DNA from: Flammeovirga pectinis | GTDB taxonomy: Bacteria > Bacteroidota > Bacteroidia > Cytophagales > Flammeovirgaceae | Assembly (NCBI RefSeq): GCF_003970675.1 | Contig: NZ_CP034562.1 | Location: forward strand, 2,852,001 to 2,916,000 | DNA: 64,000 nt | Direction of reading: 5' to 3' | Shown here: one piece after another, positions 1 through 64,000 of the stretch | Position numbering within the stretch: the first letter of the stretch is position 1 | Layout: every line of letters starts with the position of its first letter | Made by a program: the position numbers and the translations under genes | Notes under the pieces: model-generated | Told to the model about the DNA's origin: nothing | Seen by the model: only the letters and a program-made list of their open reading frames with translations | Database searches by the model: none

Positions 1-635
1 ATTGCTGCACCAATACCTGCAGTAAAACCAAAATCACCACCTCTGTATAAATGGTCTGCATCTTGGTAATCTCCTGTAATACTTCCTTCTCTTCTGTGTG
101 CACTTGCCAACGCAGCACCATAAAGACCTCCTTTAAGGTAAATGTTATCGTTTAAATAATAATTAACGAGTACGGGGAAGGTGAAGTAATTTAGAACATC
201 AGTATAATTTACTGTTTCATCAGAATAACCTAACTCATGATAATAGCCCGAAAATTGCGTTTTCTGACCAAGAGCATTGTACATTACATCAAATTCTAAC
301 GATAGATCTTGCGAAATAAAGAAGTTAAATTTAAAACCAAGGTTTACACCAGTTCTAGCTTTAACTCTTGTATTTGCATAGCTTATATCTGTATTTAATT
401 GCGGAGCATTACCACTCGGAATAGACCAGATTGGTCCTCCAAAAAAGCCCCATTCCATTGCTTTCTTTGTAGTCCCTGTAACTACCTCTTGTTGAGGCTG
501 ATTTTGTTGATATTCCGTAGAAGGCTGACTTGAACTTCCTTGATCATTTTGGGTTGGTGAATTTTCCTGTGCGTAAGTAGTAGTAAATGTCATAAAGAAC
601 AACATCACAGAAACACCTAACTTTAAATATCGCAT
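1..635 (-). CDS. Outer-membrane beta-barrel protein, 3' end cut by window
   Basis: Reading leftward from an ATG at 635 the frame stays open for 211 codons to the window edge. Residues 1-23 form a Sec signal peptide (hydrophobic core, then TTTYAQ). A Gln/Ser-rich linker (about 24-52) follows, then alternating hydrophobic strands with GFFGGP, GVNLGFKFNF and YFTFPVLVNYYL, the pattern of the porin-like outer-membrane barrel families (OMP_b-brl, PorT-like) common in Bacteroidota. The role is unknown; such proteins act as channels or as membrane parts of secretion and assembly systems. The family call rests on the strand pattern and signal peptide; the last strands lie outside the window. Confidence 0.7.
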   Translation of the reverse strand, partial: MRYLKLGVSVMLFFMTFTTTYAQENSPTQNDQGSSSQPSTEYQQNQPQQEVVTGTTKKAMEWGFFGGPIWSIPSGNAPQLNTDISYANTRVKARTGVNLGFKFNFFISQDLSLEFDVMYNALGQKTQFSGYYHELGYSDETVNYTDVLNYFTFPVLVNYYLNDNIYLKGGLYGAALASAHRREGSITGDYQDADHLYRGGDFGFTAGIGAA

Positions 636-766
636 TAGTATAATTTTAAGTATAGATTTTTTAACTTGGTTGTAGTTAGATTTAAATTGTCTAATACACC
701 ATATAAACAACAATAAACATATTTAGAAAATTGATTAATTCGTTGATCAGACTATAACACAACACT

Positions 767-1267
767 ATGTTAAATATCACAATAAATAACAATCAACATT
801 CTGTTATTAAAGACAAACAATCTTTAATAATAGACAACAAAACTATTGATTTAAAATTAAAACCCACACATAATAATGTATACACTGCTATTTATAATGA
901 CAAAAGGTTTGATATTGAAATAATTGAAGCCGATAATAATTATAAAAATGCTTGTATTAAGATCAATGGTAAGAAAATTGAAATTGAAGCAACTACTAAG
1001 CTAGATGATTTACTAAAACAGCTTGGTATGGGTACAGCTGCTGTTAGTCATGAAAACATAGTAAAAGCACCAATGCCGGGTAAGGTATTAGAGTTGTTGT
1101 GCTCGGTAGGAATTGAAGTAGAAAAAGGTGATAACTTAATAATACTTGAAGCAATGAAAATGGAAAACATCCTTAAAGCACCAATTGCTGGTAAAATTAA
1201 AAGTATAGAAGTATCAGAAGGAAATTCAGTAGAAAAAGGACAAGTTCTTATTGAGATAGAAGAATAA
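767..1267 (+). CDS. Biotin/lipoyl-domain carrier protein (acyl-CoA carboxylase type)
   Basis: A 166-residue protein. The C-terminal part (about 97-166) is a biotinyl domain with the motif EAMKME, so Lys131 is the expected biotinylation site; it begins at APMPGKV and contains the mirrored half APIAGKIKSIEV. The N-terminal 80 residues are a small beta-rich region as in carrier subunits of propionyl-CoA, methylcrotonyl-CoA or oxaloacetate/methylmalonyl-CoA enzymes. It would carry CO2 between a biotin carboxylase and a carboxyltransferase, but neither partner is nearby, so the substrate cannot be told. It ends at a strong terminator (1319-1356) and seems to be a single-gene unit. The biotin domain call is firm; the complex is inferred. 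Confidence 0.85.
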   Translation: MLNITINNNQHSVIKDKQSLIIDNKTIDLKLKPTHNNVYTAIYNDKRFDIEIIEADNNYKNACIKINGKKIEIEATTKLDDLLKQLGMGTAAVSHENIVKAPMPGKVLELLCSVGIEVEKGDNLIILEAMKMENILKAPIAGKIKSIEVSEGNSVEKGQVLIEIEE

Positions 1268-1318
1268 GAACTCTTTTAAATTATTAATCGATTCTTTTTT
1301 GAGAAGATGTACATAAAA

Positions 1319-1356
1319 AAAAGAGTAAGCACATTTTAAATATGCTTACTCTTTTT
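1319..1356. terminator. Bidirectional intrinsic terminator
   Basis: Arms AAAAGAGTAAGCA (1319-1331) and TGCTTACTCTTTT (1343-1355) pair perfectly around an 11-base loop, with A and T runs on the flanks. It serves both the biotin carrier gene (+) and the convergent gene at 1385-2197 (-). Confidence 0.85.
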
Positions 1357-1384
1357 CATAAAAATTATATTGAAATACTGCGTG

Positions 1385-2197
1385 TTACTTTTTAAAGAAA
1401 CGCTCCGTTTTATTGTCGTAATTTACAAAGTAGTACTTGCCTCCGTTTAAAGTTGCACAATCTACTTCTATAGAGTTTCCATTAAGTACTACTTTACCAT
1501 ATTGGTCTAATATCTCATACTTTACTGGTCTTGTAAAAGAAAGAACTTTAGTAACTCTATTAGGATAGAACTTTACTTGTTCGCTAGAAGAAGTATGCAT
1601 CAACTCACTAGAGTTATAAATCTTTCCAGTTACTTCAAGGTACTTTAACTTGTACTTGTTTTCACCAGAATGATGTAAAACTTTATAATTGTACTTATTA
1701 AGTTTATTAGTTCCTAAACCTTGAACAATCACTTCTTCAACCCAAGAGTTGTGTTCAAATCTCATAATCACAAAGTTCCCTTCTTCTGCTTCACCACTGG
1801 TTTCCCATTCAAGACCGTCTTCGGTAATGTCTAGTTCAACAAATTGAAAGTGACCTTTATCGCGAATTGCATTTGGATTTAAAATTCTAGGAACACAATC
1901 GTTAGAGTGAAAGATTATAACGCTAATCTCTTGCCCTTTTTTTAAATGTTCCATATCAATTTCAAATGCACTTGCCTTAGGCAATTTTTGCATTTCGCTA
2001 TGGTTAATAATTACTTTATTTACGCAGAAAGACCCATCAGTCAACATAGGGTTTTCTACATAAAGATTAGCACCTTTATAAATTCCGGAGATAACCATCT
2101 CCCCATCTTGAGCTAATGCTTTTGTGGCAGATACAGACAACAATAAAAAAATGATTTGAAGCAATCTGTAGTAATTTCTAGTAATAAACATCTCCAT
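1385..2197 (-). CDS. Secreted protein with type IX secretion-like C-terminal domain
   Basis: 270 residues. Residues 1-29 form a signal peptide (hydrophobic IIFLLLSVSATKALA, cut before Q30). A second ATG at residue 3 is an equally good start. The middle is beta-rich and not recognised. The last 60 residues follow the Por/T9SS sorting-domain pattern: FYPN, a strand, VKYEILDQYGKVV, then LNGGKYYFVNY and a basic end FFKK. In Bacteroidota this tail sends proteins through the type IX machinery to the outer surface, where it is removed. No enzyme motif is visible, so an adhesive or structural surface role is only a guess. It is a single leftward gene sharing a terminator with the biotin carrier gene. 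Confidence 0.65.
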   Translation of the reverse strand: MEMFITRNYYRLLQIIFLLLSVSATKALAQDGEMVISGIYKGANLYVENPMLTDGSFCVNKVIINHSEMQKLPKASAFEIDMEHLKKGQEISVIIFHSNDCVPRILNPNAIRDKGHFQFVELDITEDGLEWETSGEAEEGNFVIMRFEHNSWVEEVIVQGLGTNKLNKYNYKVLHHSGENKYKLKYLEVTGKIYNSSELMHTSSSEQVKFYPNRVTKVLSFTRPVKYEILDQYGKVVLNGNSIEVDCATLNGGKYYFVNYDNKTERFFKK

Positions 2198-2430
2198 GTA
2201 TTGAGACTATTTAATATTTAGTTAGTATTTAGTTAAAACTATGCATCGGCAAAATTGACGAAACACATTTAAATATCAAAGGTCAATATTAACTATTATT
2301 TACCTTTTTATTAAAATAGTAGATTCTAAATGCACCAAAATCCCTAGTTCACACCAATAATACTCAAAATTATACAATTTAATGTCTCTTAATGATAAAT
2401 TTTAAACGTAATAATCTAAAACTGATTATG

Positions 2431-2438
2431 TACCTTTG
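2431..2438 (+). promoter_or_regulatory. -7 promoter box of tgt (TACCTTTG)
   Basis: TACCTTTG matches the Bacteroidota primary-sigma -7 element TAnnTTTG exactly. It implies a transcript start near 2445, downstream of the most upstream in-frame ATG (2392), so translation must begin at the ATG at 2479. No clear -33 TTG was found. Confidence 0.6.
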
Positions 2439-2478
2439 CATTTTGGTGTGTTCCAAAAGAAATGGAAATCAGAAAATT

Positions 2479-3615
2479 ATGGGTTTAAAATTCGAAATAA
2501 AGCACAAAGATCCTCAAACAAAGGCGCGTGCTGGAAAAATAACAACCGATCATGGTGAAATTCAAACACCAATATTTATGCCTGTGGGAACTGCAGGTAC
2601 GGTTAAAGCAGTTCATCAACGTGAATTAAAAGAAGATATCAACGCTGATATAATTCTTGGAAATACGTACCACCTTTACCTTAGACCAGGAACAGAAATA
2701 CTGGAAAAAGCAGGTGGTCTACATAAATTTAATGGTTGGGACCGTCCTATCTTAACAGATAGCGGTGGATACCAAGTATTCTCTTTAGCTCAAACTAGAA
2801 AGATTAAAGAAGAAGGTGTAACATTTAGATCTCATATAGATGGTTCTAAGCACCTATTTACTCCAGAAAGAGTAATGGATATCCAACGTTCTATTGGCGC
2901 AGATATCATTATGGCTTTTGATGAGTGCCCTCCTTATCCATCGGATTATACTTACGCTAAAAATTCTATGCAATTAACGCACCGTTGGTTGCAAAGATGT
3001 GTAGATCGTTTAGACGAAACAGTTCCTTTATACGGACATCACCAAGCATTATTTCCAATTGTACAAGGTAGTACTTACAAAGATTTGCGTACTCAATCTG
3101 CAGAAAAAATTGCAAGTTTTGAACGTGAAGGAAATGCCATTGGAGGGTTATCTGTAGGAGAACCAGCAGAAATGATGTACGAGTTTACAGAACTTTGCTG
3201 TGATATTCTTCCAGAAGATAAACCAAGGTACTTAATGGGTGTAGGTACGCCTGCCAATATCTTAGAAAATATTGCTTTGGGAGTAGATATGTTAGATTGT
3301 GTAATGCCTACAAGACAGGCACGCCACGGTCATGTATTTACAACACAAGGAATCATGAACCTAAAAAACAAAAAATGGGAAGATGATTTCGAACCAATAG
3401 ATGCCACTCTTGGAGGTTATGCAAGTACTTTTTACTCAAGAAGTTACTTACGCCATATGTTCAAAGCAAATGAGGCATTAGCAGGAATGGTTGCCAGCGT
3501 TCATAACTTAACATTCTATTTATGGTTAGTTAGAGAAGCAAGACAACACATTATTGATGGTGACTTTAGAGAATGGAAAAACGCTATAATTCCAACATTA
3601 ATGCAAAGATTATAA
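2479..3615 (+). CDS. tgt: Queuine/preQ1 tRNA-guanine transglycosylase
   Basis: Exchanges guanine-34 for preQ1 in the anticodon of tRNAs for Asp, Asn, His and Tyr, a step of queuosine synthesis. The start at 2479 gives 378 residues, the usual length; the longer frame from 2392 begins upstream of the promoter box at 2431. Catalytic landmarks are present: ILTDSGGYQVFSL (Asp94), MAFDEC, GGLSVGEP, and DCVMPTRQARHG with the nucleophile at Asp273. Odd point: the usual zinc site CxCxxC...H before SRxYLxH is missing. The matching stretch reads TLGGYAS (codons 3406-3426) and only the His is kept. This may be normal for this phylum. Terminator 3675-3710 ends the unit. Confidence 0.95.
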   Translation: MGLKFEIKHKDPQTKARAGKITTDHGEIQTPIFMPVGTAGTVKAVHQRELKEDINADIILGNTYHLYLRPGTEILEKAGGLHKFNGWDRPILTDSGGYQVFSLAQTRKIKEEGVTFRSHIDGSKHLFTPERVMDIQRSIGADIIMAFDECPPYPSDYTYAKNSMQLTHRWLQRCVDRLDETVPLYGHHQALFPIVQGSTYKDLRTQSAEKIASFEREGNAIGGLSVGEPAEMMYEFTELCCDILPEDKPRYLMGVGTPANILENIALGVDMLDCVMPTRQARHGHVFTTQGIMNLKNKKWEDDFEPIDATLGGYASTFYSRSYLRHMFKANEALAGMVASVHNLTFYLWLVREARQHIIDGDFREWKNAIIPTLMQRL

Positions 3616-3674
3616 TAAAATAATCTCATTGAGATATAACATTTCAATAGCAAAAGAGTTATTTTAGTAATATC

Positions 3675-3710
3675 AAACAGGAAATAGTCATAAACCGCTA
3701 TTTCCTGTTT
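3675..3710 (+). terminator. Intrinsic terminator after tgt
   Basis: Perfect 13-bp arms AAACAGGAAATAG (3675-3687) and CTATTTCCTGTTT (3698-3710) with a 10-base loop. Confidence 0.75.
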
Positions 3711-3736
3711 ATCCAAATGCTATAACTTTTTCACTA

Positions 3737-4297
3737 ATGAAAAAAATACTTTCACTAACTCTTCTTATACTTTTTTCTTTCGCCTGTCAACCCTACAAAG
3801 ATGTAGTTATTGACCCTTTTGCACCTAAGTTTGTCACTCTTGACCAAACAAGAATGTACTTTAACAACGTGCGTGCAACATACTATGATATTATTCCTCA
3901 CAAAAAATCTTCGGAAACAACTACAATTTATAGATACGATAAATCTGTTCTAGATTCTACTAAAGCAATCATACAATTACATATTGTAAGTATCCCCTCA
4001 AAAGACAATGCATTTATTATGTTGGCTCCTAATCCTTTCTTTAAAGGTTATCAACATTTTACTGTGTATTGGAAAAATACAGATACCAATCAAATAGGAG
4101 AAATAAGATACAAACAAGGTGGAATGCCAGATCAATTTTTATTTGCTACAGAAGTATATAATCTTCTTAATAAGGAAGATATAGAATACGAAATAAGCTT
4201 TGGAGATACTCGAACTCCATTTCTAACTACTTTACAAGAAAGAAACGCTTTTCGTTTAACTTTAGTCGATTTTTACCGCTTAGTGACCTTACTTTAA
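3737..4297 (+). CDS. Small lipoprotein of unknown function
   Basis: 186 residues beginning with a lysine pair and a hydrophobic stretch ending FSFAC, a lipobox with the lipidated cysteine at residue 17. The mature part is a mixed alpha/beta soluble domain without a motif I recognise, ending in a hydrophobic segment (FYRLVTLL). It starts 26 bases after the tgt terminator and is followed by the promoter of the methyltransferase, so it is probably its own unit. The likely location is the periplasmic face of the inner or outer membrane. Function unknown. Confidence 0.65.
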   Translation: MKKILSLTLLILFSFACQPYKDVVIDPFAPKFVTLDQTRMYFNNVRATYYDIIPHKKSSETTTIYRYDKSVLDSTKAIIQLHIVSIPSKDNAFIMLAPNPFFKGYQHFTVYWKNTDTNQIGEIRYKQGGMPDQFLFATEVYNLLNKEDIEYEISFGDTRTPFLTTLQERNAFRLTLVDFYRLVTLL

Positions 4298-4368
4298 ACT
4301 GAATTACCATTCATTAACCGCAGTCTATTGATTATCAATTTAATTCATCGTTATTTGCATAAATTTTA

Positions 4369-4376
4369 CACTTTTG
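4369..4376 (+). promoter_or_regulatory. Probable -7 box (CACTTTTG) of the methyltransferase gene
   Basis: CACTTTTG matches TAnnTTTG at all but the first base and lies 23 bases before the ATG at 4400. It places the transcript start near 4384, which disfavours the in-frame TTG at 4388 as a start. Confidence 0.35.
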
Positions 4377-4399
4377 TATTTTAACAGTTGAATTCAAAG

Positions 4400-5149
4400 A
4401 TGTCTAAGACCACATACGGAAACACAATAGATAAAGATAAAGATGCAATGGGTGCAGGTATTGCAGCCTTTTTTGCAGATAATAACGATGATTATTGCGT
4501 TAAAGTTTATTCAGACTTTAGCGAGCCAGACGACATTCCCGTACCTCTTCTTTTTAGAGAAGAAAAAGATATGCCGCTTATAGAAACGTTAGCTTTAGAC
4601 GCTTGTAAAGGAACTACTTTAGATGTAGGTGCTGGTGCAGGTTCTCATGCTTTAGCATTGCAAAAAAGAGGTGTTGATGTTACCGCAATGGACATTTCTA
4701 CTTTTGCTACAGATACAATTGCTAAAAGAGGCGTAAAAAAAGTAATTTCTGGAGATATCTATGCATACGATGGTCCTAAATTCGATACATTATTAATGTT
4801 GATGAATGGGATTGGATTAGTAGGTACATTGAATGGTTTAGCCGAATTTCTTGTTAAAGCAAAAGACTGGTTAACTCCAGGTGGTCAATTAGTATTTGAT
4901 TCATCAGATATCATTCACCTTTTTGAAGATGAAGATGGTTCTTACTTAATCGATTTAACCGCCGAGTATTACGGACAAATTCAATATTGGATGGAATTTA
5001 AAGAGCACAAAGGCGATAAATTCGATTGGCTCTATGTTAGCTACCCTGTTCTAGAAGAATATGCTGTAACAGCCGGTTACGAAATCGAAGTATTACATGT
5101 AGGTGAACTTAACCACTACCTTGTTTCTTTAACATTAAAGAACAGTTAA
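4400..5149 (+). CDS. Class I SAM-dependent methyltransferase
   Basis: 249 residues from the ATG at 4400; an in-frame TTG lies four codons upstream but is less likely. SAM motif I reads LDVGAGAGSHALALQKRG, followed by the acidic VTAMDIS that binds the ribose; later strands TLLMLMNGIGL and LTPGGQLVFDSSD complete a Rossmann methyltransferase fold. The N-terminal 60 residues include a YCVKVYSDFSEPDDIPVPLLFRE segment typical of this Bacteroidota family. The substrate cannot be told from sequence. It is a single gene between the lipoprotein and the 564-residue protein, with its own promoter-like box. Confidence 0.8.
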   Translation: MSKTTYGNTIDKDKDAMGAGIAAFFADNNDDYCVKVYSDFSEPDDIPVPLLFREEKDMPLIETLALDACKGTTLDVGAGAGSHALALQKRGVDVTAMDISTFATDTIAKRGVKKVISGDIYAYDGPKFDTLLMLMNGIGLVGTLNGLAEFLVKAKDWLTPGGQLVFDSSDIIHLFEDEDGSYLIDLTAEYYGQIQYWMEFKEHKGDKFDWLYVSYPVLEEYAVTAGYEIEVLHVGELNHYLVSLTLKNS

Positions 5150-5251
5150 TTCACTGCTAATCAATAGGAATTAAAAATAAATAATAAGTAGCTTGCTACA
5201 ATAATAAAACACATAGTAATCATAAATTAAATACCAACTTAACACATTTAT

Positions 5252-6946
5252 ATGGGAGAATTAACAAGAGCACAGGCATCGAGAGCAGCAATTGAAAGAA
5301 TGTATGTAGTAATGAGACATCTGTTTATCAGAGGTTACTACAAGCCAGGTGGAGCATCAGGAAATGCTATCATGCAAGATTTACTAATCTTACAGCCTGA
5401 AATTTATGGAACACTAGCTGATACTCAAAAGGTCGATCTCAATGGACTTGTCTATGTTTTTGACCGTTTACCGAAAGGAATTGAGGAAACTAGATTTATA
5501 AAGCTCACTTCGGAAGAAGGGTATGAAAAATCATCTTTTAAGAAAATCATACCTCATGCTAGACGTAGAAACTGCTACAGAATTGATGAAGAACAAATGT
5601 TCATCGAAATTACTAGAGGAAGAAGTGAGATCTACGATATATTAACACATCTTACTTTTATTTACATCGAAGCAAAAAAGATCAAAGATCACGCTAAAGA
5701 TGATAAAGGAAGATCGTTAAGAGAATGGTTACAACTAGAAGAAATTGTAACAGGTAAAGTAGCACTTACAAAAGAAAACGAAGAGGTTGCTTTTACTTAT
5801 TTAGCTACACTTCTAGGAAGAACGTACGAAGAGACTCGTTCTGCACACCATAGGTTCTTACAGAACAATGATAAAAACAACGGTCTTTTCCATATTGTTT
5901 ACTGGTTAGGTAAATTAGCTATGGACGAGCAGTTTGAAGATAGTGCTAGAGTAATTAGCTTTAGCCCTACTTTAAGAGAACGTATCGGACACCACATCTA
6001 TGGCGACAGATGGGCAGATAAAATTAAGCGTGTTTTAGCACACAATGGCTTAATACACCGTCCTATCCATATTATTAGCTCGAACCTACACAGTGTAATG
6101 AACTCTTTCTTTGCTTTAGATGCATTAGGGAAGAAAACTACAAAAGTAGACTTCAGTACAATAATGGAAGAAGTAAGCCAAAGCGAAAATGGACATCTTA
6201 GAGATAAGATTTCTCATAATGCGATGGAAAAAGGCATGATTCAAATAAATGAAGATTCTGGAACAAACATTTCAGTTCAGTTATTTGACATGGCTAAAAT
6301 TCCTACTTCTTACTTACCAAAAGAAGTGAAGTTTGAAAAGCTAAAAAACCCAGATAATGCACCCGTTATTATTGTAATGGATTATGCATTTGGTGAACAA
6401 GCTTTCGAAACAATGGACGAACTATTGAAACCATTTACGGATGGCGACAAAAAAATAGAATTAGATGTTCGTTCTGTCTCTATTATGGGTAAAGCAGGTA
6501 TTTTAAAAGGTGGTAAAGGAGATATTATGATACCTTCTGCACATATCTTTGAAGGTACAGCAGATAACTACCCTGTAAATAACGACCTTAAAGTAGAAGA
6601 CTTTGCAGATGTAAAGGAAATCAAAAGTGTAGGTGGCCCAATGATTACAGTATTGGGAACATCTTTACAAAACAAAGATATTCTTAAATACTTCAAAGAC
6701 TCATCTTGGGGAGTAATGGGGCTAGAAATGGAAGGAGCACATTATCAGAAAGCAATTCAAGGCGCTTCTAAAATAAGAAATAATATAAGTGCTGACGTAA
6801 AAGTTAGGTACGCATATTACGCTTCTGACAACCCTCTAATTACAGGAAGTACACTTGCAAATGGTAGCCTAGGACTTACAGGAGTTCGCCCTACTTATGC
6901 AATTACACTTAAGATTTTAGAGAAAATTTTAGGCGATCATAAATAA
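5252..6946 (+). CDS. Large conserved protein with nucleoside-phosphorylase-like C-terminus (DUF6909-like)
   Basis: 564 residues, no signal peptide. I believe it belongs to the Bacteroidota family DUF6909, from memory of its N-terminus. The N-terminal two thirds is mostly helical and basic and not recognised. The C-terminal 200 residues resemble the nucleoside phosphorylase/nucleosidase fold: VIIVMDYAFGEQAFETMDELL as the first strand and helix, SVSIMGKAGILKGGKGDIMIPS like the metal- or phosphate-contacting region of AMP nucleosidases, and GLEMEGAHY (Glu492 and Glu494), which matches the EMEG ribose-binding motif. A role in nucleotide or nucleoside turnover is an inference. It stands alone, followed by a 348-base gap with a long hairpin. 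Confidence 0.6.
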   Translation: MGELTRAQASRAAIERMYVVMRHLFIRGYYKPGGASGNAIMQDLLILQPEIYGTLADTQKVDLNGLVYVFDRLPKGIEETRFIKLTSEEGYEKSSFKKIIPHARRRNCYRIDEEQMFIEITRGRSEIYDILTHLTFIYIEAKKIKDHAKDDKGRSLREWLQLEEIVTGKVALTKENEEVAFTYLATLLGRTYEETRSAHHRFLQNNDKNNGLFHIVYWLGKLAMDEQFEDSARVISFSPTLRERIGHHIYGDRWADKIKRVLAHNGLIHRPIHIISSNLHSVMNSFFALDALGKKTTKVDFSTIMEEVSQSENGHLRDKISHNAMEKGMIQINEDSGTNISVQLFDMAKIPTSYLPKEVKFEKLKNPDNAPVIIVMDYAFGEQAFETMDELLKPFTDGDKKIELDVRSVSIMGKAGILKGGKGDIMIPSAHIFEGTADNYPVNNDLKVEDFADVKEIKSVGGPMITVLGTSLQNKDILKYFKDSSWGVMGLEMEGAHYQKAIQGASKIRNNISADVKVRYAYYASDNPLITGSTLANGSLGLTGVRPTYAITLKILEKILGDHK

Positions 6947-7076
6947 GGAGTTAGTGGTAACAAATTATCAATAGATAGTTAAAGGTGAATGCCTTATAAC
7001 TAAATACTATTTTTAAAAGCGTTAATACACTAACTAACCTCAATAAGGTTTATATTTCTACATTTTTTTTGTAGTG

Positions 7077-7120
7077 TTGCACATTGTAAAATTGAATCAT
7101 TTAATTTCTACAATGTGCAA
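7077..7120 (+). terminator. Hairpin in the 348-base gap, probable terminator
   Basis: Perfect 12-bp arms TTGCACATTGTA (7077-7088) and TACAATGTGCAA (7109-7120), followed by an AT-rich TTATTTTATT tail. It lies 130 bases after the 564-residue gene. Nothing else stands out in the gap 6947-7294 except a 12-codon frame at 7201, too short to call. Confidence 0.6.
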
Positions 7121-7294
7121 TTATTTTATTCTCTTTTTTGTTGATAAAGAAACTATTAATTAGAGTAAGATTTCTAACAAAAAACAATTAAAGGTAGTGC
7201 ATGGAAAACACTCCAAAATTAATGGTTTATTACCTATGAAAAGGAATAATAATTGCTTCAAAATATAGCGTACAAGTAAAAGATAAATACTAAG

Positions 7295-7549
7295 ATGAAA
7301 AAGGATCAAGAAAACCAAAATCAAGAAATTGATTGGAATGCTTTAGAAGCAGCAGATAGAGCAGGTGAATTAGCTAGCGACGAAGACGTTGATATTGAAA
7401 AAATCAACGAAGAAAAAAAGAAACTGTCAAGAGAAGAGAAGTTTAGCCCTTACCCTGATGATTTTCTTGCTGAGATTAATATTATTCGAAAAAATTACGA
7501 TAATGAAGTGAAAAACGAAGAAATTGATCAAAACAACTTGGAAGAATAA
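7295..7549 (+). CDS. Small acidic protein, unknown
   Basis: 84 residues, very rich in Glu, Asp, Lys, Asn and Gln, with no hydrophobic core segment; probably a largely disordered or helical cytoplasmic protein. A short motif region EKFSPYPDDFLAEINIIRKNYDNE is the most structured part. The ATG follows an AT-rich leader without a Shine-Dalgarno site, normal for the phylum. It lies 127 bases before the pseudo-caspase gene on the same strand and might share its transcript, but no functional link can be shown. Confidence 0.5.
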   Translation: MKKDQENQNQEIDWNALEAADRAGELASDEDVDIEKINEEKKKLSREEKFSPYPDDFLAEINIIRKNYDNEVKNEEIDQNNLEE

Positions 7550-7676
7550 TATTTATCATCTTTCTTGTACAATAGAAGTTAATAACCTACGTTATTTTTT
7601 TGAAGTGCTTGATAAGTAGTACCCTCTACAAAAGATCAAGACTATTTTTATTTAGAACTCATTTAGTTTATTTGAT

Positions 7677-10600
7677 ATGCCGTTGATGTTCGATCCATCA
7701 AAATCCAGAGCTATACTAATAGGTATAGGTACATTCCTTAAAGACGATGATCTTTATAGACGTGAGCATGTTTATAAAGACATTAGTTTACTAAGAGATA
7801 CACTTACTGACGCTCAAATTCTTGGGCTGCATGAAAAGGATATTATTTCCTTGGTGGACTCCGAAGGGAATACTATGATTAAAGAACGTATTGCTGAGGT
7901 TGCAAATACCACAGAAGATACTTTAATCTTATTTTACTCAGGATATTTGATAGAAAGAAGAGGGAAACTAATTCTTTCATCACCGCATACCACAGTAAAG
8001 CAATGTCATATTAATGGTATTCCGTTAACAGAAGTGGTTGATATTATCAATGAATCTTCTGCTAAAAATGCCTTTTTAGTTTTAGATGCAGAATACCGTT
8101 CTGCGCCTACCTTTGGCGATTTTGACAAACTAAGTATCAAAACAATAGAAGAACTTGTTCCTTTTGGACCTGTGAAAACATATATTGTTTCTGAACTTGG
8201 ACAATCAGATTCTCAAAAAACAATTGCATCTGGCTTAACTTCTTTATTACAAACAGGTATTGAAGAAGAAAAAGAAGTACTTACAATTGCAGACATAAAG
8301 AACAACTTTTCTAATGATGCTTCTTTACAACATGTCTCTTTTGTAACGAACGATGTACCAGATGCTCCTATCTGTTTCAATAAGCGTTTTTCTATTGCAC
8401 AGAAACTTAGAGCTTCTATTAAGAAAAGCTTTGAGGATAAAAATTACGCAGAAGCATTACCTTTCTTAAAAGAAGGTATTGAGTTATTTGAACACGACGA
8501 AGAATTTAATAACATGGCTGCTTTTGTAGAAACACTACAACAAGCAGAACAAATGTTTAATAATCAGCATTTTGAAGCCGCAAGAAATAGATATCAAGCT
8601 GCTTACGAAATTCTTGAAGAAAACACTGCTCATAAAGGCATTGTAAATTCTCTAGAGAAAATTGCTGAAGAACAATACACCAATAAAAATTTCGAATCTT
8701 CTAAAGATACTTATACCCAATTATTGGAGTTTGATTCTACAAATAAAGGGTACCAAGATAAAGTCGATTTCTGTAACAGTGAATTAAAATTCACTTCATT
8801 AATTGATTTAGGAGACAAAGCTTACTTCGATAATAATTTTATTGAAGCTAAAGAACATTACAACAAAGCACTAGATTTTAAACAAGATGCTGTTGTTCTT
8901 AGAAGAAAAGAAGAGTGCGAAAAATTCCTTTCGAGAGAAGAAAAATTACGTGCAGAAGTACGTGATGAACTTAGAAAAGAATTTGAAGGTGAATTCTCGG
9001 ATAAAGTAAACAATCAGTTAAAAACAAAAGAAGTTGAAATTGAAGAACAACTTCGTGATAAGTTAAAAACTGAGTTATCTACCGAGCTATTACCTAAAGC
9101 TAAAGAAGAAGTTACTCTTGAACTAGAAACTTCTATCTGGCAAAAAACAGCAATATGGAACAGTATTGAAGGATACCAATTCTATCAAAACATGTTCCCC
9201 GAAGGAAAGTTCTTTGAAAAATCAAAACAAAGAATTGAGCAGATCAACAAACAGACTGTAGTTAAAAAATTACAAGAAGAGTCTACTCCTGCCCCTCTTG
9301 TTGTAGAAAGAAAAGAAATTTCACAAGAAGAAATAGATATCGATCCAACGCTACTTATGGATCTTAGAATGGAACCAATTGAAGATGTTCTTACTAAGAT
9401 TGAAGAAGCTAAAGGCCTTAAAGGTGAATACCTTTTATGGACTGATATGGAACGCATGCAACTAGATAAAGGTATTGATTTTGAGAACGATGAACACGAA
9501 GAAGTTCCTGCCGTTATCTCTGAAATGGATTCTGTTCTAGAAGAAGCTTTACGTGAAGTTGAAGAGGAAGAAAATGAAATATCTTTCGAAACATCATCTG
9601 AAGTAATAACATCTGAAGACTCATTCAGTTTAGAAGAAGCACAAGAAATCACTTTATCTGCACAAGAATTTACCGAAGTAACTTCTGATGTTAAAGACGA
9701 AATTGTACAAACTCCTTTTGATACAGAAATAGAAGTAACTGCTACAAATACTAATAGTGTTAGTTCTTCTGAAGAAGATCTTGAACAACTTTCTGAAGAA
9801 GATCTTTGGTTACGTGCTGAAAAGCTAAATACTAAAGACGGTTATCTTTCTTACATTAATTTCACTAAAACTGCGGAGCAAATTGCAGAAGCTTATTTTA
9901 GAATAAATAAACTTGATAAAGGAGAACCTGTTGAAGTTATTACGCACACTCCTACTATTGAGGAAGAAATACCTGTAGCTGAAGAAGAAGTGGTAAGTGT
10001 AATAGAAGAAGTAACAACTCCTGAACCTGTTATAGTTGAAGAACCAATTACAGTTACTGAAGATGTTACTACTCCAGTTGGAGACAGTGCACTTGTTTTT
10101 ATTGATGGAATGAACGAAGGTGACCTTTGGAGAATTGCTAGTGGTTTAAACACTATAGATTCTTACAAAGAATACTTAAACCGTACAGAAGAAAACGAAT
10201 ACCTTGCCGATGCTTATTCTAGAATTAATACGATTCAGAATGCTGATGCTGGTGAAACGGTAACTTTTGAAGATAATTCTATCCCTGTAGTTGAAGATAC
10301 TATAATTGAAGAAAAAATTATTGAGGAAGTAGTCATCGAAGAAGAAGCTCCTTCTGCCTTCACGGACTTAGTTGAAGAGAGTACTACTGATTATACTAAT
10401 GGTCATGAAGTACAAGTAGAAACTATAGTACAAACAGATACTGAATTAAATGTTGAAGAAGAAGTTCAAACTGAAATTACTGAAGAAGTAGTGGCAGAAG
10501 AGACTATTCCTACTCCTCAACCAAAAGAAGAAATAGACTCAGCTCCATCTGTAGATGCTGATGAGGAAGCACTTTGGAAAAGTACTTGCGAAGAAAATAC

Positions 10601-10829
10601 ATTAGGTGCTTACTTCAATTACTTAAACAGTACAACAAGCAAATTGTACTGGAAGGAAGCAAAAGAAAATATTAGTGCTTTAAAAAATGACTCTCAAGCA
10701 AAAGAAGAGGGAGATTGGAAGAAAGCACAAGAGATTGATACGGTAGAAGGGTATAAAACATATATCCGTAAATATCCTCTAGGAAATTACTACGCAGCAG
10801 CAATGATGCGTTTAGGAAAATTAGAATAA
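7677..10829 (+). CDS. Pseudo-caspase with TPR region, coiled coil and W-type tail repeats
   Basis: 1050 residues, no signal peptide. Residues 10-225 follow the caspase-like (clan CD, metacaspase-type) layout: SRAILIGIGTF, a helix ending in LLRDTL, then DTLILFYSGY and AFLVLDAEYR. Active members have SGHG and D-x-C here; this protein has Tyr90 in place of the catalytic His and Glu139 in place of the Cys, so it should be unable to cut. Residues about 240-420 are TPR-like pairs (FEDKNYAEALPFLKEG, FEAARNRYQAAYEIL, FIEAKEHYNKALDF). About 420-480 is a charged coiled coil. The rest is a Glu/Val/Thr-rich linker carrying five copies of a 37-residue W..A..nT..sY..Y..P module (about 487, 710, 815, 964, 1012). 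This suggests a scaffold or decoy. Single gene with its own terminator. Confidence 0.7.
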   Translation: MPLMFDPSKSRAILIGIGTFLKDDDLYRREHVYKDISLLRDTLTDAQILGLHEKDIISLVDSEGNTMIKERIAEVANTTEDTLILFYSGYLIERRGKLILSSPHTTVKQCHINGIPLTEVVDIINESSAKNAFLVLDAEYRSAPTFGDFDKLSIKTIEELVPFGPVKTYIVSELGQSDSQKTIASGLTSLLQTGIEEEKEVLTIADIKNNFSNDASLQHVSFVTNDVPDAPICFNKRFSIAQKLRASIKKSFEDKNYAEALPFLKEGIELFEHDEEFNNMAAFVETLQQAEQMFNNQHFEAARNRYQAAYEILEENTAHKGIVNSLEKIAEEQYTNKNFESSKDTYTQLLEFDSTNKGYQDKVDFCNSELKFTSLIDLGDKAYFDNNFIEAKEHYNKALDFKQDAVVLRRKEECEKFLSREEKLRAEVRDELRKEFEGEFSDKVNNQLKTKEVEIEEQLRDKLKTELSTELLPKAKEEVTLELETSIWQKTAIWNSIEGYQFYQNMFPEGKFFEKSKQRIEQINKQTVVKKLQEESTPAPLVVERKEISQEEIDIDPTLLMDLRMEPIEDVLTKIEEAKGLKGEYLLWTDMERMQLDKGIDFENDEHEEVPAVISEMDSVLEEALREVEEEENEISFETSSEVITSEDSFSLEEAQEITLSAQEFTEVTSDVKDEIVQTPFDTEIEVTATNTNSVSSSEEDLEQLSEEDLWLRAEKLNTKDGYLSYINFTKTAEQIAEAYFRINKLDKGEPVEVITHTPTIEEEIPVAEEEVVSVIEEVTTPEPVIVEEPITVTEDVTTPVGDSALVFIDGMNEGDLWRIASGLNTIDSYKEYLNRTEENEYLADAYSRINTIQNADAGETVTFEDNSIPVVEDTIIEEKIIEEVVIEEEAPSAFTDLVEESTTDYTNGHEVQVETIVQTDTELNVEEEVQTEITEEVVAEETIPTPQPKEEIDSAPSVDADEEALWKSTCEENTLGAYFNYLNSTTSKLYWKEAKENISALKNDSQAKEEGDWKKAQEIDTVEGYKTYIRKYPLGNYYAAAMMRLGKLE

Positions 10830-10858
10830 TAAAAACTGTATAAATACTTATTTAGAAA

Positions 10859-10887
10859 GGTCATTGATTAAATCAATGGCCTTTTTT
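10859..10887 (+). terminator. Intrinsic terminator after the pseudo-caspase gene
   Basis: Arms GGTCATTGAT (10859-10868) and ATCAATGGCC (10872-10881), one G-T pair, followed by TTTTTT. Confidence 0.85.
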
Positions 10888-11054
10888 AATGGTAAAAAAT
10901 TAAGAAATGATAAACTCAATAATTACTGACAATGATCATTGGATATTAAATAATATTCATCAATTTTAATTGTGTAAATTAAGATAATAGATATAGAGTT
11001 ATTTTAAACAAGATTATTCTTAAATTATTGCATTATTAATTTCAACAAATTTCC

Positions 11055-11073
11055 ATGTTCCCACAAGGAACAT
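11055..11073 (+). promoter_or_regulatory. Inverted repeat in the leader of the stress-protein gene
   Basis: ATGTTCC-CACAA-GGAACAT is a perfect 7-bp hairpin or operator 23 bases before the start codon. It could be a protein-binding site or an mRNA stem affecting translation; nothing in the sequence decides between these. Confidence 0.35.
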
Positions 11074-11096
11074 TAAAAACATAAAAATTAAATACC

Positions 11097-12026
11097 ATGT
11101 CACTTTTTAGAAGAACACTTGTAGCCCTTGATGGGTCAGAAAAAGATAAAAAATTATTAGAGCATGCGAGTAGACATATCGCAATGGGTAAAGTAGAAAA
11201 GCTGTACTTTATACATGTTCAAAAATCTTTAAACCTCCCAAAAGAGCTTACAGATAAATATCCTGATATGCTAAGCCCGCTAGACGAGTCGATTAGCAAA
11301 ACAATGGATGCTTTAATCCATAAGTATATAAAAAATATTGGTAGTTATAATTACGAATTAATGATTGAAGAAGGTGACCCTGCCGAAACAATTATTAAGA
11401 TGTCTAAAAGAAAACAAGTAGACATTGTAATTATTGGTAAAAATAGTACCGGCGAAAGAACTGGTTCTGTAGCCCGTAAAGTAGCTAGTTTTGCACCTTG
11501 CTCGGTTCTATTTGCTCCAGAATTATTACCCGAAGATAGAACTACCCCTAATATCTTATTACCGTTAAACTTTTCAGATTCATCAAAAGATGCATTAGAG
11601 CAAACAGAAGAATTAGCCAAGTTGGTAAAAGATTCTAAGGTAATTGCAATTAATTGTTTTAGAGTACCTCACGGTTATTCATCAACTGGAAAATCTTACG
11701 AAGAGGTTGCGAAAATTCTTTCAGAAATCTCCGAAAAGAAATTAGACAACTTTGTAGCACAAACCGGTAAGTCTGAACACGATATTAAAACTGAACCCGT
11801 GCTAATTGGTGAAGATGAATCTAAGTTTGATGCAATTTACAAAACTGCTAAAGAGGTAAGTGCTGATCTTATTGTAGTAGGTTCTAAAAGTAGAACATTT
11901 ATGGCTTCTATGGTATTGAGTAGTACTGCAGAAAAGCTTTTATCATCAGATATTAATTTACCTATACTTATTTACAAGAGTAAAGGTAAAGCGTTAGATA
12001 TCTTCAACTTCTTTGATAGAATTTAG
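11097..12026 (+). CDS. Tandem universal stress protein (two UspA domains)
   Basis: 309 residues made of two UspA-type domains. The first (about 1-142) starts RRTLVALDGSEKDKKLLEHA and carries the ATP-binding end IIGKNSTGERTGSVARKVASFAPCSVL, close to the Gx2Gx9G(S/T) pattern. The second (about 150-300) starts TPNILLPLNFSDSSKDALEQ and ends VVGSKSRTFMASMVLSSTAEKLL, where the nucleotide motif is less complete. Such proteins bind ATP or act as stress-response switches in the cytoplasm; a precise role cannot be assigned. Single gene with a leader hairpin (11055) and terminator (12092). Confidence 0.9.
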   Translation: MSLFRRTLVALDGSEKDKKLLEHASRHIAMGKVEKLYFIHVQKSLNLPKELTDKYPDMLSPLDESISKTMDALIHKYIKNIGSYNYELMIEEGDPAETIIKMSKRKQVDIVIIGKNSTGERTGSVARKVASFAPCSVLFAPELLPEDRTTPNILLPLNFSDSSKDALEQTEELAKLVKDSKVIAINCFRVPHGYSSTGKSYEEVAKILSEISEKKLDNFVAQTGKSEHDIKTEPVLIGEDESKFDAIYKTAKEVSADLIVVGSKSRTFMASMVLSSTAEKLLSSDINLPILIYKSKGKALDIFNFFDRI

Positions 12027-12091
12027 AAAAAAATGTATACACAAAGTTGCTCATTGTAAGATGCTTACAAAGAACTACTTTAATAAAACAG

Positions 12092-12132
12092 AAACCGATC
12101 ATAATATATATAAATATTAGATCGGTTTTTTT
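12092..12132 (+). terminator. Intrinsic terminator after the stress-protein gene
   Basis: AAACCGATC (12092-12100) pairs with GATCGGTTT (12120-12128), followed by a T run; the 19-base loop is AT-rich. Confidence 0.75.
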
Positions 12133-12324
12133 AATTAAATTCCAATTTTAAAGAATTTTATATTGTTATATCAACACTTTATAAAATAAAAGCAATAATT
12201 CACAGAAAAAGGATGAATAAAGTCACCTTATTTTAGAGAACATTAATAGCATCTAACTAAAAGATTTATTGCACTTTTGTAAAGTAAAATTATTAATCTC
12301 ACACTTATAACATTCTTTCATTCT

Positions 12325-13947
12325 ATGGAGATGTTTCTACAGTTGCTACAAACAGATTATGTAGCATTATTCGCAATTATAGCTTTTGGTATTTTACTTG
12401 GAAAAGTAAGTGTTAAAGGCGTTTCCTTTGGGTTATCTGCAGTTATCTTTGTGGCTATGTTTTATGGCTACCTAATGAATGCATTAGGTTATGATGACTT
12501 TGCTATTCCACCTATAATTCAAAAAATTGGTTTATTATTATTCATCTTTACTATTGGTATGCAGGCGGGTCCTTCGTTCTTCGAAGCATTCAAATCACAA
12601 GGCAGTAAATTGATAATACTTGCTACTTTATCAGTAGCATCTGGTGGTATTGTAACATTCTTACTTGGATGGGCTTTTGATATTGATTTTAAAATTGCTG
12701 TTGGTTTACTAACAGGTGCTTTAACATCTACTCCAGGTTTAGCCGCTGCAATTGAAAGTTCTCAATCTCCATTAGCATCCATTGGTTATGGTATTGCCTA
12801 CCCATTCGGTGTAATTGGTGTTATCTTATTTGTTAAACTCGCTCCAAAAATATTTGGAATTAGTGTAGAAGAAGCAGAAAAAAGATACGAACAAGAAGCT
12901 ACTGCAGACACTCCTGAACTTATGAATAAGAACTTCATTGTTACAAATGACAATATTCATGGTAAAACAATTGGAGAGTTAAATATTCGTTTCATGACAA
13001 AAGCGAACATCTCGCGAGTTATGGAACCAAATACAGAAAGTAAACCACCTACCAAAGAAACTATCTTACACAAAGGTGATTTAGTAAAAGCAGTAGGTAC
13101 TACAGATGCTTTAAAGCGTGTAGAACTTTTATTAGGCGAAGTTACAGAAACAAAAATTCCTCGTTCTGGTTTACACGAGATCCGTTGGTTTGTTGTTTCT
13201 TCTAGAAATATTGTTGGTAAAACATTAGGAGAACTAGATTTACATAATAACTTTTTAGCTACGGTAACAAGAGTTAGAAGAGCTGGTTTAGAACTTTCTC
13301 CAAGACCATCTACTCGTTTACGTTTTGGTGATAAGCTTTTGGTATCATGTACTAAGGGTAACGTTGCTGGTATGACAGAATTATTTGGCGATAGTATCAA
13401 AATGGTAGAGACTCCTAGTTTCTTACCTGTAGCACTTGGTATTATTGTAGGTGTTCTTTTAGGTAAACTAGAAGTTCCTCTTCCTGGTGGTTCATCATTC
13501 TCACTAGGGTTAACTGGTGGTGTATTAATGGCTGCCTTAGGTTTATCTCGTTTAGGAAAAACAGGTCCTGTAATATGGCACTTACCAAGTAGTGCAAACG
13601 CATTATTACGTCAGTTTGGTTTATTATTGTTCTTAACGCCTGTAGGTGTAGGAGCAGGAACAAAACTAGTTGCTACAATTAGTGAGTATGGTTTCCAACT
13701 GTTCGGTATTGGGGCATTAATAACATTAATTCCTATGCTAATAGTTACCATTGTTGGTCACTTTGTATTTAAAGTTAATTTCCTTTCTCTAATGGGTGCT
13801 TTAACTGGTGGTATGACATCTACACCTGGTTTAAGTGCAATGGATAATATGACAGAGAGCGATGCTCCACAAGTAGCTTATGCAACGGTATACCCTTTTG
13901 CATTAGTCGCTATTATTATCTGCGCTCAGATTATAGGAGGACTATAG
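12325..13947 (+). CDS. AAE-family transporter (AspT/YidE/YbjL type) with two RCK_C domains
   Basis: 540 residues in the symmetric layout of the aspartate:alanine exchanger family: five or so membrane segments, two cytoplasmic TrkA-C/RCK_C domains in the middle (about 195-270 and 277-352, each with GKTIGELN/GKTLGELD and a terminal LLGE/LFGD), then a second membrane half. The hallmark TSTPGL motif occurs once in each half (residues 134-139 and 498-503). Family members exchange small carboxylates or amino acids; the substrate here is unknown. The start lies about 50 bases after a CACTTTTG box near 12270. Inner-membrane location is certain from the hydrophobicity. Single gene, with a terminator shared with the convergent hydrolase gene. 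Confidence 0.88.
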   Translation: MEMFLQLLQTDYVALFAIIAFGILLGKVSVKGVSFGLSAVIFVAMFYGYLMNALGYDDFAIPPIIQKIGLLLFIFTIGMQAGPSFFEAFKSQGSKLIILATLSVASGGIVTFLLGWAFDIDFKIAVGLLTGALTSTPGLAAAIESSQSPLASIGYGIAYPFGVIGVILFVKLAPKIFGISVEEAEKRYEQEATADTPELMNKNFIVTNDNIHGKTIGELNIRFMTKANISRVMEPNTESKPPTKETILHKGDLVKAVGTTDALKRVELLLGEVTETKIPRSGLHEIRWFVVSSRNIVGKTLGELDLHNNFLATVTRVRRAGLELSPRPSTRLRFGDKLLVSCTKGNVAGMTELFGDSIKMVETPSFLPVALGIIVGVLLGKLEVPLPGGSSFSLGLTGGVLMAALGLSRLGKTGPVIWHLPSSANALLRQFGLLLFLTPVGVGAGTKLVATISEYGFQLFGIGALITLIPMLIVTIVGHFVFKVNFLSLMGALTGGMTSTPGLSAMDNMTESDAPQVAYATVYPFALVAIIICAQIIGGL

Positions 13948-14022
13948 AAATAATATTATTCTACAACTATCTACATTTAGCACTGGGTTATTTATCCTAT
14001 AGATTTTAACTCGGTGTCTTTT

Positions 14023-14057
14023 AAACTCCAGCAGAAACTACTTGCTGGAGTTTTTTT
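14023..14057. terminator. Intrinsic terminator between convergent genes
   Basis: Perfect 11-bp arms AAACTCCAGCA (14023-14033) and TGCTGGAGTTT (14043-14053) followed by TTTT on the + strand. Confidence 0.85.
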
Positions 14058-14061
14058 ATTT

Positions 14062-14904
14062 CTACGCTATTTCTTTTTCTATAAATTGTAGCATTTCATT
14101 CAGTACATCTTCCTTAATAACTTCGTTGTGTATTTCGTGTCTTAAGTTTTCCCACTTCTTAAATGTCATCAAAACCGAAGGTGCGTTATCAGAAAATTCT
14201 TTAGATGCTTTTTCAGATGTAATATTATCTGCAGTTCCATGCATTAATAATGTTGGCACATTTAATTTATCAGCATTCTTTATATTCCATTCTCCTGCAT
14301 CTTTAACACCAAAATAAAGAGCAGTACAAATTTTATTATGTACCAAAGGATCTTTAACGTATGCTTCACCAACAGATAAGTCTGATGATAAATCTGGAGG
14401 ATTAAGTTTAGAGGGTATCACAAAGCCTTTGATAATACTGCCGATAAACTTGCCAATACTTTCTTGCCATGCAGGTGGGTCTGTTGCTAGGCGTAACCAA
14501 GGGCTTGTTATGATAGCTCCTTTTAGAGTAGTTGGTTGTTCTTTTAATAAAAATGAAGTAGCAATATTCCCTCCCATGCTATGTCCATATAAAAACATAG
14601 GAATATTTGGAAGTTTATCGTTTACCAAGGCTAAAAACTCAGAGACATTATACAATACATCTTCGTAGCTGGGCACAACACCCCTCTTACCTTTGGTTTG
14701 TCCGTGTCCTCTTTGGTCGTAACCTATAAAACCAATTCCATTATCGTTAAAAAATTTAGCTACATGGTTATAACGTAAAATATGTTCACCAAAACCATGT
14801 ACTAAACATACAATTGCTTTAGGCTCTTCTATTTCTGGCAACCAACATTTACCATATATTTCAATGGTATCATTAGTAGTCCAATTATATTCAAATTCTT
14901 TCAT
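14062..14904 (-). CDS. Alpha/beta hydrolase, monoacylglycerol lipase / lysophospholipase type
   Basis: 280 residues, no signal peptide. The fold landmarks are CLVHGFGEH (oxyanion loop), GYDQRGHGQT, the nucleophile elbow YGHSMGG (Ser109), HGTADNITS (Asp226) and LRHEIHNE (His256), giving a full catalytic triad in the spacing of the Hydrolase_4/MGLL family. RHEIHNE is the usual end motif of that family. It probably cleaves monoacylglycerols or lysophospholipids in the cytoplasm or at the membrane; the true substrate is not known. Single leftward gene. Confidence 0.88.
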   Translation of the reverse strand: MKEFEYNWTTNDTIEIYGKCWLPEIEEPKAIVCLVHGFGEHILRYNHVAKFFNDNGIGFIGYDQRGHGQTKGKRGVVPSYEDVLYNVSEFLALVNDKLPNIPMFLYGHSMGGNIATSFLLKEQPTTLKGAIITSPWLRLATDPPAWQESIGKFIGSIIKGFVIPSKLNPPDLSSDLSVGEAYVKDPLVHNKICTALYFGVKDAGEWNIKNADKLNVPTLLMHGTADNITSEKASKEFSDNAPSVLMTFKKWENLRHEIHNEVIKEDVLNEMLQFIEKEIA

Positions 14905-15138
14905 TTTAATCTTCTCGTTTCAGTTAATTATAATTTACACTTTTAAATTTACTCCTCCTTCATTTCTTATTTATTCTATTGAAAAACAGCAATTTTCGTA
15001 CGCTTAGAAATTCATTTTAAAAGAATTATTCCTTGAATCTAAATACAATTTCTAAGATTAAAATTTAATAATAAGTAATTCGAAAAATAATAAAGCTATA
15101 TTTACGGACTAATATTTAAACTAAAAAAGTACATATCA

Positions 15139-16017
15139 ATGATACAATCGATGACAGGCTTCGGCCAGGAAAGAATAGAAAATGATCAGTTAAGTGTATC
15201 TATTGAAATTAAGACGCTAAACTCTAAAAATGCAGATTGTAACATCAAAATGTCATCGGCATTCTCTGATAAAGAAATTGAGTTACGAAATTTATTGACG
15301 TCAAAATTACAAAGAGGTAAAATCCTTTTACTTTTAAATTATACATCAAAAAGAAATGATAATCTTAAAGCTTCTTTAAATACAGAAGTGATTAAAAGTT
15401 ATTATTCTGATCTTAAATCTGTTGCAACTGACCTTGGTGAAAACACAGATAATCTTTTAAATATAGTGATGGAAATGCCTGAAGTATATACAAAAGAAAA
15501 TGATGAAGATGTTATTAAAGAAGATTGGCCTGTAGTTTTAGATGCAATTAAAAAAGCTATTGATAAAACCATTGAATTCAGATCTCATGAAGGAGATGCT
15601 TTAGAAAAAGCAATTAGAGGTTCTATTACAAATATTACAGAATACTTAGCTAAAGTAATTGAGTTTGACCCTTTAAGAATTGAACGTTTACGTGAAAAAT
15701 TAAATAATCAAATTGCTGAGTTCGAAAATAATGAAAATTTTGACCCAAGTAGATTTGAGCAAGAGTTAATTTTTTACATCGAAAAACTTGATATTAACGA
15801 GGAAAAAGTTCGTTTAGAACAACACCTTAAATATTTTATCCAAACTATTGAGCAGCCTAAATCTAATGGTAAAAAATTAGGTTTTATCTCTCAAGAAATT
15901 GGTAGAGAAATCAATACAATTGGTTCTAAAGCAAATGATGTCAACATCCAAAAAGTTGTTGTCAACATGAAAGATGAACTTGAAAAAATTAAAGAACAGA
16001 ACTTAAATATTCTGTAA
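15139..16017 (+). CDS. yicC: YicC/YloC-type endoribonuclease
   Basis: 292 residues starting with the family signature MIQSMTGFGQ, containing IEIKTLNSKN in the N-terminal YicC_N domain and ending with the DUF1732 segment GFISQEIGREINTIGSKAND through LEKIKEQNLNIL. The full length is normal. Members are stress-related endoribonucleases; E. coli YicC influences degradation of the small RNA RyhB. In many genomes gmk follows, but here the next gene is the convergent galE. A strong shared terminator (16032-16067) closes the unit. Confidence 0.93.
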   Translation: MIQSMTGFGQERIENDQLSVSIEIKTLNSKNADCNIKMSSAFSDKEIELRNLLTSKLQRGKILLLLNYTSKRNDNLKASLNTEVIKSYYSDLKSVATDLGENTDNLLNIVMEMPEVYTKENDEDVIKEDWPVVLDAIKKAIDKTIEFRSHEGDALEKAIRGSITNITEYLAKVIEFDPLRIERLREKLNNQIAEFENNENFDPSRFEQELIFYIEKLDINEEKVRLEQHLKYFIQTIEQPKSNGKKLGFISQEIGREINTIGSKANDVNIQKVVVNMKDELEKIKEQNLNIL

Positions 16018-16031
16018 ATATCATTTATAGA

Positions 16032-16067
16032 AAAAGCCGACAAAATTAACATTTTGTCGGCTTTTTT
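16032..16067. terminator. Bidirectional intrinsic terminator (yicC / galE)
   Basis: AAAAGCCGACAAAAT (16032-16046) and ATTTTGTCGGCTTTT (16051-16065) pair perfectly around TAAC, with T runs on both strands. Confidence 0.92.
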
Positions 16068-16082
16068 ATTTTAAAAGAGCTA

Positions 16083-17117
16083 CTAACAATCTCCTTCTCT
16101 TACGGCTTTTTCCCAAGCCCAAGCAGAACTCATCATTTCGTCTAAACCTCTTTCAGCTTTCCACCCAAGTACCTCATTTGCTATAGTAGTATCAGCCCAT
16201 ATTTTTTCAATATCACCTTCTCTCCTATCTACAACTTTATATTTTACTGGTAATCCGTTTACTTTTTCAAAAGCATTTATGACTTCTAAAACAGAACTTC
16301 CTGTACCTGTACCTAAATTAAAATATTCATAATTCTCTTCATTAATCCCATCCAATAACCTTTCTGCAGCAATAATATGTGCTTTAGCAAGGTCTACAAC
16401 ATGAATGTAATCTCTTACAGCAGAACCATCTACTGTATCATAATTATTGCCAAATACAGACAACTGATCTCTTAATCCAAAAGCTGTTTGCGTTATAAAT
16501 GGTACTAAATTTTGAGGAACACCCTTTGGTAATTCGCCAATTAAAGCTGTTTTATGTGCCCCTACAGGATTAAAATAACGTAATGCAATTGCTTTTAACT
16601 GAGGGTAAGCTTTTACAGTATCTCTAAGAATTTCTTCACAAATTTGTTTTGTATTTCCATAAGGTGACTCTGCAGGTTGCACTGGTGCATTTTCTGTTAC
16701 AGGTAATTCTTCTGGCTGACCATATACTGTACAAGAAGATGAAAATACCATATTGGGTACATCATATTCTTTCATACAATTCAGTAAATTTATAAGCGAT
16801 ACTAAATTATTCTGATAATATTTTAGTGGTGCTTGAACAGATTCCCCTACTGCCTTGAATGCAGCAAAATGAATAACTGCAGTTAGCTTTGTATATTTTT
16901 TAAATAATTGATTTACACCCTCGGCATCAATTAAATTTAATTCTTCGAAATGAGGTCGTATACCTGAAATTTTCTCTATACGGTCTACCACTTCTCTATC
17001 AGAATTTGATAAATCGTCTACGATAACTACATCATATCCTTGATTTTGTAATTCGACAACAGTATGAGAACCGATATAACCTGTTCCGCCTGTTACTAAG
17101 ATTTGTTTTTGAGACAT
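16083..17117 (-). CDS. galE: UDP-glucose 4-epimerase
   Basis: 344 residues, extended short-chain dehydrogenase. The NAD site reads GGTGYIGSHT at the N-terminus. The catalytic SSSCTVYG (Thr130) and YxxxK (Tyr153, Lys157 in SPYGNTKQ) are present, followed by ALRYFNPVGAH and the UDP-sugar region LVPFITQTAFG typical of GalE rather than dehydratases. It interconverts UDP-glucose and UDP-galactose for surface polysaccharides and galactose use. The subtilase gene lies 39 bases upstream on the same strand and may be cotranscribed, without an obvious functional link. Confidence 0.95.
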   Translation of the reverse strand: MSQKQILVTGGTGYIGSHTVVELQNQGYDVVIVDDLSNSDREVVDRIEKISGIRPHFEELNLIDAEGVNQLFKKYTKLTAVIHFAAFKAVGESVQAPLKYYQNNLVSLINLLNCMKEYDVPNMVFSSSCTVYGQPEELPVTENAPVQPAESPYGNTKQICEEILRDTVKAYPQLKAIALRYFNPVGAHKTALIGELPKGVPQNLVPFITQTAFGLRDQLSVFGNNYDTVDGSAVRDYIHVVDLAKAHIIAAERLLDGINEENYEYFNLGTGTGSSVLEVINAFEKVNGLPVKYKVVDRREGDIEKIWADTTIANEVLGWKAERGLDEMMSSAWAWEKAVREGDC

Positions 17118-17156
17118 AGGTATTTATTTAATCAACAATAAGTTATTCAACGCTAA

Positions 17157-18752
17157 TCAGTTTACTTTCACTTTAAAAGTTTTATAATAACTAGCCGTTG
17201 ATAAACGAAGCAAAATATATTGATTTGTAAAATTAGATGGAATACTGATTTTATTAGTCATTTCAGCATTTTTTAAGATCCCTTTTTGTAAAAGATTGCC
17301 ACTTAAAGTGTACCAAGTAATTTCTAACTCTTCCTTTCTTAACTTATTTGGTAGTTCAATATTAATAAATTCACCATTTGTTGGATTAGGAAAAATCTTC
17401 ACTTTTTTAAATAAATGATCATTTTCTTTTAAAGAAGTGACCAATAATGCCGTTTCAAAATCTGGCACACCATACCCATACAAAGTATCAGGCCTTGAGT
17501 ACCTATCTGCAGAACCTTTGATACGATTTAAATATTCTTCTTGAGGTATTACATCTGGTAAGGCTTGCATTAAACCAGCTAACAAGCTAGCCATTTGAGG
17601 AGCTGAAAAAGATGTACCATTAGATGTAGAAACCATTCCACTTGTATTTACTATTACCGCTCCTTCTCCAAGAGCCATCACGTCTGGTTTCATTCTGTTA
17701 TCTACAGCCGGACCAATAGAACTAGAAAATGCTTTTGTCCCTTTACTATTAACAGAACCTACAGTTAGTACTAATGGTGAATCTGAGGGAAAAGTAATTT
17801 TTTGCCAAGGATTTCCACCTTCATTCCCTGCCGAACAAACAATCATTATACCTTTTGTAAAAGCATGGTTTGCCGCCATTGATATCCAAGCAAAGTCACC
17901 TGTAAGATCATCATGAGAATAATTCTGAGAAGCATCATCAAAATCATAATAACCTAAAGAAGATTGTATAATATCTACTCCAAGAGAATCTGCTCTTTCT
18001 GCTGCTACAGCCCACATTAACTCTTCAATACGGTCTTCAAAAGATACATTCTCTGTTCTATATAAATAATAGGTAGCATTCGGAGAACCTCCTACATAAT
18101 CTCCATCAATATTAGCAGCCATAGTAGACAATACATTGGCACCGTGTCTATGGTCATCACTTACGTTTGTATCTCTTGAATAAAAATCAAACGTATCGGC
18201 AACATCAAGATCTACAAAAAACTTATTTGTATCGTAATTTAAAAAACCTGCATCAAGTACAGCAATATGAATCCCTTCTCCTTTATAGCCTTGCTCATGC
18301 ATTTTGTCAATGCCTAACATTTCCATTTGTTGGTTAGAAGCACCAAAAGAAGATGTATTTAATGTGGTATTACTATTCTCTGACTGAATACCACCCATAG
18401 ATTTATCACTCATATTTAAAACCTCACTTACATGAGGCAAAACACTAATTGCAGCAGAATCTGCATTAGAAACAATTATTGCATTAAACCATTTAGATGG
18501 GTACCAAATAGTTGCTCCTGTCTGTTCAACAGCATCAATATATGAGGTTACCACAGGTAAATCACTCGAATCAATTGCAATATTAAAGTGCTCTCTTCTA
18601 TCTACAGATGCGTCAGAAAGATAAGTACTTGGATCACTCAATGAATGAGTGGTAGCATCTTTATCAGAAAAAGTAACTAAAAAGTACTGATCTTGAGCAT
18701 GGATTAAATTCGTAATCGAAAATAAAAGAAATGTAATTATCGATTTGTTCAT
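17157..18752 (-). CDS. Secreted S8 subtilisin-like protease with T9SS sorting tail
   Basis: 531 residues. Signal peptide 1-20 (ends IHAQ). A prodomain-like region (20-145) is followed by the S8 catalytic core with Asp167 (HIAVLDAGF), His203 (DDHRHGANVLSTMAA), oxyanion Asn310 (SAGNEGG) and Ser381 (NGTSFSAPQMASL). The last 80 residues form a type IX sorting domain (KVKIFPNPTNGEFINIELP, then WYTLSGNLL, ending in a basic strand). It is therefore an exported, probably cell-surface or released protease; likely substrates are external proteins. All catalytic residues are intact. No inhibitor or immunity partner is next to it. Confidence 0.92.
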   Translation of the reverse strand: MNKSIITFLLFSITNLIHAQDQYFLVTFSDKDATTHSLSDPSTYLSDASVDRREHFNIAIDSSDLPVVTSYIDAVEQTGATIWYPSKWFNAIIVSNADSAAISVLPHVSEVLNMSDKSMGGIQSENSNTTLNTSSFGASNQQMEMLGIDKMHEQGYKGEGIHIAVLDAGFLNYDTNKFFVDLDVADTFDFYSRDTNVSDDHRHGANVLSTMAANIDGDYVGGSPNATYYLYRTENVSFEDRIEELMWAVAAERADSLGVDIIQSSLGYYDFDDASQNYSHDDLTGDFAWISMAANHAFTKGIMIVCSAGNEGGNPWQKITFPSDSPLVLTVGSVNSKGTKAFSSSIGPAVDNRMKPDVMALGEGAVIVNTSGMVSTSNGTSFSAPQMASLLAGLMQALPDVIPQEEYLNRIKGSADRYSRPDTLYGYGVPDFETALLVTSLKENDHLFKKVKIFPNPTNGEFINIELPNKLRKEELEITWYTLSGNLLQKGILKNAEMTNKISIPSNFTNQYILLRLSTASYYKTFKVKVN

Positions 18753-18884
18753 TTTTAAAAAAATAAATTGAAAAAGTCATCACATTATACAAAAATTATT
18801 AAACAAGAACTATCCTGTTTAGTTATAATGTTATCTTATAAGTAAAGAAAAATCAATTCCCCTTTTAATCACGCTGTTTTAATT

Positions 18885-20198
18885 ATGAAAAAAGAAGTAA
18901 CCATAGTATGGCTCAGAAGAGATTTAAGATTAACTGATAATCACGCTTTGTATCAAGCATTAAAAACTTCTAAAAATGTACTCCCTCTATTTATTTTTGA
19001 CCCTCAAATTGTAGATGAATTAGAAAATAGAGCAGATACACGTGTTACTTTTATACATGAACAATTGACTTTAATTAAAAATCAACTAGAAGGTTACAAT
19101 AGCAGCCTCTTAACATATTACGCTACACCACAACAGGCTTGGGAACAAATTATAAAAGAATATACTATAAATGCAGTTCATACTAACCACGATTATGAAC
19201 CTTATGCTATAAAAAGGGACTTAGAAATTAAGCATTTACTCTCCAAACATTCTATTGGTTTTTATACCCACAAAGATCAATGTATTTACGAGAAAGATGA
19301 GGTAGCAAAAGATGATGGATTACCTTATGTTGTTTTCACTCCTTATTCTCGAAAATGGAAAGCTAAATTTAATAATGATCAAAATGTATTGGCTCCTTTT
19401 GATTGTACTTACACATCAAATTATTACCAAACAGAGGCTCTACCATTTATTAGTTTAGAAGAGATGAATTTTAAAACATCTTCTCAAAATATACCTCCAT
19501 TACAAATTGATCAATCTATAGTTAGTAAATACGATACACAAAGGGATTACCCCGCAATTTTAGGAACCACTCATTTAGGTATTCACCTACGGTTTGGTAC
19601 TATTAGCGTTCGGTCTGTACTTCGACAAACAAGTAGTTTAAATGAAGTCTTTTTCAATCAAATAATTTGGAGAGATTTCTATATGCAGATTTTGTATCAT
19701 TTTCCTCATGTTGTGTCTGAAAATTACAACAGAAAATATGATCGTGTTCCCTGGGAAAATAACGAACATTTATTTGAAGCATGGAAACAAGGGAAAACAG
19801 GTTACCCTATAGTTGATGCAGCCATGCATGAATTAAATACAACAGGGTACATGCACAATAGAGCAAGAATGATTGTTGCCAGTTTTTTGTGTAAACACCT
19901 ACTTATTGATTGGAGATGGGGGGAAGCCTATTTTGCAGAAAAACTAAATGATTTTGACCTTGCGGCTAATAATGGTGGGTGGCAATGGGCTGCAGGAACA
20001 GGAACAGATGCTCAACCTTATTTTAGAGTATTTAATCCTACTTCTCAGATGAAGAAGTTTGATAAGGACTATACATATATAAAAAAATGGATTCCAGATT
20101 TTGATGCTGATAATTATATAGTACCTATTGTTGACCATAAAGAAGCTAGAGAAAAAGCAATTGCTACTTATAAAAAGGCTCTTTTAGTAGAAGCATAA
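18885..20198 (+). CDS. phrB: Deoxyribodipyrimidine photolyase (cryptochrome/photolyase family)
   Basis: 437 residues. The N-terminal alpha/beta photolyase domain begins IVWLRRDLRLTDNHAL and the helical FAD domain contains FNQIIWRDFYMQILYHFPH, GYPIVDAAMHELNTTGYMHNR, and DLAANNGGWQWAAGTGTDAQPYFRVFNP, the FAD- and lesion-contacting region of class I CPD photolyases. It repairs UV-made pyrimidine dimers with blue light. The N-terminal sequence does not settle which antenna cofactor is used. It diverges from the subtilase gene and ends at a strong terminator. A BLUF photoreceptor is present 27 kb away, so light sensing is a theme but not a linked system. Confidence 0.93.
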   Translation: MKKEVTIVWLRRDLRLTDNHALYQALKTSKNVLPLFIFDPQIVDELENRADTRVTFIHEQLTLIKNQLEGYNSSLLTYYATPQQAWEQIIKEYTINAVHTNHDYEPYAIKRDLEIKHLLSKHSIGFYTHKDQCIYEKDEVAKDDGLPYVVFTPYSRKWKAKFNNDQNVLAPFDCTYTSNYYQTEALPFISLEEMNFKTSSQNIPPLQIDQSIVSKYDTQRDYPAILGTTHLGIHLRFGTISVRSVLRQTSSLNEVFFNQIIWRDFYMQILYHFPHVVSENYNRKYDRVPWENNEHLFEAWKQGKTGYPIVDAAMHELNTTGYMHNRARMIVASFLCKHLLIDWRWGEAYFAEKLNDFDLAANNGGWQWAAGTGTDAQPYFRVFNPTSQMKKFDKDYTYIKKWIPDFDADNYIVPIVDHKEAREKAIATYKKALLVEA

Positions 20199-20200
20199 AA

Positions 20201-20239
20201 AAAAAGGACGTTACTTTTTTATGAGTAACGTCCTTTTTT
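20201..20239. terminator. Bidirectional intrinsic terminator (photolyase / SUI1-like gene)
   Basis: AAAAAGGACGTTACT (20201-20215) and AGTAACGTCCTTTTT (20224-20238) pair perfectly; A and T runs flank both sides. Confidence 0.92.
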
Positions 20240-20280
20240 AAATGGATAATCAATAGTTATAACTATCAATTGATTTTTAA

Positions 20281-20646
20281 TTAACCTCCAGCTTTTTTGG
20301 CTTTATAACCAGCTGCTTTTAGTAATTCCATTACTTTATCTCTAAAATCTCCTTGGATTATTATTTCGCCATCTTTAGCACTTCCTCCAACACCGCATTT
20401 AGATTTTAATGTTTTTGCTAGATCTTTCAAATCATCATCAGAACCCACAAAACCTGTTACTAAAGTAGCAGATTTCCCTCTTCGGTTCTTCTTGTCTAAC
20501 ATTACTCTTAAATCTTGCTTGTTTGTCGGTAATGTATCTTCCTCGTCTTCCTTATCGGAATCGTAATTAAAATCAGGGTCTGTACTAAACATCACGCCTA
20601 ATCTATCTTTCCAATCTCCTCCGCTATCTTTTTTATTCTTTCCCAT
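20281..20646 (-). CDS. yciH: SUI1/eIF1-like translation factor (YciH type)
   Basis: 121 residues. The C-terminal 75 residues are a SUI1 domain: LRVMLDKKNRRGKSATLVTGF, LKDLAKTLKSKCGVGGSAKDG and EIIIQGDFRDKVMELLKAAGYKAKKAGG, the standard eIF1/YciH core. The N-terminal 45 residues are acidic and probably disordered. Bacterial YciH proteins bind the 30S subunit and may affect start-site fidelity or stress translation. It starts seven bases after the stop of ftsX on the same strand, so the two are surely cotranscribed. Confidence 0.9.
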   Translation of the reverse strand: MGKNKKDSGGDWKDRLGVMFSTDPDFNYDSDKEDEEDTLPTNKQDLRVMLDKKNRRGKSATLVTGFVGSDDDLKDLAKTLKSKCGVGGSAKDGEIIIQGDFRDKVMELLKAAGYKAKKAGG

Positions 20647-20653
20647 CTTTTTA

Positions 20654-21520
20654 TTAATAAAGATCGTCTAATTTTAATTTTAAATATTTACTTATAGAGA
20701 GGTATACACTAGACACCACCACAAAAGTTCCTAAAAATACAGCTAAAATGCAGATTAACATAATATCTGAGGAATCTATAAGGTATATGAGTTCTGGCAT
20801 TGATGCAATTGCAGAAAATGCAACTATAGATAAAAATATTGAAGCTATTACACCGCCTAAAGCTCCTTGAATTGCTCCACGAACTAAAAAAGGTTGCTTA
20901 ATAAAAATTTGAGTTGCCCCTACTAATTGCATTGAACGAATTAGAAATCTTTGAGAAAATAAAGCTAATCGAATTGAATTGTTTATTAGGATAATGGCTG
21001 TTGTGAAAAATATCAACGCCAAAATCATCACTACAATACCAATAGTTCTAATATTACCTCGCACATTTTGAAGAATATTCTTAGTATAGATCACTTCATA
21101 AACTCCATCAAGTACTTCTAATTGTGTTTTTATAGCTTCTAAAGCTTCTTCATCATCAAGGTTTACATCAACCCTAACTGCATAGGCATCTCTTAAAGGA
21201 TTATCACCAAGAAAACGAATAAAATCTTCTCCTGTATTCTCAATCATAATCTCTGCCGCAGTCTCTTTACTAATGTATTGAGGAGGCTCATTTTTAGAAA
21301 CAAAAGACAAATCTATTAGCTTTTTTTCTAGTAATTCATGAGATGAGGTAGACAACCCTTTCTCTAAAATTACTTGCATTTCTATACCACTAGATAACTT
21401 ACTTGCTAAACGCTTAGTACCTACAGCAAATAGACTAAATAAGGTAATCATAAATAAAGCTGCTGAGATACTAAAAAGTACATTTGCATACGGATAACTC
21501 CCTACAATTTTTTTCTTCAT
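20654..21520 (-). CDS. ftsX: Cell-division permease-like protein FtsX
   Basis: 288 residues. It begins with a short cytoplasmic tail (KKKIVGSYPYANVLFSISAALFM), one membrane helix, then a periplasmic domain (about 40-160, with SKETAAEIMIENTGEDFIRFLGDNPLRDAYAVRVD, the FtsX signature), and three membrane helices to the C-terminus. FtsX works with the ATPase FtsE to control cell-wall hydrolases at the septum. ftsE is not next to it, as in many Bacteroidota. It is followed at seven bases by the SUI1-like gene. Confidence 0.92.
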   Translation of the reverse strand: MKKKIVGSYPYANVLFSISAALFMITLFSLFAVGTKRLASKLSSGIEMQVILEKGLSTSSHELLEKKLIDLSFVSKNEPPQYISKETAAEIMIENTGEDFIRFLGDNPLRDAYAVRVDVNLDDEEALEAIKTQLEVLDGVYEVIYTKNILQNVRGNIRTIGIVVMILALIFFTTAIILINNSIRLALFSQRFLIRSMQLVGATQIFIKQPFLVRGAIQGALGGVIASIFLSIVAFSAIASMPELIYLIDSSDIMLICILAVFLGTFVVVSSVYLSISKYLKLKLDDLY

Positions 21521-21616
21521 TTTTACTTAAATGCTTCGAAATTACTTCTTGATAAAATTCAAGTTATGTTTATCACTAACAAAGAAACGTCAAAATTATA
21601 ATTGTTGGTACCTAAA

Positions 21617-22279
21617 CTACCACTTAATTACTGATTTTCCTTTAGATTTAAGGTAATCATTTGCCGTACTAAATTGATGATTCCCAAAAAATCCTCTATG
21701 TGCGGATAATGGAGAGGGATGAACAGATTGTACTACTAAGTGTTTGTTAGTATCAATTACTTTTCCTTTTTTCTGGGCATAAGCTCCCCAAAGAAAAAAT
21801 ACAACACCTTCTTTCTCTTCAGCAATTTTTTTTATAACTGCATCAGTAAATTTCTCCCATCCTTTCTTTTGATGAGAACCTGCATTGTGAGCTTCTACCG
21901 TTAAAGTAGCATTTAAAAGTAAAACGCCTTGTTCAGACCACCTTTCTAAATTACCAGAAGTTGGCCTATCAATACCTAGATCTCCTTCTATCTCCTTAAA
22001 AATATTTACCAATGAAGGAGGTTGCTTAATACCATCTGCTACAGAAAAACATAATCCATTGGCCTGCCCGTCTCCATGGTAAGGATCCTGACCAATAATA
22101 ACCACTTTTATATCATCAAAAGAACAGTGATTAAACGCATTAAAAATCTTCTCTTGAGGTGGAAAGATTTGTTTATTAGCATATTCTGAAGTCACAAAAT
22201 CTGAGAGAGACTCAAAATATGGTTTTTTAAATTCTTCTTGGAGTTTTAATTCCCAAGATTTATCGAGTGTTGCTATCAT
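21617..22279 (-). CDS. ung: Uracil-DNA glycosylase
   Basis: 220 residues from the ATG at 22279. A more upstream in-frame ATG (22309) falls inside the terminator hairpin of the gene before it, so the shorter form is chosen. Catalytic motifs are complete: IIGQDPYHGDGQANGLCFSV (Asp65 activates water), LLNATLTVEAHNAGSH, and VHPSPLSAHRGFFG (His187). It removes uracil from DNA in base excision repair. Family 1 (Ung) is clear from both motifs. It lies between hutG and ftsX on the same strand but is probably transcribed apart from hutG because of the terminator. Confidence 0.96.
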   Translation of the reverse strand: MIATLDKSWELKLQEEFKKPYFESLSDFVTSEYANKQIFPPQEKIFNAFNHCSFDDIKVVIIGQDPYHGDGQANGLCFSVADGIKQPPSLVNIFKEIEGDLGIDRPTSGNLERWSEQGVLLLNATLTVEAHNAGSHQKKGWEKFTDAVIKKIAEEKEGVVFFLWGAYAQKKGKVIDTNKHLVVQSVHPSPLSAHRGFFGNHQFSTANDYLKSKGKSVIKW

Positions 22280-22281
22280 AC

Positions 22282-22324
22282 TAAAAAATAAAGCAGCTGA
22301 TAAAATCACTTATCAACTGCTTTT
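22282..22324 (-). terminator. Intrinsic terminator of hutG
   Basis: On the - strand AAAGCAG...TGATA pairs with TATCA...CTGCTTT (22290-22302 with 22311-22323, one mismatch), followed by a T run at 22288-22283. It separates hutG from ung and decides the ung start. Confidence 0.75.
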
Positions 22325-22328
22325 TAAA

Positions 22329-23318
22329 TTAAGATTTTACTATTTCGAAAGACAACGCCGCTGCTAGCTTTGCAGTCCTTTTATCAATATCAAAACGTGG
22401 GTTTAATTCGGCAATATCAGACGATATCACTTTTCCACTTTTATAGATCTTCTTAAATAAACGCATAAATATAGGGTTTGGCTCAATACCGTTATATGCA
22501 GAAGCACTAACCCCAGGTGCAAAGTGAGCAGCAAACACATCCATACAAGTAGTTTGATAGATATAATCTACTGAATCTAAAAATGCACTTAATTTATGTG
22601 TAGCAGCAACTTTATCCGATTCAGAAAAGCGTCTACCAGAAATATATCTTACCCCTAATTCTGTGGCTGTATTATATAATTTTTGTGTATTACTGTTTTT
22701 TTGAATACCCAATACCAAATAATTAAAAGAAGCATTAGCCGCTTTTTGATCTTGTGCCATCTGGTAAAATGGAGTACCCGAAGTTGGTAATGGATTTGGC
22801 TCTCTTAAATCAAAATGAGCGTCAAAATTTACAATACCTAATCGTTTTCCTGGATGCACTTTATCCATAAATGCTTTAACACCAAGGTAATGGCCATAAG
22901 CAATTTCATGCCCTCCACCCCAAACTAATGGACGGTAGCCTTTAAGTAATATTTTTGCAATTGCATCACCTAAATCTTTTTGTGCTTCTTCAAGATCTTC
23001 GTTGTAACATTGAATATTACCAAGATCAATCATTTTTACACTTTCTGGAAAATGTACAGGTAAATTTGCCGATGCTCTACGTAACTCATAAGGACCATCT
23101 ACTGCACCTAATCTGCCACCGTTTCTTTTTACTCCTTCCTGACACATGAAACCTAAGATTGCAATGCCCGTTTCTCCTTCTTGTAAATTTGGAATATCTT
23201 CTTCGCTCCAGTCAATAACTTCAACTTTCTGATGCCATCTATATACGTCGTAAGTATCGCCATCTATGCGGCCTGTCCAAATACTAGGATCAGTGGCCAA
23301 ATATGTTTTATTTATCAT
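22329..23318 (-). CDS. hutG: Formimidoylglutamase (arginase/ureohydrolase superfamily)
   Basis: 329 residues with the ureohydrolase metal motifs in order: VWGGGHEIAYGHYLG, VNFDAHFDLRE and CMDVFAAHFAPGVSA, which provide the His/Asp ligands of the two Mn ions. The N-terminal stretch IAILGFMCQEGVKRNGGRLGAVDGP is typical of formimidoylglutamases of Bacteroidota, which hydrolyse N-formimidoyl-glutamate to glutamate and formamide in histidine degradation. No other hut gene is in the window, so the substrate rests on family likeness; agmatinase or arginase are less likely. Single gene with its own terminator. Confidence 0.85.
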   Translation of the reverse strand: MINKTYLATDPSIWTGRIDGDTYDVYRWHQKVEVIDWSEEDIPNLQEGETGIAILGFMCQEGVKRNGGRLGAVDGPYELRRASANLPVHFPESVKMIDLGNIQCYNEDLEEAQKDLGDAIAKILLKGYRPLVWGGGHEIAYGHYLGVKAFMDKVHPGKRLGIVNFDAHFDLREPNPLPTSGTPFYQMAQDQKAANASFNYLVLGIQKNSNTQKLYNTATELGVRYISGRRFSESDKVAATHKLSAFLDSVDYIYQTTCMDVFAAHFAPGVSASAYNGIEPNPIFMRLFKKIYKSGKVISSDIAELNPRFDIDKRTAKLAAALSFEIVKS

Positions 23319-23585
23319 GGTAATATGGTACTATTTCAAGATTTAATTTAAAGATGTAAAATAGTATTTTAGGGTTGAACACAAATTAGTAAAAAGGTTG
23401 ACAATGACCGAAAAAAATCGTATCTTATTATATAATTTTCATCATTAATAGCTATCTAATTGCTATTAAAACTACTTTTCTTACCTAATAATTGACCATA
23501 CCTATGACCTGTTTGTCTTATACTAAATTGTCTTTACTGAATACGCTACTATAAACCTTATCTCAGTACTTAATATCACTATCCC

Positions 23586-24284
23586 ATGAAAAAACTATCT
23601 TATACATCTACTATTAGTAACACTAAAATAAATGGACCATCTACTGCAGATGAGTTAGAAATACCTAGAGATACCCCTGAAGAAGAAGTTATTAATAGCT
23701 TTACTCATGGCCTAGCAGCCTTGGCAAGTGTTTTTGCTTTATGGTTAATCTTAGATAAAGTTGACGTTGCCGATCCTAAATATATTATCAGTGCTATGCT
23801 TTATGGAGGTAGTATGATTATACTTTTTACTTGCTCCACATTATTGCACATACATACAGACGATGCTTATACTAAAACATTCGTCATCTTGGACCATTCT
23901 GCAATTTATTGGCTAATTGCTGGTACATATACACCAATGGCACTGCTAAAAATAGCCAACCAAGGTGGTACAGAATTATTTATTGCTATATGGATTGTTG
24001 CAATACTAGGTACAATATTTAAACTTATTGTTGCAGACAAATACCAATGGATATCCGTTGCTTTATATGTAGGAACTGGGTGGGTTGGAATCTTACTTCT
24101 TCCAGAAATGATGACTGCTGTTGGCGATGGAATCTATTGGATAATTGCCGGTGGTTTATTCTATACGTTGGGTGTACCTTTTTACTTATGGAGAAGTTTA
24201 AGATACAACCATGCCATCTGGCACATTTTTGTTATGGCAGGAGCTGGCTGTATCTTCTATGGCTTTTACTATTATGTATTTTAA
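23586..24284 (+). CDS. Haemolysin III / YqfA-type membrane protein (PAQR superfamily)
   Basis: 232 residues with seven membrane helices and the PAQR metal-site signatures: INSFTHGLAA in the first segment, STLLHIH after the third, LDHSAIYWLIAGTYTP, and HAIWHIFVMAGAGCIFYGFYYYV in the last helix. A 35-residue hydrophilic N-terminal extension precedes the core. Bacterial members are thought to be zinc-dependent membrane hydrolases or homeostasis proteins; the haemolysin name is historical and does not show a toxin. It converges on sbcC with a gap of only three bases and no terminator between. Confidence 0.9.
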   Translation: MKKLSYTSTISNTKINGPSTADELEIPRDTPEEEVINSFTHGLAALASVFALWLILDKVDVADPKYIISAMLYGGSMIILFTCSTLLHIHTDDAYTKTFVILDHSAIYWLIAGTYTPMALLKIANQGGTELFIAIWIVAILGTIFKLIVADKYQWISVALYVGTGWVGILLLPEMMTAVGDGIYWIIAGGLFYTLGVPFYLWRSLRYNHAIWHIFVMAGAGCIFYGFYYYVF

Positions 24285-24287
24285 GCC

Positions 24288-27200
24288 TTAACCTACTTCT
24301 ATTTTACTATTTCCACTTCCTATTGGTACTAATTGAATTTTGGCAGGAATACGGTCTTTTATAGCTGTTACATGGGATATAATAGAGATCGTTTTCCCAC
24401 CTAAATCATTTAATTTTTCTAAAGCACTTATTGCTTGGTCTAGTGTATCTTCATCTAAAGTCCCAAAGCCCTCATCTATAAAAAGGCTTTCTACTTTTGT
24501 GTTGTTACTTGCCATATCTGCTAAACCTAAAGAAAGTGCCAAACTTAATAAAAATGTCTCCCCCCCACTTGCAGAAGTTACAGTTCTTTGCTGATTACCT
24601 GCATACTTATCTACTAAAAACAAGTCTTCTAACTCATTTATATTAGAAGTAGAGAACATGTATCTATCCGTAAATTTCTCTAAATGTATATTGGCAAAAT
24701 GAAGTAATTTTCTGAGTACAATACTTTGGGCAAACACATTAAATTTGTCTCCTTTTTCAGAACCAATTAATGAGTTCATTGTTTTCCAAAGCAATAATTC
24801 AGCTGCTAATTCCTTACGCTCTTTCTTTACTTCTACAAGTTGTTTTTCTTTATCACCTTCTATACTTAACGTTGCTTTCTGAACATCAAGTTCTTTAGTT
24901 CTATTCTCTATTAACAACTCAACTTCTTGTAGTTTATCTAAAATCTGTTCTTTATTTTCTTCTTTAAATTGATCTTTTATCTCTGCTCTTTCCTTCTCTT
25001 CTATTGTTGCTTTTTCTTCTGTAAGAGCAATTGTAAGTTTCTTTTCAAGCGACTCAATTAATGTTTTAACCCTTGAATAAATTGATTCATCCATTTTCAT
25101 AGATAAGAAATCCTCTTCTTTTAAAGATTTATCTTCCAAGGCTTTCACAAAAGAATTTCTCGTCTCTATTTGCTTCTCTTCCTGCACTAAAACTTCATCA
25201 TCAGTTGTTTTTAAACTCGATGTATTTACCTGAAGCTTACTTTGTAGACTGCTAATACTATTTCTAATCTCATCTACTTCTTTATTTTTTAAATCTTTGT
25301 TATTTAAAAATAGTTGTCTTTCTTCAGCCACTTTTTTATCACCAAATACTACTTTTCTATTTTCCTTTTGAGATGTAATACTAGAAGTACTAGAAGTTAA
25401 ATTCTCTTGTAAAGAGGTACTTTCTTTCTGCTTAGAAGTTATAATTGACTTTACATATTGTTGGTTTTCCAACTGTTTATCTAATAAAGAAGGTAACTGA
25501 TTAAGTCTACTTACTGCGTTGCTCCAAAGCACCTGACTTTCTTCTAATAAAGAACTATTTAAAGCGTTTTCTGTAAACGATAAATATGGCGTAAAAAGAG
25601 TAGTATAGTTAGACCATTCTTGCTCGTATTCTTCTCCAATTTTCTGAATATCCAACAAGCTATTCAGTAATTGTTCTTTAGTTTGAATAGTATGTCTGTT
25701 CTTCATTTCTTCTTTTAATTGATGAAGTTGATCAGCTACTTGTTCTGTTTTGGTATCTTTCAACGATAATTCCAAAACTACTTTTTCAATTTTCAGTCTC
25801 TCTTCTTTAAGTTTTCCAATTAAACCATTTGATGTATCCTCTAAAGTTGTTTTTTTCAACTGAAACGTTAGTAATTCTTTTTCTACTTCTTCTCTCTTCT
25901 TCTGTGCATTTTCAAAAAGTAGTAAAGTATCTTCCTTTTCTTTTTTAACTTTTTCAAATTCAGAAATGGCTAACAAAGAATAATCTTCTTGTGTAGAAAC
26001 AGGATGTTCCAATGCACCGCACACAACACAAGGCTCATCATCTTTTAATAAACTTCTAAGCGTAACTACATTTTCTGACACCTCAAAACTCAAACGTTCT
26101 ATTTTTTTTACAAACTCACTTAATGATAAGTTTAAATAATGTTCTTGCTTTTGAGCTCTTTCAACCTCTATAACTTTTTTTTCTAACTCTTTAGTTACCA
26201 ATTCTAAATCAAGGTTATATTGCGTTTGCTCAATCTTAAAGTCATCTATTTTAACCAGAGATTGATAAACACCTTCAAATTTATCAATGCGCTCAGATAA
26301 CAATTCATTACTAATTTCTGCAGTAGAATTACTCTTTTTTAAATCATCAATTTGTTGTTGGCTTGCAGCTGTCCACCCTTTAATTACAGATAAACTATCT
26401 AAGAGTTTCTTACCTTTTAACTGTTCATTATCACCTACTGCATGAGCAGATAGTTGTTTAAAAAATGAAGACTCTTTATCTATTATTTTTTTTTCTGATG
26501 CCTTAATTAAAGGAAGGTGATCTTGTAAAGTATTTAATGCATTATTCTGTTCAGACCACTCTAATAAATTCTGTTGTTCCTCTTTATATTTTCTTATAAA
26601 GTCTGTTGCCTCACTTTCCTTTTTTTCCGCTTCTAATATTTCGGTATTTACACTATCAAAAGCTTTTTTTATTGACTTTAAATTTTCTTTTTCTATTTCG
26701 AGAGATTGATCAATTTTATCAACCTTTAGCCACGTTTTTTCTTCATTTTCAATTTGAAGAACCAATTTTTCTAATTCGTCTAAATTGACTGTGTACTGTC
26801 CTTCCTTAGTAGATAAAGTCACTTTATCTTTTACTATTTGATTTATTAGTTTAGCTTTTTTTGTATTTAACTCTTCTAGCTTTTCTTTAGCATAAACCCA
26901 CGACTGATGGATTGGAATAATCGGCACTACAAGTTCATGCTCTTTAATTGCTTTTTTATCAATTTTTTTTGTTTTAAGCTCCTCTTCTATAGTCGTTATC
27001 CTACTTTTTTTACCTTGAATTTCAGTAGATAACCGCTCTAATTCTTTCTTTAATTCAAGTCCCTTATCAAGAGTAAGTTGCTTTTTCTGTGCTTCTGATA
27101 TTACTGTTGTATGTTCTTTTACAAGCTTTTCAGCTACCGCTAATTCCTCCTCAGATAATGGCTTTAAAGTCTCTATTCTATCAAGAAGTTTTCTATCAAT

Positions 27201-27830
27201 TGCATTTATATTTCTGTATTTTTCGAAAGCTAAAATACTGAGTTTTCTAAAATCGAAAGAGCGTGTAATCTTTTCTAATAAATCACTCCGTTCCTTTTTA
27301 TTTGCTTTTAATAAGCGTGCAAACTCACCTTGAGAAAGCATGACAGATTTTACAAACTGATCGAAATTAAGTCCAATTAATTCTTCATTAATAGTAGGGC
27401 ATTCTGTTTTCTTTTGATTAAGAATAGTTGATGAATTTAAATCAACTACTTCCATATCATAGTCTTTTACTTCTCCTGCATTCTTACCTTGCTTATTGGT
27501 GGAGACCATCCATTTTGCTCTATATTTCTCTATTTCACCCTTTCTAGTTATCTGATAATCTAATTCTATTATACCTTCTTTCTCTCCTCTAGTCAACATT
27601 GATCCAGATTGCAACAGAAAGTTTTTCGAAATTTTATTTTTAGGGTTTACTCTTGGTACTCTATTAAATAATGCCAAAGTGATTGCATCCATTATGGTAG
27701 ATTTCCCTGCTCCCGTTTTACCAACGATTGCAATTAATCCTGCATCACGTAATTCATCATCCTGATAATTTATAGTATTCTCTCCGCGTAACGAATTGAT
27801 ATTTTTTATATAAAGTCTTAGTAATTTCAT
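24288..27830 (-). CDS. sbcC: SbcC-type exonuclease ATPase subunit
   Basis: 1180 residues, SMC-like. Walker A GKTGAGKST at 37-45 (after GLIAIV), long coiled coils, a zinc hook CVVC (Cys601, Cys604) at the turn, and a C-terminal head with signature SASGGETFLLSLALSLGLADM, Walker B SLFIDEGFGTLDEDTLD and the switch ISIISHV. With SbcD it forms the Mre11-Rad50-like complex that opens hairpins and protein-blocked DNA ends. It starts two bases after the sbcD stop. All motor elements are intact. Confidence 0.96.
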   Translation of the reverse strand: MKLLRLYIKNINSLRGENTINYQDDELRDAGLIAIVGKTGAGKSTIMDAITLALFNRVPRVNPKNKISKNFLLQSGSMLTRGEKEGIIELDYQITRKGEIEKYRAKWMVSTNKQGKNAGEVKDYDMEVVDLNSSTILNQKKTECPTINEELIGLNFDQFVKSVMLSQGEFARLLKANKKERSDLLEKITRSFDFRKLSILAFEKYRNINAIDRKLLDRIETLKPLSEEELAVAEKLVKEHTTVISEAQKKQLTLDKGLELKKELERLSTEIQGKKSRITTIEEELKTKKIDKKAIKEHELVVPIIPIHQSWVYAKEKLEELNTKKAKLINQIVKDKVTLSTKEGQYTVNLDELEKLVLQIENEEKTWLKVDKIDQSLEIEKENLKSIKKAFDSVNTEILEAEKKESEATDFIRKYKEEQQNLLEWSEQNNALNTLQDHLPLIKASEKKIIDKESSFFKQLSAHAVGDNEQLKGKKLLDSLSVIKGWTAASQQQIDDLKKSNSTAEISNELLSERIDKFEGVYQSLVKIDDFKIEQTQYNLDLELVTKELEKKVIEVERAQKQEHYLNLSLSEFVKKIERLSFEVSENVVTLRSLLKDDEPCVVCGALEHPVSTQEDYSLLAISEFEKVKKEKEDTLLLFENAQKKREEVEKELLTFQLKKTTLEDTSNGLIGKLKEERLKIEKVVLELSLKDTKTEQVADQLHQLKEEMKNRHTIQTKEQLLNSLLDIQKIGEEYEQEWSNYTTLFTPYLSFTENALNSSLLEESQVLWSNAVSRLNQLPSLLDKQLENQQYVKSIITSKQKESTSLQENLTSSTSSITSQKENRKVVFGDKKVAEERQLFLNNKDLKNKEVDEIRNSISSLQSKLQVNTSSLKTTDDEVLVQEEKQIETRNSFVKALEDKSLKEEDFLSMKMDESIYSRVKTLIESLEKKLTIALTEEKATIEEKERAEIKDQFKEENKEQILDKLQEVELLIENRTKELDVQKATLSIEGDKEKQLVEVKKERKELAAELLLWKTMNSLIGSEKGDKFNVFAQSIVLRKLLHFANIHLEKFTDRYMFSTSNINELEDLFLVDKYAGNQQRTVTSASGGETFLLSLALSLGLADMASNNTKVESLFIDEGFGTLDEDTLDQAISALEKLNDLGGKTISIISHVTAIKDRIPAKIQLVPIGSGNSKIEVG

Positions 27831-27832
27831 CT

Positions 27833-29083
27833 CTATTCTCCTTCTTTAGTTTCCACCTCTTCTGATAATTGTTTAAAAGCATCCATCAATTGATCTTTAA
27901 AACCTGCTTCTAAGTTTACTGTTCTTTCATCATCTAACCTCCTTGTGAAAATATCTAATGGAGTTAATTCAGAAATGTCCACTGTTTCGTCATAAAGCTC
28001 ATCTGCTCCCTCCACAGATTTATCAAAAGAGAATCGAGATTTAATTATTAGGGTGTTTGTATCTTGATTACGAGCATTAAACTCTGCTTTAAATGCTTCA
28101 ATTTCACCTTGTAATAATGGATTATATGTCGGTTCAACTATTTCAAGTTCTACTAAACAAGTCAATTGAGTTGACAAGACGTTTAGTAGCTCTATTTTTT
28201 CTTTCACTTCTTCTAAGGTCCCCACAATCTTCTTTAAGATTCTGAATTTAGGTATTTCCATAGCTGAAGATGACACTCCTTTTTCTATATCAATTACCCT
28301 AACTGTATGCTTGTATTTTCTTTCTGAAAAAGAAAGTGGTATTGGAGAACCAGAATAATAAATAGGTACATTACCCTTTACAGCTTGTGCCATATGAATA
28401 TGCCCTAAAGCAACATAATCAAACACTTCAGAAAAAATACTCCCTTCTACCCCTGCCTGATGCCCCATTTGGATTTCACGTTCACTATCTGGGTCAGAAG
28501 ATACCCCATGAGTATATAAATGTCCCATTGCAATAACAGGCTTATTTAAAGCTAAAGATGATATTCTATTTGCTACTTCATCATAATGGTTTTTTATTCC
28601 TTCTTTTAATGCTATATACCTATCGTCAATACCCGTATTATCTATTACTTTTCTAATATCTCTGTCTCTCAAAAAGGGTACCGCAGCAACAACTGCTTTT
28701 ATATCGCCCTCTTCATTTTTAACATAAATAATTTCATCATCAACCGAGTTGGTTAATCCACTTACTACAGTAATGCTATCACGCTTTAAATACATTTTAG
28801 CAGCATTTAATGCCGATGTACTATCATGATTACCATCTGTAATAATAATTTGTAAAGTGGGGTTATCACTTCTAAGTTTTGCTAAGCAATCAAAGTAAAC
28901 TTCTTGGCTAGAAGTAGAAGGATAGGCAGTATCAAAAATATCTCCTGCTATTAATAAAACATCAATACTTTGTGTACTTATAGTTGAATTGAGCCAATCA
29001 ATGAATTGTCTAAAATCTTCATTTAAAGAAAAATCATATAGTTTTTTACCGATATGCCAATCGGCTGTGTGAAGCATTTTCAT
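27833..29083 (-). CDS. sbcD: SbcD-type nuclease subunit
   Basis: 416 residues. Calcineurin-like phosphoesterase metal motifs are in order: HTADWHIGK (Asp8, His10), IAGDIFDTAYPS, ITDGNHDS, MGHLYTHG and ALGHIHMAQ, followed by the capping and SbcC-binding C-terminal region. It is the Mn-dependent nuclease of the SbcCD complex. First gene of the sbcDC operon; the transcript seems to start in the 60 bases before 29083, after a bidirectional terminator at 29143-29178. Confidence 0.96.
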   Translation of the reverse strand: MKMLHTADWHIGKKLYDFSLNEDFRQFIDWLNSTISTQSIDVLLIAGDIFDTAYPSTSSQEVYFDCLAKLRSDNPTLQIIITDGNHDSTSALNAAKMYLKRDSITVVSGLTNSVDDEIIYVKNEEGDIKAVVAAVPFLRDRDIRKVIDNTGIDDRYIALKEGIKNHYDEVANRISSLALNKPVIAMGHLYTHGVSSDPDSEREIQMGHQAGVEGSIFSEVFDYVALGHIHMAQAVKGNVPIYYSGSPIPLSFSERKYKHTVRVIDIEKGVSSSAMEIPKFRILKKIVGTLEEVKEKIELLNVLSTQLTCLVELEIVEPTYNPLLQGEIEAFKAEFNARNQDTNTLIIKSRFSFDKSVEGADELYDETVDISELTPLDIFTRRLDDERTVNLEAGFKDQLMDAFKQLSEEVETKEGE

Positions 29084-29142
29084 GAAAATGGGTAGTTTAA
29101 TTGTTAGTTAAAAGTAGCTTTTTTTTGGATGCAGACAAAATA

Positions 29143-29178
29143 AAAAAACCTCTTTTGATTTCTCAAAAGAGGTTTTTT
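29143..29178. terminator. Strong bidirectional intrinsic terminator
   Basis: AAAAAACCTCTTTTGA (29143-29158) pairs perfectly with TCAAAAGAGGTTTTTT (29163-29178). On the - strand it closes the small membrane-protein gene and isolates sbcD. Confidence 0.9.
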
Positions 29179-29180
29179 AT

Positions 29181-29339
29181 TTATTTCTTGTCAGCCTTTT
29201 CTAAGTCCCTTAAATGGCGCTTAGTAAGGTGATACATTTTACGTTTGTGACGGTAGTCCAAATAGTATCCTACCATTGGGAATACTGCACTCAATGTTAC
29301 GATGAACAGAATCTTGAAAATTAATCCTTCTCCCTGCAT
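29181..29339 (-). CDS. 52-residue single-pass membrane protein, unknown
   Basis: A short frame reads from the ATG at 29339 to TAA at 29181: a hydrophobic segment (about residues 6-27, IFKILFIVTLSAVFPMVGYY) followed by a strongly basic, helical tail (DYRHKRKMYHLTKRHLRDLEKADKK). A terminator begins two bases after the stop, which supports it as a real gene. The topology would place the basic tail in the cytoplasm. Function unknown; small proteins of this build often modulate a membrane partner, but no candidate is evident. Confidence 0.65.
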   Translation of the reverse strand: MQGEGLIFKILFIVTLSAVFPMVGYYLDYRHKRKMYHLTKRHLRDLEKADKK

Positions 29340-29438
29340 AATAATAAAGTTTAAGTCTACCGCAAATATATATGATTAATATTACCCTTTCACCATTATT
29401 ATTACAAAATATTTAATGGTCTTGAAATATTAACTAAA

Positions 29439-30020
29439 TTATTCATCCTCTTGTTTTCCATGTATCATTTCCGACACACTATTTGGTTTGTTTGTAAACT
29501 CTCCTATTACTATTCCAACAAAGTGCAACACCACAAAAGTAACTAAATAGTAGAGAGATAATTTATGAATATCTTCTAATAATTTATGTGGTCCAATATC
29601 ATTAACAATACAAGTACCTGTAATTAAAGACCCTCCTACACATACATAGAAAATAGTATATACCCATGATTGGAACTTCTCTTTTGCTGGAATTGCAGAA
29701 GATGTTAAGTTCGAAAACTTAAAACCATGCATTTTAGCATTTAGGGCTAAACGTAATGAATACAAACCAATTAATAAGTATCCCACATAAATATGCCATT
29801 CAAACATATTTCCTCTTATTACTTTAGCAATTTTTATTGATTGCTTCTCTGTAATTGCAACTCCTACTTTTGTAAGTTGTTCCATTAAAATGTCACTCAT
29901 TACATACTTGTTCATCCAATTAAGGCGTAAAAAAATTGTGAGTAGCATAAATAGCATACTAAATGCAATTAACCAGTGTAGTAACCTGTGTGCTCCTGAA
30001 TATTGTTTGCTCTTACTCAT
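29439..30020 (-). CDS. Cytochrome b561-like di-haem membrane protein
   Basis: 193 residues with four membrane helices. Haem-ligand candidates sit as in the prokaryotic cytochrome b561/b-type hydrogenase subunit family: His11 or His15 (GAHRLLHWLIAF), His76 (EWHIYVGYLLIGLYSLRLAL), His152 (EDIHKLSLYYLV) and His166 (VVLHFVGI). It would move electrons between quinone and a periplasmic or membrane partner. No partner redox protein is encoded next to it, so its circuit is unknown. Single leftward gene. Confidence 0.85.
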   Translation of the reverse strand: MSKSKQYSGAHRLLHWLIAFSMLFMLLTIFLRLNWMNKYVMSDILMEQLTKVGVAITEKQSIKIAKVIRGNMFEWHIYVGYLLIGLYSLRLALNAKMHGFKFSNLTSSAIPAKEKFQSWVYTIFYVCVGGSLITGTCIVNDIGPHKLLEDIHKLSLYYLVTFVVLHFVGIVIGEFTNKPNSVSEMIHGKQEDE

Positions 30021-30226
30021 TATAGATTGATAAAGTTTGTTTTATTAAAAAGTTGAGTGCTACAATTTAATAAGAAGATAAAGATTATAAAATATTATTT
30101 TACTTAGCACATAAAAAAGAAATAGCATCATTTAATAAATAATCACCGACAATTCAGTTTCAATTCTTGTTATTGTATTGTTTCTTGTACTATTAGCACT
30201 TACTCAAAAAGATTATTAACCCCCTT

Positions 30227-30640
30227 ATGAAACATCAACTTAAAATTCTAGTAACCTTACTATTTCTCTTTACCTCATATTTAGTAATTGGGCAAAATGC
30301 AGAAGAACCTTATCCTTTACTTAATAGCTTTGTAGACCAAGGCGGTAAATTTGAAGATAAAATTCAGCTCTTTATTGTTGAATTTGGGCATACCTCTGAA
30401 GTAAAAGTACATGTAACTTATCACAAAAACTCTGGCGAGCTAATATTATCGTTTAAAGATAAAAGTGGTTCTTTCCACGAAGAAGTCTTAAAAGGTTTTT
30501 ATCCTATTACAAATCAAGAAACTCCGAGTGTTGTTACATTCTATAAGAAAGGAGAGAAAACACAAAGCGTTTCTATTACAGAATATGCAGGTGGTCTTTC
30601 CGTTTTATGGAATGGAGCCGACTACCACATGAGTTCATAA
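30227..30640 (+). CDS. Small secreted protein, unknown
   Basis: 137 residues with a signal peptide (residues 1-22, hydrophobic LVTLLFLFTSYLVIG then QN). The mature part alternates short strands (IQLFIVEFGHTSEVKVHVTYH, GELILSFKDKSG, PSVVTFYKKGEKTQSVSITEY), suggesting a small beta-sandwich or lipid-binding-like fold. No catalytic motif and no type IX tail. It is a single gene between its own leader and a strong terminator at 30645. Function unknown. Confidence 0.6.
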   Translation: MKHQLKILVTLLFLFTSYLVIGQNAEEPYPLLNSFVDQGGKFEDKIQLFIVEFGHTSEVKVHVTYHKNSGELILSFKDKSGSFHEEVLKGFYPITNQETPSVVTFYKKGEKTQSVSITEYAGGLSVLWNGADYHMSS

Positions 30641-30644
30641 ATAC

Positions 30645-30680
30645 AAAAAAGGCTACTTCGTTTCCGAAGTAGCCTTTTTT
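30645..30680. terminator. Strong bidirectional intrinsic terminator
   Basis: AAAAAAGGCTACTTCG (30645-30660) pairs with CGAAGTAGCCTTTTTT (30665-30680) around a short loop. Confidence 0.92.
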
Positions 30681-30707
30681 AATGAGTCCAAAATGTCCAG
30701 TTTTGCA

Positions 30708-31214
30708 CTATTTCAATTTTGTCTCATAATATACGTTCACTTTCGATCTTTGGAATTTACGATCTCCAGCTTTACCATCTGCCCATAATATTCTACCTTT
30801 TTCAATATCATAGAATGGTCTAATATCTATTACTCTTAGTGTTAATTGTCCTGATAAAACAAAAGATGCCATTGTTTGTCCATCTTTTTCATAAGACAAT
30901 ATATACTTATATGCTACATCGCGCATATATTTACCTCTCAAACTAGCTAACTTAAGGTTACGATTATCTGCTTCACCAGATGCTTGTCCTCTACCCTCTA
31001 AAGAAATTCTATAGATTCTATCAGGGTTAGCTGCCAAATTCATTAAAATTCTATCACAAATAACATTTAGCTGCTCTTTTTGATCATCCGAAAACATAGA
31101 CATTTTCGTTTCACCTGCTGCATATGCTTCAAAACCGTAAACAACTCCTATTGGATTATTTCTTAATTTTTCACCTACCGGTACGCTTGTTTCTTTGTAG
31201 AAATTATAACTCAT
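30708..31214 (-). CDS. OmpA-C-like domain protein without signal peptide
   Basis: 168 residues. The central part resembles the OmpA C-terminal peptidoglycan-binding fold: FSDDQKEQLNVICDRILMNLAANPD, then ISLEGRGQASGEADNRNLKLASLRGKYMRDV, which mirrors the usual i.i.GhaS..G...N..LS..RA..V pattern, and a later beta strand LTLRVIDIRPFYDIEKGR. The usual Asp and Arg of the diaminopimelate site are not clearly conserved. There is no signal peptide from this start, so it may be cytoplasmic or the likeness may be structural only. Single gene. Confidence 0.5.
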   Translation of the reverse strand: MSYNFYKETSVPVGEKLRNNPIGVVYGFEAYAAGETKMSMFSDDQKEQLNVICDRILMNLAANPDRIYRISLEGRGQASGEADNRNLKLASLRGKYMRDVAYKYILSYEKDGQTMASFVLSGQLTLRVIDIRPFYDIEKGRILWADGKAGDRKFQRSKVNVYYETKLK

Positions 31215-31372
31215 TGGACTAAAAGTTTGATGTGGACATTTAATTTTGATGACCTTATAAATATAACTGATTTATAATTGCCATACACAAAAGTATATAA
31301 ACTCTACCAATTTACAAGAGTAATAGCTTTTTATTTTCAAAAACTGCTAAATTTACATCAAAAAAGGACTTT

Positions 31373-32740
31373 TTAATCCTCGCTTAACATTCTGAGACGT
31401 TCAATTTCATTCAAATAATCAAGTTCTTTTCTGTTTAATTCTTCTTGAGTGGCTCGCATTTCTTCTAAATTCTGACGCATTTCTTCTTCTTGCGATCTCA
31501 TTTGTTCTGCTTGCTCTTGAGAAGTCTGTAATAATACCTTTAATTTCTCCGAGGCTAGCTTGTTTAAAATAGTAATTGCAAGACTCTCACAAACTCTTTT
31601 TAAGAACTGAAGTTGGTATTCTGATAATACATTAAAACATGCTACTTCAATAACTCCTTCAATTTTATCGTAAGCAAGTAATGGGTAAATTGCCACAAAA
31701 GAAGCTGTAGAATCTCCTAAGCCAGAGCTAATATTTAAATAACCACTTGGAACTTCCTCTAGAATAATTGGTTTTCTTTCAATAAAGCATTGCCCTATTA
31801 ATCCTTCACCTTGTTCTATCTTATTTGCGTTGAGATATTTTTTCCTATCGTATGCAAAAACAGATTGTCTTCTTAGATAATCTCCTCTTACTTTATCTTC
31901 TACTTTAGAATAAATAGCAACCTGATTTAAGTTCAATTCTCTTGCTAAAAAGCTAACAGACTGGTCTATCAAATCTTCTAAATTCTCTACTGAACGTGTT
32001 AAATCATTAAATTCTGATATTTTCTGAGTATTCCACGTTCTATTTTCATCTTGTACTTTAGTAAGTTTCACCTTATCTAAAGCATCTCTTAAACCTTTTT
32101 CTGAAGCTTCTAAAAGCTCATTTCTTTTTAAACTTTCATCTGTTAATCTTTCACTTTCTAAACGGTATCGCATACGTTCCTTTTGCATTAAATACAATAA
32201 AACTGCAAAACCAATAATACCAATTATTACTCCTCTTTTAGATTTAGGAGTATACATTTTGTCGTAATCAATGAGTGGATCTACTAAAAGGTCTGACAAA
32301 TAGAACATACTTATTAACCCTGCTCCTAACAAGAAAAATAGACTCCACTGATAGTACTTTTCTTTTACATCAAAAATTAAGAAAGGAATTAGTAAATGCA
32401 CTACACCAATTATATACCCAGATACTCTTGGTGCCGCATCGAATGGAGTAAGGTAAGAATTGTAAATTACCACAACTGCCATTGGCATTGTACTCATTAA
32501 AATCCTCGACAAGCTGTATAATCGAAGATGATTAAGGGCTAATACCGTAAGGTTTCCTAAGATTCCCATTAAAGGCCACTGTATTAATACAGGAACTTTT
32601 ATTATGGCTAAAATCAAGTAAAAGATCTGGAATATTGTGAGATAAAATGCAAATTGATTTGTTGTAATCACCTTTTCTTTAGTGATTCCAAATACATTTT
32701 TATCTATTCCTATATTAAAAATTTGTTGAAAAATATTCAT
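31373..32740 (-). CDS. Membrane GAF-domain sensor protein without output domain
   Basis: 455 residues. The N-terminal 190 hold about six membrane helices (a 7TM-type sensor head is possible). A coiled coil (about 190-245) leads to a GAF domain (about 245-400: ARELNLNQVAIYSKVEDK, GEGLIGQCFIERKPIILEEVP, ASFVAIYPLLAYDKIEGVIEVACF). The last 55 residues are a Glu/Gln/Met-rich coiled coil (QAEQMRSQEEEMRQNLEEM) of the sort that in Cytophagales usually continues into PAS or kinase domains; here the protein stops. It may signal through coiled-coil contact with another protein. Single leftward gene. Confidence 0.75.
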   Translation of the reverse strand: MNIFQQIFNIGIDKNVFGITKEKVITTNQFAFYLTIFQIFYLILAIIKVPVLIQWPLMGILGNLTVLALNHLRLYSLSRILMSTMPMAVVVIYNSYLTPFDAAPRVSGYIIGVVHLLIPFLIFDVKEKYYQWSLFFLLGAGLISMFYLSDLLVDPLIDYDKMYTPKSKRGVIIGIIGFAVLLYLMQKERMRYRLESERLTDESLKRNELLEASEKGLRDALDKVKLTKVQDENRTWNTQKISEFNDLTRSVENLEDLIDQSVSFLARELNLNQVAIYSKVEDKVRGDYLRRQSVFAYDRKKYLNANKIEQGEGLIGQCFIERKPIILEEVPSGYLNISSGLGDSTASFVAIYPLLAYDKIEGVIEVACFNVLSEYQLQFLKRVCESLAITILNKLASEKLKVLLQTSQEQAEQMRSQEEEMRQNLEEMRATQEELNRKELDYLNEIERLRMLSED

Positions 32741-32926
32741 TTTACAATGCTCAATCTTTATATTCTTTGCCTTTAAAAGGGCATTTTGATACTGAATTAG
32801 TGTTGTTTATTCCCTTAAGAAATTTTATCACTCAAAAAAGAAACGTAAATGTTTTTAATATGATTCTAAGTAGCTGTAAATCAGTATTTAAAATCACAAA
32901 TTATAAAAAACATTATAAAAATATTT

Positions 32927-32996
32927 AGTCAGTTTCTATAAAATGTAGTTCTTTTCAGTTGTTGCAAACTTAAAAAAACATTTTATAGGACTGACT
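32927..32996. repeat. Long interrupted inverted repeat at the left edge of the element
   Basis: AGTCAGT (32927) and ATAAAATGT (32938-32946) are mirrored by ACATTTTAT (32978-32986) and ACTGACT (32990-32996), with a 31-base loop and a T run after the right arm. It may be a terminator, or a recombinase or regulator site bordering the element. No copy was found at the right end. Confidence 0.5.
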
Positions 32997-33028
32997 TTTT
33001 TATTTAACGCAAAAAACGTACTGAAATT

Positions 33029-33298
33029 ATGAGTTATGTAAATGTTTTAAGAAAGAAAAGACTATTAGAAAACTACTCAGACTATTTACAGAAGGAAATT
33101 GATGAGCTTAAAAAATCAGTTGGAGATACTTTAGTTGAATTAAGCAAGGTTCGTCCATCTAATTTAGAAACAGTACAACAAAATTTATTTCAAACCGAAG
33201 ATTTATTGGAAGAATTTAAAGTATTGAAAGAAGCTAATAATAGAGCTCTAGAGAACATAAACATCATAATGAGTAAGAACTATGCAAATGATAATTAA
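33029..33298 (+). CDS. Small coiled-coil protein, unknown
   Basis: 89 residues, nearly all helical and charged (KKRLLENYSDYLQKEIDELKK, LFQTEDLLEEFKVLKEANNRALENI), predicted to form a coiled coil. The 3' end overlaps the start of the next frame by 17 bases, so the two are translationally coupled. Whether it belongs to the element or to the host is open. Function unknown. Confidence 0.5.
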   Translation: MSYVNVLRKKRLLENYSDYLQKEIDELKKSVGDTLVELSKVRPSNLETVQQNLFQTEDLLEEFKVLKEANNRALENINIIMSKNYANDN

Positions 33299-33560
33299 AC
33301 TTCTCCTAATGGTCTCTGTATTGGTGCTTTGCTCATTTGCAGATAAACAACCAACTAAAGTATTTATAACTACAACACAATACAAAGCAGATATTAAGGT
33401 ATTTATATCAAATAAGGCTATTAGTAGTAATGGAACTATTAGCAATGATAGTTTTAGAAACCCTGATTATCTAATTGTAGACTCTGAATATGTAGCGGAT
33501 GAAAGAATTTATTTAGTAGGACAGCGATACAGAGCTGATTTAATCCTACAGATGCTATAG
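33282..33560 (+). CDS. Small exported repeat protein (DUF6150-like)
   Basis: 92 residues. Signal-like hydrophobic start (MIIKLLLMVSVLVLCSFA); the second ATG at 33288 may be the true start. The mature part repeats a short unit ending in Tyr-x-Ala-Asp: KVFITTTQYKADIKVFISN, DSEYVADERIYLVGQRYRADLILQM, as in the Bacteroidota family DUF6150 (recognised from memory of the pattern). Overlap with the coiled-coil gene suggests one operon. Function unknown. Confidence 0.5.
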   Translation: MQMIIKLLLMVSVLVLCSFADKQPTKVFITTTQYKADIKVFISNKAISSNGTISNDSFRNPDYLIVDSEYVADERIYLVGQRYRADLILQML

Positions 33561-33627
33561 GTGAAATCTATAACGATTAAAAATAGGATAAATAAAGAGT
33601 GTTAACAAGTGATTTACAAATATAATT

Positions 33628-33765
33628 ATGCAAAACAAAAGAGTATTAAGCAATCTGACGACAGAACAATTAAGAGAGGTTTATCTCTTTTTTGTAAGCA
33701 ACTCAGAGGCCAGTGTGATAACAATGTTACAACAACGATTGAAAGATGAAAAAATAATAAAATAG
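33628..33765 (+). CDS. 45-residue protein, unknown
   Basis: A short frame from ATG 33628 to TAG 33765 encodes a helical, charged protein (LTTEQLREVYLFFVSNSEASVITMLQQRLKDEKI). The amphipathic pattern suggests a folded two-helix peptide rather than chance. It lies between the exported repeat protein and the primase gene on the same strand. Its stop codon is inside a 15-bp repeat (33756-33770) found again at 39977-39991. Confidence 0.4.
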   Translation: MQNKRVLSNLTTEQLREVYLFFVSNSEASVITMLQQRLKDEKIIK

Positions 33766-33770
33766 CAATC
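33756..33770 (+). repeat. 15-bp direct repeat, left copy
   Basis: AATAAAATAGCAATC, identical to 39977-39991. The two copies bracket the primase and head genes (6.2 kb) but leave the integrase outside. Confidence 0.45.
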
Positions 33771-33873
33771 AAAATAAACAGCAATAACCAATAGTAATTA
33801 ATCAATAGCAGAATAATCTAAAGAAAATCTTTAGGCATTATTTTAAAAAATAGAGTAGTAAAATATAAGCCAT

Positions 33874-33918
33874 AAAAAAAAGAGGTATTAGAAGATTTCG
33901 ACCCTTTCTAATACCTCT
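33874..33918 (-). terminator. Hairpin with T run on the - strand, before the primase gene
   Basis: AGAGGTATTAGAA (33881-33893) pairs perfectly with TTCTAATACCTCT (33906-33918). On the - strand the stem is followed by a T run (33880-33874); on the + strand it is followed by AGGGCG, so it acts leftward. The only leftward gene upstream is the one at 36152-36805, whose transcript would have to cross the whole primase gene to reach it. Confidence 0.6.
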
Positions 33919-33957
33919 AGGGCGTATTTCGCTACCCTTTATACAAGTACAAATATA

Positions 33958-36159
33958 GTGAAAAATAGACTTTTATACAACTGTATCTTAGAAGAAAATT
34001 ATACACTTTCTAATGGAGAGAGTACGTTTTCTTTTAACCCAAAAGGCGATTTAATTATAAATTACGCCCTTTCAGATGGCAGACCTTTACCGTATAGACC
34101 TAATGGTTATAAATGGGAGAAAAACTTTACTAGAACAAGATTTTTAAACCCAATAAATAACAAATACTCTCAAGCTAAGAACTCGGGAAGTCATTTATTT
34201 ATTAATGGCTTACTTTATTATATTTCTAATAATACAGATAATGTAAACTCTTTTTCTGACTTAAAAGATATCTATATTGTAGAAGGAGAAAAGAAATCTT
34301 ATTATTTGAATTTACTAGGTATTCCTTCTGTAGCCTTCGGTGGACTAGAAACAACTCAAGCCTTTTTAAATGGAAATAAAATCAAAAGAAGCAAATTAAA
34401 TTCTCTAATAACTGAAGCTGAAGAAAATAGAGAAGCTCCAGTAGAAGGAATTGAAGAGCTATTACACGAAGAATTACTAGAGTTAACCTCTAAATGTACA
34501 AACCTAAAAAGAATAACTCTTTTACAAGATGCTGATTGCAGATATAAGAATGATATTTTTAGAGCTGATGACAATAAACATTTAGGATTTTTAAAAGCTA
34601 TAATCAACTTTACAAAAGCAGTAAGTAGAATTAAGAACTCTAAAGGTCAACTTATAGAGCCTTTTTATATTAACCATGAACCTTTGCACGACATTGGAAA
34701 AGGTATTGATGACTGTTTAGAGAATTTAGGTAGAACTAAACAGGATAAACTTCTAAGGTGTTTAAAAAATAAGAGAAATTACTACTCTAAAATTTTTAAT
34801 AAAGAAACTTTTGATTACGATTTTAACAGTAGTGATAATGGAGAACCATTAATTAATGTATTCCATTTATGGTCTACCTCTTTTAAATATATATCAGATT
34901 ACTTTACTATTGAGAATCCATTAACTAAAACTGAAGCAATAGATAATGCTATTGAAAACGGCTTAAAAGAAAGTGAATTAAGAACTGTTTTTAAGAGAAA
35001 TTTAGGATTTAATGATGATGTAGACCTAAATAAAATCAATTCTAACAATACTTCTAAAGATTTTGATATTGTTACTCCATATATCAGAGTAGAAGCATTT
35101 TCAACCTTCTCACACGTTCCAAAGGTTATTCATACAGTAGTAGCAAATAAATGTTTAATTAATAAATCTTCTTCAGGTCAATTTCATTCTATTTTGCATC
35201 AAACAAAAGTATCTACTTCAGAGATTGAAGAATTTATTATTGAAGCATCGAAAAAGCTGTGGAAAATAAATTTCATGCTATCTACTGAAGAAGATTTGAA
35301 GCAGAATATTTATGATATTAGCTCCTTAATATTCATTGAAGCTATTGAGCGAAATTTGATTATTAATTATACTGATGTAATTGATTTAGTTTCTATGATA
35401 GATTTTAGTAAAGTAAAAAAAGCTACTATAAAATATTATCAACTAAATAGCGAAAGAATTATTCCTTTACACATAATCGGTGGAATAGCTCAGAGAAGTA
35501 AACGTTTATATAATAACGATTTTAATACTGAAGATTACGCTGATTTTATTTTAGAAGGAATGACTGTAGAAGAAATGGCTTACAACACTGGTAAAAGCTC
35601 AAAAACCATTAAAAGTGATATTAAAACTATTTTTGGCTATGATTATACCAAAACAGATGCAACACAAATAAAAATATATAACTACTGCCAAATATATATA
35701 GAACAAGCTATGTTAAATGGCTATTCTGAAGAAGAAGCTTTTAAAAATATTGATAAGAAAAATGTAGCAGAATGTATAAATATATCTTATGCTTCAATTA
35801 AAAGAAATTGGGAAGGCTCAAAAACGGAAAAAGCTATATATAGTAATTGCTTATATATAGCTTTTTCCAAAAATGAGCCTTCTAATAAAAAAGTACTTTC
35901 TGAAGATAATATTACTAAATCACTTTCTTTACAATATTCATTTTATACAGATGAAATAAAGGATAATCCAGAATTTTATATGAATAGAGCTAAATCAGAT
36001 AAAGAGCCATTTAAAGAAGTGACAATGTCAGAGATTCCTATGTACTCTAAATCTACTAACACAAAAGAAGTGCGCACTGAAGATGTCGATACTAAAAATA
36101 TTCATTTTAATGACTTAGAACGAGGTAAAGGTTTTAACTTTTGTAATGGAGCTATCTAA
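33958..36159 (+). CDS. Toprim-domain primase-like replication protein of the element
   Basis: 733 residues. The start is GTG at 33958; the frame is open back to a TAG at 33889 without another start codon. A Toprim (DUF3854-like) core is seen: IYIVEGEKKSYYLNLLG with Glu109/Glu111, FGGLETTQAFL, and ITLLQDADCR with Asp191 and Asp193. An acidic insert (about 141-170) splits it. The region about 531-562 resembles a helix-turn-helix (MTVEEMAYNTGKSSKTIKSD). No Walker A motif or zinc ribbon is visible, so it lacks a helicase and would need a host or helper enzyme. It is the likely replication initiator or primase of the element. The last eight bases overlap the convergent gene at 36152. Confidence 0.6.
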   Translation: MKNRLLYNCILEENYTLSNGESTFSFNPKGDLIINYALSDGRPLPYRPNGYKWEKNFTRTRFLNPINNKYSQAKNSGSHLFINGLLYYISNNTDNVNSFSDLKDIYIVEGEKKSYYLNLLGIPSVAFGGLETTQAFLNGNKIKRSKLNSLITEAEENREAPVEGIEELLHEELLELTSKCTNLKRITLLQDADCRYKNDIFRADDNKHLGFLKAIINFTKAVSRIKNSKGQLIEPFYINHEPLHDIGKGIDDCLENLGRTKQDKLLRCLKNKRNYYSKIFNKETFDYDFNSSDNGEPLINVFHLWSTSFKYISDYFTIENPLTKTEAIDNAIENGLKESELRTVFKRNLGFNDDVDLNKINSNNTSKDFDIVTPYIRVEAFSTFSHVPKVIHTVVANKCLINKSSSGQFHSILHQTKVSTSEIEEFIIEASKKLWKINFMLSTEEDLKQNIYDISSLIFIEAIERNLIINYTDVIDLVSMIDFSKVKKATIKYYQLNSERIIPLHIIGGIAQRSKRLYNNDFNTEDYADFILEGMTVEEMAYNTGKSSKTIKSDIKTIFGYDYTKTDATQIKIYNYCQIYIEQAMLNGYSEEEAFKNIDKKNVAECINISYASIKRNWEGSKTEKAIYSNCLYIAFSKNEPSNKKVLSEDNITKSLSLQYSFYTDEIKDNPEFYMNRAKSDKEPFKEVTMSEIPMYSKSTNTKEVRTEDVDTKNIHFNDLERGKGFNFCNGAI

Positions 36160-36805
36160 TCTCAATTTTTAATACTTCAGATATAGACTTTAAACCTTCT
36201 AATTTCAGTTTTATAGGTTCACTATTGTTACCTTTTAATTTGGTTGAATCAAATAAAACTCGATACTCTCTTTGGTAATCATGGTCTTTGGTTTTAGAGA
36301 AGTAATTTAACTTCCCATTATATGTATTTTTATCGTAAAAATTAACAGTGCCATATTCTAGGGATTTTGTTATTCCTAATTTCTTTAGTGATGATTCTAT
36401 CATACTGATTAATTTGCGAGGGTCTTTTATTAATAAAGCATACTCACCAAAATCAATCATTCTGTTATCAATTTTATTGTATTCAATATGATTGCTTTTT
36501 TTATCAATTTTAACCTCGAGAAAAAATAAGCTACAAATATGCTTGTTAGCATTTTTATCATAAGCTGTATGTTGTGCCGACCCGTTTTCTGCAATCTTTA
36601 AATTAATGTAATCAATTCCATCTTTTGATAACTGAAGTGATGTTAATTGTTGGTTAATTAAATTCCCTTCTTTAGGGTCATTTCGTTTTATATTATCTCT
36701 ATCACTATCCTTAAAATCAAAGATTTTTTTAAAATATAAATACTCATTTTCATACATATCCCTAATAATTTCTTCTCTCTGAAATTTCAATAAGTAGTAA
36801 TCCAT
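36152..36805 (-). CDS. Lone leftward accessory protein of the element (DUF2971-like pattern), possible defence gene
   Basis: 217 residues, no signal peptide or membrane segment. I do not recognise the family with certainty. The C-terminal half (KIDNRMIDFGEYALLIKDPRKLI, LEYGTVNFYDKNTYNGKLNYFSKTKDHDYQREYRVLF) follows the order seen in DUF2971-like proteins: an FGEYA/acidic motif, a V-Y-x-D strand, then FxK...YQxEYR. Such proteins are common cargo of phages and defence islands. It is the only gene of the element's interior on the - strand, which in satellites marks separately expressed cargo. An AAGGAG-like stretch lies 18 bases before the ATG, unusual for this phylum. The function is inferred from position only. 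Confidence 0.5.
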   Translation of the reverse strand: MDYYLLKFQREEIIRDMYENEYLYFKKIFDFKDSDRDNIKRNDPKEGNLINQQLTSLQLSKDGIDYINLKIAENGSAQHTAYDKNANKHICSLFFLEVKIDKKSNHIEYNKIDNRMIDFGEYALLIKDPRKLISMIESSLKKLGITKSLEYGTVNFYDKNTYNGKLNYFSKTKDHDYQREYRVLFDSTKLKGNNSEPIKLKLEGLKSISEVLKIEIR

Positions 36806-36852
36806 ATAATTATTAATTTATCTCCTTTTATCTCTAGTATAAAGTTATCAAG

Positions 36853-36895
36853 AATAATCTATTCAGAAAGAATCATTTAATAGATTATTTTTTTT
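36853..36895 (+). terminator. AT-rich hairpin with T run, rightward
   Basis: AATAATCTATT (36853-36863) and AATAGATTATT (36879-36889) pair perfectly, followed by TTTTTT. The nearest rightward gene upstream is the primase, so its transcript would cross the leftward gene at 36152-36805 before ending here. The stem is weak in GC. Confidence 0.5.
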
Positions 36896-36979
36896 AAAAA
36901 AACAACCTAAAAAGATTGAAATAAGTTTACAATCATCCATTAGCTATACAATATATATAGAAGATAAAACTCATATAAA

Positions 36980-37144
36980 ATGGATGACATAACTAAAAAA
37001 ACTACTTCACTTCAGATACACATTAGGTTAACTAAGGAAGAAGTAAAACAATTAGAATTAGCGATGGAACTAACAAAATCGAAATCAAAAACAGATTTCA
37101 CACGCAAAGCATTATTCAATCACATTATCAGAACTTTATATTAA
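36980..37144 (+). CDS. 54-residue ribbon-helix-helix DNA-binding protein
   Basis: From ATG 36980 to TAA 37144. After a polar lead, LQIHIRLTKEEVKQLELAM and KSKTDFTRKALFNHI form the strand-helix-helix of a ribbon-helix-helix (Arc/MetJ-type) protein, the usual fold of small repressors and of mobilisation accessory proteins. The portal gene ATG follows the stop with no gap (TAAATG), so the two are translationally coupled. A repressor or activator of the head operon, or a DNA-recruiting packaging factor, are both reasonable; the sequence does not decide. Confidence 0.6.
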   Translation: MDDITKKTTSLQIHIRLTKEEVKQLELAMELTKSKSKTDFTRKALFNHIIRTLY

Positions 37145-38311
37145 ATGAGCTTAACAAAAAACATTAAACAGCTTTTTTCTCCTACAGAGCAAAGGAGCGA
37201 AACAATAGGATTTATAGATGATACTACTTCTAATTTAGTCGATTCTGATTTAGAGCGAGAGCAATGGACTACACTAACAGATAAGTTAGGAGCAAATGGC
37301 TCTTACCTAACTTCTGAAATCGTTACAATGTTAGCCAGTACTCCAATACAACAGTTTGATAATCAAACTAATTTTGTATTCACAAAGGGCTTTAAGAATA
37401 GAGTGCCATTGCTTACACCTTCTCTCACGTCTAAGAGAGCTTTTTACCAAAGTTGTATAGCAGATATTCTGAAATATGGCGTTGCTTATGCTACATATGA
37501 TAGCAACAATAGAATACAGTATTTAAAATACAATTCATGCACCTTAAAAAGTGATTGGAGTGCTCCATATACTAATTATGAATTGGAAGTAAGTAACGTA
37601 GCTCAAAGTGGGAAGAAAAGTAATTCATTTACTTTGAATCAGAAGCAGTTTTGCATGTTCATGCACCCAATTTTTAGTAGCTCTCAATATGCTAATAAAC
37701 CAATGGAATTTGTAAATAACTATCAGAGTATGTTAGCAGAGATTGATAGTTTAGACGAGAGCCTTGCTAAAAACAGAGGTGTTGGAGCTACTGTAATCTC
37801 AACAGCAACCAAAGTGAGAGATGGTCAGGCTAGTAAGATACTTGAGAAATTCAGAGAGAAAATCGTTAAGACAGGAATGATAATCTTTGAAGGTGCTTTA
37901 TTAGATAGTAAACCATTGACCCCAGCTTCAGCGAATGATAGAAGTTTGTTCAATGAAAGTAGAAAATACTCCAATAATCAGATAGCTAAACTATTTTTAA
38001 TTGATGCTGAAGCCTACTCTAAAGCAAATTCTGAAGAAAAATTTATGTTATTACAGGCATGGCAGAATGTGTTCCTATCAGAATATGAAAATACACTTTT
38101 AGAACCTACTCAGAGCTTCAGATTTAATTTCTTAGCATCTAATTATGTAAATGTATCAGATAGAGAAACGGTAGTTCAATCGCTTTTTACTTCTAATAGT
38201 ATTGATTCAAAAGGAGTGCAACGTATCTACAATTTAACTGATATGAATGTTAATAATGATTTCATATCTGTTCAAGTACAAAATAAAAATAATATAGAAA
38301 ATGAAAAATAG
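37145..38311 (+). CDS. Phage portal-like protein
   Basis: 388 residues. The layout fits HK97-type portal proteins: LTSEIVTMLASTPIQQF at the start, a beta-rich clip region, the helix QSMLAEIDSLDESLAKNRGVGATVIS, then KTGMIIFEGALLDSKPLTPASANDRSLFNESRKYSNNQIAKLFLI with the classic Q-I-A-x-L-F motif and a NSEEKFMLLQAWQNVFLSEYENTLL end helix (about 245-330). The portal is the ring at the head vertex through which DNA is packaged. It is short but within range. The start abuts the ribbon-helix-helix stop and its end overlaps the next frame by 11 bases. Confidence 0.72.
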   Translation: MSLTKNIKQLFSPTEQRSETIGFIDDTTSNLVDSDLEREQWTTLTDKLGANGSYLTSEIVTMLASTPIQQFDNQTNFVFTKGFKNRVPLLTPSLTSKRAFYQSCIADILKYGVAYATYDSNNRIQYLKYNSCTLKSDWSAPYTNYELEVSNVAQSGKKSNSFTLNQKQFCMFMHPIFSSSQYANKPMEFVNNYQSMLAEIDSLDESLAKNRGVGATVISTATKVRDGQASKILEKFREKIVKTGMIIFEGALLDSKPLTPASANDRSLFNESRKYSNNQIAKLFLIDAEAYSKANSEEKFMLLQAWQNVFLSEYENTLLEPTQSFRFNFLASNYVNVSDRETVVQSLFTSNSIDSKGVQRIYNLTDMNVNNDFISVQVQNKNNIENEK

Positions 38312-38516
38312 AGAAGTCAACCCAAATCATAGATTTTCTAAAGAAGATAATTTAAGCGAATGGAGAGCTTATATAAATGAAGAAAAGCAACTACAGGAAC
38401 TTCTCCTTTCAATGCCTTTGAGAGAGGCTAGGAAACTGATGAGCCAACCATTTTTCAAGCGACAAATGGAGATTAGAATGGCTGAATTTGAACAAGACAG
38501 GAAAGAACAACGATAA
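38301..38516 (+). CDS. 71-residue charged helical protein, possible scaffold
   Basis: Overlaps the portal gene by 11 bases. It is strongly charged and helical throughout (EDNLSEWRAYINEEKQLQELLL, LREARKLMSQPFFKRQMEIRMAEFEQDRK). Its place between portal and capsid is where phages encode the scaffold or head protease; it has no protease motif. A short scaffold is a positional inference. Confidence 0.5.
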   Translation: MKNREVNPNHRFSKEDNLSEWRAYINEEKQLQELLLSMPLREARKLMSQPFFKRQMEIRMAEFEQDRKEQR

Positions 38517-38554
38517 TAATTTTAATAAAACACAGACAATAAAAATATAATAAT

Positions 38555-39304
38555 ATGGCATTTAACGACCAACAACCCAATATGGGAAAAGTAGATAAAT
38601 TTGTATCATTCGATTCTGCAAAGTATGCGAATTTAGAACGTTTCAATATTTTAGAATACAATCAACTAACAGAGATTAGAGAAGTCACTACTTTTAGTCC
38701 TACAATTTTAACGCTTACAAATAGCGCAACTGATGTAGGTTTTGTAACAGATGTATTAACAGAAGACTATGTTCGCACAAATGGCGTAAATTTTGGATTT
38801 AGTTTGAAATCTGACTTTTCTATGAGATTTGCAAAGCAAGGAGGTGAAGATGTTTTAAATCCAATACATAGCAGTATTTGTGGCATGGTTGAAACAAATT
38901 TAGTTCAAGAAATTATTGCTTCAGCTTCTCAATATGGCACAGCAATACCTTATACTACTGGTAATGAATATCAGGCAATTACTATAGCTGTAGCAAAAGC
39001 AAAATCTTACTGTAATGATAATGACTCAATAAAGATAATGTGCCCTACTTTGGATGCTTATTTAATTGAGCCATTAACTAAAGATGATGGTTTATTAATG
39101 GGCGTAGAAGTTTTATACACTGATGTAGTTACTGAAATTCTAGTAACTGTAAAGGGGTACGCAATAGTGAATACAGAGCGTTCTGCCATTTATGACAAGT
39201 TCTCTAAAGGAGGTAATGCTGAAGCACAATTTCAGTACTCTATCTTGGGGAAGTACTCTTATTCTAAATCAGAAGATTTTGTTTATAAAATCTTAGAATC
39301 TTAA
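38555..39304 (+). CDS. Major capsid-like protein
   Basis: 249 residues. The N-terminal arm (MAFNDQQPNMGKVDKFVSF) is followed by a long helix of the HK97 P-domain type (VETNLVQEIIASASQYG), ITIAVAKAKSYCNDNDSIKIMCPTLDAYLI as the A-domain helix and strand, then GVEVLYTDVVTEILVTVKGYAIVNTERSAI and a C-terminal strand. Position directly after portal and a short charged protein fits the major capsid protein. It is small for the fold, so it may build a small head; a head-decoration protein is the main alternative. There is no upstream propeptide protease. Confidence 0.55.
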   Translation: MAFNDQQPNMGKVDKFVSFDSAKYANLERFNILEYNQLTEIREVTTFSPTILTLTNSATDVGFVTDVLTEDYVRTNGVNFGFSLKSDFSMRFAKQGGEDVLNPIHSSICGMVETNLVQEIIASASQYGTAIPYTTGNEYQAITIAVAKAKSYCNDNDSIKIMCPTLDAYLIEPLTKDDGLLMGVEVLYTDVVTEILVTVKGYAIVNTERSAIYDKFSKGGNAEAQFQYSILGKYSYSKSEDFVYKILES

Positions 39305-39307
39305 AGT

Positions 39308-39382
39308 ATGGGAATGCTATTTTTTATAATTGGGTTAGGTAGTTTATTATACCTAGCCCTATTAAAATTTGAAACTAAATGA
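39308..39382 (+). CDS. 24-residue membrane peptide
   Basis: From ATG 39308 to TGA 39382: MGMLFFIIGLGSLLYLALLK then a polar FETK end, a single membrane helix. Its stop overlaps the next start as ATGA (39379-39382), the classic translational-coupling arrangement, which supports real translation. It could be a holin-like or membrane-anchoring peptide; size alone cannot decide. Confidence 0.4.
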   Translation: MGMLFFIIGLGSLLYLALLKFETK

Positions 39383-39687
39383 AAATTTACAAAGCTACTC
39401 GTGGGGATGATGTAAGACTCCTTATGAAGGATAAGCCATCTTCTGAAGCTATTACTTATTATAGTCAATGCAGAAGAAGGGAGAATATTTCTTCTTACGT
39501 AGAATTAACTACAGAAGTAGTGGAAGGTAGTATTTATCTAGTAATCCCTTCTGAAGTATCAAAGGGGTTAAACGGGTATTATTATTTTGATATTGAACAA
39601 ACTTTAGAAGGGGGGTTAATACAAACTATCGAGCGTGGAAGTATTTTAATTATTCAGCCCGACACAACTAAGCGAAGTAATGATTAA
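39379..39687 (+). CDS. Probable head or connector protein of the element
   Basis: 102 residues, beta-rich. It opens KIYKATRGDDVRLLMKDKP and has a central GLNGYYYFDIEQTLEGG, IQTIERGSILIIQPDTT. This RGDD-start, YYxDIE and G-x-I-x-I-x-PD-x-T pattern occurs in small structural proteins of Bacteroidota phages, recognised only loosely. Overlap with the membrane peptide places it in the head operon. Function unknown. Confidence 0.45.
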   Translation: MKIYKATRGDDVRLLMKDKPSSEAITYYSQCRRRENISSYVELTTEVVEGSIYLVIPSEVSKGLNGYYYFDIEQTLEGGLIQTIERGSILIIQPDTTKRSND

Positions 39688-39705
39688 CTATAATAGAATA
39701 AAACA

Positions 39706-39933
39706 ATGAATGACATATATTTTTTATACAACGGAATAATTAGAACAGCTAGAACTAAAGAAGAACTAAACGATTTAATAAATATCGGCTTTGTGGCTTT
39801 AGCGTCCTATAGTCCTACAAAGAAGATGGTTTATGATTTAAGCCACAAAACACCTGAGCAATTGTTTCTTTTAACTGAAGCATTGAAAAATGAAATAAAA
39901 GCTGTAGATAATTATGGTATTAACATGTATTAA
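39706..39933 (+). CDS. 75-residue protein, unknown
   Basis: Last frame of the rightward head operon, 18 bases after the previous stop. Two short strands (DIYFLYNGIIRTART) precede helices (KEELNDLINIGF, TPEQLFLLTEALKNEIKAVD). A compact small domain with no recognised family. The operon terminator follows within about 60 bases. Confidence 0.45.
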   Translation: MNDIYFLYNGIIRTARTKEELNDLINIGFVALASYSPTKKMVYDLSHKTPEQLFLLTEALKNEIKAVDNYGINMY

Positions 39934-39954
39934 TATATATTTGCATAGAATCGT

Positions 39955-40011
39955 AAGCTATTAAAATAGCTTTTAGAATAAAATAGCAATCTTTTTAGGT
40001 TGCTTTTTTTT
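39955..40011 (+). terminator. Terminator of the head operon (two hairpins)
   Basis: A first small stem AAGCTATT/AATAGCTT (39955-39972) is followed by a second, AGCAATC/GGTTGCT (39985-40003, one G-T pair), with a T run to 40011. Confidence 0.75.
39977..39991 (+). repeat. 15-bp direct repeat, right copy
   Basis: AATAAAATAGCAATC, identical to 33756-33770; its 3' half is also the left arm of the operon terminator. Confidence 0.45.
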
Positions 40012-40032
40012 ATATCTTTACAATAGCTACAA

Positions 40033-40164
40033 AAAAAACTTTTGAAAATAAGGTGAGAAGCCAGTACAATCTTCTCTCGAATGGCTGTAGATATATTTAC
40101 CCTCCCCCCTTCCTTAAAATACACTTTAGGATGGTTTATACCACTTTAGAAAAAACTTTTGAAA
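40033..40164 (+). repeat. Two 15-bp iteron-like direct repeats
   Basis: AAAAAACTTTTGAAA occurs at 40033-40047 and 40150-40164, 117 bp apart. Possible integrase arm sites, initiator iterons or packaging sites. Confidence 0.45.
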
Positions 40165-40189
40165 TCGACTCGCTACTTACTATAAGGAT

Positions 40190-40201
40190 AACCACGTGGT
40201 T
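40190..40201. promoter_or_regulatory. 12-bp perfect palindrome AACCACGTGGTT
   Basis: A perfect palindrome with a CACGTG core, GC-rich compared with its surroundings, 25 bp after the second iteron-like repeat. A likely dimer-binding site; the protein is unknown. Confidence 0.4.
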
Positions 40202-40274
40202 TGTCACTACTTTCTCTTAAAAACAGCTACATACCCCTATCTTTTTTATCTAAACCATTATTTATTTTAAAACT

Positions 40275-40314
40275 AAACAGAAAATAAATGTAATACAATG
40301 TAACTTTTCTGTTT
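40275..40314. promoter_or_regulatory. Inverted repeat AAACAGAAAA / TTTTCTGTTT with inner tandem repeat
   Basis: Ten-bp arms at 40275-40284 and 40305-40314 enclose AATGTAA twice with a 10-bp period (40287 and 40297). A protein-binding site at one-turn spacing is suggested. Confidence 0.4.
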
Positions 40315-40499
40315 CATTTACGTATAATAGCAGAGATAACGCAAACATCAGTTGTAGGTAGAAGGAGAGCCAATAACAGTAACTCTCCTTCGCAATTGAT
40401 TTCAAGATACTATATAAAGAGTAGAATTAGTTCGTAATACCACATTCTAATATCACTTTATCAGAAATTGAGTCACTCGTAAAACAGTGGCTCTTTTTT

Positions 40500-41792
40500 T
40501 TATTTCATATTATAAATAGTTTTATCGAAGCCATTTATTATCATTATTAAAAGGTCGATATGTTGCTCATCCTGGCACACTTCCAAGAACTTCTTAACTA
40601 TCAACTTCTTCTGATGCATTACATCTGACTCATCTGCTAAACCTTGTATGCTTATGCTATCATTCATACTATTAAAACCTTCAATGTAATATGAAGCGTA
40701 CACATCACTTGCTTGCATCTTCTTGGTATTAGTCATTACATAGTTATGCTGTGTAACGTCTTGACTGGTAACGTGATTCCAATCATTCAAAGTTATAGCA
40801 TCTACTCCTTTTTCAAACATTACAGTAACCATGAACTTCCTACAGCTATGGAGGTTAACGTTATTACCTAATATAGTTCTAACACGCTTTACTTCTCTAT
40901 TGATATAAGATTTGTTTGCTAGGTTATCATATACATCTATTAGCAGTGTGTTCTTCTTTGTATTATACACATCAAAATGCTTTGATATATTAGTGTAGTG
41001 TAGCCATAGATTGATATTACAAAATACTCTCTTAATAGTTCTTGTTTTATTTTTTAGTGGTATATAATCAAGTATTACATAACCTCTATTAACTGTAAAT
41101 TGTTCTTCTCTTAATTCCATTATTTCTTCAGCTCTTAACCCAAACAACAAAGCCACCTTCCATAGTAGACTATCGTGTTTAGATAATAAGAAGTCGGCAG
41201 ATTTTGAATCCATATTCATAGAAGCTACTCTTTGTACTCTTACAGGTGTTATCTGTTTAGATACTATAGGAGAGTTAATATCTAATGGTAAGGGTAGTTT
41301 AAAATGGTTTACAGCAATTTTAATAGCATCTATAAAAGCTACACCTAAGTTAGATTTTGTACTATCTGATTTAGGGTAGTTGTCTATTTTAGATAGTATT
41401 GAAGAAGCCATTTCTAAATTTAACTTGTTCAGGTTAAAATCTGTTTTGATTATCTTACCTTCTAAAGTATTGTATCTACTTAGATATGATGATGAAGTTC
41501 GTTTTACTTTCTTAATTTCTGAAAATAATTCAAATATTGTTTTAATTTGAAAGTAGTCAGAATTACCTATGTACTGGTTCTTTGCTTCAATTACCTTCTT
41601 CTCAATTTCTAATAGAGCTAATTTATTATGGTCTTTTTGGTTGCTATCAATTGGAGATTTATATATAAACAACTTAGTTTTTATGTACTCTCTTTTGTTA
41701 TCTTCATCATCTAAGTAGATGGCTAACGTTTGTCTACCACTTTGCGTTACTGGGTACTTATGTTTACCTACTCTTATTATCTGCTTATTCAT
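40500..41792 (-). CDS. Tyrosine recombinase (phage integrase)
   Basis: 430 residues. An N-terminal arm-binding-like region (1-80) and a SAM-like core-binding domain (about 80-180) precede the catalytic domain. Catalytic residues: Arg220 (FGLRAEEIMEL), His315-x-x-Arg318 (LHSCRKF), His340 (WNHVTSQD) and Tyr351 (QHNYV). The spacing from His340 to the Tyr is a little longer than usual. It should integrate and excise the element. It reads leftward into the structured region and its promoter (-7 box TATATTTG on the - strand, 41829-41822) faces pncB, the usual arrangement of an integrase next to the attachment site. Confidence 0.9.
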   Translation of the reverse strand: MNKQIIRVGKHKYPVTQSGRQTLAIYLDDEDNKREYIKTKLFIYKSPIDSNQKDHNKLALLEIEKKVIEAKNQYIGNSDYFQIKTIFELFSEIKKVKRTSSSYLSRYNTLEGKIIKTDFNLNKLNLEMASSILSKIDNYPKSDSTKSNLGVAFIDAIKIAVNHFKLPLPLDINSPIVSKQITPVRVQRVASMNMDSKSADFLLSKHDSLLWKVALLFGLRAEEIMELREEQFTVNRGYVILDYIPLKNKTRTIKRVFCNINLWLHYTNISKHFDVYNTKKNTLLIDVYDNLANKSYINREVKRVRTILGNNVNLHSCRKFMVTVMFEKGVDAITLNDWNHVTSQDVTQHNYVMTNTKKMQASDVYASYYIEGFNSMNDSISIQGLADESDVMHQKKLIVKKFLEVCQDEQHIDLLIMIINGFDKTIYNMK

Positions 41793-41821
41793 ATCTAATC
41801 TTATATATATAATTATATATT

Positions 41822-41829
41822 CAAATATA
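41822..41829 (-). promoter_or_regulatory. -7 box (TATATTTG) of the integrase gene
   Basis: An exact TAnnTTTG match on the - strand, 30 bases before the integrase ATG. Confidence 0.45.
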
Positions 41830-41902
41830 ATTTATTATAACAAATAAATAGAATAATATATGAAGTTTACTGTTTTTATAGCATTTAATAAGGTTTTATT
41901 CT

Positions 41903-41910
41903 TATATTTG
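41903..41910 (+). promoter_or_regulatory. -7 box (TATATTTG) of pncB
   Basis: An exact TAnnTTTG match, giving a leader of about 60 bases before the ATG at 41976. It limits the right end of the element to before this point if pncB kept its own promoter. Confidence 0.5.
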
Positions 41911-41975
41911 TAATGCAACAACAACGAGGAAAGAACGTAAATTCAATTTTCATAGTATAAAAAATCATGCTATAA

Positions 41976-43445
41976 ATGAATATTTCACAAGACTTATATA
42001 GAACTTCTTTAACATTACTCACAGATCTTTACCAAATTACAATGGCTTATGGCTATTGGAAGAAAGGTTTTGCTGAAAAAAAGGCTGTTTTTCATGGTTA
42101 TTTTAGAAAATCTCCTTTTAAAGGTGGTTTTGCTTTAAATGCTGGTTTAGCCTATGTTATAGATTTTTTAAATAACTTTTCTTTTGCAGATGATGACATT
42201 AAATACCTTAGTACAATTACAGATGCAGAAGGCCAACCATTATTTGAGGCTGATTTTTTAGAGTATCTAAGAAACTTACAATTTGATCTTACAATTCATG
42301 CAATTGAAGAAGGAACAATAATTTTCCCGAACGAACCTTTTATTAGGGTTACTGGTAGTTTACTTCAATGCCAATTAATAGAAACTGCTCTTCTAAATAT
42401 TATCAATTTCCAAACCTTAATTGCTACTAAAGCTGCTCGATTAAGAATTGCTGCTAAAGACGATCAATTATTAGAATTTGGTTTAAGAAGAGCTCAAGGA
42501 ATTGACGGTGGAATTTCTGCTACTAGAGCTGCATATATAGGTGGTTTTAATGCAACTTCTAATGTATTAGCTGCTAAACTATTAGACATCCCTGTTAAAG
42601 GAACACACGCACACAGTTGGATAATGTCTTACGATGATGAGTTACAAGCATTTAAAGCCTACGCTGATGTAATGCCTAGCAATTGTATTTTTCTTGTTGA
42701 TACCTATAACACACTAGAAGGTGTAAAAAATGCCATTACTGTTGGCAATTCATTAAAAGAAAAAGGATATGCAATGAATGGTATCCGCTTAGATTCAGGT
42801 GATTTATCTTACCTAAGTATAGAGGCTCGTAAATTACTTGATGATGCCGGTTTTACAGAAGCTTCTATTGTAGCAAGTAATGATTTAGACGAGTACCTAA
42901 TCAATAGTTTAAAGATAGAACAAAATGCCAAAATCAATGTTTGGGGTGTAGGTACTAAACTGGTTACAGCTTACGATCAACCTGCATTAGGTGGTGTTTA
43001 TAAGCTAAGTGCAATTCAGGATGAAAATCAAAAATGGCAATACAAGGTCAAATTATCAGAACAGATAAATAAAATTTCTACACCAGGGATTTTACAAGTT
43101 AGACGCTTTAAAAACGCTAACGGTAAACTTAATGCTGATATGATCTTTAATGAAGAAGAAAACATTAGCAATAACCCAATACTTATTGACCCTAATAATG
43201 GAATTCGATCTAAGAAAATAGACAAATCAAAAAATTATGAGGATTTACTAATTCCTATCTTCGAAAATGGTAAATTAGTCTATAATTCTCCATCCATTCA
43301 TAGTATTCAACTTAAAACAATAAAAGAATTATCGCAGCTTGATGATAGTATAAAAAGGTTTTATCACCCACATGAATATCCTGTAGGGCTAGAAAGCACT
43401 CTTTATAACTTAAAAATGAATGTAATTCACAAATTAAAGTCATAA
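41976..43445 (+). CDS. pncB: Nicotinate phosphoribosyltransferase
   Basis: 489 residues. The family start LLTDLYQITMAYGYWKKG, the YFRKSPFKGGFALNAG region, LEFGLRRAQGIDGGISATRAAYIGG with GTHAHSWIMSYDDELQAF (the phosphohistidine loop region), and GIRLDSGDLSYLS are all present. It makes nicotinate mononucleotide from nicotinate and PRPP in NAD salvage. A NUDIX regulator of the family that controls NAD genes in other bacteria is 16 kb away, but no shared site was found. It follows the integrated element and ends at an AT-rich terminator (43482-43523). Confidence 0.95.
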   Translation: MNISQDLYRTSLTLLTDLYQITMAYGYWKKGFAEKKAVFHGYFRKSPFKGGFALNAGLAYVIDFLNNFSFADDDIKYLSTITDAEGQPLFEADFLEYLRNLQFDLTIHAIEEGTIIFPNEPFIRVTGSLLQCQLIETALLNIINFQTLIATKAARLRIAAKDDQLLEFGLRRAQGIDGGISATRAAYIGGFNATSNVLAAKLLDIPVKGTHAHSWIMSYDDELQAFKAYADVMPSNCIFLVDTYNTLEGVKNAITVGNSLKEKGYAMNGIRLDSGDLSYLSIEARKLLDDAGFTEASIVASNDLDEYLINSLKIEQNAKINVWGVGTKLVTAYDQPALGGVYKLSAIQDENQKWQYKVKLSEQINKISTPGILQVRRFKNANGKLNADMIFNEEENISNNPILIDPNNGIRSKKIDKSKNYEDLLIPIFENGKLVYNSPSIHSIQLKTIKELSQLDDSIKRFYHPHEYPVGLESTLYNLKMNVIHKLKS

Positions 43446-43481
43446 TCAAGCAAAATATAATTCCAATTGACATTAAATTAT

Positions 43482-43523
43482 TTTAATTTTGAATTGGTTT
43501 AAGAATCCAAAATTAAATTTTTT
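43482..43523 (+). terminator. AT-rich terminator-like hairpin after pncB
   Basis: TTTAATTTTG (43482-43491) pairs with CAAAATTAAA (43508-43517), followed by TTTTTT. Confidence 0.5.
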
Positions 43524-43551
43524 AAACTGTCAGCCTCACGTAAAATAAAAT

Positions 43552-46497
43552 ATGGCTTCAGAACCTAAAAAGAACGTACGAAAAAATATATATAAACCCT
43601 CATCGGTACCTCAATCTTCGGCTACTCCCCACGCTGAAGAAACGGAAAGGCCCGTACGCTTAAAAGTGCCTAAGATGAGTTTTGATAATAATAAACTGAA
43701 AGATCCACGACTTCAAACTAGTATTGGTTTATCTCTAATTTTTCTTTCTGTTTATACCTGCTTAGCATTACTTTCTTTTGTATTTACAGGGAAAGCTGAT
43801 CAGAGTATTATTGAAAATGTTGGTGGAATAACAAATCTTATCTCATCTGGGAAAGAGGTTCAAAACTGGTTAGGACTTTTAGGTGCGTCGTTGTCTCATC
43901 TTCTAGTTTATAATATGTTTGGTCTTGGTTCTATTCTACTTATTCCAATGCTATTTTCTGCAGGGTACGAATTATTTACCCAAGGAAATGGTAAACTCAT
44001 GAAGTTTAGAAAACTGGGTTACATCTGTCTTTTCTACATGCTTTGGATAAGTGTATTACTAGGTTATTATGTTGTAATAAAAGACACTCCAAATCTTTTA
44101 GGTTTCTTGTGTGGTAAAATTGGTTTAACCGTTGCAGATGGTATGTATAGCTTAATTGGATGGGGAACTATTATTTTCCTAATCTTAGCTGTACTTATTC
44201 ATGGTGTCTACATCGTTAAATTTAATGCCGTATCTAAAGTAATTGGTAAAGTAACTAAAAATAGATATTCTGATAAATCTGAGGTTAATACCACTTCTGA
44301 AACTGAAAACACTACTCTTTCTGAAAATGAAAGTGATGATGAGCTTGAAGAAGACGAAGATTTGGAGAACTATTCTGAAGAAGAAACTTCAATTGAAACT
44401 TCATCACTTACAAATGAGAATGTAATTGAGGAAGAGATTACTGAAGAGCCAAATGAAATTGAAGAAGAAGCTGCTCAAGATACTGGACTTGTACCACATA
44501 ATGCACAACTTCCTTCTGTAGTAGAGCCCGAGGCTCCAATTGTTACAGAAAGTGTACCTCAACAAGCTATTAAAGTTGATCCTATTTCTGTAGATGTAAA
44601 TATTCAAGTAGAACACGTTCAAGTAGGTGGTAATGGTACTAATCAAATACCTCCAACACAAAACTACTCTAAACAACAATCTAGAGATACTACTTCTGAA
44701 ATGCCTCCTGTAAAAGAAGAAAAGAAAGAATCGCCAACTCCAAATCCTTCTTCTCAACAGAAAAAAGTAACTCCGAATACTCCTCCGATTATAGAGATAG
44801 AAGCAGAGCCTACAAAATCTGAAACAATAAAATTAGACCCTCCTGCTCCTCCTAAGAAAAAAGAGAAAGTAGAAAACCCACATGAATTATCTGATGTATC
44901 TACAACAGAAAACGTGGATAAAGCAGATCTAAATGTCTTAAAAAAGATTGAAGAAGAACCGGATGAAATCGTCAATATCGAAGATATGGATGAATACGAC
45001 CCGAAGCTTGATCTTAGTCATTATAAATACCCTGATTTAGACCTTCTACACCCTCCCGTTGAGAGTAAAGCGAAGGTAACTAAAGAGGAATTAGAAGCCA
45101 ATAAAGAAAAAATTGTAAACACATTAAGGCACTTTAAAATTGGTATCGCCTCTATTAGTGCTACAATTGGTCCTACTGTTACTCTTTATGAAATTGTTCC
45201 TGAAGTAGGTATTAAGATTTCAAAAATTCGTAACCTAGAAGATGATATTGCATTAAGTTTAGCTGCTCTTGGTATTCGTATTATTGCTCCAATTCCTGGA
45301 CGTGGTACAATTGGTATTGAAGTACCAAACAACAATAGAGAAATGGTATCTATGTCTTCTGTTTTAGCGACTGAAAAGTTTGCAAAAGCAAAAATGGATT
45401 TACCTGTTGCCTTTGGTAGAACAATTTCTAACGAAGTATTTGTTGCCGATCTTGCCAAAATGCCTCACTTATTAATGGCTGGAGCAACGGGACAAGGTAA
45501 ATCAGTTGGTATTAACGTACTTCTTAGCTCATTACTTTATAGAAAACATCCATCAGAATTAAAATTTGTGATGATTGACCCTAAAAAGGTTGAATTGTCA
45601 CTTTTCAATAAAATAGAACGCCACTTCTTAGCAAGCTTACCTGATGCAGAAGAGGCTATTATTACAGATACTAAAAAAGCCATTCATATTCTGAACTCTC
45701 TTTGTACAGAAATGGATATGCGATACTCTTTATTGAAATCTGCGGGGGTTCGAAATATTAAAGAATACAATACTAAATTCTGCAACCGTAGATTAAACCC
45801 AAAAAAGGGGCATCGTTTCTTACCATATATTGTTCTAGTTATTGATGAACTTGCCGATTTAATGATGACAGCAGGTAAAGAAATTGAAGGACCAATTGCA
45901 CGTTTAGCACAGTTAGCTCGTGCTATTGGTATCCATTTAGTTGTAGCCACTCAACGTCCTTCTGTTGATGTTATTACGGGTATGATTAAAGCCAACTTCC
46001 CTGCTCGTTTATCATTTAGAGTAACTTCTAAAATAGATTCTAGAACAATTTTAGATGCAGGTGGAGCAGATCAATTAATTGGTATGGGTGATATGTTATT
46101 ATCTACGGGTAATGACCTTACGCGTATTCAGTGTGCATTTATTGATACTGATGAAGTAGAAAAACTTTGTGATTTCATTGCAGATCAGACTGGTTTTTCT
46201 GCGGCCTATATGTTACCTGAATTTGAAGAAGAACAACCAGCCTCGAAAGGCGGCGGTGGTGGTAGCGTTGACGATAGAGATGATCTATTTGAGGAAGCTG
46301 CCCGATTACTTGTTCGCCATCAACAAGGTAGTACATCTTTAATCCAACGTAAATTAAGTTTAGGATATAACCGTGCTGGTCGTATTATAGATCAGTTAGA
46401 AGCTGCAGGAATTGTAGGTCCGTTTGAAGGTAGTAAAGCAAGACAGGTTAATGTAAAAACAGAAATGGAATTAGAGGTTGTATTAAATACTTTATAG
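43552..46497 (+). CDS. ftsK: DNA translocase FtsK/SpoIIIE
   Basis: 981 residues. About four membrane helices (roughly 55-225) precede a long acidic, Pro/Glu/Thr-rich linker (230-480). The motor has Walker A GATGQGKSVG beginning at residue 644 and Walker B VLVIDELADLMM, then GIHLVVATQRPSVDVITGMIKAN. The gamma DNA-reading domain (DDLFEEAARLLVRHQQGSTSLIQRKLSLGYNRAGRII) ends the protein. It pumps chromosome ends across the closing septum and activates XerCD. lolA follows 72 bases downstream, a common pairing in this phylum. Confidence 0.95.
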   Translation: MASEPKKNVRKNIYKPSSVPQSSATPHAEETERPVRLKVPKMSFDNNKLKDPRLQTSIGLSLIFLSVYTCLALLSFVFTGKADQSIIENVGGITNLISSGKEVQNWLGLLGASLSHLLVYNMFGLGSILLIPMLFSAGYELFTQGNGKLMKFRKLGYICLFYMLWISVLLGYYVVIKDTPNLLGFLCGKIGLTVADGMYSLIGWGTIIFLILAVLIHGVYIVKFNAVSKVIGKVTKNRYSDKSEVNTTSETENTTLSENESDDELEEDEDLENYSEEETSIETSSLTNENVIEEEITEEPNEIEEEAAQDTGLVPHNAQLPSVVEPEAPIVTESVPQQAIKVDPISVDVNIQVEHVQVGGNGTNQIPPTQNYSKQQSRDTTSEMPPVKEEKKESPTPNPSSQQKKVTPNTPPIIEIEAEPTKSETIKLDPPAPPKKKEKVENPHELSDVSTTENVDKADLNVLKKIEEEPDEIVNIEDMDEYDPKLDLSHYKYPDLDLLHPPVESKAKVTKEELEANKEKIVNTLRHFKIGIASISATIGPTVTLYEIVPEVGIKISKIRNLEDDIALSLAALGIRIIAPIPGRGTIGIEVPNNNREMVSMSSVLATEKFAKAKMDLPVAFGRTISNEVFVADLAKMPHLLMAGATGQGKSVGINVLLSSLLYRKHPSELKFVMIDPKKVELSLFNKIERHFLASLPDAEEAIITDTKKAIHILNSLCTEMDMRYSLLKSAGVRNIKEYNTKFCNRRLNPKKGHRFLPYIVLVIDELADLMMTAGKEIEGPIARLAQLARAIGIHLVVATQRPSVDVITGMIKANFPARLSFRVTSKIDSRTILDAGGADQLIGMGDMLLSTGNDLTRIQCAFIDTDEVEKLCDFIADQTGFSAAYMLPEFEEEQPASKGGGGGSVDDRDDLFEEAARLLVRHQQGSTSLIQRKLSLGYNRAGRIIDQLEAAGIVGPFEGSKARQVNVKTEMELEVVLNTL

Positions 46498-46569
46498 CCT
46501 TTTATGAAACATTTTACATAGTAAGTCTCGTAAAATACACTTGAACTACTATAAACTAGTTAATAGATT

Positions 46570-47229
46570 ATGATTAAAAGCAACAAAAATATATTATCAT
46601 TCCTTTTCATTTTAGTTTTATCAATAGGTAATTTATTTGCCCAACAAGATGAAAAAGCACAAAAGATACTTGACCAAATGAGTAGCTTTTATAAAGGACT
46701 AAACTCTTTTAGTGCAGATATCAACCAAGATGCTATTAGTACTTCTGATGGTAAAATTGGAGATATTCAGATGAAAGCCATTGTAAGCGGTAACAAATAC
46801 CAATTGCAATTAGATGGTCAGACAATTTATAACGATACTAAAACAGTCTCTCGTTATGATCAAGAAATGGAAGAGGTAACGATAGAAGAAGCAGATTCTG
46901 ACGATACGGATGTAATGAGTTCTCCTGCTAAGATTTATTCTATCTATCAAAAGAACTTTAAATATTTATATATTGAAAAGGATGCAAAGGGAAATGATGT
47001 AATTGACCTTTCTCCTGATAAAAGTTTAGAAGTCAATTTCTTTAAAATTAGAATGCATATCAATCCAAAGACACATGCTTTGGTAAAGTTTGTAATCTTT
47101 GAAAAAGGTAATTTGATGAGGTACGAAAATTCGATCACTAATTTTAAACAAAATGTTCCTGTTAGTGATAGTGAATTTGTATTCGATACTTCTAAATATC
47201 CAGATGTTGAGGTTGTTGATTTACGATAA
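46570..47229 (+). CDS. lolA: LolA-type outer-membrane lipoprotein carrier
   Basis: 219 residues with a signal peptide (about 1-24, ending LFA). The mature protein begins EKAQKILDQMSSFYKGLNSFSADINQD and continues with the strand-rich LolA half-barrel (YQLQLDGQTIYNDTKTVSRYD, INPKTHALVKFVIFEKG, FVFDTSKYPDVEVVDL). It carries lipoproteins across the periplasm. Its position after ftsK fits this phylum. Family is firm from pattern and context, though LolA sequences vary widely. Confidence 0.85.
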   Translation: MIKSNKNILSFLFILVLSIGNLFAQQDEKAQKILDQMSSFYKGLNSFSADINQDAISTSDGKIGDIQMKAIVSGNKYQLQLDGQTIYNDTKTVSRYDQEMEEVTIEEADSDDTDVMSSPAKIYSIYQKNFKYLYIEKDAKGNDVIDLSPDKSLEVNFFKIRMHINPKTHALVKFVIFEKGNLMRYENSITNFKQNVPVSDSEFVFDTSKYPDVEVVDLR

Positions 47230-47247
47230 TCATCAGCAAACATTATT

Positions 47248-47289
47248 AAAAAACGCCTTGATTTCTATACGAGATCAAGGCGTTTTTTT
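47248..47289. terminator. Strong terminator after lolA, shared with the convergent BLUF gene
   Basis: AAAAAACGCCTTGAT (47248-47262) pairs with ATCAAGGCGTTTTTT (47274-47288), followed by a T run. Confidence 0.92.
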
Positions 47290-47728
47290 ATTTCGGTAAA
47301 TTTAATTTTAATTCAGACGATTTATTAAACTCTTTAATTACTTCTATTAAGTAATGGCTTTTATGTCTGAAATATTCAGATAATGATAAACTCTTATCAT
47401 GTAGTCTTTCCATACCTAATTCTTCAAGGTCTTCCCATGTTACTTGCTGGAACCCCATAGACCAGGTTAGAAAGTTTCTAGTTGCTATTTCTCCTGAATA
47501 TATTTTTTGAATATAATCATGACGATCATCTTTTTTAATTACATCATACAGTTCGTCTAAATCATTTTGTTCTCCTTCCAAAATTTGAATAAACAGATCA
47601 TCAATAAGTAAGAGTATCCCTGTGATATCTTTCTTCTCATTATTAATTCTACTTTTAACTAGAATTTCTTTCAGTTCATTTATATCAAACGAAGCAGTTT
47701 TTTTACTGGTGTAACAAAGGCAATACAT
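47288..47728 (-). CDS. BLUF-domain blue-light photoreceptor
   Basis: 146 residues from the ATG at 47728; an ATG at 47764 adds a hydrophobic 12-residue lead that breaks the usual BLUF start. The flavin-site residues are visible: Tyr6 (CLCYTSK), Asn30 (SRINNEKKDITGILL) and Gln48 (LFIQILEGEQ), with the TWSMGF strand near residues 95-100. The remaining 45 residues are helical (RHKSHYLIEVIKEFNKSSELKL), so it is a short BLUF protein without an enzyme domain and would act by protein contact. No partner is obvious; the nearest gene upstream is manA. Confidence 0.9.
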   Translation of the reverse strand: MYCLCYTSKKTASFDINELKEILVKSRINNEKKDITGILLLIDDLFIQILEGEQNDLDELYDVIKKDDRHDYIQKIYSGEIATRNFLTWSMGFQQVTWEDLEELGMERLHDKSLSLSEYFRHKSHYLIEVIKEFNKSSELKLNLPK

Positions 47729-47793
47729 AAATCTGATAATTAGGGTAAAAAACAGAAACATCATTTTATATAAGATAGAAAATCCCTACCTAC

Positions 47794-47830
47794 AAAAAAA
47801 GCCTCTACAATTCTAAAACTGTAGAGGCTT
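47794..47830 (-). terminator. Terminator of manA
   Basis: AAGCCTCTACA (47799-47809) pairs with TGTAGAGGCTT (47820-47830); on the - strand the stem is followed by TTTTTTT. Confidence 0.8.
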
Positions 47831-47855
47831 ATAAAGTATATATTTTATATAAATA

Positions 47856-49061
47856 TTATTCTACTGGTGCAGTTGCTTTAAATAAAACAGCTGATGTAGT
47901 AGACGTGATTTTATAGTTAGCATCAACTAGTAATACAACTACTTCACCTCTTTTAATACTTACTGTAGTAGCTCCTTCTTCAACAGTTGCTTCTCCTTCA
48001 GAAACAATAATAACCTGAGCAGTTTTAGCTACTGATGTATAAACGTCTCCTTTAGAAACGGCAATTCTACTTAATTCAAAATCAGGAGCAGGGCTTTTAT
48101 AAATTCTTTCTAAACCATCTTCTTGTAACTCCCCTTTCATAATATTTGGGTGAGTTTCCTCAAAAGTTACATGTTTTAATAGTTCTGGTACATCAATATG
48201 TTTTGGAGTAAGACCACCTCTAAGAACGTTGTCTGAGTTAGCCATTAATTCCATATTTTGCCCTTCCATATATGCATGTGGTAAACCAGCATCTTGGAAA
48301 ATTGCATCGCCAATATCAGCACGAACAATATTAAAGAAATAGATAGAGTAAATTCCTTTATCTAAATCAGCACCGTCTTCTTGTAATGCAACAGATTTTG
48401 CCGTCCAATAATCTGGAGATGCTTTATCTAATTTACCTGCATTATAAAGAGGCATTACACGGTCTACTAATGATTGTAGCTTTGTATTTACTTCTTCTGC
48501 AGAATACTCCATCACCGTTTTATATAAACCAAAGAAACCTTCTTCTTGGAATACAGGTAATAGGTAATTAAATTCTGGAACTGATTTTAGAACCTCTTCT
48601 AATTTTGCTTTTGGTAAAAAACCATGTAATAACCAGAACTCACTTAAAGCAACCATAATTTCTGGTTTATGGTTATCATCTTTATAATTTCTATGAGATG
48701 CAATTACAGGAATACCTTCTGCATTTTCTCTAGCAAAACCTTTCTCCGCTTCAATTTTTGTTGGATGAACTTGAATTGATAAAACATCTTTTACATCCAA
48801 TACTTTAAATAAAAATGGTAAACGGCCAAATTTATCATTAATGAAATTTCCGATAGTACCAGAAGGATCATTCTTAATCATTGTATTTAGCTGCTGATTT
48901 TCTCCAACTTGCGCAGGAGCATTATCATGAGCACCCATCCAATATTCAGCATAAGGTTTTTCTTCTTTTTCTATACCAATCATTTGTGGAATAAATGAAT
49001 CTCCACCCCATGCATAATTTTGTACTTTTCCTTTTAATGGAAATAATTTAGTAGTTAACAT
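47856..49061 (-). CDS. manA: Mannose-6-phosphate isomerase, class I
   Basis: 401 residues. Zinc and substrate motifs: VQNYAWGGDSFIP, LSIQVHPTKIEAEKGFARENAEG, NHKPEIMVALSEFWLLHGF, and GLPHAYMEGQNMELMANSDNVLRGGLTPKHIDV, the type I PMI signature. It converts fructose-6-phosphate and mannose-6-phosphate for mannose use and sugar-nucleotide synthesis. Full length with no other domain. Single leftward gene between its terminator and the divergent trmN6. Confidence 0.95.
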   Translation of the reverse strand: MLTTKLFPLKGKVQNYAWGGDSFIPQMIGIEKEEKPYAEYWMGAHDNAPAQVGENQQLNTMIKNDPSGTIGNFINDKFGRLPFLFKVLDVKDVLSIQVHPTKIEAEKGFARENAEGIPVIASHRNYKDDNHKPEIMVALSEFWLLHGFLPKAKLEEVLKSVPEFNYLLPVFQEEGFFGLYKTVMEYSAEEVNTKLQSLVDRVMPLYNAGKLDKASPDYWTAKSVALQEDGADLDKGIYSIYFFNIVRADIGDAIFQDAGLPHAYMEGQNMELMANSDNVLRGGLTPKHIDVPELLKHVTFEETHPNIMKGELQEDGLERIYKSPAPDFELSRIAVSKGDVYTSVAKTAQVIIVSEGEATVEEGATTVSIKRGEVVVLLVDANYKITSTTSAVLFKATAPVE

Positions 49062-49170
49062 CGCTTAGTTGTTGTTCGATAAAAATAGTAATTTGATTTC
49101 ATCGCAAAAATAGAAATAAATAAGATGCTATACTCTAAACATTCCTATATATCTATTATTTTTAACCCAT

Positions 49171-49890
49171 ATGAATAAATACAAAACCTTTAAGTTTAAA
49201 CAATTTGAAATAGGTCAAGAAAAATGTGCTATGAAAATTGGTACAGATGGTATGTTATTGGGAGCATGGGCCGATTTATCGGGTTGTAATACTATGCTTG
49301 ATATTGGTACAGGATCTGGATTAATTTCTTTGATGTGTGCACAACGTTATTCTGAACTTAAAATTATTGGAATTGATATTGATTTGGGAGCAAGTGAACA
49401 AGCCGAAGAGAATTTCAAAAACTCCCCTTGGAAAGAACGTTTATCCGTTAAACATATCGATTTTTCTGAATTAACTCTTGATACAAAAGTAGATGCTGTC
49501 GTTTCTAACCCACCTTTCTTTAAAGACTCTTACAAAGCAAATACAGATGAAAGAACGAAAGCAAGACATTCAGACCACCTTACCCTAGAAAGTCTATTTC
49601 ATTCCTCTGCTAAAATCTTAAATAAAGGAGGTAAACTTATATTAATTTACCCTTTCGACCAAGTGGAAGATATTTACAATGTTGCTTCAGAAAACAGTTT
49701 TTATATTGCTAAACATTGTGAGGTTGCACATAATATCAAAAAGCCTGTTAAAAGAGTACTACTAGAGTTTTGTTATCAAAACTTGAATGATGAAAATATC
49801 GTTTCTAAACTATATCTAAAGGAAAATAATAGCAATGATTTTTCCGAACAATATATAGCACTCACTAATAAATTCCATCCTTTTCTATAG
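49171..49890 (+). CDS. trmN6: tRNA1(Val) adenine-37 N6-methyltransferase
   Basis: 239 residues. The start KTFKFKQFEIGQEKCAMKIGTDGMLLGAWAD, SAM motif MLDIGTGSGLISLMCAQR, IIGIDIDLGASEQAEENF and the catalytic VSNPPFF (NPPF/Y of N6-adenine methylases) mark the YfiC/TrmN6 family. It would modify A37 of tRNA-Val. Its stop is directly followed by the ATG of the AraC regulator (TAGATG), so the two are on one transcript. Confidence 0.92.
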   Translation: MNKYKTFKFKQFEIGQEKCAMKIGTDGMLLGAWADLSGCNTMLDIGTGSGLISLMCAQRYSELKIIGIDIDLGASEQAEENFKNSPWKERLSVKHIDFSELTLDTKVDAVVSNPPFFKDSYKANTDERTKARHSDHLTLESLFHSSAKILNKGGKLILIYPFDQVEDIYNVASENSFYIAKHCEVAHNIKKPVKRVLLEFCYQNLNDENIVSKLYLKENNSNDFSEQYIALTNKFHPFL

Positions 49891-50904
49891 ATGAATAATA
49901 AAACGATAGTACTTGACGCAAGTAGTTTAAGAAAATCATATACTAAACTTCAAAAAGATATTGGAGGTCAGTTAATAGATAATAGATTAATTGGTAAAAC
50001 ATCTTTAGGTGATGTTAATCTAGAATATTTCAGTTTAATACCATCGGTAAATATTAGTGTAAATCAAGTATTTCTTCAAAATAATGTTCAAGTTTCTACT
50101 GGTGTAAAAGCAGAAAAATCTAGCCTTTTTATTACCATACTCAAAAAGAATTCTAGATTTTTAATTGATTCTGAAACGGAACATGAAACTGAACTTTCTA
50201 ATGGTAACGCTCAATACAGCATTATGCTTTATAAGAGTAGCCATTCTATACTAATTGACTTTAAGAAAGATGAAGATATTAAATGGGTGGGAATTAGAGT
50301 AGAGCATGAAGCATTAGAAGAAATTATGGAGGCACAAAATAGCTCTTCATTTTCTGACTTCTTTAAAGAACTAAAAAATAAAGTTTACTATGAAGAAACT
50401 AATCCAGAAGTAGAAGACATTACCGAAGAATTATTTGCTGCTCAGAAGCTGACAATGGGACGCCAAGCAATTGTATTTGGAAAAGGTATGGAGCTAATGG
50501 GGAAACTTGTTTCTCAGTTAATAGAAAAGAACAAAAGAAGAAAAACTCCTGAGAAAATAATTTCTAAAGAAGCTTTCGATATCTATTTTAATATTAAGGA
50601 TTACTTATTGAGCGATTATACCAACATTCCTACTATTGCTATGCTTTCTGATAAATTTAAAATTGGAGAAACGAAGCTAAAAGAAGATTTTAAACAGATT
50701 TTTGGGCAACCTATTTTTAAATTTGTGACAAACCACAGAATGCTTGATGCACATAGAGCACTGAGGTACTCAGAAAAACCTATTGGAAAGATTGCAAAAG
50801 AAGTTGGTTACAGCCACCTATCTAAATTTACCACTGCTTTTAAGAGGTTTTATGATTACACCCCTTCCGAATTAAGAAATTCTAAGAAAATTCAATCTCA
50901 TTAA
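49891..50904 (+). CDS. AraC-family transcriptional regulator
   Basis: 337 residues. A sensor-like N-terminal region (about 1-220, no recognised ligand domain) precedes the double HTH of the AraC family: IPTIAMLSDKFKIGETKLKEDFKQIFGQPIFKFVTNHRMLDAHRAL and KPIGKIAKEVGYSHLSKFTTAFKRFYDYTPSELR. The start abuts the trmN6 stop. Immediately after the stop lie two 9-bp direct repeats 21 bp apart, an AraC-type half-site spacing, in front of a lipoprotein gene that is the probable target. Confidence 0.92.
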   Translation: MNNKTIVLDASSLRKSYTKLQKDIGGQLIDNRLIGKTSLGDVNLEYFSLIPSVNISVNQVFLQNNVQVSTGVKAEKSSLFITILKKNSRFLIDSETEHETELSNGNAQYSIMLYKSSHSILIDFKKDEDIKWVGIRVEHEALEEIMEAQNSSSFSDFFKELKNKVYYEETNPEVEDITEELFAAQKLTMGRQAIVFGKGMELMGKLVSQLIEKNKRRKTPEKIISKEAFDIYFNIKDYLLSDYTNIPTIAMLSDKFKIGETKLKEDFKQIFGQPIFKFVTNHRMLDAHRALRYSEKPIGKIAKEVGYSHLSKFTTAFKRFYDYTPSELRNSKKIQSH

Positions 50905-50906
50905 TA

Positions 50907-50942
50907 TTTAGTCGACTAAAATGGTAAATCATTCGACTAAAT
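50907..50942 (+). promoter_or_regulatory. Probable AraC-type operator (TCGACTAAA repeat, 21-bp period)
   Basis: TCGACTAAA begins at 50912 and again at 50933, exactly two helical turns apart, the spacing of AraC half-sites. The first copy is also part of a perfect palindrome TTTAGTCGACTAAA (50907-50920). It lies just after the regulator and about 75 bases before the lipoprotein gene. Confidence 0.6.
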
Positions 50943-51017
50943 AGTAAAATCATTTCTTTTTCATTGGCGTTTCGGATAATAAGAAAACAAATTTAACGCA
51001 CTGAAAAAAGAATCAAA

Positions 51018-51494
51018 ATGAAAATTACTACTAAAGCCATCTACAACCTAATGGTTCGTTTCGCAATCATCTCAGTATCTACATTGGTTATTGCAAGCTG
51101 TAACAAAGAGAACGACACTGAAGAGCCTACTCCAGATGTAGCTTCTATTGAAATAGTAAATTTTGAAGATGGCGATGGCATCACTATCAATGAAACTACA
51201 AGCTTTGTTACGTTTGCTACTTCACCAAGCGGAAACATCGAAAATTCTAAAGTAACATTTACTAATGTTGAGGATAATCAAATCACTTATGAATTTGATT
51301 TAATTGGTAAAATGCCTAAATCAATTAACCAACCTATTAGTGCTACTTTAAGTGCTGATGTAGTTATTGATCAAATTGGAGAATATGTAGTTACCGCTAC
51401 TTATGAATACACTGAAAACGGTATCGAAAGCATTACATTGATTTCTTCTGAAGAAATTACAATTGAAGCTTCTACAATGATTGGTACTGAATAA
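51018..51494 (+). CDS. Small lipoprotein, probable target of the AraC regulator
   Basis: 158 residues. Lipobox VIASC with Cys28 after a hydrophobic leader. The mature part is short and beta-rich with Ser/Thr/Glu-rich strands (ASIEIVNFEDGDGITINETT, TNVEDNQITYEFDLIGKMP, VVIDQIGEYVVTATYEYTENG), like a single Ig-like or PKD-like domain. It would be a surface or periplasmic anchored protein. The AraC-type operator upstream suggests it is regulated; function otherwise unknown. Terminator 51512-51552 ends it. Confidence 0.7.
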   Translation: MKITTKAIYNLMVRFAIISVSTLVIASCNKENDTEEPTPDVASIEIVNFEDGDGITINETTSFVTFATSPSGNIENSKVTFTNVEDNQITYEFDLIGKMPKSINQPISATLSADVVIDQIGEYVVTATYEYTENGIESITLISSEEITIEASTMIGTE

Positions 51495-51511
51495 GTATAA
51501 TAGATTTCAAT

Positions 51512-51552
51512 AAAAAACAGCCATGATTTCCACAAATCATGGCTGTTTTTTT
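51512..51552. terminator. Strong bidirectional terminator
   Basis: AAAAAACAGCCATGATTT (51512-51529) pairs with AAATCATGGCTGTTTTTT (51534-51551), serving the lipoprotein gene and the convergent methyltransferase. Confidence 0.92.
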
Positions 51553-52348
51553 ATTTCATTTCTACGAGGTAAAACCCTGCCGTAGTTACAAAGTTTCTCA
51601 CCCAAGGTATATCTCCTAAAATTGGGATTTTTGTTCTTGGCTTTAAGCCGAACTTGTACTCATAAATTGGATTTATGAAATAGAGCGTTTTTTCTAATAT
51701 ATCAAAATGCTCTTTTTTACATATTCGTTCAAACCGTTCTAAAGAAATTCCAGTATCTTTTATTTCTAACAATTCTCTTACGTGTCCTTTGCTTACATTT
51801 CCATTTTTTAAAATCCATTTATAAATAGATTTTGGAAGTAAATGGAAATATGGAACTTTTGATAACACCTTAGAAGAGCAAATTTGCTGATGCCCTCCAA
51901 AAGGCATTTGCCAAGGTGGAAATCCAAAAAATATTTTCCCTTTTGGTTTTAAAAAGTTTCTAAAATGATGTATAATTTTTTCTTGATTAGGAATATGTTC
52001 TATAACATCTTTCAAAATAATCAGATCGAACTTCTCTCCTAATTCCTTATCTACATCAATATCGTAAACATTTTTACCTATTACTTGAGCTTTACCTTGG
52101 TTGATATATTCTTCTAAAAACTGATTAGCGAGTTCTACTCTAGGAAGGCTTAACTCTATCCCCATACCGTAGCAACCCCTCTCTAAAAAGGCTTTTAGCA
52201 CACCACCTTCTCCACATCCTATTTCTAGAACACGTAAAGAAGCATCTATTTTAATTGACTTTTCTATAAAGGGAATTACATATTTGTTTGCATTCTCTTT
52301 TTGAAAGTTGAAGTATGTTTTTTTATCTTGATGGAAATCAAATGCCAT
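51551..52348 (-). CDS. Class I SAM-dependent methyltransferase (type 11/12)
   Basis: 265 residues. SAM motif VLEIGCGEGGVLKAFLERG, acidic GMGIELS, motif IV FDLIILKDVIEHIPNQEKIIHHF and FLKPKGKIFFGFPPWQMPFGGHQQ. The DVIEH and GGHQQ pattern resembles ubiquinone/menaquinone- or glycan-type methyltransferases; the substrate is unknown. A small membrane protein gene lies 34 bases upstream on the same strand and may be cotranscribed. Confidence 0.85.
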   Translation of the reverse strand: MAFDFHQDKKTYFNFQKENANKYVIPFIEKSIKIDASLRVLEIGCGEGGVLKAFLERGCYGMGIELSLPRVELANQFLEEYINQGKAQVIGKNVYDIDVDKELGEKFDLIILKDVIEHIPNQEKIIHHFRNFLKPKGKIFFGFPPWQMPFGGHQQICSSKVLSKVPYFHLLPKSIYKWILKNGNVSKGHVRELLEIKDTGISLERFERICKKEHFDILEKTLYFINPIYEYKFGLKPRTKIPILGDIPWVRNFVTTAGFYLVEMK

Positions 52349-52382
52349 ATAATCACTAATACCTAGTTGTTTTTAGAGACTG

Positions 52383-52859
52383 TTATTTTACAGTTACTCC
52401 ACTATCTTGTACCCAGCCCATATATTCTCCAAAATAATATATGGCAACGTTCATAACGATACCCCAAAATACGGCACTTATAAACATATATGATATTATT
52501 CTCTCTTTTTTTTCACCAAATGAAAGAGCTATTAACATTCCTATAGGAGGCCCAAAAAATATTGGAGTAAAAAATGCAACACCTTTCATGCCGTATTCTT
52601 GCCATAATCTCACTATCATTCTGTTCTTTTTGGTAAAAAGCTTTCGTTTCTTACCCCTATTTAACCACATCATCAATTTCTTTCTTGCAGGAGTCCCTGC
52701 ATACGTAAGCACAACAACAGTAAGCATCATTCCTAAAACAGTAATAATGATGGTTTCAATTATTGATAATCCTGTTGAAAAACCTAAAATTGGTCCAAAC
52801 AAGAATTTAACAGCGCTTATCGAAAGAAGAGATAAATATTTTGTAATTAAATCAAACAT
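52383..52859 (-). CDS. Small polytopic membrane protein (Sm_multidrug_ex-like)
   Basis: 158 residues, about three to four membrane helices: LLSISAVKFLFGPILGF, IIETIIITVLGMMLTVVVLTYAG, GVAFFTPIFFGPPIGMLIALSFG and YMFISAVFWGIVMNVAIYYFG, with a basic cytoplasmic loop (RKKLMMWLNRGKKRKLFTKKNR). The FGPPIGMLIAL re-entrant-like stretch recalls the small multidrug export/DedA-like families; that likeness is loose. It precedes the methyltransferase on the same strand. Confidence 0.6.
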   Translation of the reverse strand: MFDLITKYLSLLSISAVKFLFGPILGFSTGLSIIETIIITVLGMMLTVVVLTYAGTPARKKLMMWLNRGKKRKLFTKKNRMIVRLWQEYGMKGVAFFTPIFFGPPIGMLIALSFGEKKERIISYMFISAVFWGIVMNVAIYYFGEYMGWVQDSGVTVK

Positions 52860-53019
52860 GTAGTGATTATGAGGTTACTCTAATAAGTAGTGCAAAAAGC
52901 AGAAAGTCTCGTCAATTTGCAAATATTTGTTTTTCAAAAATTACACAAAAAATGCTAATAATATTGATTTTCAAGGGGTTTCAATAAAATAAGTCATTCA
53001 AAGTGTTCTTAAATTACAG

Positions 53020-53027
53020 TATTTTTG
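53020..53027 (+). promoter_or_regulatory. -7 box (TATTTTTG) of the L,D-transpeptidase gene
   Basis: An exact TAnnTTTG match 45 bases before the ATG at 53073. Confidence 0.5.
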
Positions 53028-53072
53028 TAAATTTGCAATGCAAATAACACGCTACAATTTACGATTTTATAA

Positions 53073-53864
53073 ATGAACCTAATAAAATTTAAACTTTTAA
53101 AACTGCAATTTTTATTTCTATTCTTGTTTGTAAATGCTTTTGCTAGTAATCACATCCCTAAGCATAACATTGTAAACACTGAATCAGAAAATTTAATTTT
53201 GACTTTTTACACCATTGCTGATTTAGAAAGTAAAGGCTTATCTTATGATGCGTTTAAAGAAGGTGTAACGGGGTATTTAAACCTTTTAAACGAAGGGGAA
53301 ATTCAGAATAAAAAAGTTTTAAGTATCATAGATTTTAGTCAGCCTTCAAATCAAAAAAGACTTTATATTATTGATATCGAAAAATCTTGTTTACTACTTA
53401 ATACTTATGTAGCTCATGGTGTGAACTCGGGAATGCTATATGCAAATAAATTTAGTAACATTCTTAATTCAAGGCAAAGCAGCTTAGGTTTCTATAAAGC
53501 ATCTGAGACTTATAATGGTAAATATGGTCTATCTCTTAAATTAGATGGCTTAGAAAAGAATATAAATCACAAAGCAAGAGAAAGAGCTATTGTACTCCAT
53601 CCTGCTAAATATGTTTCTCAAAATTTCATTAATAATAATGGGTATACCGGAAGAAGTTTTGGCTGTCCTGCAGTGTCCTATAAAGACCATCAAAAAATTA
53701 TTAATTACATAAAAGGTGGTAGTGTGATGTTTATTTATACAAATAAAGTAGATAAAGCCCCAACAGACTTATCTACTTTACCAGAAAATACTACAGCATT
53801 ATTTTCTACTTATTCTTGTATTGCTCCAAAGAAAATACAACCTGTTTATACCTCAAATGAATAG
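53073..53864 (+). CDS. L,D-transpeptidase-like protein (YkuD_2 family)
   Basis: 263 residues with a signal peptide (about 1-25, ending NAFA). The core matches the Bacteroidota murein L,D-transpeptidase catalytic-domain family: LSIIDFSQPSNQKRLYIIDI, YVAHGVNSG, and the catalytic pair His176 (IVLHPAKYVS) and Cys198 (GRSFGCPAVSY). It should cross-link or modify peptidoglycan in the periplasm. Both catalytic residues are intact. It faces the convergent TPR gene with a gap of three bases. Confidence 0.88.
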   Translation: MNLIKFKLLKLQFLFLFLFVNAFASNHIPKHNIVNTESENLILTFYTIADLESKGLSYDAFKEGVTGYLNLLNEGEIQNKKVLSIIDFSQPSNQKRLYIIDIEKSCLLLNTYVAHGVNSGMLYANKFSNILNSRQSSLGFYKASETYNGKYGLSLKLDGLEKNINHKARERAIVLHPAKYVSQNFINNNGYTGRSFGCPAVSYKDHQKIINYIKGGSVMFIYTNKVDKAPTDLSTLPENTTALFSTYSCIAPKKIQPVYTSNE

Positions 53865-53867
53865 AAG

Positions 53868-55805
53868 TTATTTCAATACTTTCTTCACCACATAATCTTG
53901 CTGAGCAGTATATCCTAAAGCCAATGCCCTACTTCTATCAACAGATGATTTTGAAGGCTTACCTAATTTATCAAAAGTCAGACTTCTATAATAAATAACG
54001 GTTTTATTATCAGGAGATTTTTTTAAAGCTGAATTAAAATATTTCAAGGCTTTTTTATAGTCCTTATTATTGTAGGCAATAATTCCTTTTACACCTATAA
54101 TTTCTTTAGAATTTCTCTCTGATGCTTCAATATTCTCTACCTGACTTGATGCCAAATCATCTTTACCTAAAACGGCATAATTATACCCTAAGAGTACTTT
54201 TGCTGAAGAATATTTAGGATACAATTCTACTGCTTTTTCTAAAATAGCATTTGATTTACTCAGCTTCCCTAACTCCATAAAAGCAACAGCCTCTCCATAC
54301 ATGTCTACATATTTTGATTTGCCCAACTTATTTAGTTGAGAGAAATCTTCTAAGGCATCTTCATAATCATGTAATTTGATATGTGTCCATGCTCTTTGAT
54401 GTAAAACATACGTAAACTGAGGGAATAATTTCAATGCTTTATCATAGTCACTTATAGCCAAATCTTCCTCATGTTTCTCAAGAAATACATCTCCTCTATA
54501 AGAAAATACTTTAGCGTTATTAGAAGATAAAGAGATAGACATATTTAAGTCTTCCAAGGCCAAATCATACGCTTTAGTCAATTTATATAAATATCCTCTT
54601 TGTTGATAAGCATAAGCATAATTTGGAGTAATCTCTATAGCCTTTGTAAATGCTACAATCGCAGAGTCATATACCGATTTCCCTAAGTAAGCATTACCAA
54701 GTAAAGCATAACTGTAAGATTTAGTTTCATCTATTTTAATTGCTATCTGTAAGGTAGCGATTGAGTTGTCTACCTTAGATAAAGCAAGTTCTGACTTCGC
54801 TTTTTCGATTAACGCCGCATAATAATTAGGGAAATGCGTAAGAGCACTATCATAATCTGTTATAGAAGCCGCATATTTTTTCTCTCTTGCACTTAATACA
54901 CCTCTATTAAAAAAGGCATAACCGTAATTTGGAGCATAATTAATAGCAGTATTAAAATCTGTTCTTGCTTCGCTTATTTTATTAATTTTTGCGTAAAGTT
55001 CTCCTCTTCTACAATATGCATAAGCATAGCTAGGGTTAAATAATATAGCTCTATCGTATGCTGCCAATGCTAAATCAAATTTTAAGGTCTGCTTATAGCA
55101 ATCTCCAGCTAGACTTAATAGCTTAATATTATCTTGCTCTAATTCAAAACCCTTATTTATCATTACCAATGCAGAGTCATACTGCTGCGTATGTGTGAAT
55201 ATTTCGGCTTGGTCAATGTAAGCATCTATTATTCTTGGGTCTAGTTCTAGTGCTTTTTTAAAATCTAGTAATGCAACATTATAATTGCGAGTTTGCTTAT
55301 ATATCACCCCTCGTCTGTGGTAATACATTGCAGCTGTAGGTGCTAGCTGAATAACTTTTGTATAATCTGTAATAGCTTTATCCAATTGATTAAGGTTACC
55401 TTCTGCTTCTGCTCTAAACACATAAGCAGTAACGTATTCATCATCTTGGTGAATTGCTTCTGAAAACCATTTTATAGCCTCCTCATTATCATTTTTACTT
55501 AGGTAGATATATCCTTTTAAATAATAACCTAATGGCTTAACAGCATTAATTACAAGTGCTTGATCAATATCTGTAAGTGCGGCCTCTAAATTATTTTTTT
55601 GCATATACATACGAGCCCTTTCTAAATAAGCGGCATCATTAAGTAAGTCAAAATCTATTTCTTTAGAGAATGCGTCAATAGCTTTATCAACTTCTCCTTG
55701 TTGGATAAATTCATACCCTTCTTTCATCCAATCTTGAGCAACCACAAACTGTGATAAAATGGTGAAACAAAAAGTTAAAAGGTATTTTGAATAAAAATTA
55801 GACAT
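53868..55805 (-). CDS. Exported TPR-repeat protein
   Basis: 645 residues. Signal peptide 1-24 (ends VVAQ). The mature part is almost entirely TPR repeats of 34 residues, about fifteen, each with the A-Y-x-x-R-x-x and A-L-x-D-x-x-x-A-I pattern (for example AYVFRAEAEGNLNQLDKAITDYTKVIQL). It is a periplasmic scaffold with no catalytic part visible. Single leftward gene; its 5' region is AT-rich without a clear promoter box. Confidence 0.85.
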   Translation of the reverse strand: MSNFYSKYLLTFCFTILSQFVVAQDWMKEGYEFIQQGEVDKAIDAFSKEIDFDLLNDAAYLERARMYMQKNNLEAALTDIDQALVINAVKPLGYYLKGYIYLSKNDNEEAIKWFSEAIHQDDEYVTAYVFRAEAEGNLNQLDKAITDYTKVIQLAPTAAMYYHRRGVIYKQTRNYNVALLDFKKALELDPRIIDAYIDQAEIFTHTQQYDSALVMINKGFELEQDNIKLLSLAGDCYKQTLKFDLALAAYDRAILFNPSYAYAYCRRGELYAKINKISEARTDFNTAINYAPNYGYAFFNRGVLSAREKKYAASITDYDSALTHFPNYYAALIEKAKSELALSKVDNSIATLQIAIKIDETKSYSYALLGNAYLGKSVYDSAIVAFTKAIEITPNYAYAYQQRGYLYKLTKAYDLALEDLNMSISLSSNNAKVFSYRGDVFLEKHEEDLAISDYDKALKLFPQFTYVLHQRAWTHIKLHDYEDALEDFSQLNKLGKSKYVDMYGEAVAFMELGKLSKSNAILEKAVELYPKYSSAKVLLGYNYAVLGKDDLASSQVENIEASERNSKEIIGVKGIIAYNNKDYKKALKYFNSALKKSPDNKTVIYYRSLTFDKLGKPSKSSVDRSRALALGYTAQQDYVVKKVLK

Positions 55806-55940
55806 AAAATATAGTTAATCGTTTTAGTAAGTACAGTATACATATTACTAAACACTAGATTAGATCAATTTGATAAAAAAATTTAGAAATATTAAAGACA
55901 AAACACGTTGATTTGTAATTATTTATGATAATTCTAATGC

Positions 55941-56648
55941 TTAAAGATAATTGTATATCTCTGCAATTTGTGTTAACTCACCCAATTTTTCTATTTTAAT
56001 TAATTTACCTTTTGTAGAGATTAATCCATCATCTTTAAATTCTTTTAATGTTCTAATATACGATTCCGAAGAAGTTCCAATCATTGCAGACAAGTCTTCT
56101 CTACTTAAAGATGTTTGAATAAAGCCATTATCGTCTTCTCCAAATTCTTGATTTATTATTAATATAGACTCCGCTACTCTACTTCTCACTGTTTTTTGAG
56201 AAAGTGAAGAAACAATTTCTGTAACCTTCTTTGTAGTCTGTAGAGCTGTTTTTATAAATTTGAAGGCAAAATCTTTATCCTCGTCAATCAGTTTAAAAAT
56301 CTTATCGCGATGAATAAAGCAAATAGTAGACGACTCTAAAGTAACAGCAGAAATATCATATTCTTCTTCTAAAAACATAGGCTGATACCCCATTATCTCT
56401 CCTACTTTAGCAAAGGTTACAATTTGCTCCCTCCCCATAACACCAGTCTTTGTTATTTTAACGCTTCCGCTATGTAAAATATAAATACCTAGTGCAGGTT
56501 GCCCCTCTCTAAAAATCACTTCTCCTTTTTTAAAAGCAGAGAAACCCTTAGTTCTACTTATTTCTGAAAGATGTGCTTTATCTACACATTCAAAGATAGA
56601 AAGGGTTCTTACTGGACAAGTTTCGCAATCAGGTCTTTTTAATTTCAT
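55941..56648 (-). CDS. Crp/Fnr-family regulator with FNR-like cysteines
   Basis: 235 residues. Cyclic-nucleotide-type effector domain (about 20-140) and winged helix (RSRVAESILIINQEF, LSREDLSAMIGTSSESYIRTLKEFKDDGLI). The N-terminus carries Cys8, Cys11 and Cys21 (CETCPVRTLSIFEC), and Cys110 (STICFIH) sits where E. coli FNR has Cys122, so four possible ligands for an oxygen-sensing Fe-S cluster are present, although Cys11-Cys21 is wider than in FNR. The recognition helix keeps the Glu and Arg of the E-xx-SR motif, with Ile in place of Ser. A likely site for this type of regulator is in the intergenic region (56669-56682). Confidence 0.85.
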   Translation of the reverse strand: MKLKRPDCETCPVRTLSIFECVDKAHLSEISRTKGFSAFKKGEVIFREGQPALGIYILHSGSVKITKTGVMGREQIVTFAKVGEIMGYQPMFLEEEYDISAVTLESSTICFIHRDKIFKLIDEDKDFAFKFIKTALQTTKKVTEIVSSLSQKTVRSRVAESILIINQEFGEDDNGFIQTSLSREDLSAMIGTSSESYIRTLKEFKDDGLISTKGKLIKIEKLGELTQIAEIYNYL

Positions 56649-56668
56649 ACGTTCCTTTACTCTATTTT

Positions 56669-56682
56669 CTGATAAAAATCAG
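56669..56682. promoter_or_regulatory. FNR-type box CTGATAAAAATCAG
   Basis: A perfect inverted repeat CTGAT-AAAA-ATCAG, matching the FNR consensus TTGAT-N4-ATCAA at the inner eight positions and differing only at the two ends. It is 20 bases before the regulator start and about 65 bases before the predicted start of the globin transcript, so it could control either. Confidence 0.5.
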
Positions 56683-56726
56683 TTTTTGTGTTTTCATATG
56701 ACTGACTTTAAAGTACAACAATGCAA

Positions 56727-56734
56727 TAACTTTG
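56727..56734 (+). promoter_or_regulatory. -7 box (TAACTTTG) before the globin operon
   Basis: An exact TAnnTTTG match, giving a transcript start near 56741. The in-frame ATG at 56686 is upstream of it, so the small membrane protein starts at 56764. Confidence 0.55.
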
Positions 56735-56763
56735 TGGTATCAAAAACTTTAAATACATACATT

Positions 56764-56964
56764 ATGAATACGAATGGCAAATTAATCTTATTTTTCTTAT
56801 TTTTTGTAACAATGATTGCATCTACAATCATACTAGGAATTGTATCTTTGTTTTCTCCAATAGAAACAGTTAAAGTATTTACGTGGGGAGCGTCTATTCT
56901 TGGCTTACTATTTATTGGTTTTACAGGGTTAATGGCTGAAAAAAGTACCGTTTCAAAAAAATAA
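56764..56964 (+). CDS. 66-residue two-helix membrane protein
   Basis: Start at 56764 as argued from the promoter box. Two membrane helices (KLILFFLFFVTMIASTIILGIVSLF and VFTWGASILGLLFIGFTGLM) joined by a short loop (SPIETVK), with a basic end. It stands six bases before the globin gene and is surely cotranscribed. It might anchor or supply a membrane partner for the globin; this is a guess from position. No family recognised. Confidence 0.6.
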   Translation: MNTNGKLILFFLFFVTMIASTIILGIVSLFSPIETVKVFTWGASILGLLFIGFTGLMAEKSTVSKK

Positions 56965-56970
56965 AGACGC

Positions 56971-57351
56971 ATGCAAGATTTAAAAGATAGAGAAGATGTA
57001 ATTCTTTTAGTAAATACATTCTACGATAAGGTAAGACAGCACAATGAACTAGGTCCTTTTTTTGATGAATATGTCAAAATTGATTGGGATTCCCACCTTC
57101 CTCGTATGTATGACTTTTGGGAGTCTAATCTCTTCTTTGTTTCTAAATATAAAGGAAACCCCGTAACTGCTCATCAAAGTGTTGATAAGAAAGCAACAAT
57201 AGAGCAAAAACATTTTGGGTTTTGGTTACAACTATGGTTTACAACCGTAGATGAATTATTTGAAGGAGAGAAAGCTAATCTTTTAAAATCACGTGCTAGA
57301 AACATGTCACACATGCTATTTATGAGAATTTTCAATGCCCGTGAAAATTAA
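56971..57351 (+). CDS. Group III truncated haemoglobin
   Basis: 126 residues. The globin helices are visible (REDVILLVNTFYDKVR, LGPFFDEYVKIDWDSHLPRMYDFW), with Trp-rich LPRMYDFWESNLFF, proximal His81 (IEQKHFGFWLQLWFTTVDELFEG) and LLKSRARNMSHMLF, the class III (P-type) pattern. It binds O2 or NO and may protect against nitrosative stress or act with respiration. It is cotranscribed with a small membrane protein and sits next to an FNR-like regulator. Confidence 0.9.
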   Translation: MQDLKDREDVILLVNTFYDKVRQHNELGPFFDEYVKIDWDSHLPRMYDFWESNLFFVSKYKGNPVTAHQSVDKKATIEQKHFGFWLQLWFTTVDELFEGEKANLLKSRARNMSHMLFMRIFNAREN

Positions 57352-57432
57352 AAAACCTTAACATCAGGTAGTTCACAAAAAATATCTTTTATTTCTAATT
57401 CATAAATATATATTTGTTGTATAAATAGATAT

Positions 57433-58089
57433 ATGTTGAAGAAGTCCACGTTATATAAAAAACTTATTTTAGTAGTTGTAGTCGTCATTACTACCTTTGT
57501 TATTCTACTTATTGGACTTAATAATCTAGTAAGTGAAAAGAGTAAACCATATTTACTTGACAAAGAAAATATTAATGTAACATGCAAAACAGGGTTAGTG
57601 TTAGGCACTAGTAGATATTTAATTTCAGGTGGAACAAATCCTTATTTTAAATATAGAATTGAAGCTGCTTCAGATTTAATAAAGAATCATAATATTGAAT
57701 TTATTATTGTCAGTGGCGACAATAGAACTAAGGCTTACAACGAACCTAAAGTTATGCGCAAAGCATTAATTGAGAAGGGTGTTAGCAGCAAAAGAATTGT
57801 AATGGATTACGCAGGTTTAAGAACCCTTGATTCTGTAATTAGAACTAAAAAGGTTTTTGGACAGGAGCGTTTTATAATTATATCTCAAAAATTCCATGTA
57901 GAAAGAGCTGTATATATTGCTAGGTACCATGGAATAGAGGCATATGGTTATATTGCCGACGATGTCCCTATAAGTAAAGATTACTATACACACCTAAGAG
58001 AAGTGTTTGCTAGAGCTAAAATGTTTTTAGATTTATATATTTTAAAAACATCACCTAAACATTTAGGGAAAGAAGAAATTATCAAATAA
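57433..58089 (+). CDS. SanA/YdcF-type DUF218 membrane-anchored protein
   Basis: 218 residues. One N-terminal membrane helix (about 10-30, KLILVVVVVITTFVILLIGL), then a DUF218 domain: TGLVLGTSRYLISGGTNPYFKYRIEAASDLI, FIIVSGDNRTKAYNEPKVMRKALIEKGVSSKRIVMDYAGLRTLDSVIRTKKVF and IIISQKFHVERAVYIARYHGIEAYGYIA. The order GTS, SGDN and SQxFHxxRA is that of E. coli SanA, linked to envelope barrier function. The substrate is unknown. Single gene with a terminator. Confidence 0.88.
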   Translation: MLKKSTLYKKLILVVVVVITTFVILLIGLNNLVSEKSKPYLLDKENINVTCKTGLVLGTSRYLISGGTNPYFKYRIEAASDLIKNHNIEFIIVSGDNRTKAYNEPKVMRKALIEKGVSSKRIVMDYAGLRTLDSVIRTKKVFGQERFIIISQKFHVERAVYIARYHGIEAYGYIADDVPISKDYYTHLREVFARAKMFLDLYILKTSPKHLGKEEIIK

Positions 58090-58129
58090 AAAAAGAGATA
58101 ACCTATTTAAAATAAGTTATCTCTTTTTT
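58089..58129. terminator. Bidirectional terminator
   Basis: AAAAAGAGATAAC (58090-58102) pairs with GTTATCTCTTTTT (58116-58128), then a T run; on the other side A runs serve the convergent NUDIX gene. Confidence 0.8.
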
Positions 58130-58194
58130 GTACTCTAAAAATATTTCCATTTCTAAAGAATATGAAATGGTTTATACTTTTTAATTATATCTAA

Positions 58195-58905
58195 TTATGA
58201 ACCAAATGCCATAGATTTCAACTCGAAGTTGAAACCTTGAGAAATAAGTTCATCATATTTACCTTCTTCAAATACATAATAGTATGCACCTTTTTTAGAT
58301 ACTCCTTTTTGTTTTTCATCTAGCTTTTTCAATAAACCTGTAGCAAGAATTTTCTTTCTAAAGTTACGTTTATCAAACTGCTTTTGGTGAATTGCCTCGT
58401 ATAAAGATTGTAATTCAGGTAATGTGAATTTTTCTGGTAACAACTCAAAACCAATTGGTTGGTATCTAGATTTTCTTCTCAATTTACCCCATGACATTTG
58501 AATCATTGTTTCATGATCAAACATTAATTTTGGTAACGCAGTAATTGAAAACCACTGTGCCTGATTTTTTTCAAGTGTCTCTAAAGTTTGAGACTCTACT
58601 TTAATTAAAGCATAATAAACTAACGAAATAACTCGTGCTTCTGGATCCCTATCTACTTCGCCAAAAGTACTAAGTTGATCCATATAAATACGATCTAAAC
58701 CAGTTTGCTTTTTAAGTACACGCTCCGCTGCATAATGTAAAGACTCTCCAAAGTGAAGAAAACCTGTCGCTAAACCCCAAGCTCCTTTGTAAGGATCTTG
58801 CTTTCTTCTTGTGAGTAATACTTTAAGCTCGCCTTGTTCGTATCCAAAAATAACACAATCTATGGCTAGTAAGGGTTTATATGCACTGTTATAATATTCG
58901 TTCAT
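58195..58905 (-). CDS. NUDIX-domain transcriptional regulator (NrtR/AraR-like)
   Basis: 236 residues. The N-terminal NUDIX domain begins PLLAIDCVIFGYEQGELKVLLTRRKQDPYKGAWGLATGFL. The NUDIX box reads GFLHFGESLHYAAERVLKKQTGL: the catalytic glutamates after Arg are replaced (Val, Lys, Gln), so hydrolysis is unlikely. The C-terminal 90 residues are a winged helix (FTLPELQSLYEAIHQKQFDKRNFRKKILATGLL) as in NrtR and the Bacteroides arabinose regulator AraR. It should be a ligand-sensing repressor for sugar or NAD genes. No target site was found next to it. Confidence 0.88.
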   Translation of the reverse strand: MNEYYNSAYKPLLAIDCVIFGYEQGELKVLLTRRKQDPYKGAWGLATGFLHFGESLHYAAERVLKKQTGLDRIYMDQLSTFGEVDRDPEARVISLVYYALIKVESQTLETLEKNQAQWFSITALPKLMFDHETMIQMSWGKLRRKSRYQPIGFELLPEKFTLPELQSLYEAIHQKQFDKRNFRKKILATGLLKKLDEKQKGVSKKGAYYYVFEEGKYDELISQGFNFELKSMAFGS

Positions 58906-59182
58906 TTTCTTAATTTCTAATGGAGAATTAATAATATCTCCAATGATTTATGTTTAAAGATAACATTTAATAAATAAAATGTGCATCCTTTTGACTTCTT
59001 TCTCTAATTGAATTACAAATATAAAATATTACATCTAAAAAATAAGGTATAGAGGTTATAATCAATGCAAAAGTATTTAAACAATGACTTTCTGTTAAAT
59101 TTTGTTTACATTTACCCCAATTAATGATCACCAAAAAACAAACGTTTATTGATTATCACTCAGACTTCAATAGAAACCTACT

Positions 59183-62100
59183 ATGATTAATAAATATACA
59201 CTATTCTTATTAGGCATTTCCCTACTATTATTTACATCTGTAAATGCCAATGCAGATAAAGTTAACGACAAGATAGATAATATCTTACAAGTTAGTCAGA
59301 AATATGCCGACGATGGAGAATACAAAAAGGCAATTGAGTGGAATTACAAAGCTTTACAATTAGCTAAAAAGAGAGATTCCGCACTCATTGATGTTCTTTA
59401 CCAAAGAGCTAGATACCAACTAGCACTAACGCAGTTTGAAGAGTTTGAAACATCTACAAATGCATTTCTTACTATTGCTAAGAAAAGAAAAAATGCAGAA
59501 TTTGGCTATGTATATACCCTACTGCTTGCTTCTGATTTATATATTCAATATTCTGATATTGTAAGTGCTTCGACATTATTTAATGAAGCATTAGAAATAA
59601 TGAAATCCAATGAAAAGCTTACTGTTTTAGCAGAACGCTCTTCGGATTACGCAATGCTCAAAACTAAGGTGCAAACGCAACTTAATTTAGAAAAAGGATA
59701 CTATACAGAAGCTTTAGTTCAAATTTCTGATTGGCAAAAGTTTGATTACGATTTAGCCACTAGCACAAGTGCTACACTGTACCATACAAGGTCCAATAAA
59801 TTTAAAGAGAAGGACTTTTCTAACAGAGAAAAAATACGTCTTAAACGTAAATACGCATATAGTTTAACCACGGAAGGAAAACTATACCGCTTAATGGGCG
59901 ACTACCAAACTGCTGACAGCATTTTAATGAAAGCAGAAATTTGGATTAAGGATAACATTCGTACTGATGATGAGAGTTACATTGTAAACTACCACGAACG
60001 TACACTTAACTTAATAGAAAGTAAGGTTGATCCGTTGGAACCTAAAAAGATGCTCGAAAAAAATATTTACAGAGCAGAACGCGTTTTAGGAATTAGTCAT
60101 AAAGTATATTTTGATATTCAAGAAGACTTAGTAGATTACTACGCTTGGCAACGTTTTAATTTTAAAGGTGATAAAACACAATGGGAATTTGACACAAATA
60201 CTTCTCTTTATTTTGGAAAGAACAGTTTAAAACAAGCAAAATCTGAAAGATTAGTAGCTAAAGATGATTATTTACGAGGCAACTTTAACAAATCATTAAG
60301 TAAAGTAAATGATGTATTTGCCGATGCTTCTATTCCTAAAAACCATAAAGAATACATTTTAATTAATGAGTTACTTTATAAAATTGGAATTGCTATTGAA
60401 GATCAAGATTTAGCAGAAAAAGCACTTAATGAATACATTCATGCAACAGAAAAAACTATTGGTAATGATGCTCTTGCTTATCATATCGCAAAAGTAGAAG
60501 AAGCTACATACTTTACAATATTTACCGATAAGTTTGATTTAGCTGATAGCATTTTCACAGAACACTTGCCAATTATAGAGAATCGATTAAACCCTCATCA
60601 CTATAAAAGACTTGAAGCAGAAAGAGAAAGAGCTAATTACTATTCTTTAATGGGGCAAACTGAAAAAGCAGCAACATTAAGTGCTAGTATTAAAAAAGCC
60701 TATGCAGAATATTATGGAGAAGATCATTTAGAATATGCATCTGGCTTACAAGGTACTGCTGCTTATGCTATGGATTTAGGAAATTACTCTGAAGCAGATG
60801 CTCAAATCTCTGAACTTTTAAGTTTATACGAAAAGCATCATTACAGAAAAGGAACGCAAAATATTGAACATGCAAAAGCTTTAGAAACGGCAGCTCGTTT
60901 TCAAGCAATTACTGGTCAGTACGATGAAGCGACGAATAATTTAACTTACGCCAACCGATTGTCTAAAAAATCTCCTGGTAAAATTGCTTCATCTAGCTTT
61001 GCAGATACACATGCTATTGTGTATTTAAAGAAAGAATATTTCTCTCAGGCAGAAGATATAATCAACCAATCTTTAGAACATAGAATTGAAAGATTTGGTA
61101 CTAACAGTAGATTACTAATTGTCCCTTATACTCAACTTGCCCGTTTATCTTATTTAAAGGGTGAATATATTGCGGCTGATTCTATCGCTATGAAAGCTTT
61201 TACTATTAGTGAAGCTATTTTTGGAGAAGATGCTAAACAATCCATTGATCCTTTAGAAGTACAATCTGAAATTGCAGTAGCAATGGGTAACTATGAGTTT
61301 GCTCAAGAAGTTACTCAAAAACAAATAAAAATCTCTAAAGAAATTTATGGAGATAGACATACTGAAGTAGCTAAAGGATATACGCAATTAGCACTTATAG
61401 ATCTGTACATGGGTTATAACCCGAATGATGTATTGTACCTCTTTAAAGATGCTGTTGATATTATTGCAATTCAATTAGGTAAAGACAACCCTGTATTTGC
61501 TATTGCATTAAAGAACTATGCACTCGCAAAAATTGAAGTAGGAAAATATAACGAAGCTGAAGATTTACTGAAACAAGCCAATCAAATTTGGATTGATAAG
61601 TTAGGAAATGATACCAATACCAATTCAGCTGAAATTGAATCGCTTCTTGGTGACCTTGAAATGAGAAGAGAAAAGTTTATTGAAGCACAAGAGTATTATG
61701 CTTCTTCTCAGAAAACATATGGTAAAATTTTCCATTCAACACACCCTCTTTATATTAAGACTACTCTAAAAAGGTCTCAAGCTTATTTTGGTGAAAGAAA
61801 ATATTCTAAAGCAGAAAAATATGCACAAATTACTCTAAAAGAACATACTAACTTTATTGAAAAGTATTTCCCTGTATTAAGTGCAAAAGAAAAATCTAAA
61901 TATTGGCAATCAATTCGTAACGATTACGATTTCTTTTATAGTCTGACATTAGAATCTGGAAAAAAGAAATTAAACCGTTTGATGTTTAATTACGCTCTAG
62001 AAACAAAACCTTTATTATTAAGCTCTTCTGTTAAGATTAGAAATCAAATTATTAATAGTGGAGATACACTCCTTATAAGAGAATTTAATAATTGGGTAGA

Positions 62101-63433
62101 TAAAAAAGAAGTACTTACGCTTGCCTATTCTATGAGTCTTGAGCAACAACTTGATGAAAACATCAATGTTAAAGCATTGGAAAGAGAAATAAATGTTCTC
62201 GAGAAGCAACTAAGTGAACGTTCAAGTATTTTTGCTGATAACACTTCAAATGCTCCTTCTTGGAAGAATATTCAGAAAACATTAAAAGAGGGAGAAGCAG
62301 CAGTAGAAATTGTTCGTTTTAGAAATTTCACGAATGTTTATACAGATTCTATTACATATGCAGCATTAATTATTACACCTAAAACTTCTTCTGCTCCTAT
62401 CATTAAAGTTATTCCTAACGGAAATACTTTAGAAGATGAAAGTTTAGGTTTTTATAAATCTAATTTAATTTTTGGTTTCCCTGATGATGAATCATATACT
62501 TCTTTTTGGAAACCAATACATGAAGTTGTCGGTGAAGGAACAACTGTATATTTATCTTCTGATGGAGTTTATAATCAAATAAATTTAGAGTCTATTCCTG
62601 TTGATATTGATAAGGGCGATTATATTATTGATCATAACCATATTGTTTTAACAAGTACAACTTCAGATCTTTTAACTCCTGCAACCGAAGAGAATAAAAA
62701 CATGAATATTTCTCTATTTGGTAACCCTGTATTTTATAAGGATTTATCTCCTGACCAATACAACACCTATACATCTAGAGCAATTACACAGCTTCCTGGT
62801 ACTTATAAAGAGATTAAAGCATTAGATGAGTTACTAAGAACAGAAGACCATACTGTTGACCTTGTTTACTTAAATAAACAAGCTACAGAAACTGCAGTTA
62901 AAGAATTAGAATCTCCAAGAGTATTTCATATTGCTACGCACGGTTTTTTCTTAGATGATATGGATGGAAATGGGACACAATCTTTATTCAAAAAACAAGA
63001 AACAATAAATCCATTACTTAGATCTGGGCTACTTTTAACGAATGCAGGTGATTTAATGGCTACAGATAATGTTTATGAATTTAATAAAGAAGAAGGTGTA
63101 CTAACTGCTTATGAAGCGATGAACCTTAACTTTGACAACACTGAATTAGTTGTTTTATCTGCTTGTGAAACGGGTAAAGGTGACAACAAAATTGGTGAAG
63201 GAGTTTATGGTTTACAAAGAGCTTTTCTTGTAGCAGGAGCTGATAATATTATCATGAGTTTGTTTGAAGTTTCTGATGAAGCAACACAGAAATTAATGAC
63301 CAACTTTTATCATTTATGGTTAAAAGAAGGACACAATAAGCGTCTTGCTTTTGAAATGGCAAAAAAAGAACTTAGAGAAGAATACCCTGAACCAAAATAT
63401 TGGGGAGCATTTATTATGCTTGGGAAAATCTAA
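59183..63433 (+). CDS. Exported TPR-CHAT protein with intact protease dyad
   Basis: 1416 residues. Signal peptide (about 1-24, ending NANA). Residues 25-900 are TPR-type repeats, many with the long 42-residue (tetratricopeptide_10/12-like) spacing. A coiled-coil stretch (about 930-1030) leads to a CHAT domain (about 1100-1416) with both clan-CD catalytic residues: His1253 (VFHIATHGFFLDD) and Cys1328 (VLSACETGKG), followed by GEGVYGLQRAFLVAGADNIIMSLFEVSD. It is probably a periplasmic or surface protease switched by its TPRs. No clear substrate, effector or toxin lies next to it. Terminator at 63453-63491. Confidence 0.9.
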   Translation: MINKYTLFLLGISLLLFTSVNANADKVNDKIDNILQVSQKYADDGEYKKAIEWNYKALQLAKKRDSALIDVLYQRARYQLALTQFEEFETSTNAFLTIAKKRKNAEFGYVYTLLLASDLYIQYSDIVSASTLFNEALEIMKSNEKLTVLAERSSDYAMLKTKVQTQLNLEKGYYTEALVQISDWQKFDYDLATSTSATLYHTRSNKFKEKDFSNREKIRLKRKYAYSLTTEGKLYRLMGDYQTADSILMKAEIWIKDNIRTDDESYIVNYHERTLNLIESKVDPLEPKKMLEKNIYRAERVLGISHKVYFDIQEDLVDYYAWQRFNFKGDKTQWEFDTNTSLYFGKNSLKQAKSERLVAKDDYLRGNFNKSLSKVNDVFADASIPKNHKEYILINELLYKIGIAIEDQDLAEKALNEYIHATEKTIGNDALAYHIAKVEEATYFTIFTDKFDLADSIFTEHLPIIENRLNPHHYKRLEAERERANYYSLMGQTEKAATLSASIKKAYAEYYGEDHLEYASGLQGTAAYAMDLGNYSEADAQISELLSLYEKHHYRKGTQNIEHAKALETAARFQAITGQYDEATNNLTYANRLSKKSPGKIASSSFADTHAIVYLKKEYFSQAEDIINQSLEHRIERFGTNSRLLIVPYTQLARLSYLKGEYIAADSIAMKAFTISEAIFGEDAKQSIDPLEVQSEIAVAMGNYEFAQEVTQKQIKISKEIYGDRHTEVAKGYTQLALIDLYMGYNPNDVLYLFKDAVDIIAIQLGKDNPVFAIALKNYALAKIEVGKYNEAEDLLKQANQIWIDKLGNDTNTNSAEIESLLGDLEMRREKFIEAQEYYASSQKTYGKIFHSTHPLYIKTTLKRSQAYFGERKYSKAEKYAQITLKEHTNFIEKYFPVLSAKEKSKYWQSIRNDYDFFYSLTLESGKKKLNRLMFNYALETKPLLLSSSVKIRNQIINSGDTLLIREFNNWVDKKEVLTLAYSMSLEQQLDENINVKALEREINVLEKQLSERSSIFADNTSNAPSWKNIQKTLKEGEAAVEIVRFRNFTNVYTDSITYAALIITPKTSSAPIIKVIPNGNTLEDESLGFYKSNLIFGFPDDESYTSFWKPIHEVVGEGTTVYLSSDGVYNQINLESIPVDIDKGDYIIDHNHIVLTSTTSDLLTPATEENKNMNISLFGNPVFYKDLSPDQYNTYTSRAITQLPGTYKEIKALDELLRTEDHTVDLVYLNKQATETAVKELESPRVFHIATHGFFLDDMDGNGTQSLFKKQETINPLLRSGLLLTNAGDLMATDNVYEFNKEEGVLTAYEAMNLNFDNTELVVLSACETGKGDNKIGEGVYGLQRAFLVAGADNIIMSLFEVSDEATQKLMTNFYHLWLKEGHNKRLAFEMAKKELREEYPEPKYWGAFIMLGKI

Positions 63434-63452
63434 AAATATATACTTCAAAAAT

Positions 63453-63491
63453 GAAAGGGAATACATCTGAACGAGATGTATTCCCTTTTTC
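63453..63491 (+). terminator. Intrinsic terminator of the TPR-CHAT gene
   Basis: AAAGGGAATACATCT (63454-63468) pairs with AGATGTATTCCCTTT (63474-63488), then a T run. Confidence 0.9.
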
Positions 63492-63694
63492 ATTTCTTAT
63501 AAATTCATTTTTATATCACCAAACATTAAAAACGTGTTATAATTATCACGATGTTTTTAATTTTCGTTACTAAGTGGGAAATAAATTAAATATCTCTCAA
63601 AAAAACAGCTTAAAAATTTAAATTATAAAAAATAACCTCTAGTTTTGAACTATAAAAAAGATTTTAGAAAGCTTTAATTTCTTAACACAATACA

Positions 63695-64000
63695 ATGGCT
63701 TCACTAACAAAGAAAGAATTACAAAAGAAGTACGAAGAGTACAAAGCACAAGGTTTAGCTTTGGACATGACAAGAGGTAAACCAGGTGCAGAGCAACTTG
63801 ACCTATCATTACCTATGTTAGATTTAGTTACTTCTAAAGATTATAAAACTCTTGCAGGCGCTGACACTCGTAACTACGGTGGGTTAGACGGTATTCCTGA
63901 AATGAAAGAGATTTTCAAAGATTTCTTAGAAGTTTCTTCTACTGATGAAGTAATTGTTGGTGGTAACTCATCACTTACTTTGATGCATGATACACTTGCT
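63695..64000 (+). CDS. PLP-dependent aminotransferase, start only (cut by window)
   Basis: 102 codons are visible from the ATG at 63695. The start LTKKELQKKYEEYKAQGLALDMTRGKPGAEQLDLS, then TRNYGGLDGIPEMKEIFKDFL and EVIVGGNSSLTLMHDTLA, is that of the aspartate-aminotransferase subgroup with the TRGKP motif (Aminotran_MocR/Asp_aminotransf group). The PLP lysine lies outside the window. Likely an aspartate or related transaminase; the exact substrate is not fixed. Confidence 0.85.
   Translation, partial: MASLTKKELQKKYEEYKAQGLALDMTRGKPGAEQLDLSLPMLDLVTSKDYKTLAGADTRNYGGLDGIPEMKEIFKDFLEVSSTDEVIVGGNSSLTLMHDTLA

What the first reader, a model, noticed from the sequence alone, without database searches (positions are those of the whole stretch)
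33029..41792. A compact integrated element that looks like a new phage satellite
Seen: in about 8.8 kb there are a tyrosine integrase, a Toprim primase-like protein, a portal-like and a capsid-like protein, a ribbon-helix-helix regulator and small unknowns. Known: satellites such as P4, PICIs and capsid-forming PICIs have this size, an integrase, a replication gene and few structural genes. Inferred: it is a Bacteroidota satellite. I know of no described family with this gene order.
Basis: partly seen in the sequence, partly recalled or inferred. Interest (0 to 1): 0.85.

Follow-up and report, generated by a model that had tools for sequence, protein, structure and literature searches.

The report
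Phage-like integrated element lacking packaging motor
A 9.1-kb mobile DNA element sits cleanly inserted in a bacterial chromosome and carries an integrase, a replication-type protein and a small phage head-gene cassette (a real portal protein, a possible capsid protein) but no recognisable packaging motor or tail genes, so it most likely spreads only with the help of another phage.

Summary
The element is real and its ends are now mapped. In six of eight other genomes of the genus the two flanking genes are neighbours without it; against the closest of them the insert is 32851-41942 (9,092 bp) with a 9-bp repeat AACGTAAAT at both junctions. It carries a tyrosine integrase, a Toprim/DUF3854-like protein with a strong hairpin inside its gene, a reversed phage-type gene, and a cassette RHH-portal-orf71-249 aa-orf102-orf75. 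The portal passes Pfam's cut-off (E 1.5e-10), though PHROGs and NCBIfam do not see it. orf102 is predicted as an Ig-like fold whose best matches in a viral library are phage proteins. The 'capsid' is NOT confirmed: no profile or database match, structure prediction failed. No terminase, protease, tail or lysis gene was recognised in the insert. No sibling element turned up in the samples scanned. Best reading (0.5): a helper-dependent satellite that makes part of its own head and borrows at least motor and tail. A cut-down prophage (0.27) and a phage-interference island stay open. It fails defining features of capsid-forming PICIs. New variant of a known kind; moderate interest.

The parts
32842..32850 (.). 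left att core AACGTAAAT
   Evidence: alignment with the empty site of the closest relative breaks at 32850; same 9 bp at the right end
32851..41942 (.). the integrated element, 9,092 bp (one att copy included)
   Evidence: empty site in relatives; G+C 29.1% vs 31.6% for the window, 83% coding
33029..33298 (+). orf89, unknown
   Evidence: best profile E 0.005, unknown function; codon score positive
33282..33560 (+). DUF6150 protein with a hydrophobic N-terminus (signal-like)
   Evidence: Pfam PF19647 E 7.9e-7, 29.4 bits vs cut-off 27
33628..33765 (+). possible 45-aa ORF
   Evidence: not tested further
33881..33918 (.). 13-bp perfect hairpin before the Toprim gene
   Evidence: DNA fold z -3.9
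33958..36159 (+). Toprim/DUF3854-like protein, 733 aa, HTH-like C-terminal part (by eye): putative replication initiator/primase
   Evidence: aligns with L047 689 aa (E 1.2e-15), L048 842 aa (2.2e-8), L049 609 aa (2.6e-5); IVEGEKK at 107 and LLQDADCR at 188
35812..35882 (.). large hairpin inside the Toprim gene (codons 619-642); candidate origin
   Evidence: DNA fold -22.8 kcal/mol, z -9.4, 0 of 200 shuffles as good; third strongest hairpin in 64 kb by a simple score
36152..36805 (-). orf217, phage accessory-type gene
   Evidence: phrog_26561 E 5.8e-5, phrog_13198 E 1.4e-4; tblastn 25% to a hypothetical gene of Vibrio phages, E 0.01, the last annotated gene of record PQ189284
36896..36918 (-). 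left copy of a 23-nt inverted repeat around the head cassette
   Evidence: fold no better than chance (z 0.1) and not listed by the terminator scan
36980..37144 (+). 54-aa ribbon-helix-helix-like protein
   Evidence: NikA-like E 0.0028, below cut-off; Tn5252_Orf10 0.0057, Bacteroid_MobA 0.008, below cut-offs
37145..38311 (+). portal protein, 388 aa
   Evidence: PF04860 E 1.5e-10 above cut-off; hhalign best of 77 clusters is the portal cluster, 252 columns
38301..38516 (+). orf71, small charged protein overlapping the portal stop; scaffold candidate (position and look only)
   Evidence: no Pfam match; weakest positive codon score
38555..39304 (+). 249-aa protein, candidate major capsid protein
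   Evidence: position after the portal; sequence and structure tests negative or failed
39308..39382 (+). possible 24-aa hydrophobic peptide
   Evidence: codon score positive; no profile search
39379..39687 (+). orf102, Ig-like phage structural protein (connector/decoration/baseplate type)
   Evidence: phrog_1084 E 2.3e-4, unknown function; model pLDDT 69; viral library best E 4.8e-7
39706..39933 (+). orf75, unknown
   Evidence: no match; codon score positive
39985..40009 (+). terminator closing the head cassette; holds the right copy of the inverted repeat
   Evidence: z -3.4
40500..41792 (-). tyrosine integrase, 430 aa, next to the right att
   Evidence: candidate active-site segments GLR at 218, HSCR at 315, WNH at 338, HNY at 349 (assignment recalled)
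41934..41942 (.). right att core AACGTAAAT

Best explanation
A helper-dependent phage satellite. Shown: a 9.1-kb insert at a defined site with a 9-bp att repeat, an integrase, a Toprim-type protein, a portal protein and a predicted Ig-like phage structural protein, and no recognised terminase, protease, tail or lysis gene. Inferred: the integrase excises the element at AACGTAAAT; the Toprim-HTH protein starts replication, perhaps at the hairpin inside its own gene; the RHH protein represses the head cassette or marks the DNA for packaging; portal, orf71 and the 249-aa protein build a small procapsid with orf102 as connector or decoration; a helper phage supplies the packaging motor (TerL), tail and lysis.
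For: Empty site in 6 of 8 other genus members, sharp ends and att repeat. Portal above Pfam cut-off and best of 77 clusters by hhalign. orf102: phrog_1084, 68 matches at E<=0.001 in a viral structure library, best 4.8e-7, including a Cellulophaga phage structural protein and a BppU-N protein; the one PDB match at E<=0.001 is a phage portal-adaptor chain. Toprim residues invariant in four proteins. The 12 element ORFs scored with correct coordinates are all coding-like, 9 of 10 mechanical ORFs in other frames are not. No terminase hit among element proteins in Pfam, PHROGs, NCBIfam (orf71 also 85, orf75 only 84 and 85), while Pfam and PHROGs find HK97 terminase, portal and capsid at once.
Against: The capsid identity is unproven. 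PHROGs and NCBIfam name no portal family for the portal and PDB sequences give nothing relevant. No sibling in the samples searched: portal as query in 395, 390 and 18 genomes (samples may overlap) gave, besides itself, one, two and no weak hits. No other PF04860 portal in the host genome, and phrog_2 finds only a PhoH-like ORF and one weaker unread hit; that phrog_2 is a TerL family is recalled and HK97 TerL did not list it, so absence of a resident helper is not settled. No cos/pac site, TerS or capsid-size gene identified.
Confidence: 0.5

Rival explanations
1. A cut-down prophage: a tailed phage that lost terminase, tail and lysis genes and keeps integrase, replication and part of the head module.
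For: Portal and Ig-like structural protein are of tailed-phage type. HK97 places terminase before the portal and connectors and tail after the capsid, so two deletions from such an order would give this one. No siblings, no helper seen.
Against: The main ORFs are open and coding-like; both att ends are present; the head cassette is flanked by a 23-nt inverted repeat, 22 of 23 complementary, whose 19-base right version has no second exact copy in the genome, one copy being a terminator: this looks like a unit rather than a ruin. This last point is weak, as the left copy folds no better than chance.
Confidence: 0.27
2. A phage-interference (defence) island: portal, the 249-aa protein and orf102 are co-opted to poison assembly of incoming phages, and orf217 and the DUF6150 protein are further cargo; the element is not packaged in heads of its own.
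For: orf217 resembles a hypothetical gene that is the last one in a Vibrio phage record; ends of temperate phage genomes are a usual place for cargo (recalled). A portal without a motor cannot package DNA by itself (recalled).
Against: No credible PADLOC match among nine element proteins scanned (best E 0.017, a Cas9 model over the portal; orf71 and orf102 were not scanned).
Confidence: 0.13
3. An integrative mobilizable island whose RHH protein is a relaxosome protein, moved by conjugation, with phage genes as passengers.
For: The RHH profiles that come closest are relaxosome proteins; a DUF3854 relative sits beside a tyrosine integrase in a region with no match to the window's portal (L047).
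Against: No relaxase recognised in the insert; RHH hits are below cut-offs.
Confidence: 0.06
4. A capsid-forming PICI (cfPICI).
For: Integrase, replication-type protein, portal, possible capsid in a small island.
Against: cfPICIs encode large and small terminase, HNH nuclease, head protease and connectors (passage of PMC10690885); no terminase, HNH or protease was recognised.
Confidence: 0.04

Closest known systems
Capsid-forming PICIs (cfPICI)
   Same: Small integrated element with integrase, replication-type protein and head genes of its own; needs a helper.
   Different: cfPICIs carry large and small terminase, HNH, protease and connectors and depend on the helper only for tails (introduction passage of PMC10690885); here no terminase, HNH or protease was recognised.
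Streptomyces satellites MulchRoom and MiniFlayer
   Same: Satellite-encoded portal and capsid; MulchRoom has a tyrosine integrase.
   Different: They have both terminase subunits and lack obvious replication genes (abstract and passages of PMC10690885); here the reverse: a replication-type protein and no terminase.
P4 and SaPI-type PICIs
   Different: They redirect helper capsids with scaffolding proteins (same passage) rather than encode a portal.
DUF3854 island of a genus mate (L047)
   Same: Homologous Toprim-like protein beside a tyrosine integrase.
   Different: No match to the window's portal or other head proteins in the 17 kb fetched.

Membership tests
Tyrosine-recombinase integrative element | site-specific insertion with short direct repeat and empty sites in relatives | tested here: met
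HK97-type portal (PF04860) | score above the curated cut-off | tested here: met
   41.2 bits vs 39.1, E 1.5e-10; PHROGs and NCBIfam silent
HK97-fold major capsid protein | profile or fold match of the 249-aa protein | tested here: inconclusive
   no profile match; model pLDDT 27.6, unusable; hhalign no signal in 77 clusters
Toprim/DUF3854 replication protein | score above Pfam cut-off | tested here: not met
   15.9 bits vs 23; relatives L047 and L049 pass
Toprim/DUF3854 replication protein | conserved E and DxD residues | tested here: met
   four proteins; role of the residues recalled
cfPICI | large and small terminase subunits | tested here: not met
   no hit; HK97 large terminase control found (small terminase not used as control)
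cfPICI | head maturation protease and HNH endonuclease | tested here: not met
   no hit
cfPICI | portal protein | tested here: met
cfPICI | major capsid protein and head-tail connectors | tested here: inconclusive
   249-aa protein unresolved; orf102 Ig-like, could be a connector
Complete tailed prophage | terminase, tail and lysis genes | tested here: not met
   over the mapped insert
Phage satellite (general) | mobilisation and packaging by a helper phage | not testable with these tools
   needs induction and particle sequencing
P4-like / PICI | capsid-size remodelling gene or TerS | tested here: inconclusive
   no such profile hit, but such proteins diverge fast (recalled)
Integrative mobilizable element | relaxase | tested here: not met
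   no hit

The most novel reading that the evidence does not exclude
A 'procapsid-only' satellite: it makes its own empty head (portal, small scaffold, capsid, connector or decoration) but no packaging motor, with the RHH protein, standing where terminase genes usually stand, acting as an adaptor that brings a helper's TerL to the satellite's DNA and portal. This would be a third way, between satellites that remodel helper heads and those that bring head plus motor.
Probability: 0.25. Interest if true: 0.75.

Novelty: new variant of a known kind. Interest (0 to 1): 0.5.

Why it matters
If the reading holds, head and motor genes can be inherited apart in satellites: a satellite portal would have to dock with a foreign terminase, which is a directly testable protein-protein question. 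It would also extend head-encoding satellites to Bacteroidota, for which the listings of my searches that named the phylum or its groups (open-licence papers only) showed no example. If it is a cut-down prophage, it is ordinary.

Tried and rejected
Sibling search: portal, 249-aa, Toprim, integrase, orf217, DUF6150 and orf102 as single proteins in IMG/VR, portal and integrase in genome contigs (17, 59), portal, 249-aa, Toprim and integrase against phages, portal, integrase and Toprim against plasmids: no relative found. orf217 and orf102 gave weak phage hits (27, 28); those of orf102 (E 0.2 or worse, in primase genes) I treat as chance, as I do the three E 2 hits of the 249-aa protein (67). The search for related loci needs short exact peptide matches, so its silence is weak evidence. 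An alignment of four Toprim proteins found 3 IMG/VR loci; phmmer with the window's proteins found only the Toprim match, in one of them.

Weak portal hits (L002-L005) and weak 249-aa hits (L035-L042) I judged chance. I read the ORFs of L006, L007, L050 and L051: a coiled-coil-like protein, a different element, and sensor-kinase-type proteins (my reading by eye). L002, L003, L008, L035 and L038-L042 I did not read.

Control for 'portal without terminase': PF04860 over 384 genomes of the order matched in 44, 31 above cut-off, the window's own included. I fetched 41 loci around such hits, which are 38 places (three are second fetches with longer flanks). Chained phmmer from three TerL seeds, two of them taken from these loci, found a TerL-like ORF in 21 of 41 loci, 19 of 38 places. 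The other 19 places include flanks of only 1.5 kb, below-cut-off hits and perhaps diverged TerLs, so this control is not clean and does not show that a nearby TerL is the rule. The window differs in that its ends are mapped.

In one search the 45-aa ORF had wrong coordinates and that row is dropped.
Full report
What is there. The window lies in a 6.68-Mb, 3-contig genome. Between a GAF-type gene (31373-32740, -) and a nicotinate phosphoribosyltransferase-like gene (41976-43445, +; both names recalled from the sequences) lies an insert. In six of eight other genomes of the genus the two genes are neighbours, 144-165 bp apart by the matched coordinates; the other two had no match to the phosphoribosyltransferase gene. 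Aligned with the closest relative (both proteins 95% identical), the left flank matches up to 32850 and the right flank from 41930, and AACGTAAAT stands at both junctions. That 9-mer occurs four times in the window in all, so the repeat alone would be weak evidence; its place at both breaks is what counts. The block around it is well kept in five of the six relatives, and the sixth has the 9-mer in a changed setting.

Gene content. Left to right: orf89, a DUF6150 protein (PF19647 above cut-off), the 733-aa Toprim-like protein, orf217 on the minus strand, then RHH(54)-portal(388)-orf71-249 aa-orf102-orf75 on the plus strand, a terminator (39985), about 0.5 kb without a convincing gene, and the integrase pointing inward from the right att. 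A codon score trained on 22 long ORFs outside the element is positive for all 12 element ORFs given correct coordinates and negative for 9 of 10 mechanical ORFs in other frames. 83% of the insert is coding.

Portal. PF04860, E 1.5e-10, 41.2 bits against a cut-off of 39.1, residues 95-347. PHROGs gave only a family of unknown function at E 0.027, NCBIfam nothing, PDB sequences one irrelevant hit at 0.8; HK97's portal, by contrast, hits several PHROG portal families. Against 77 ORF clusters, hhalign ranks the 33-member cluster that includes HK97's portal first: E 0.00065 and 252 aligned columns, next best E 0.037 and 49 columns, though its stated probability is only 27.7%. So the portal is real but far from known ones: tblastn finds nothing at E 10 in 50,697 phage records, and phmmer finds no match among the ORFs of 41 portal loci at E 1.

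The 'capsid'. I found no support by sequence, and single-sequence AlphaFold gave pLDDT 27.6. I still think it the likeliest coat protein, because it follows a portal and a small charged ORF and precedes a phage-type Ig-like protein; my own estimate is about 65%.

orf102. phrog_1084 at E 2.3e-4. The single-sequence model (pLDDT 69, pTM 0.56; only one of five models is that good) matches 68 viral models at E<=0.001, the best a 108-aa siphovirus protein at 4.8e-7, then a Cellulophaga phage phiST structural protein. In the PDB the one match at E<=0.001 is a chain of a phage portal-adaptor complex; most of the following rows are immune receptors. Ig folds are common, and VIA-align mixes phage and immune proteins, so the role (connector, decoration or baseplate) is open.

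Replication. The Toprim-like protein aligns with proteins of 689, 842 and 609 aa (E 1.2e-15, 2.2e-8, 2.6e-5). L047 and L049 pass DUF3854; L048 and L049 pass DUF5906 further on; the window and L047 proteins have no DUF5906 match. V108-E109-G110, D191 and D193 are invariant. Inside the gene, 35812-35882 forms a 26-pair hairpin, z -9.4. By a simple score it is third in 64 kb; the best of ten Markov controls reached 16.0 against its 19.4. It lies in an ORF; most of the other strong ones have the A-run/T-run look of terminators, which I did not check one by one. The L047 gene has no such hairpin (best score 10.8), which speaks against a conserved origin at this spot. Origin function is therefore a guess, by analogy with lambda, whose origin lies in its O gene (recalled).

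Cassette edges. The inverted repeat 36896-36918 / 39987-40009 has 22 of 23 pairs. Its 16-base core occurs only at these two places in the window at up to 2 mismatches, with 0.16 expected and 1 of 100 shuffles reaching two. A 19-base version of the right copy has two further places in the genome, each with 2 mismatches. The right copy is a terminator, z -3.4; the left folds no better than chance. They may insulate the cassette or mark it as a unit acquired together; neither is shown.

What is missing. No terminase, protease, tail, lysis, relaxase or HNH gene was recognised in the insert by Pfam, PHROGs or NCBIfam (orf71 on Pfam in 85, orf75 in 84 and 85 only; the 24- and 45-aa ORFs were run on none). 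HK97 controls were found at once by Pfam and PHROGs. Elsewhere in the host genome PF04860 finds no second portal.

How it works. See Best explanation. I rate helper-dependent satellite 0.5, cut-down prophage 0.27, interference island 0.13. What tips it to satellite is the combination of intact ends, an intact-looking integrase and replication gene, and open head genes; what holds it back is the lack of siblings, of a helper and of a proven capsid.

Comparison with the known. A passage of PMC10690885 describes cfPICIs as carrying capsid, protease, portal, connectors, both terminases and HNH: this element is not one. P4 and SaPIs use or redirect helper terminase and remodel helper heads (same passage). 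A review passage (PMC11389934) lists P4-like, PICI, cfPICI, PLE, PICMI, VEIME, Tycheposon and soil families. Head genes without a motor I did not see in what I read: search listings, and abstract or passages of PMC10690885, PMC11389934 and PMC12324425. This is a statement about those searches only.

Noticed in passing
window 35812-35882: Very strong hairpin inside a coding sequence (z -9.4), not shared by the homologous gene of L047.
   Followed up: partly
   Followed up: no
L093, L094, L095, L098: Portal-family hits with, by eye, tape-measure-like and capsid-like ORFs before the portal in L093 and L098, and no TerL found within the fetched 12-19 kb by chained phmmer.
   Followed up: no
L047 3877-8006: Island of a genus mate with a DUF3854 protein, a small DNA-binding protein and a tyrosine integrase, next to a large helicase-like protein.
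   Followed up: partly
window 41800-41976: The insertion splits a block upstream of the phosphoribosyltransferase gene that is conserved in relatives, so it may change that gene's expression; TATATTTG in the right arm resembles a Bacteroidota -7 promoter box (recalled).
   Followed up: no
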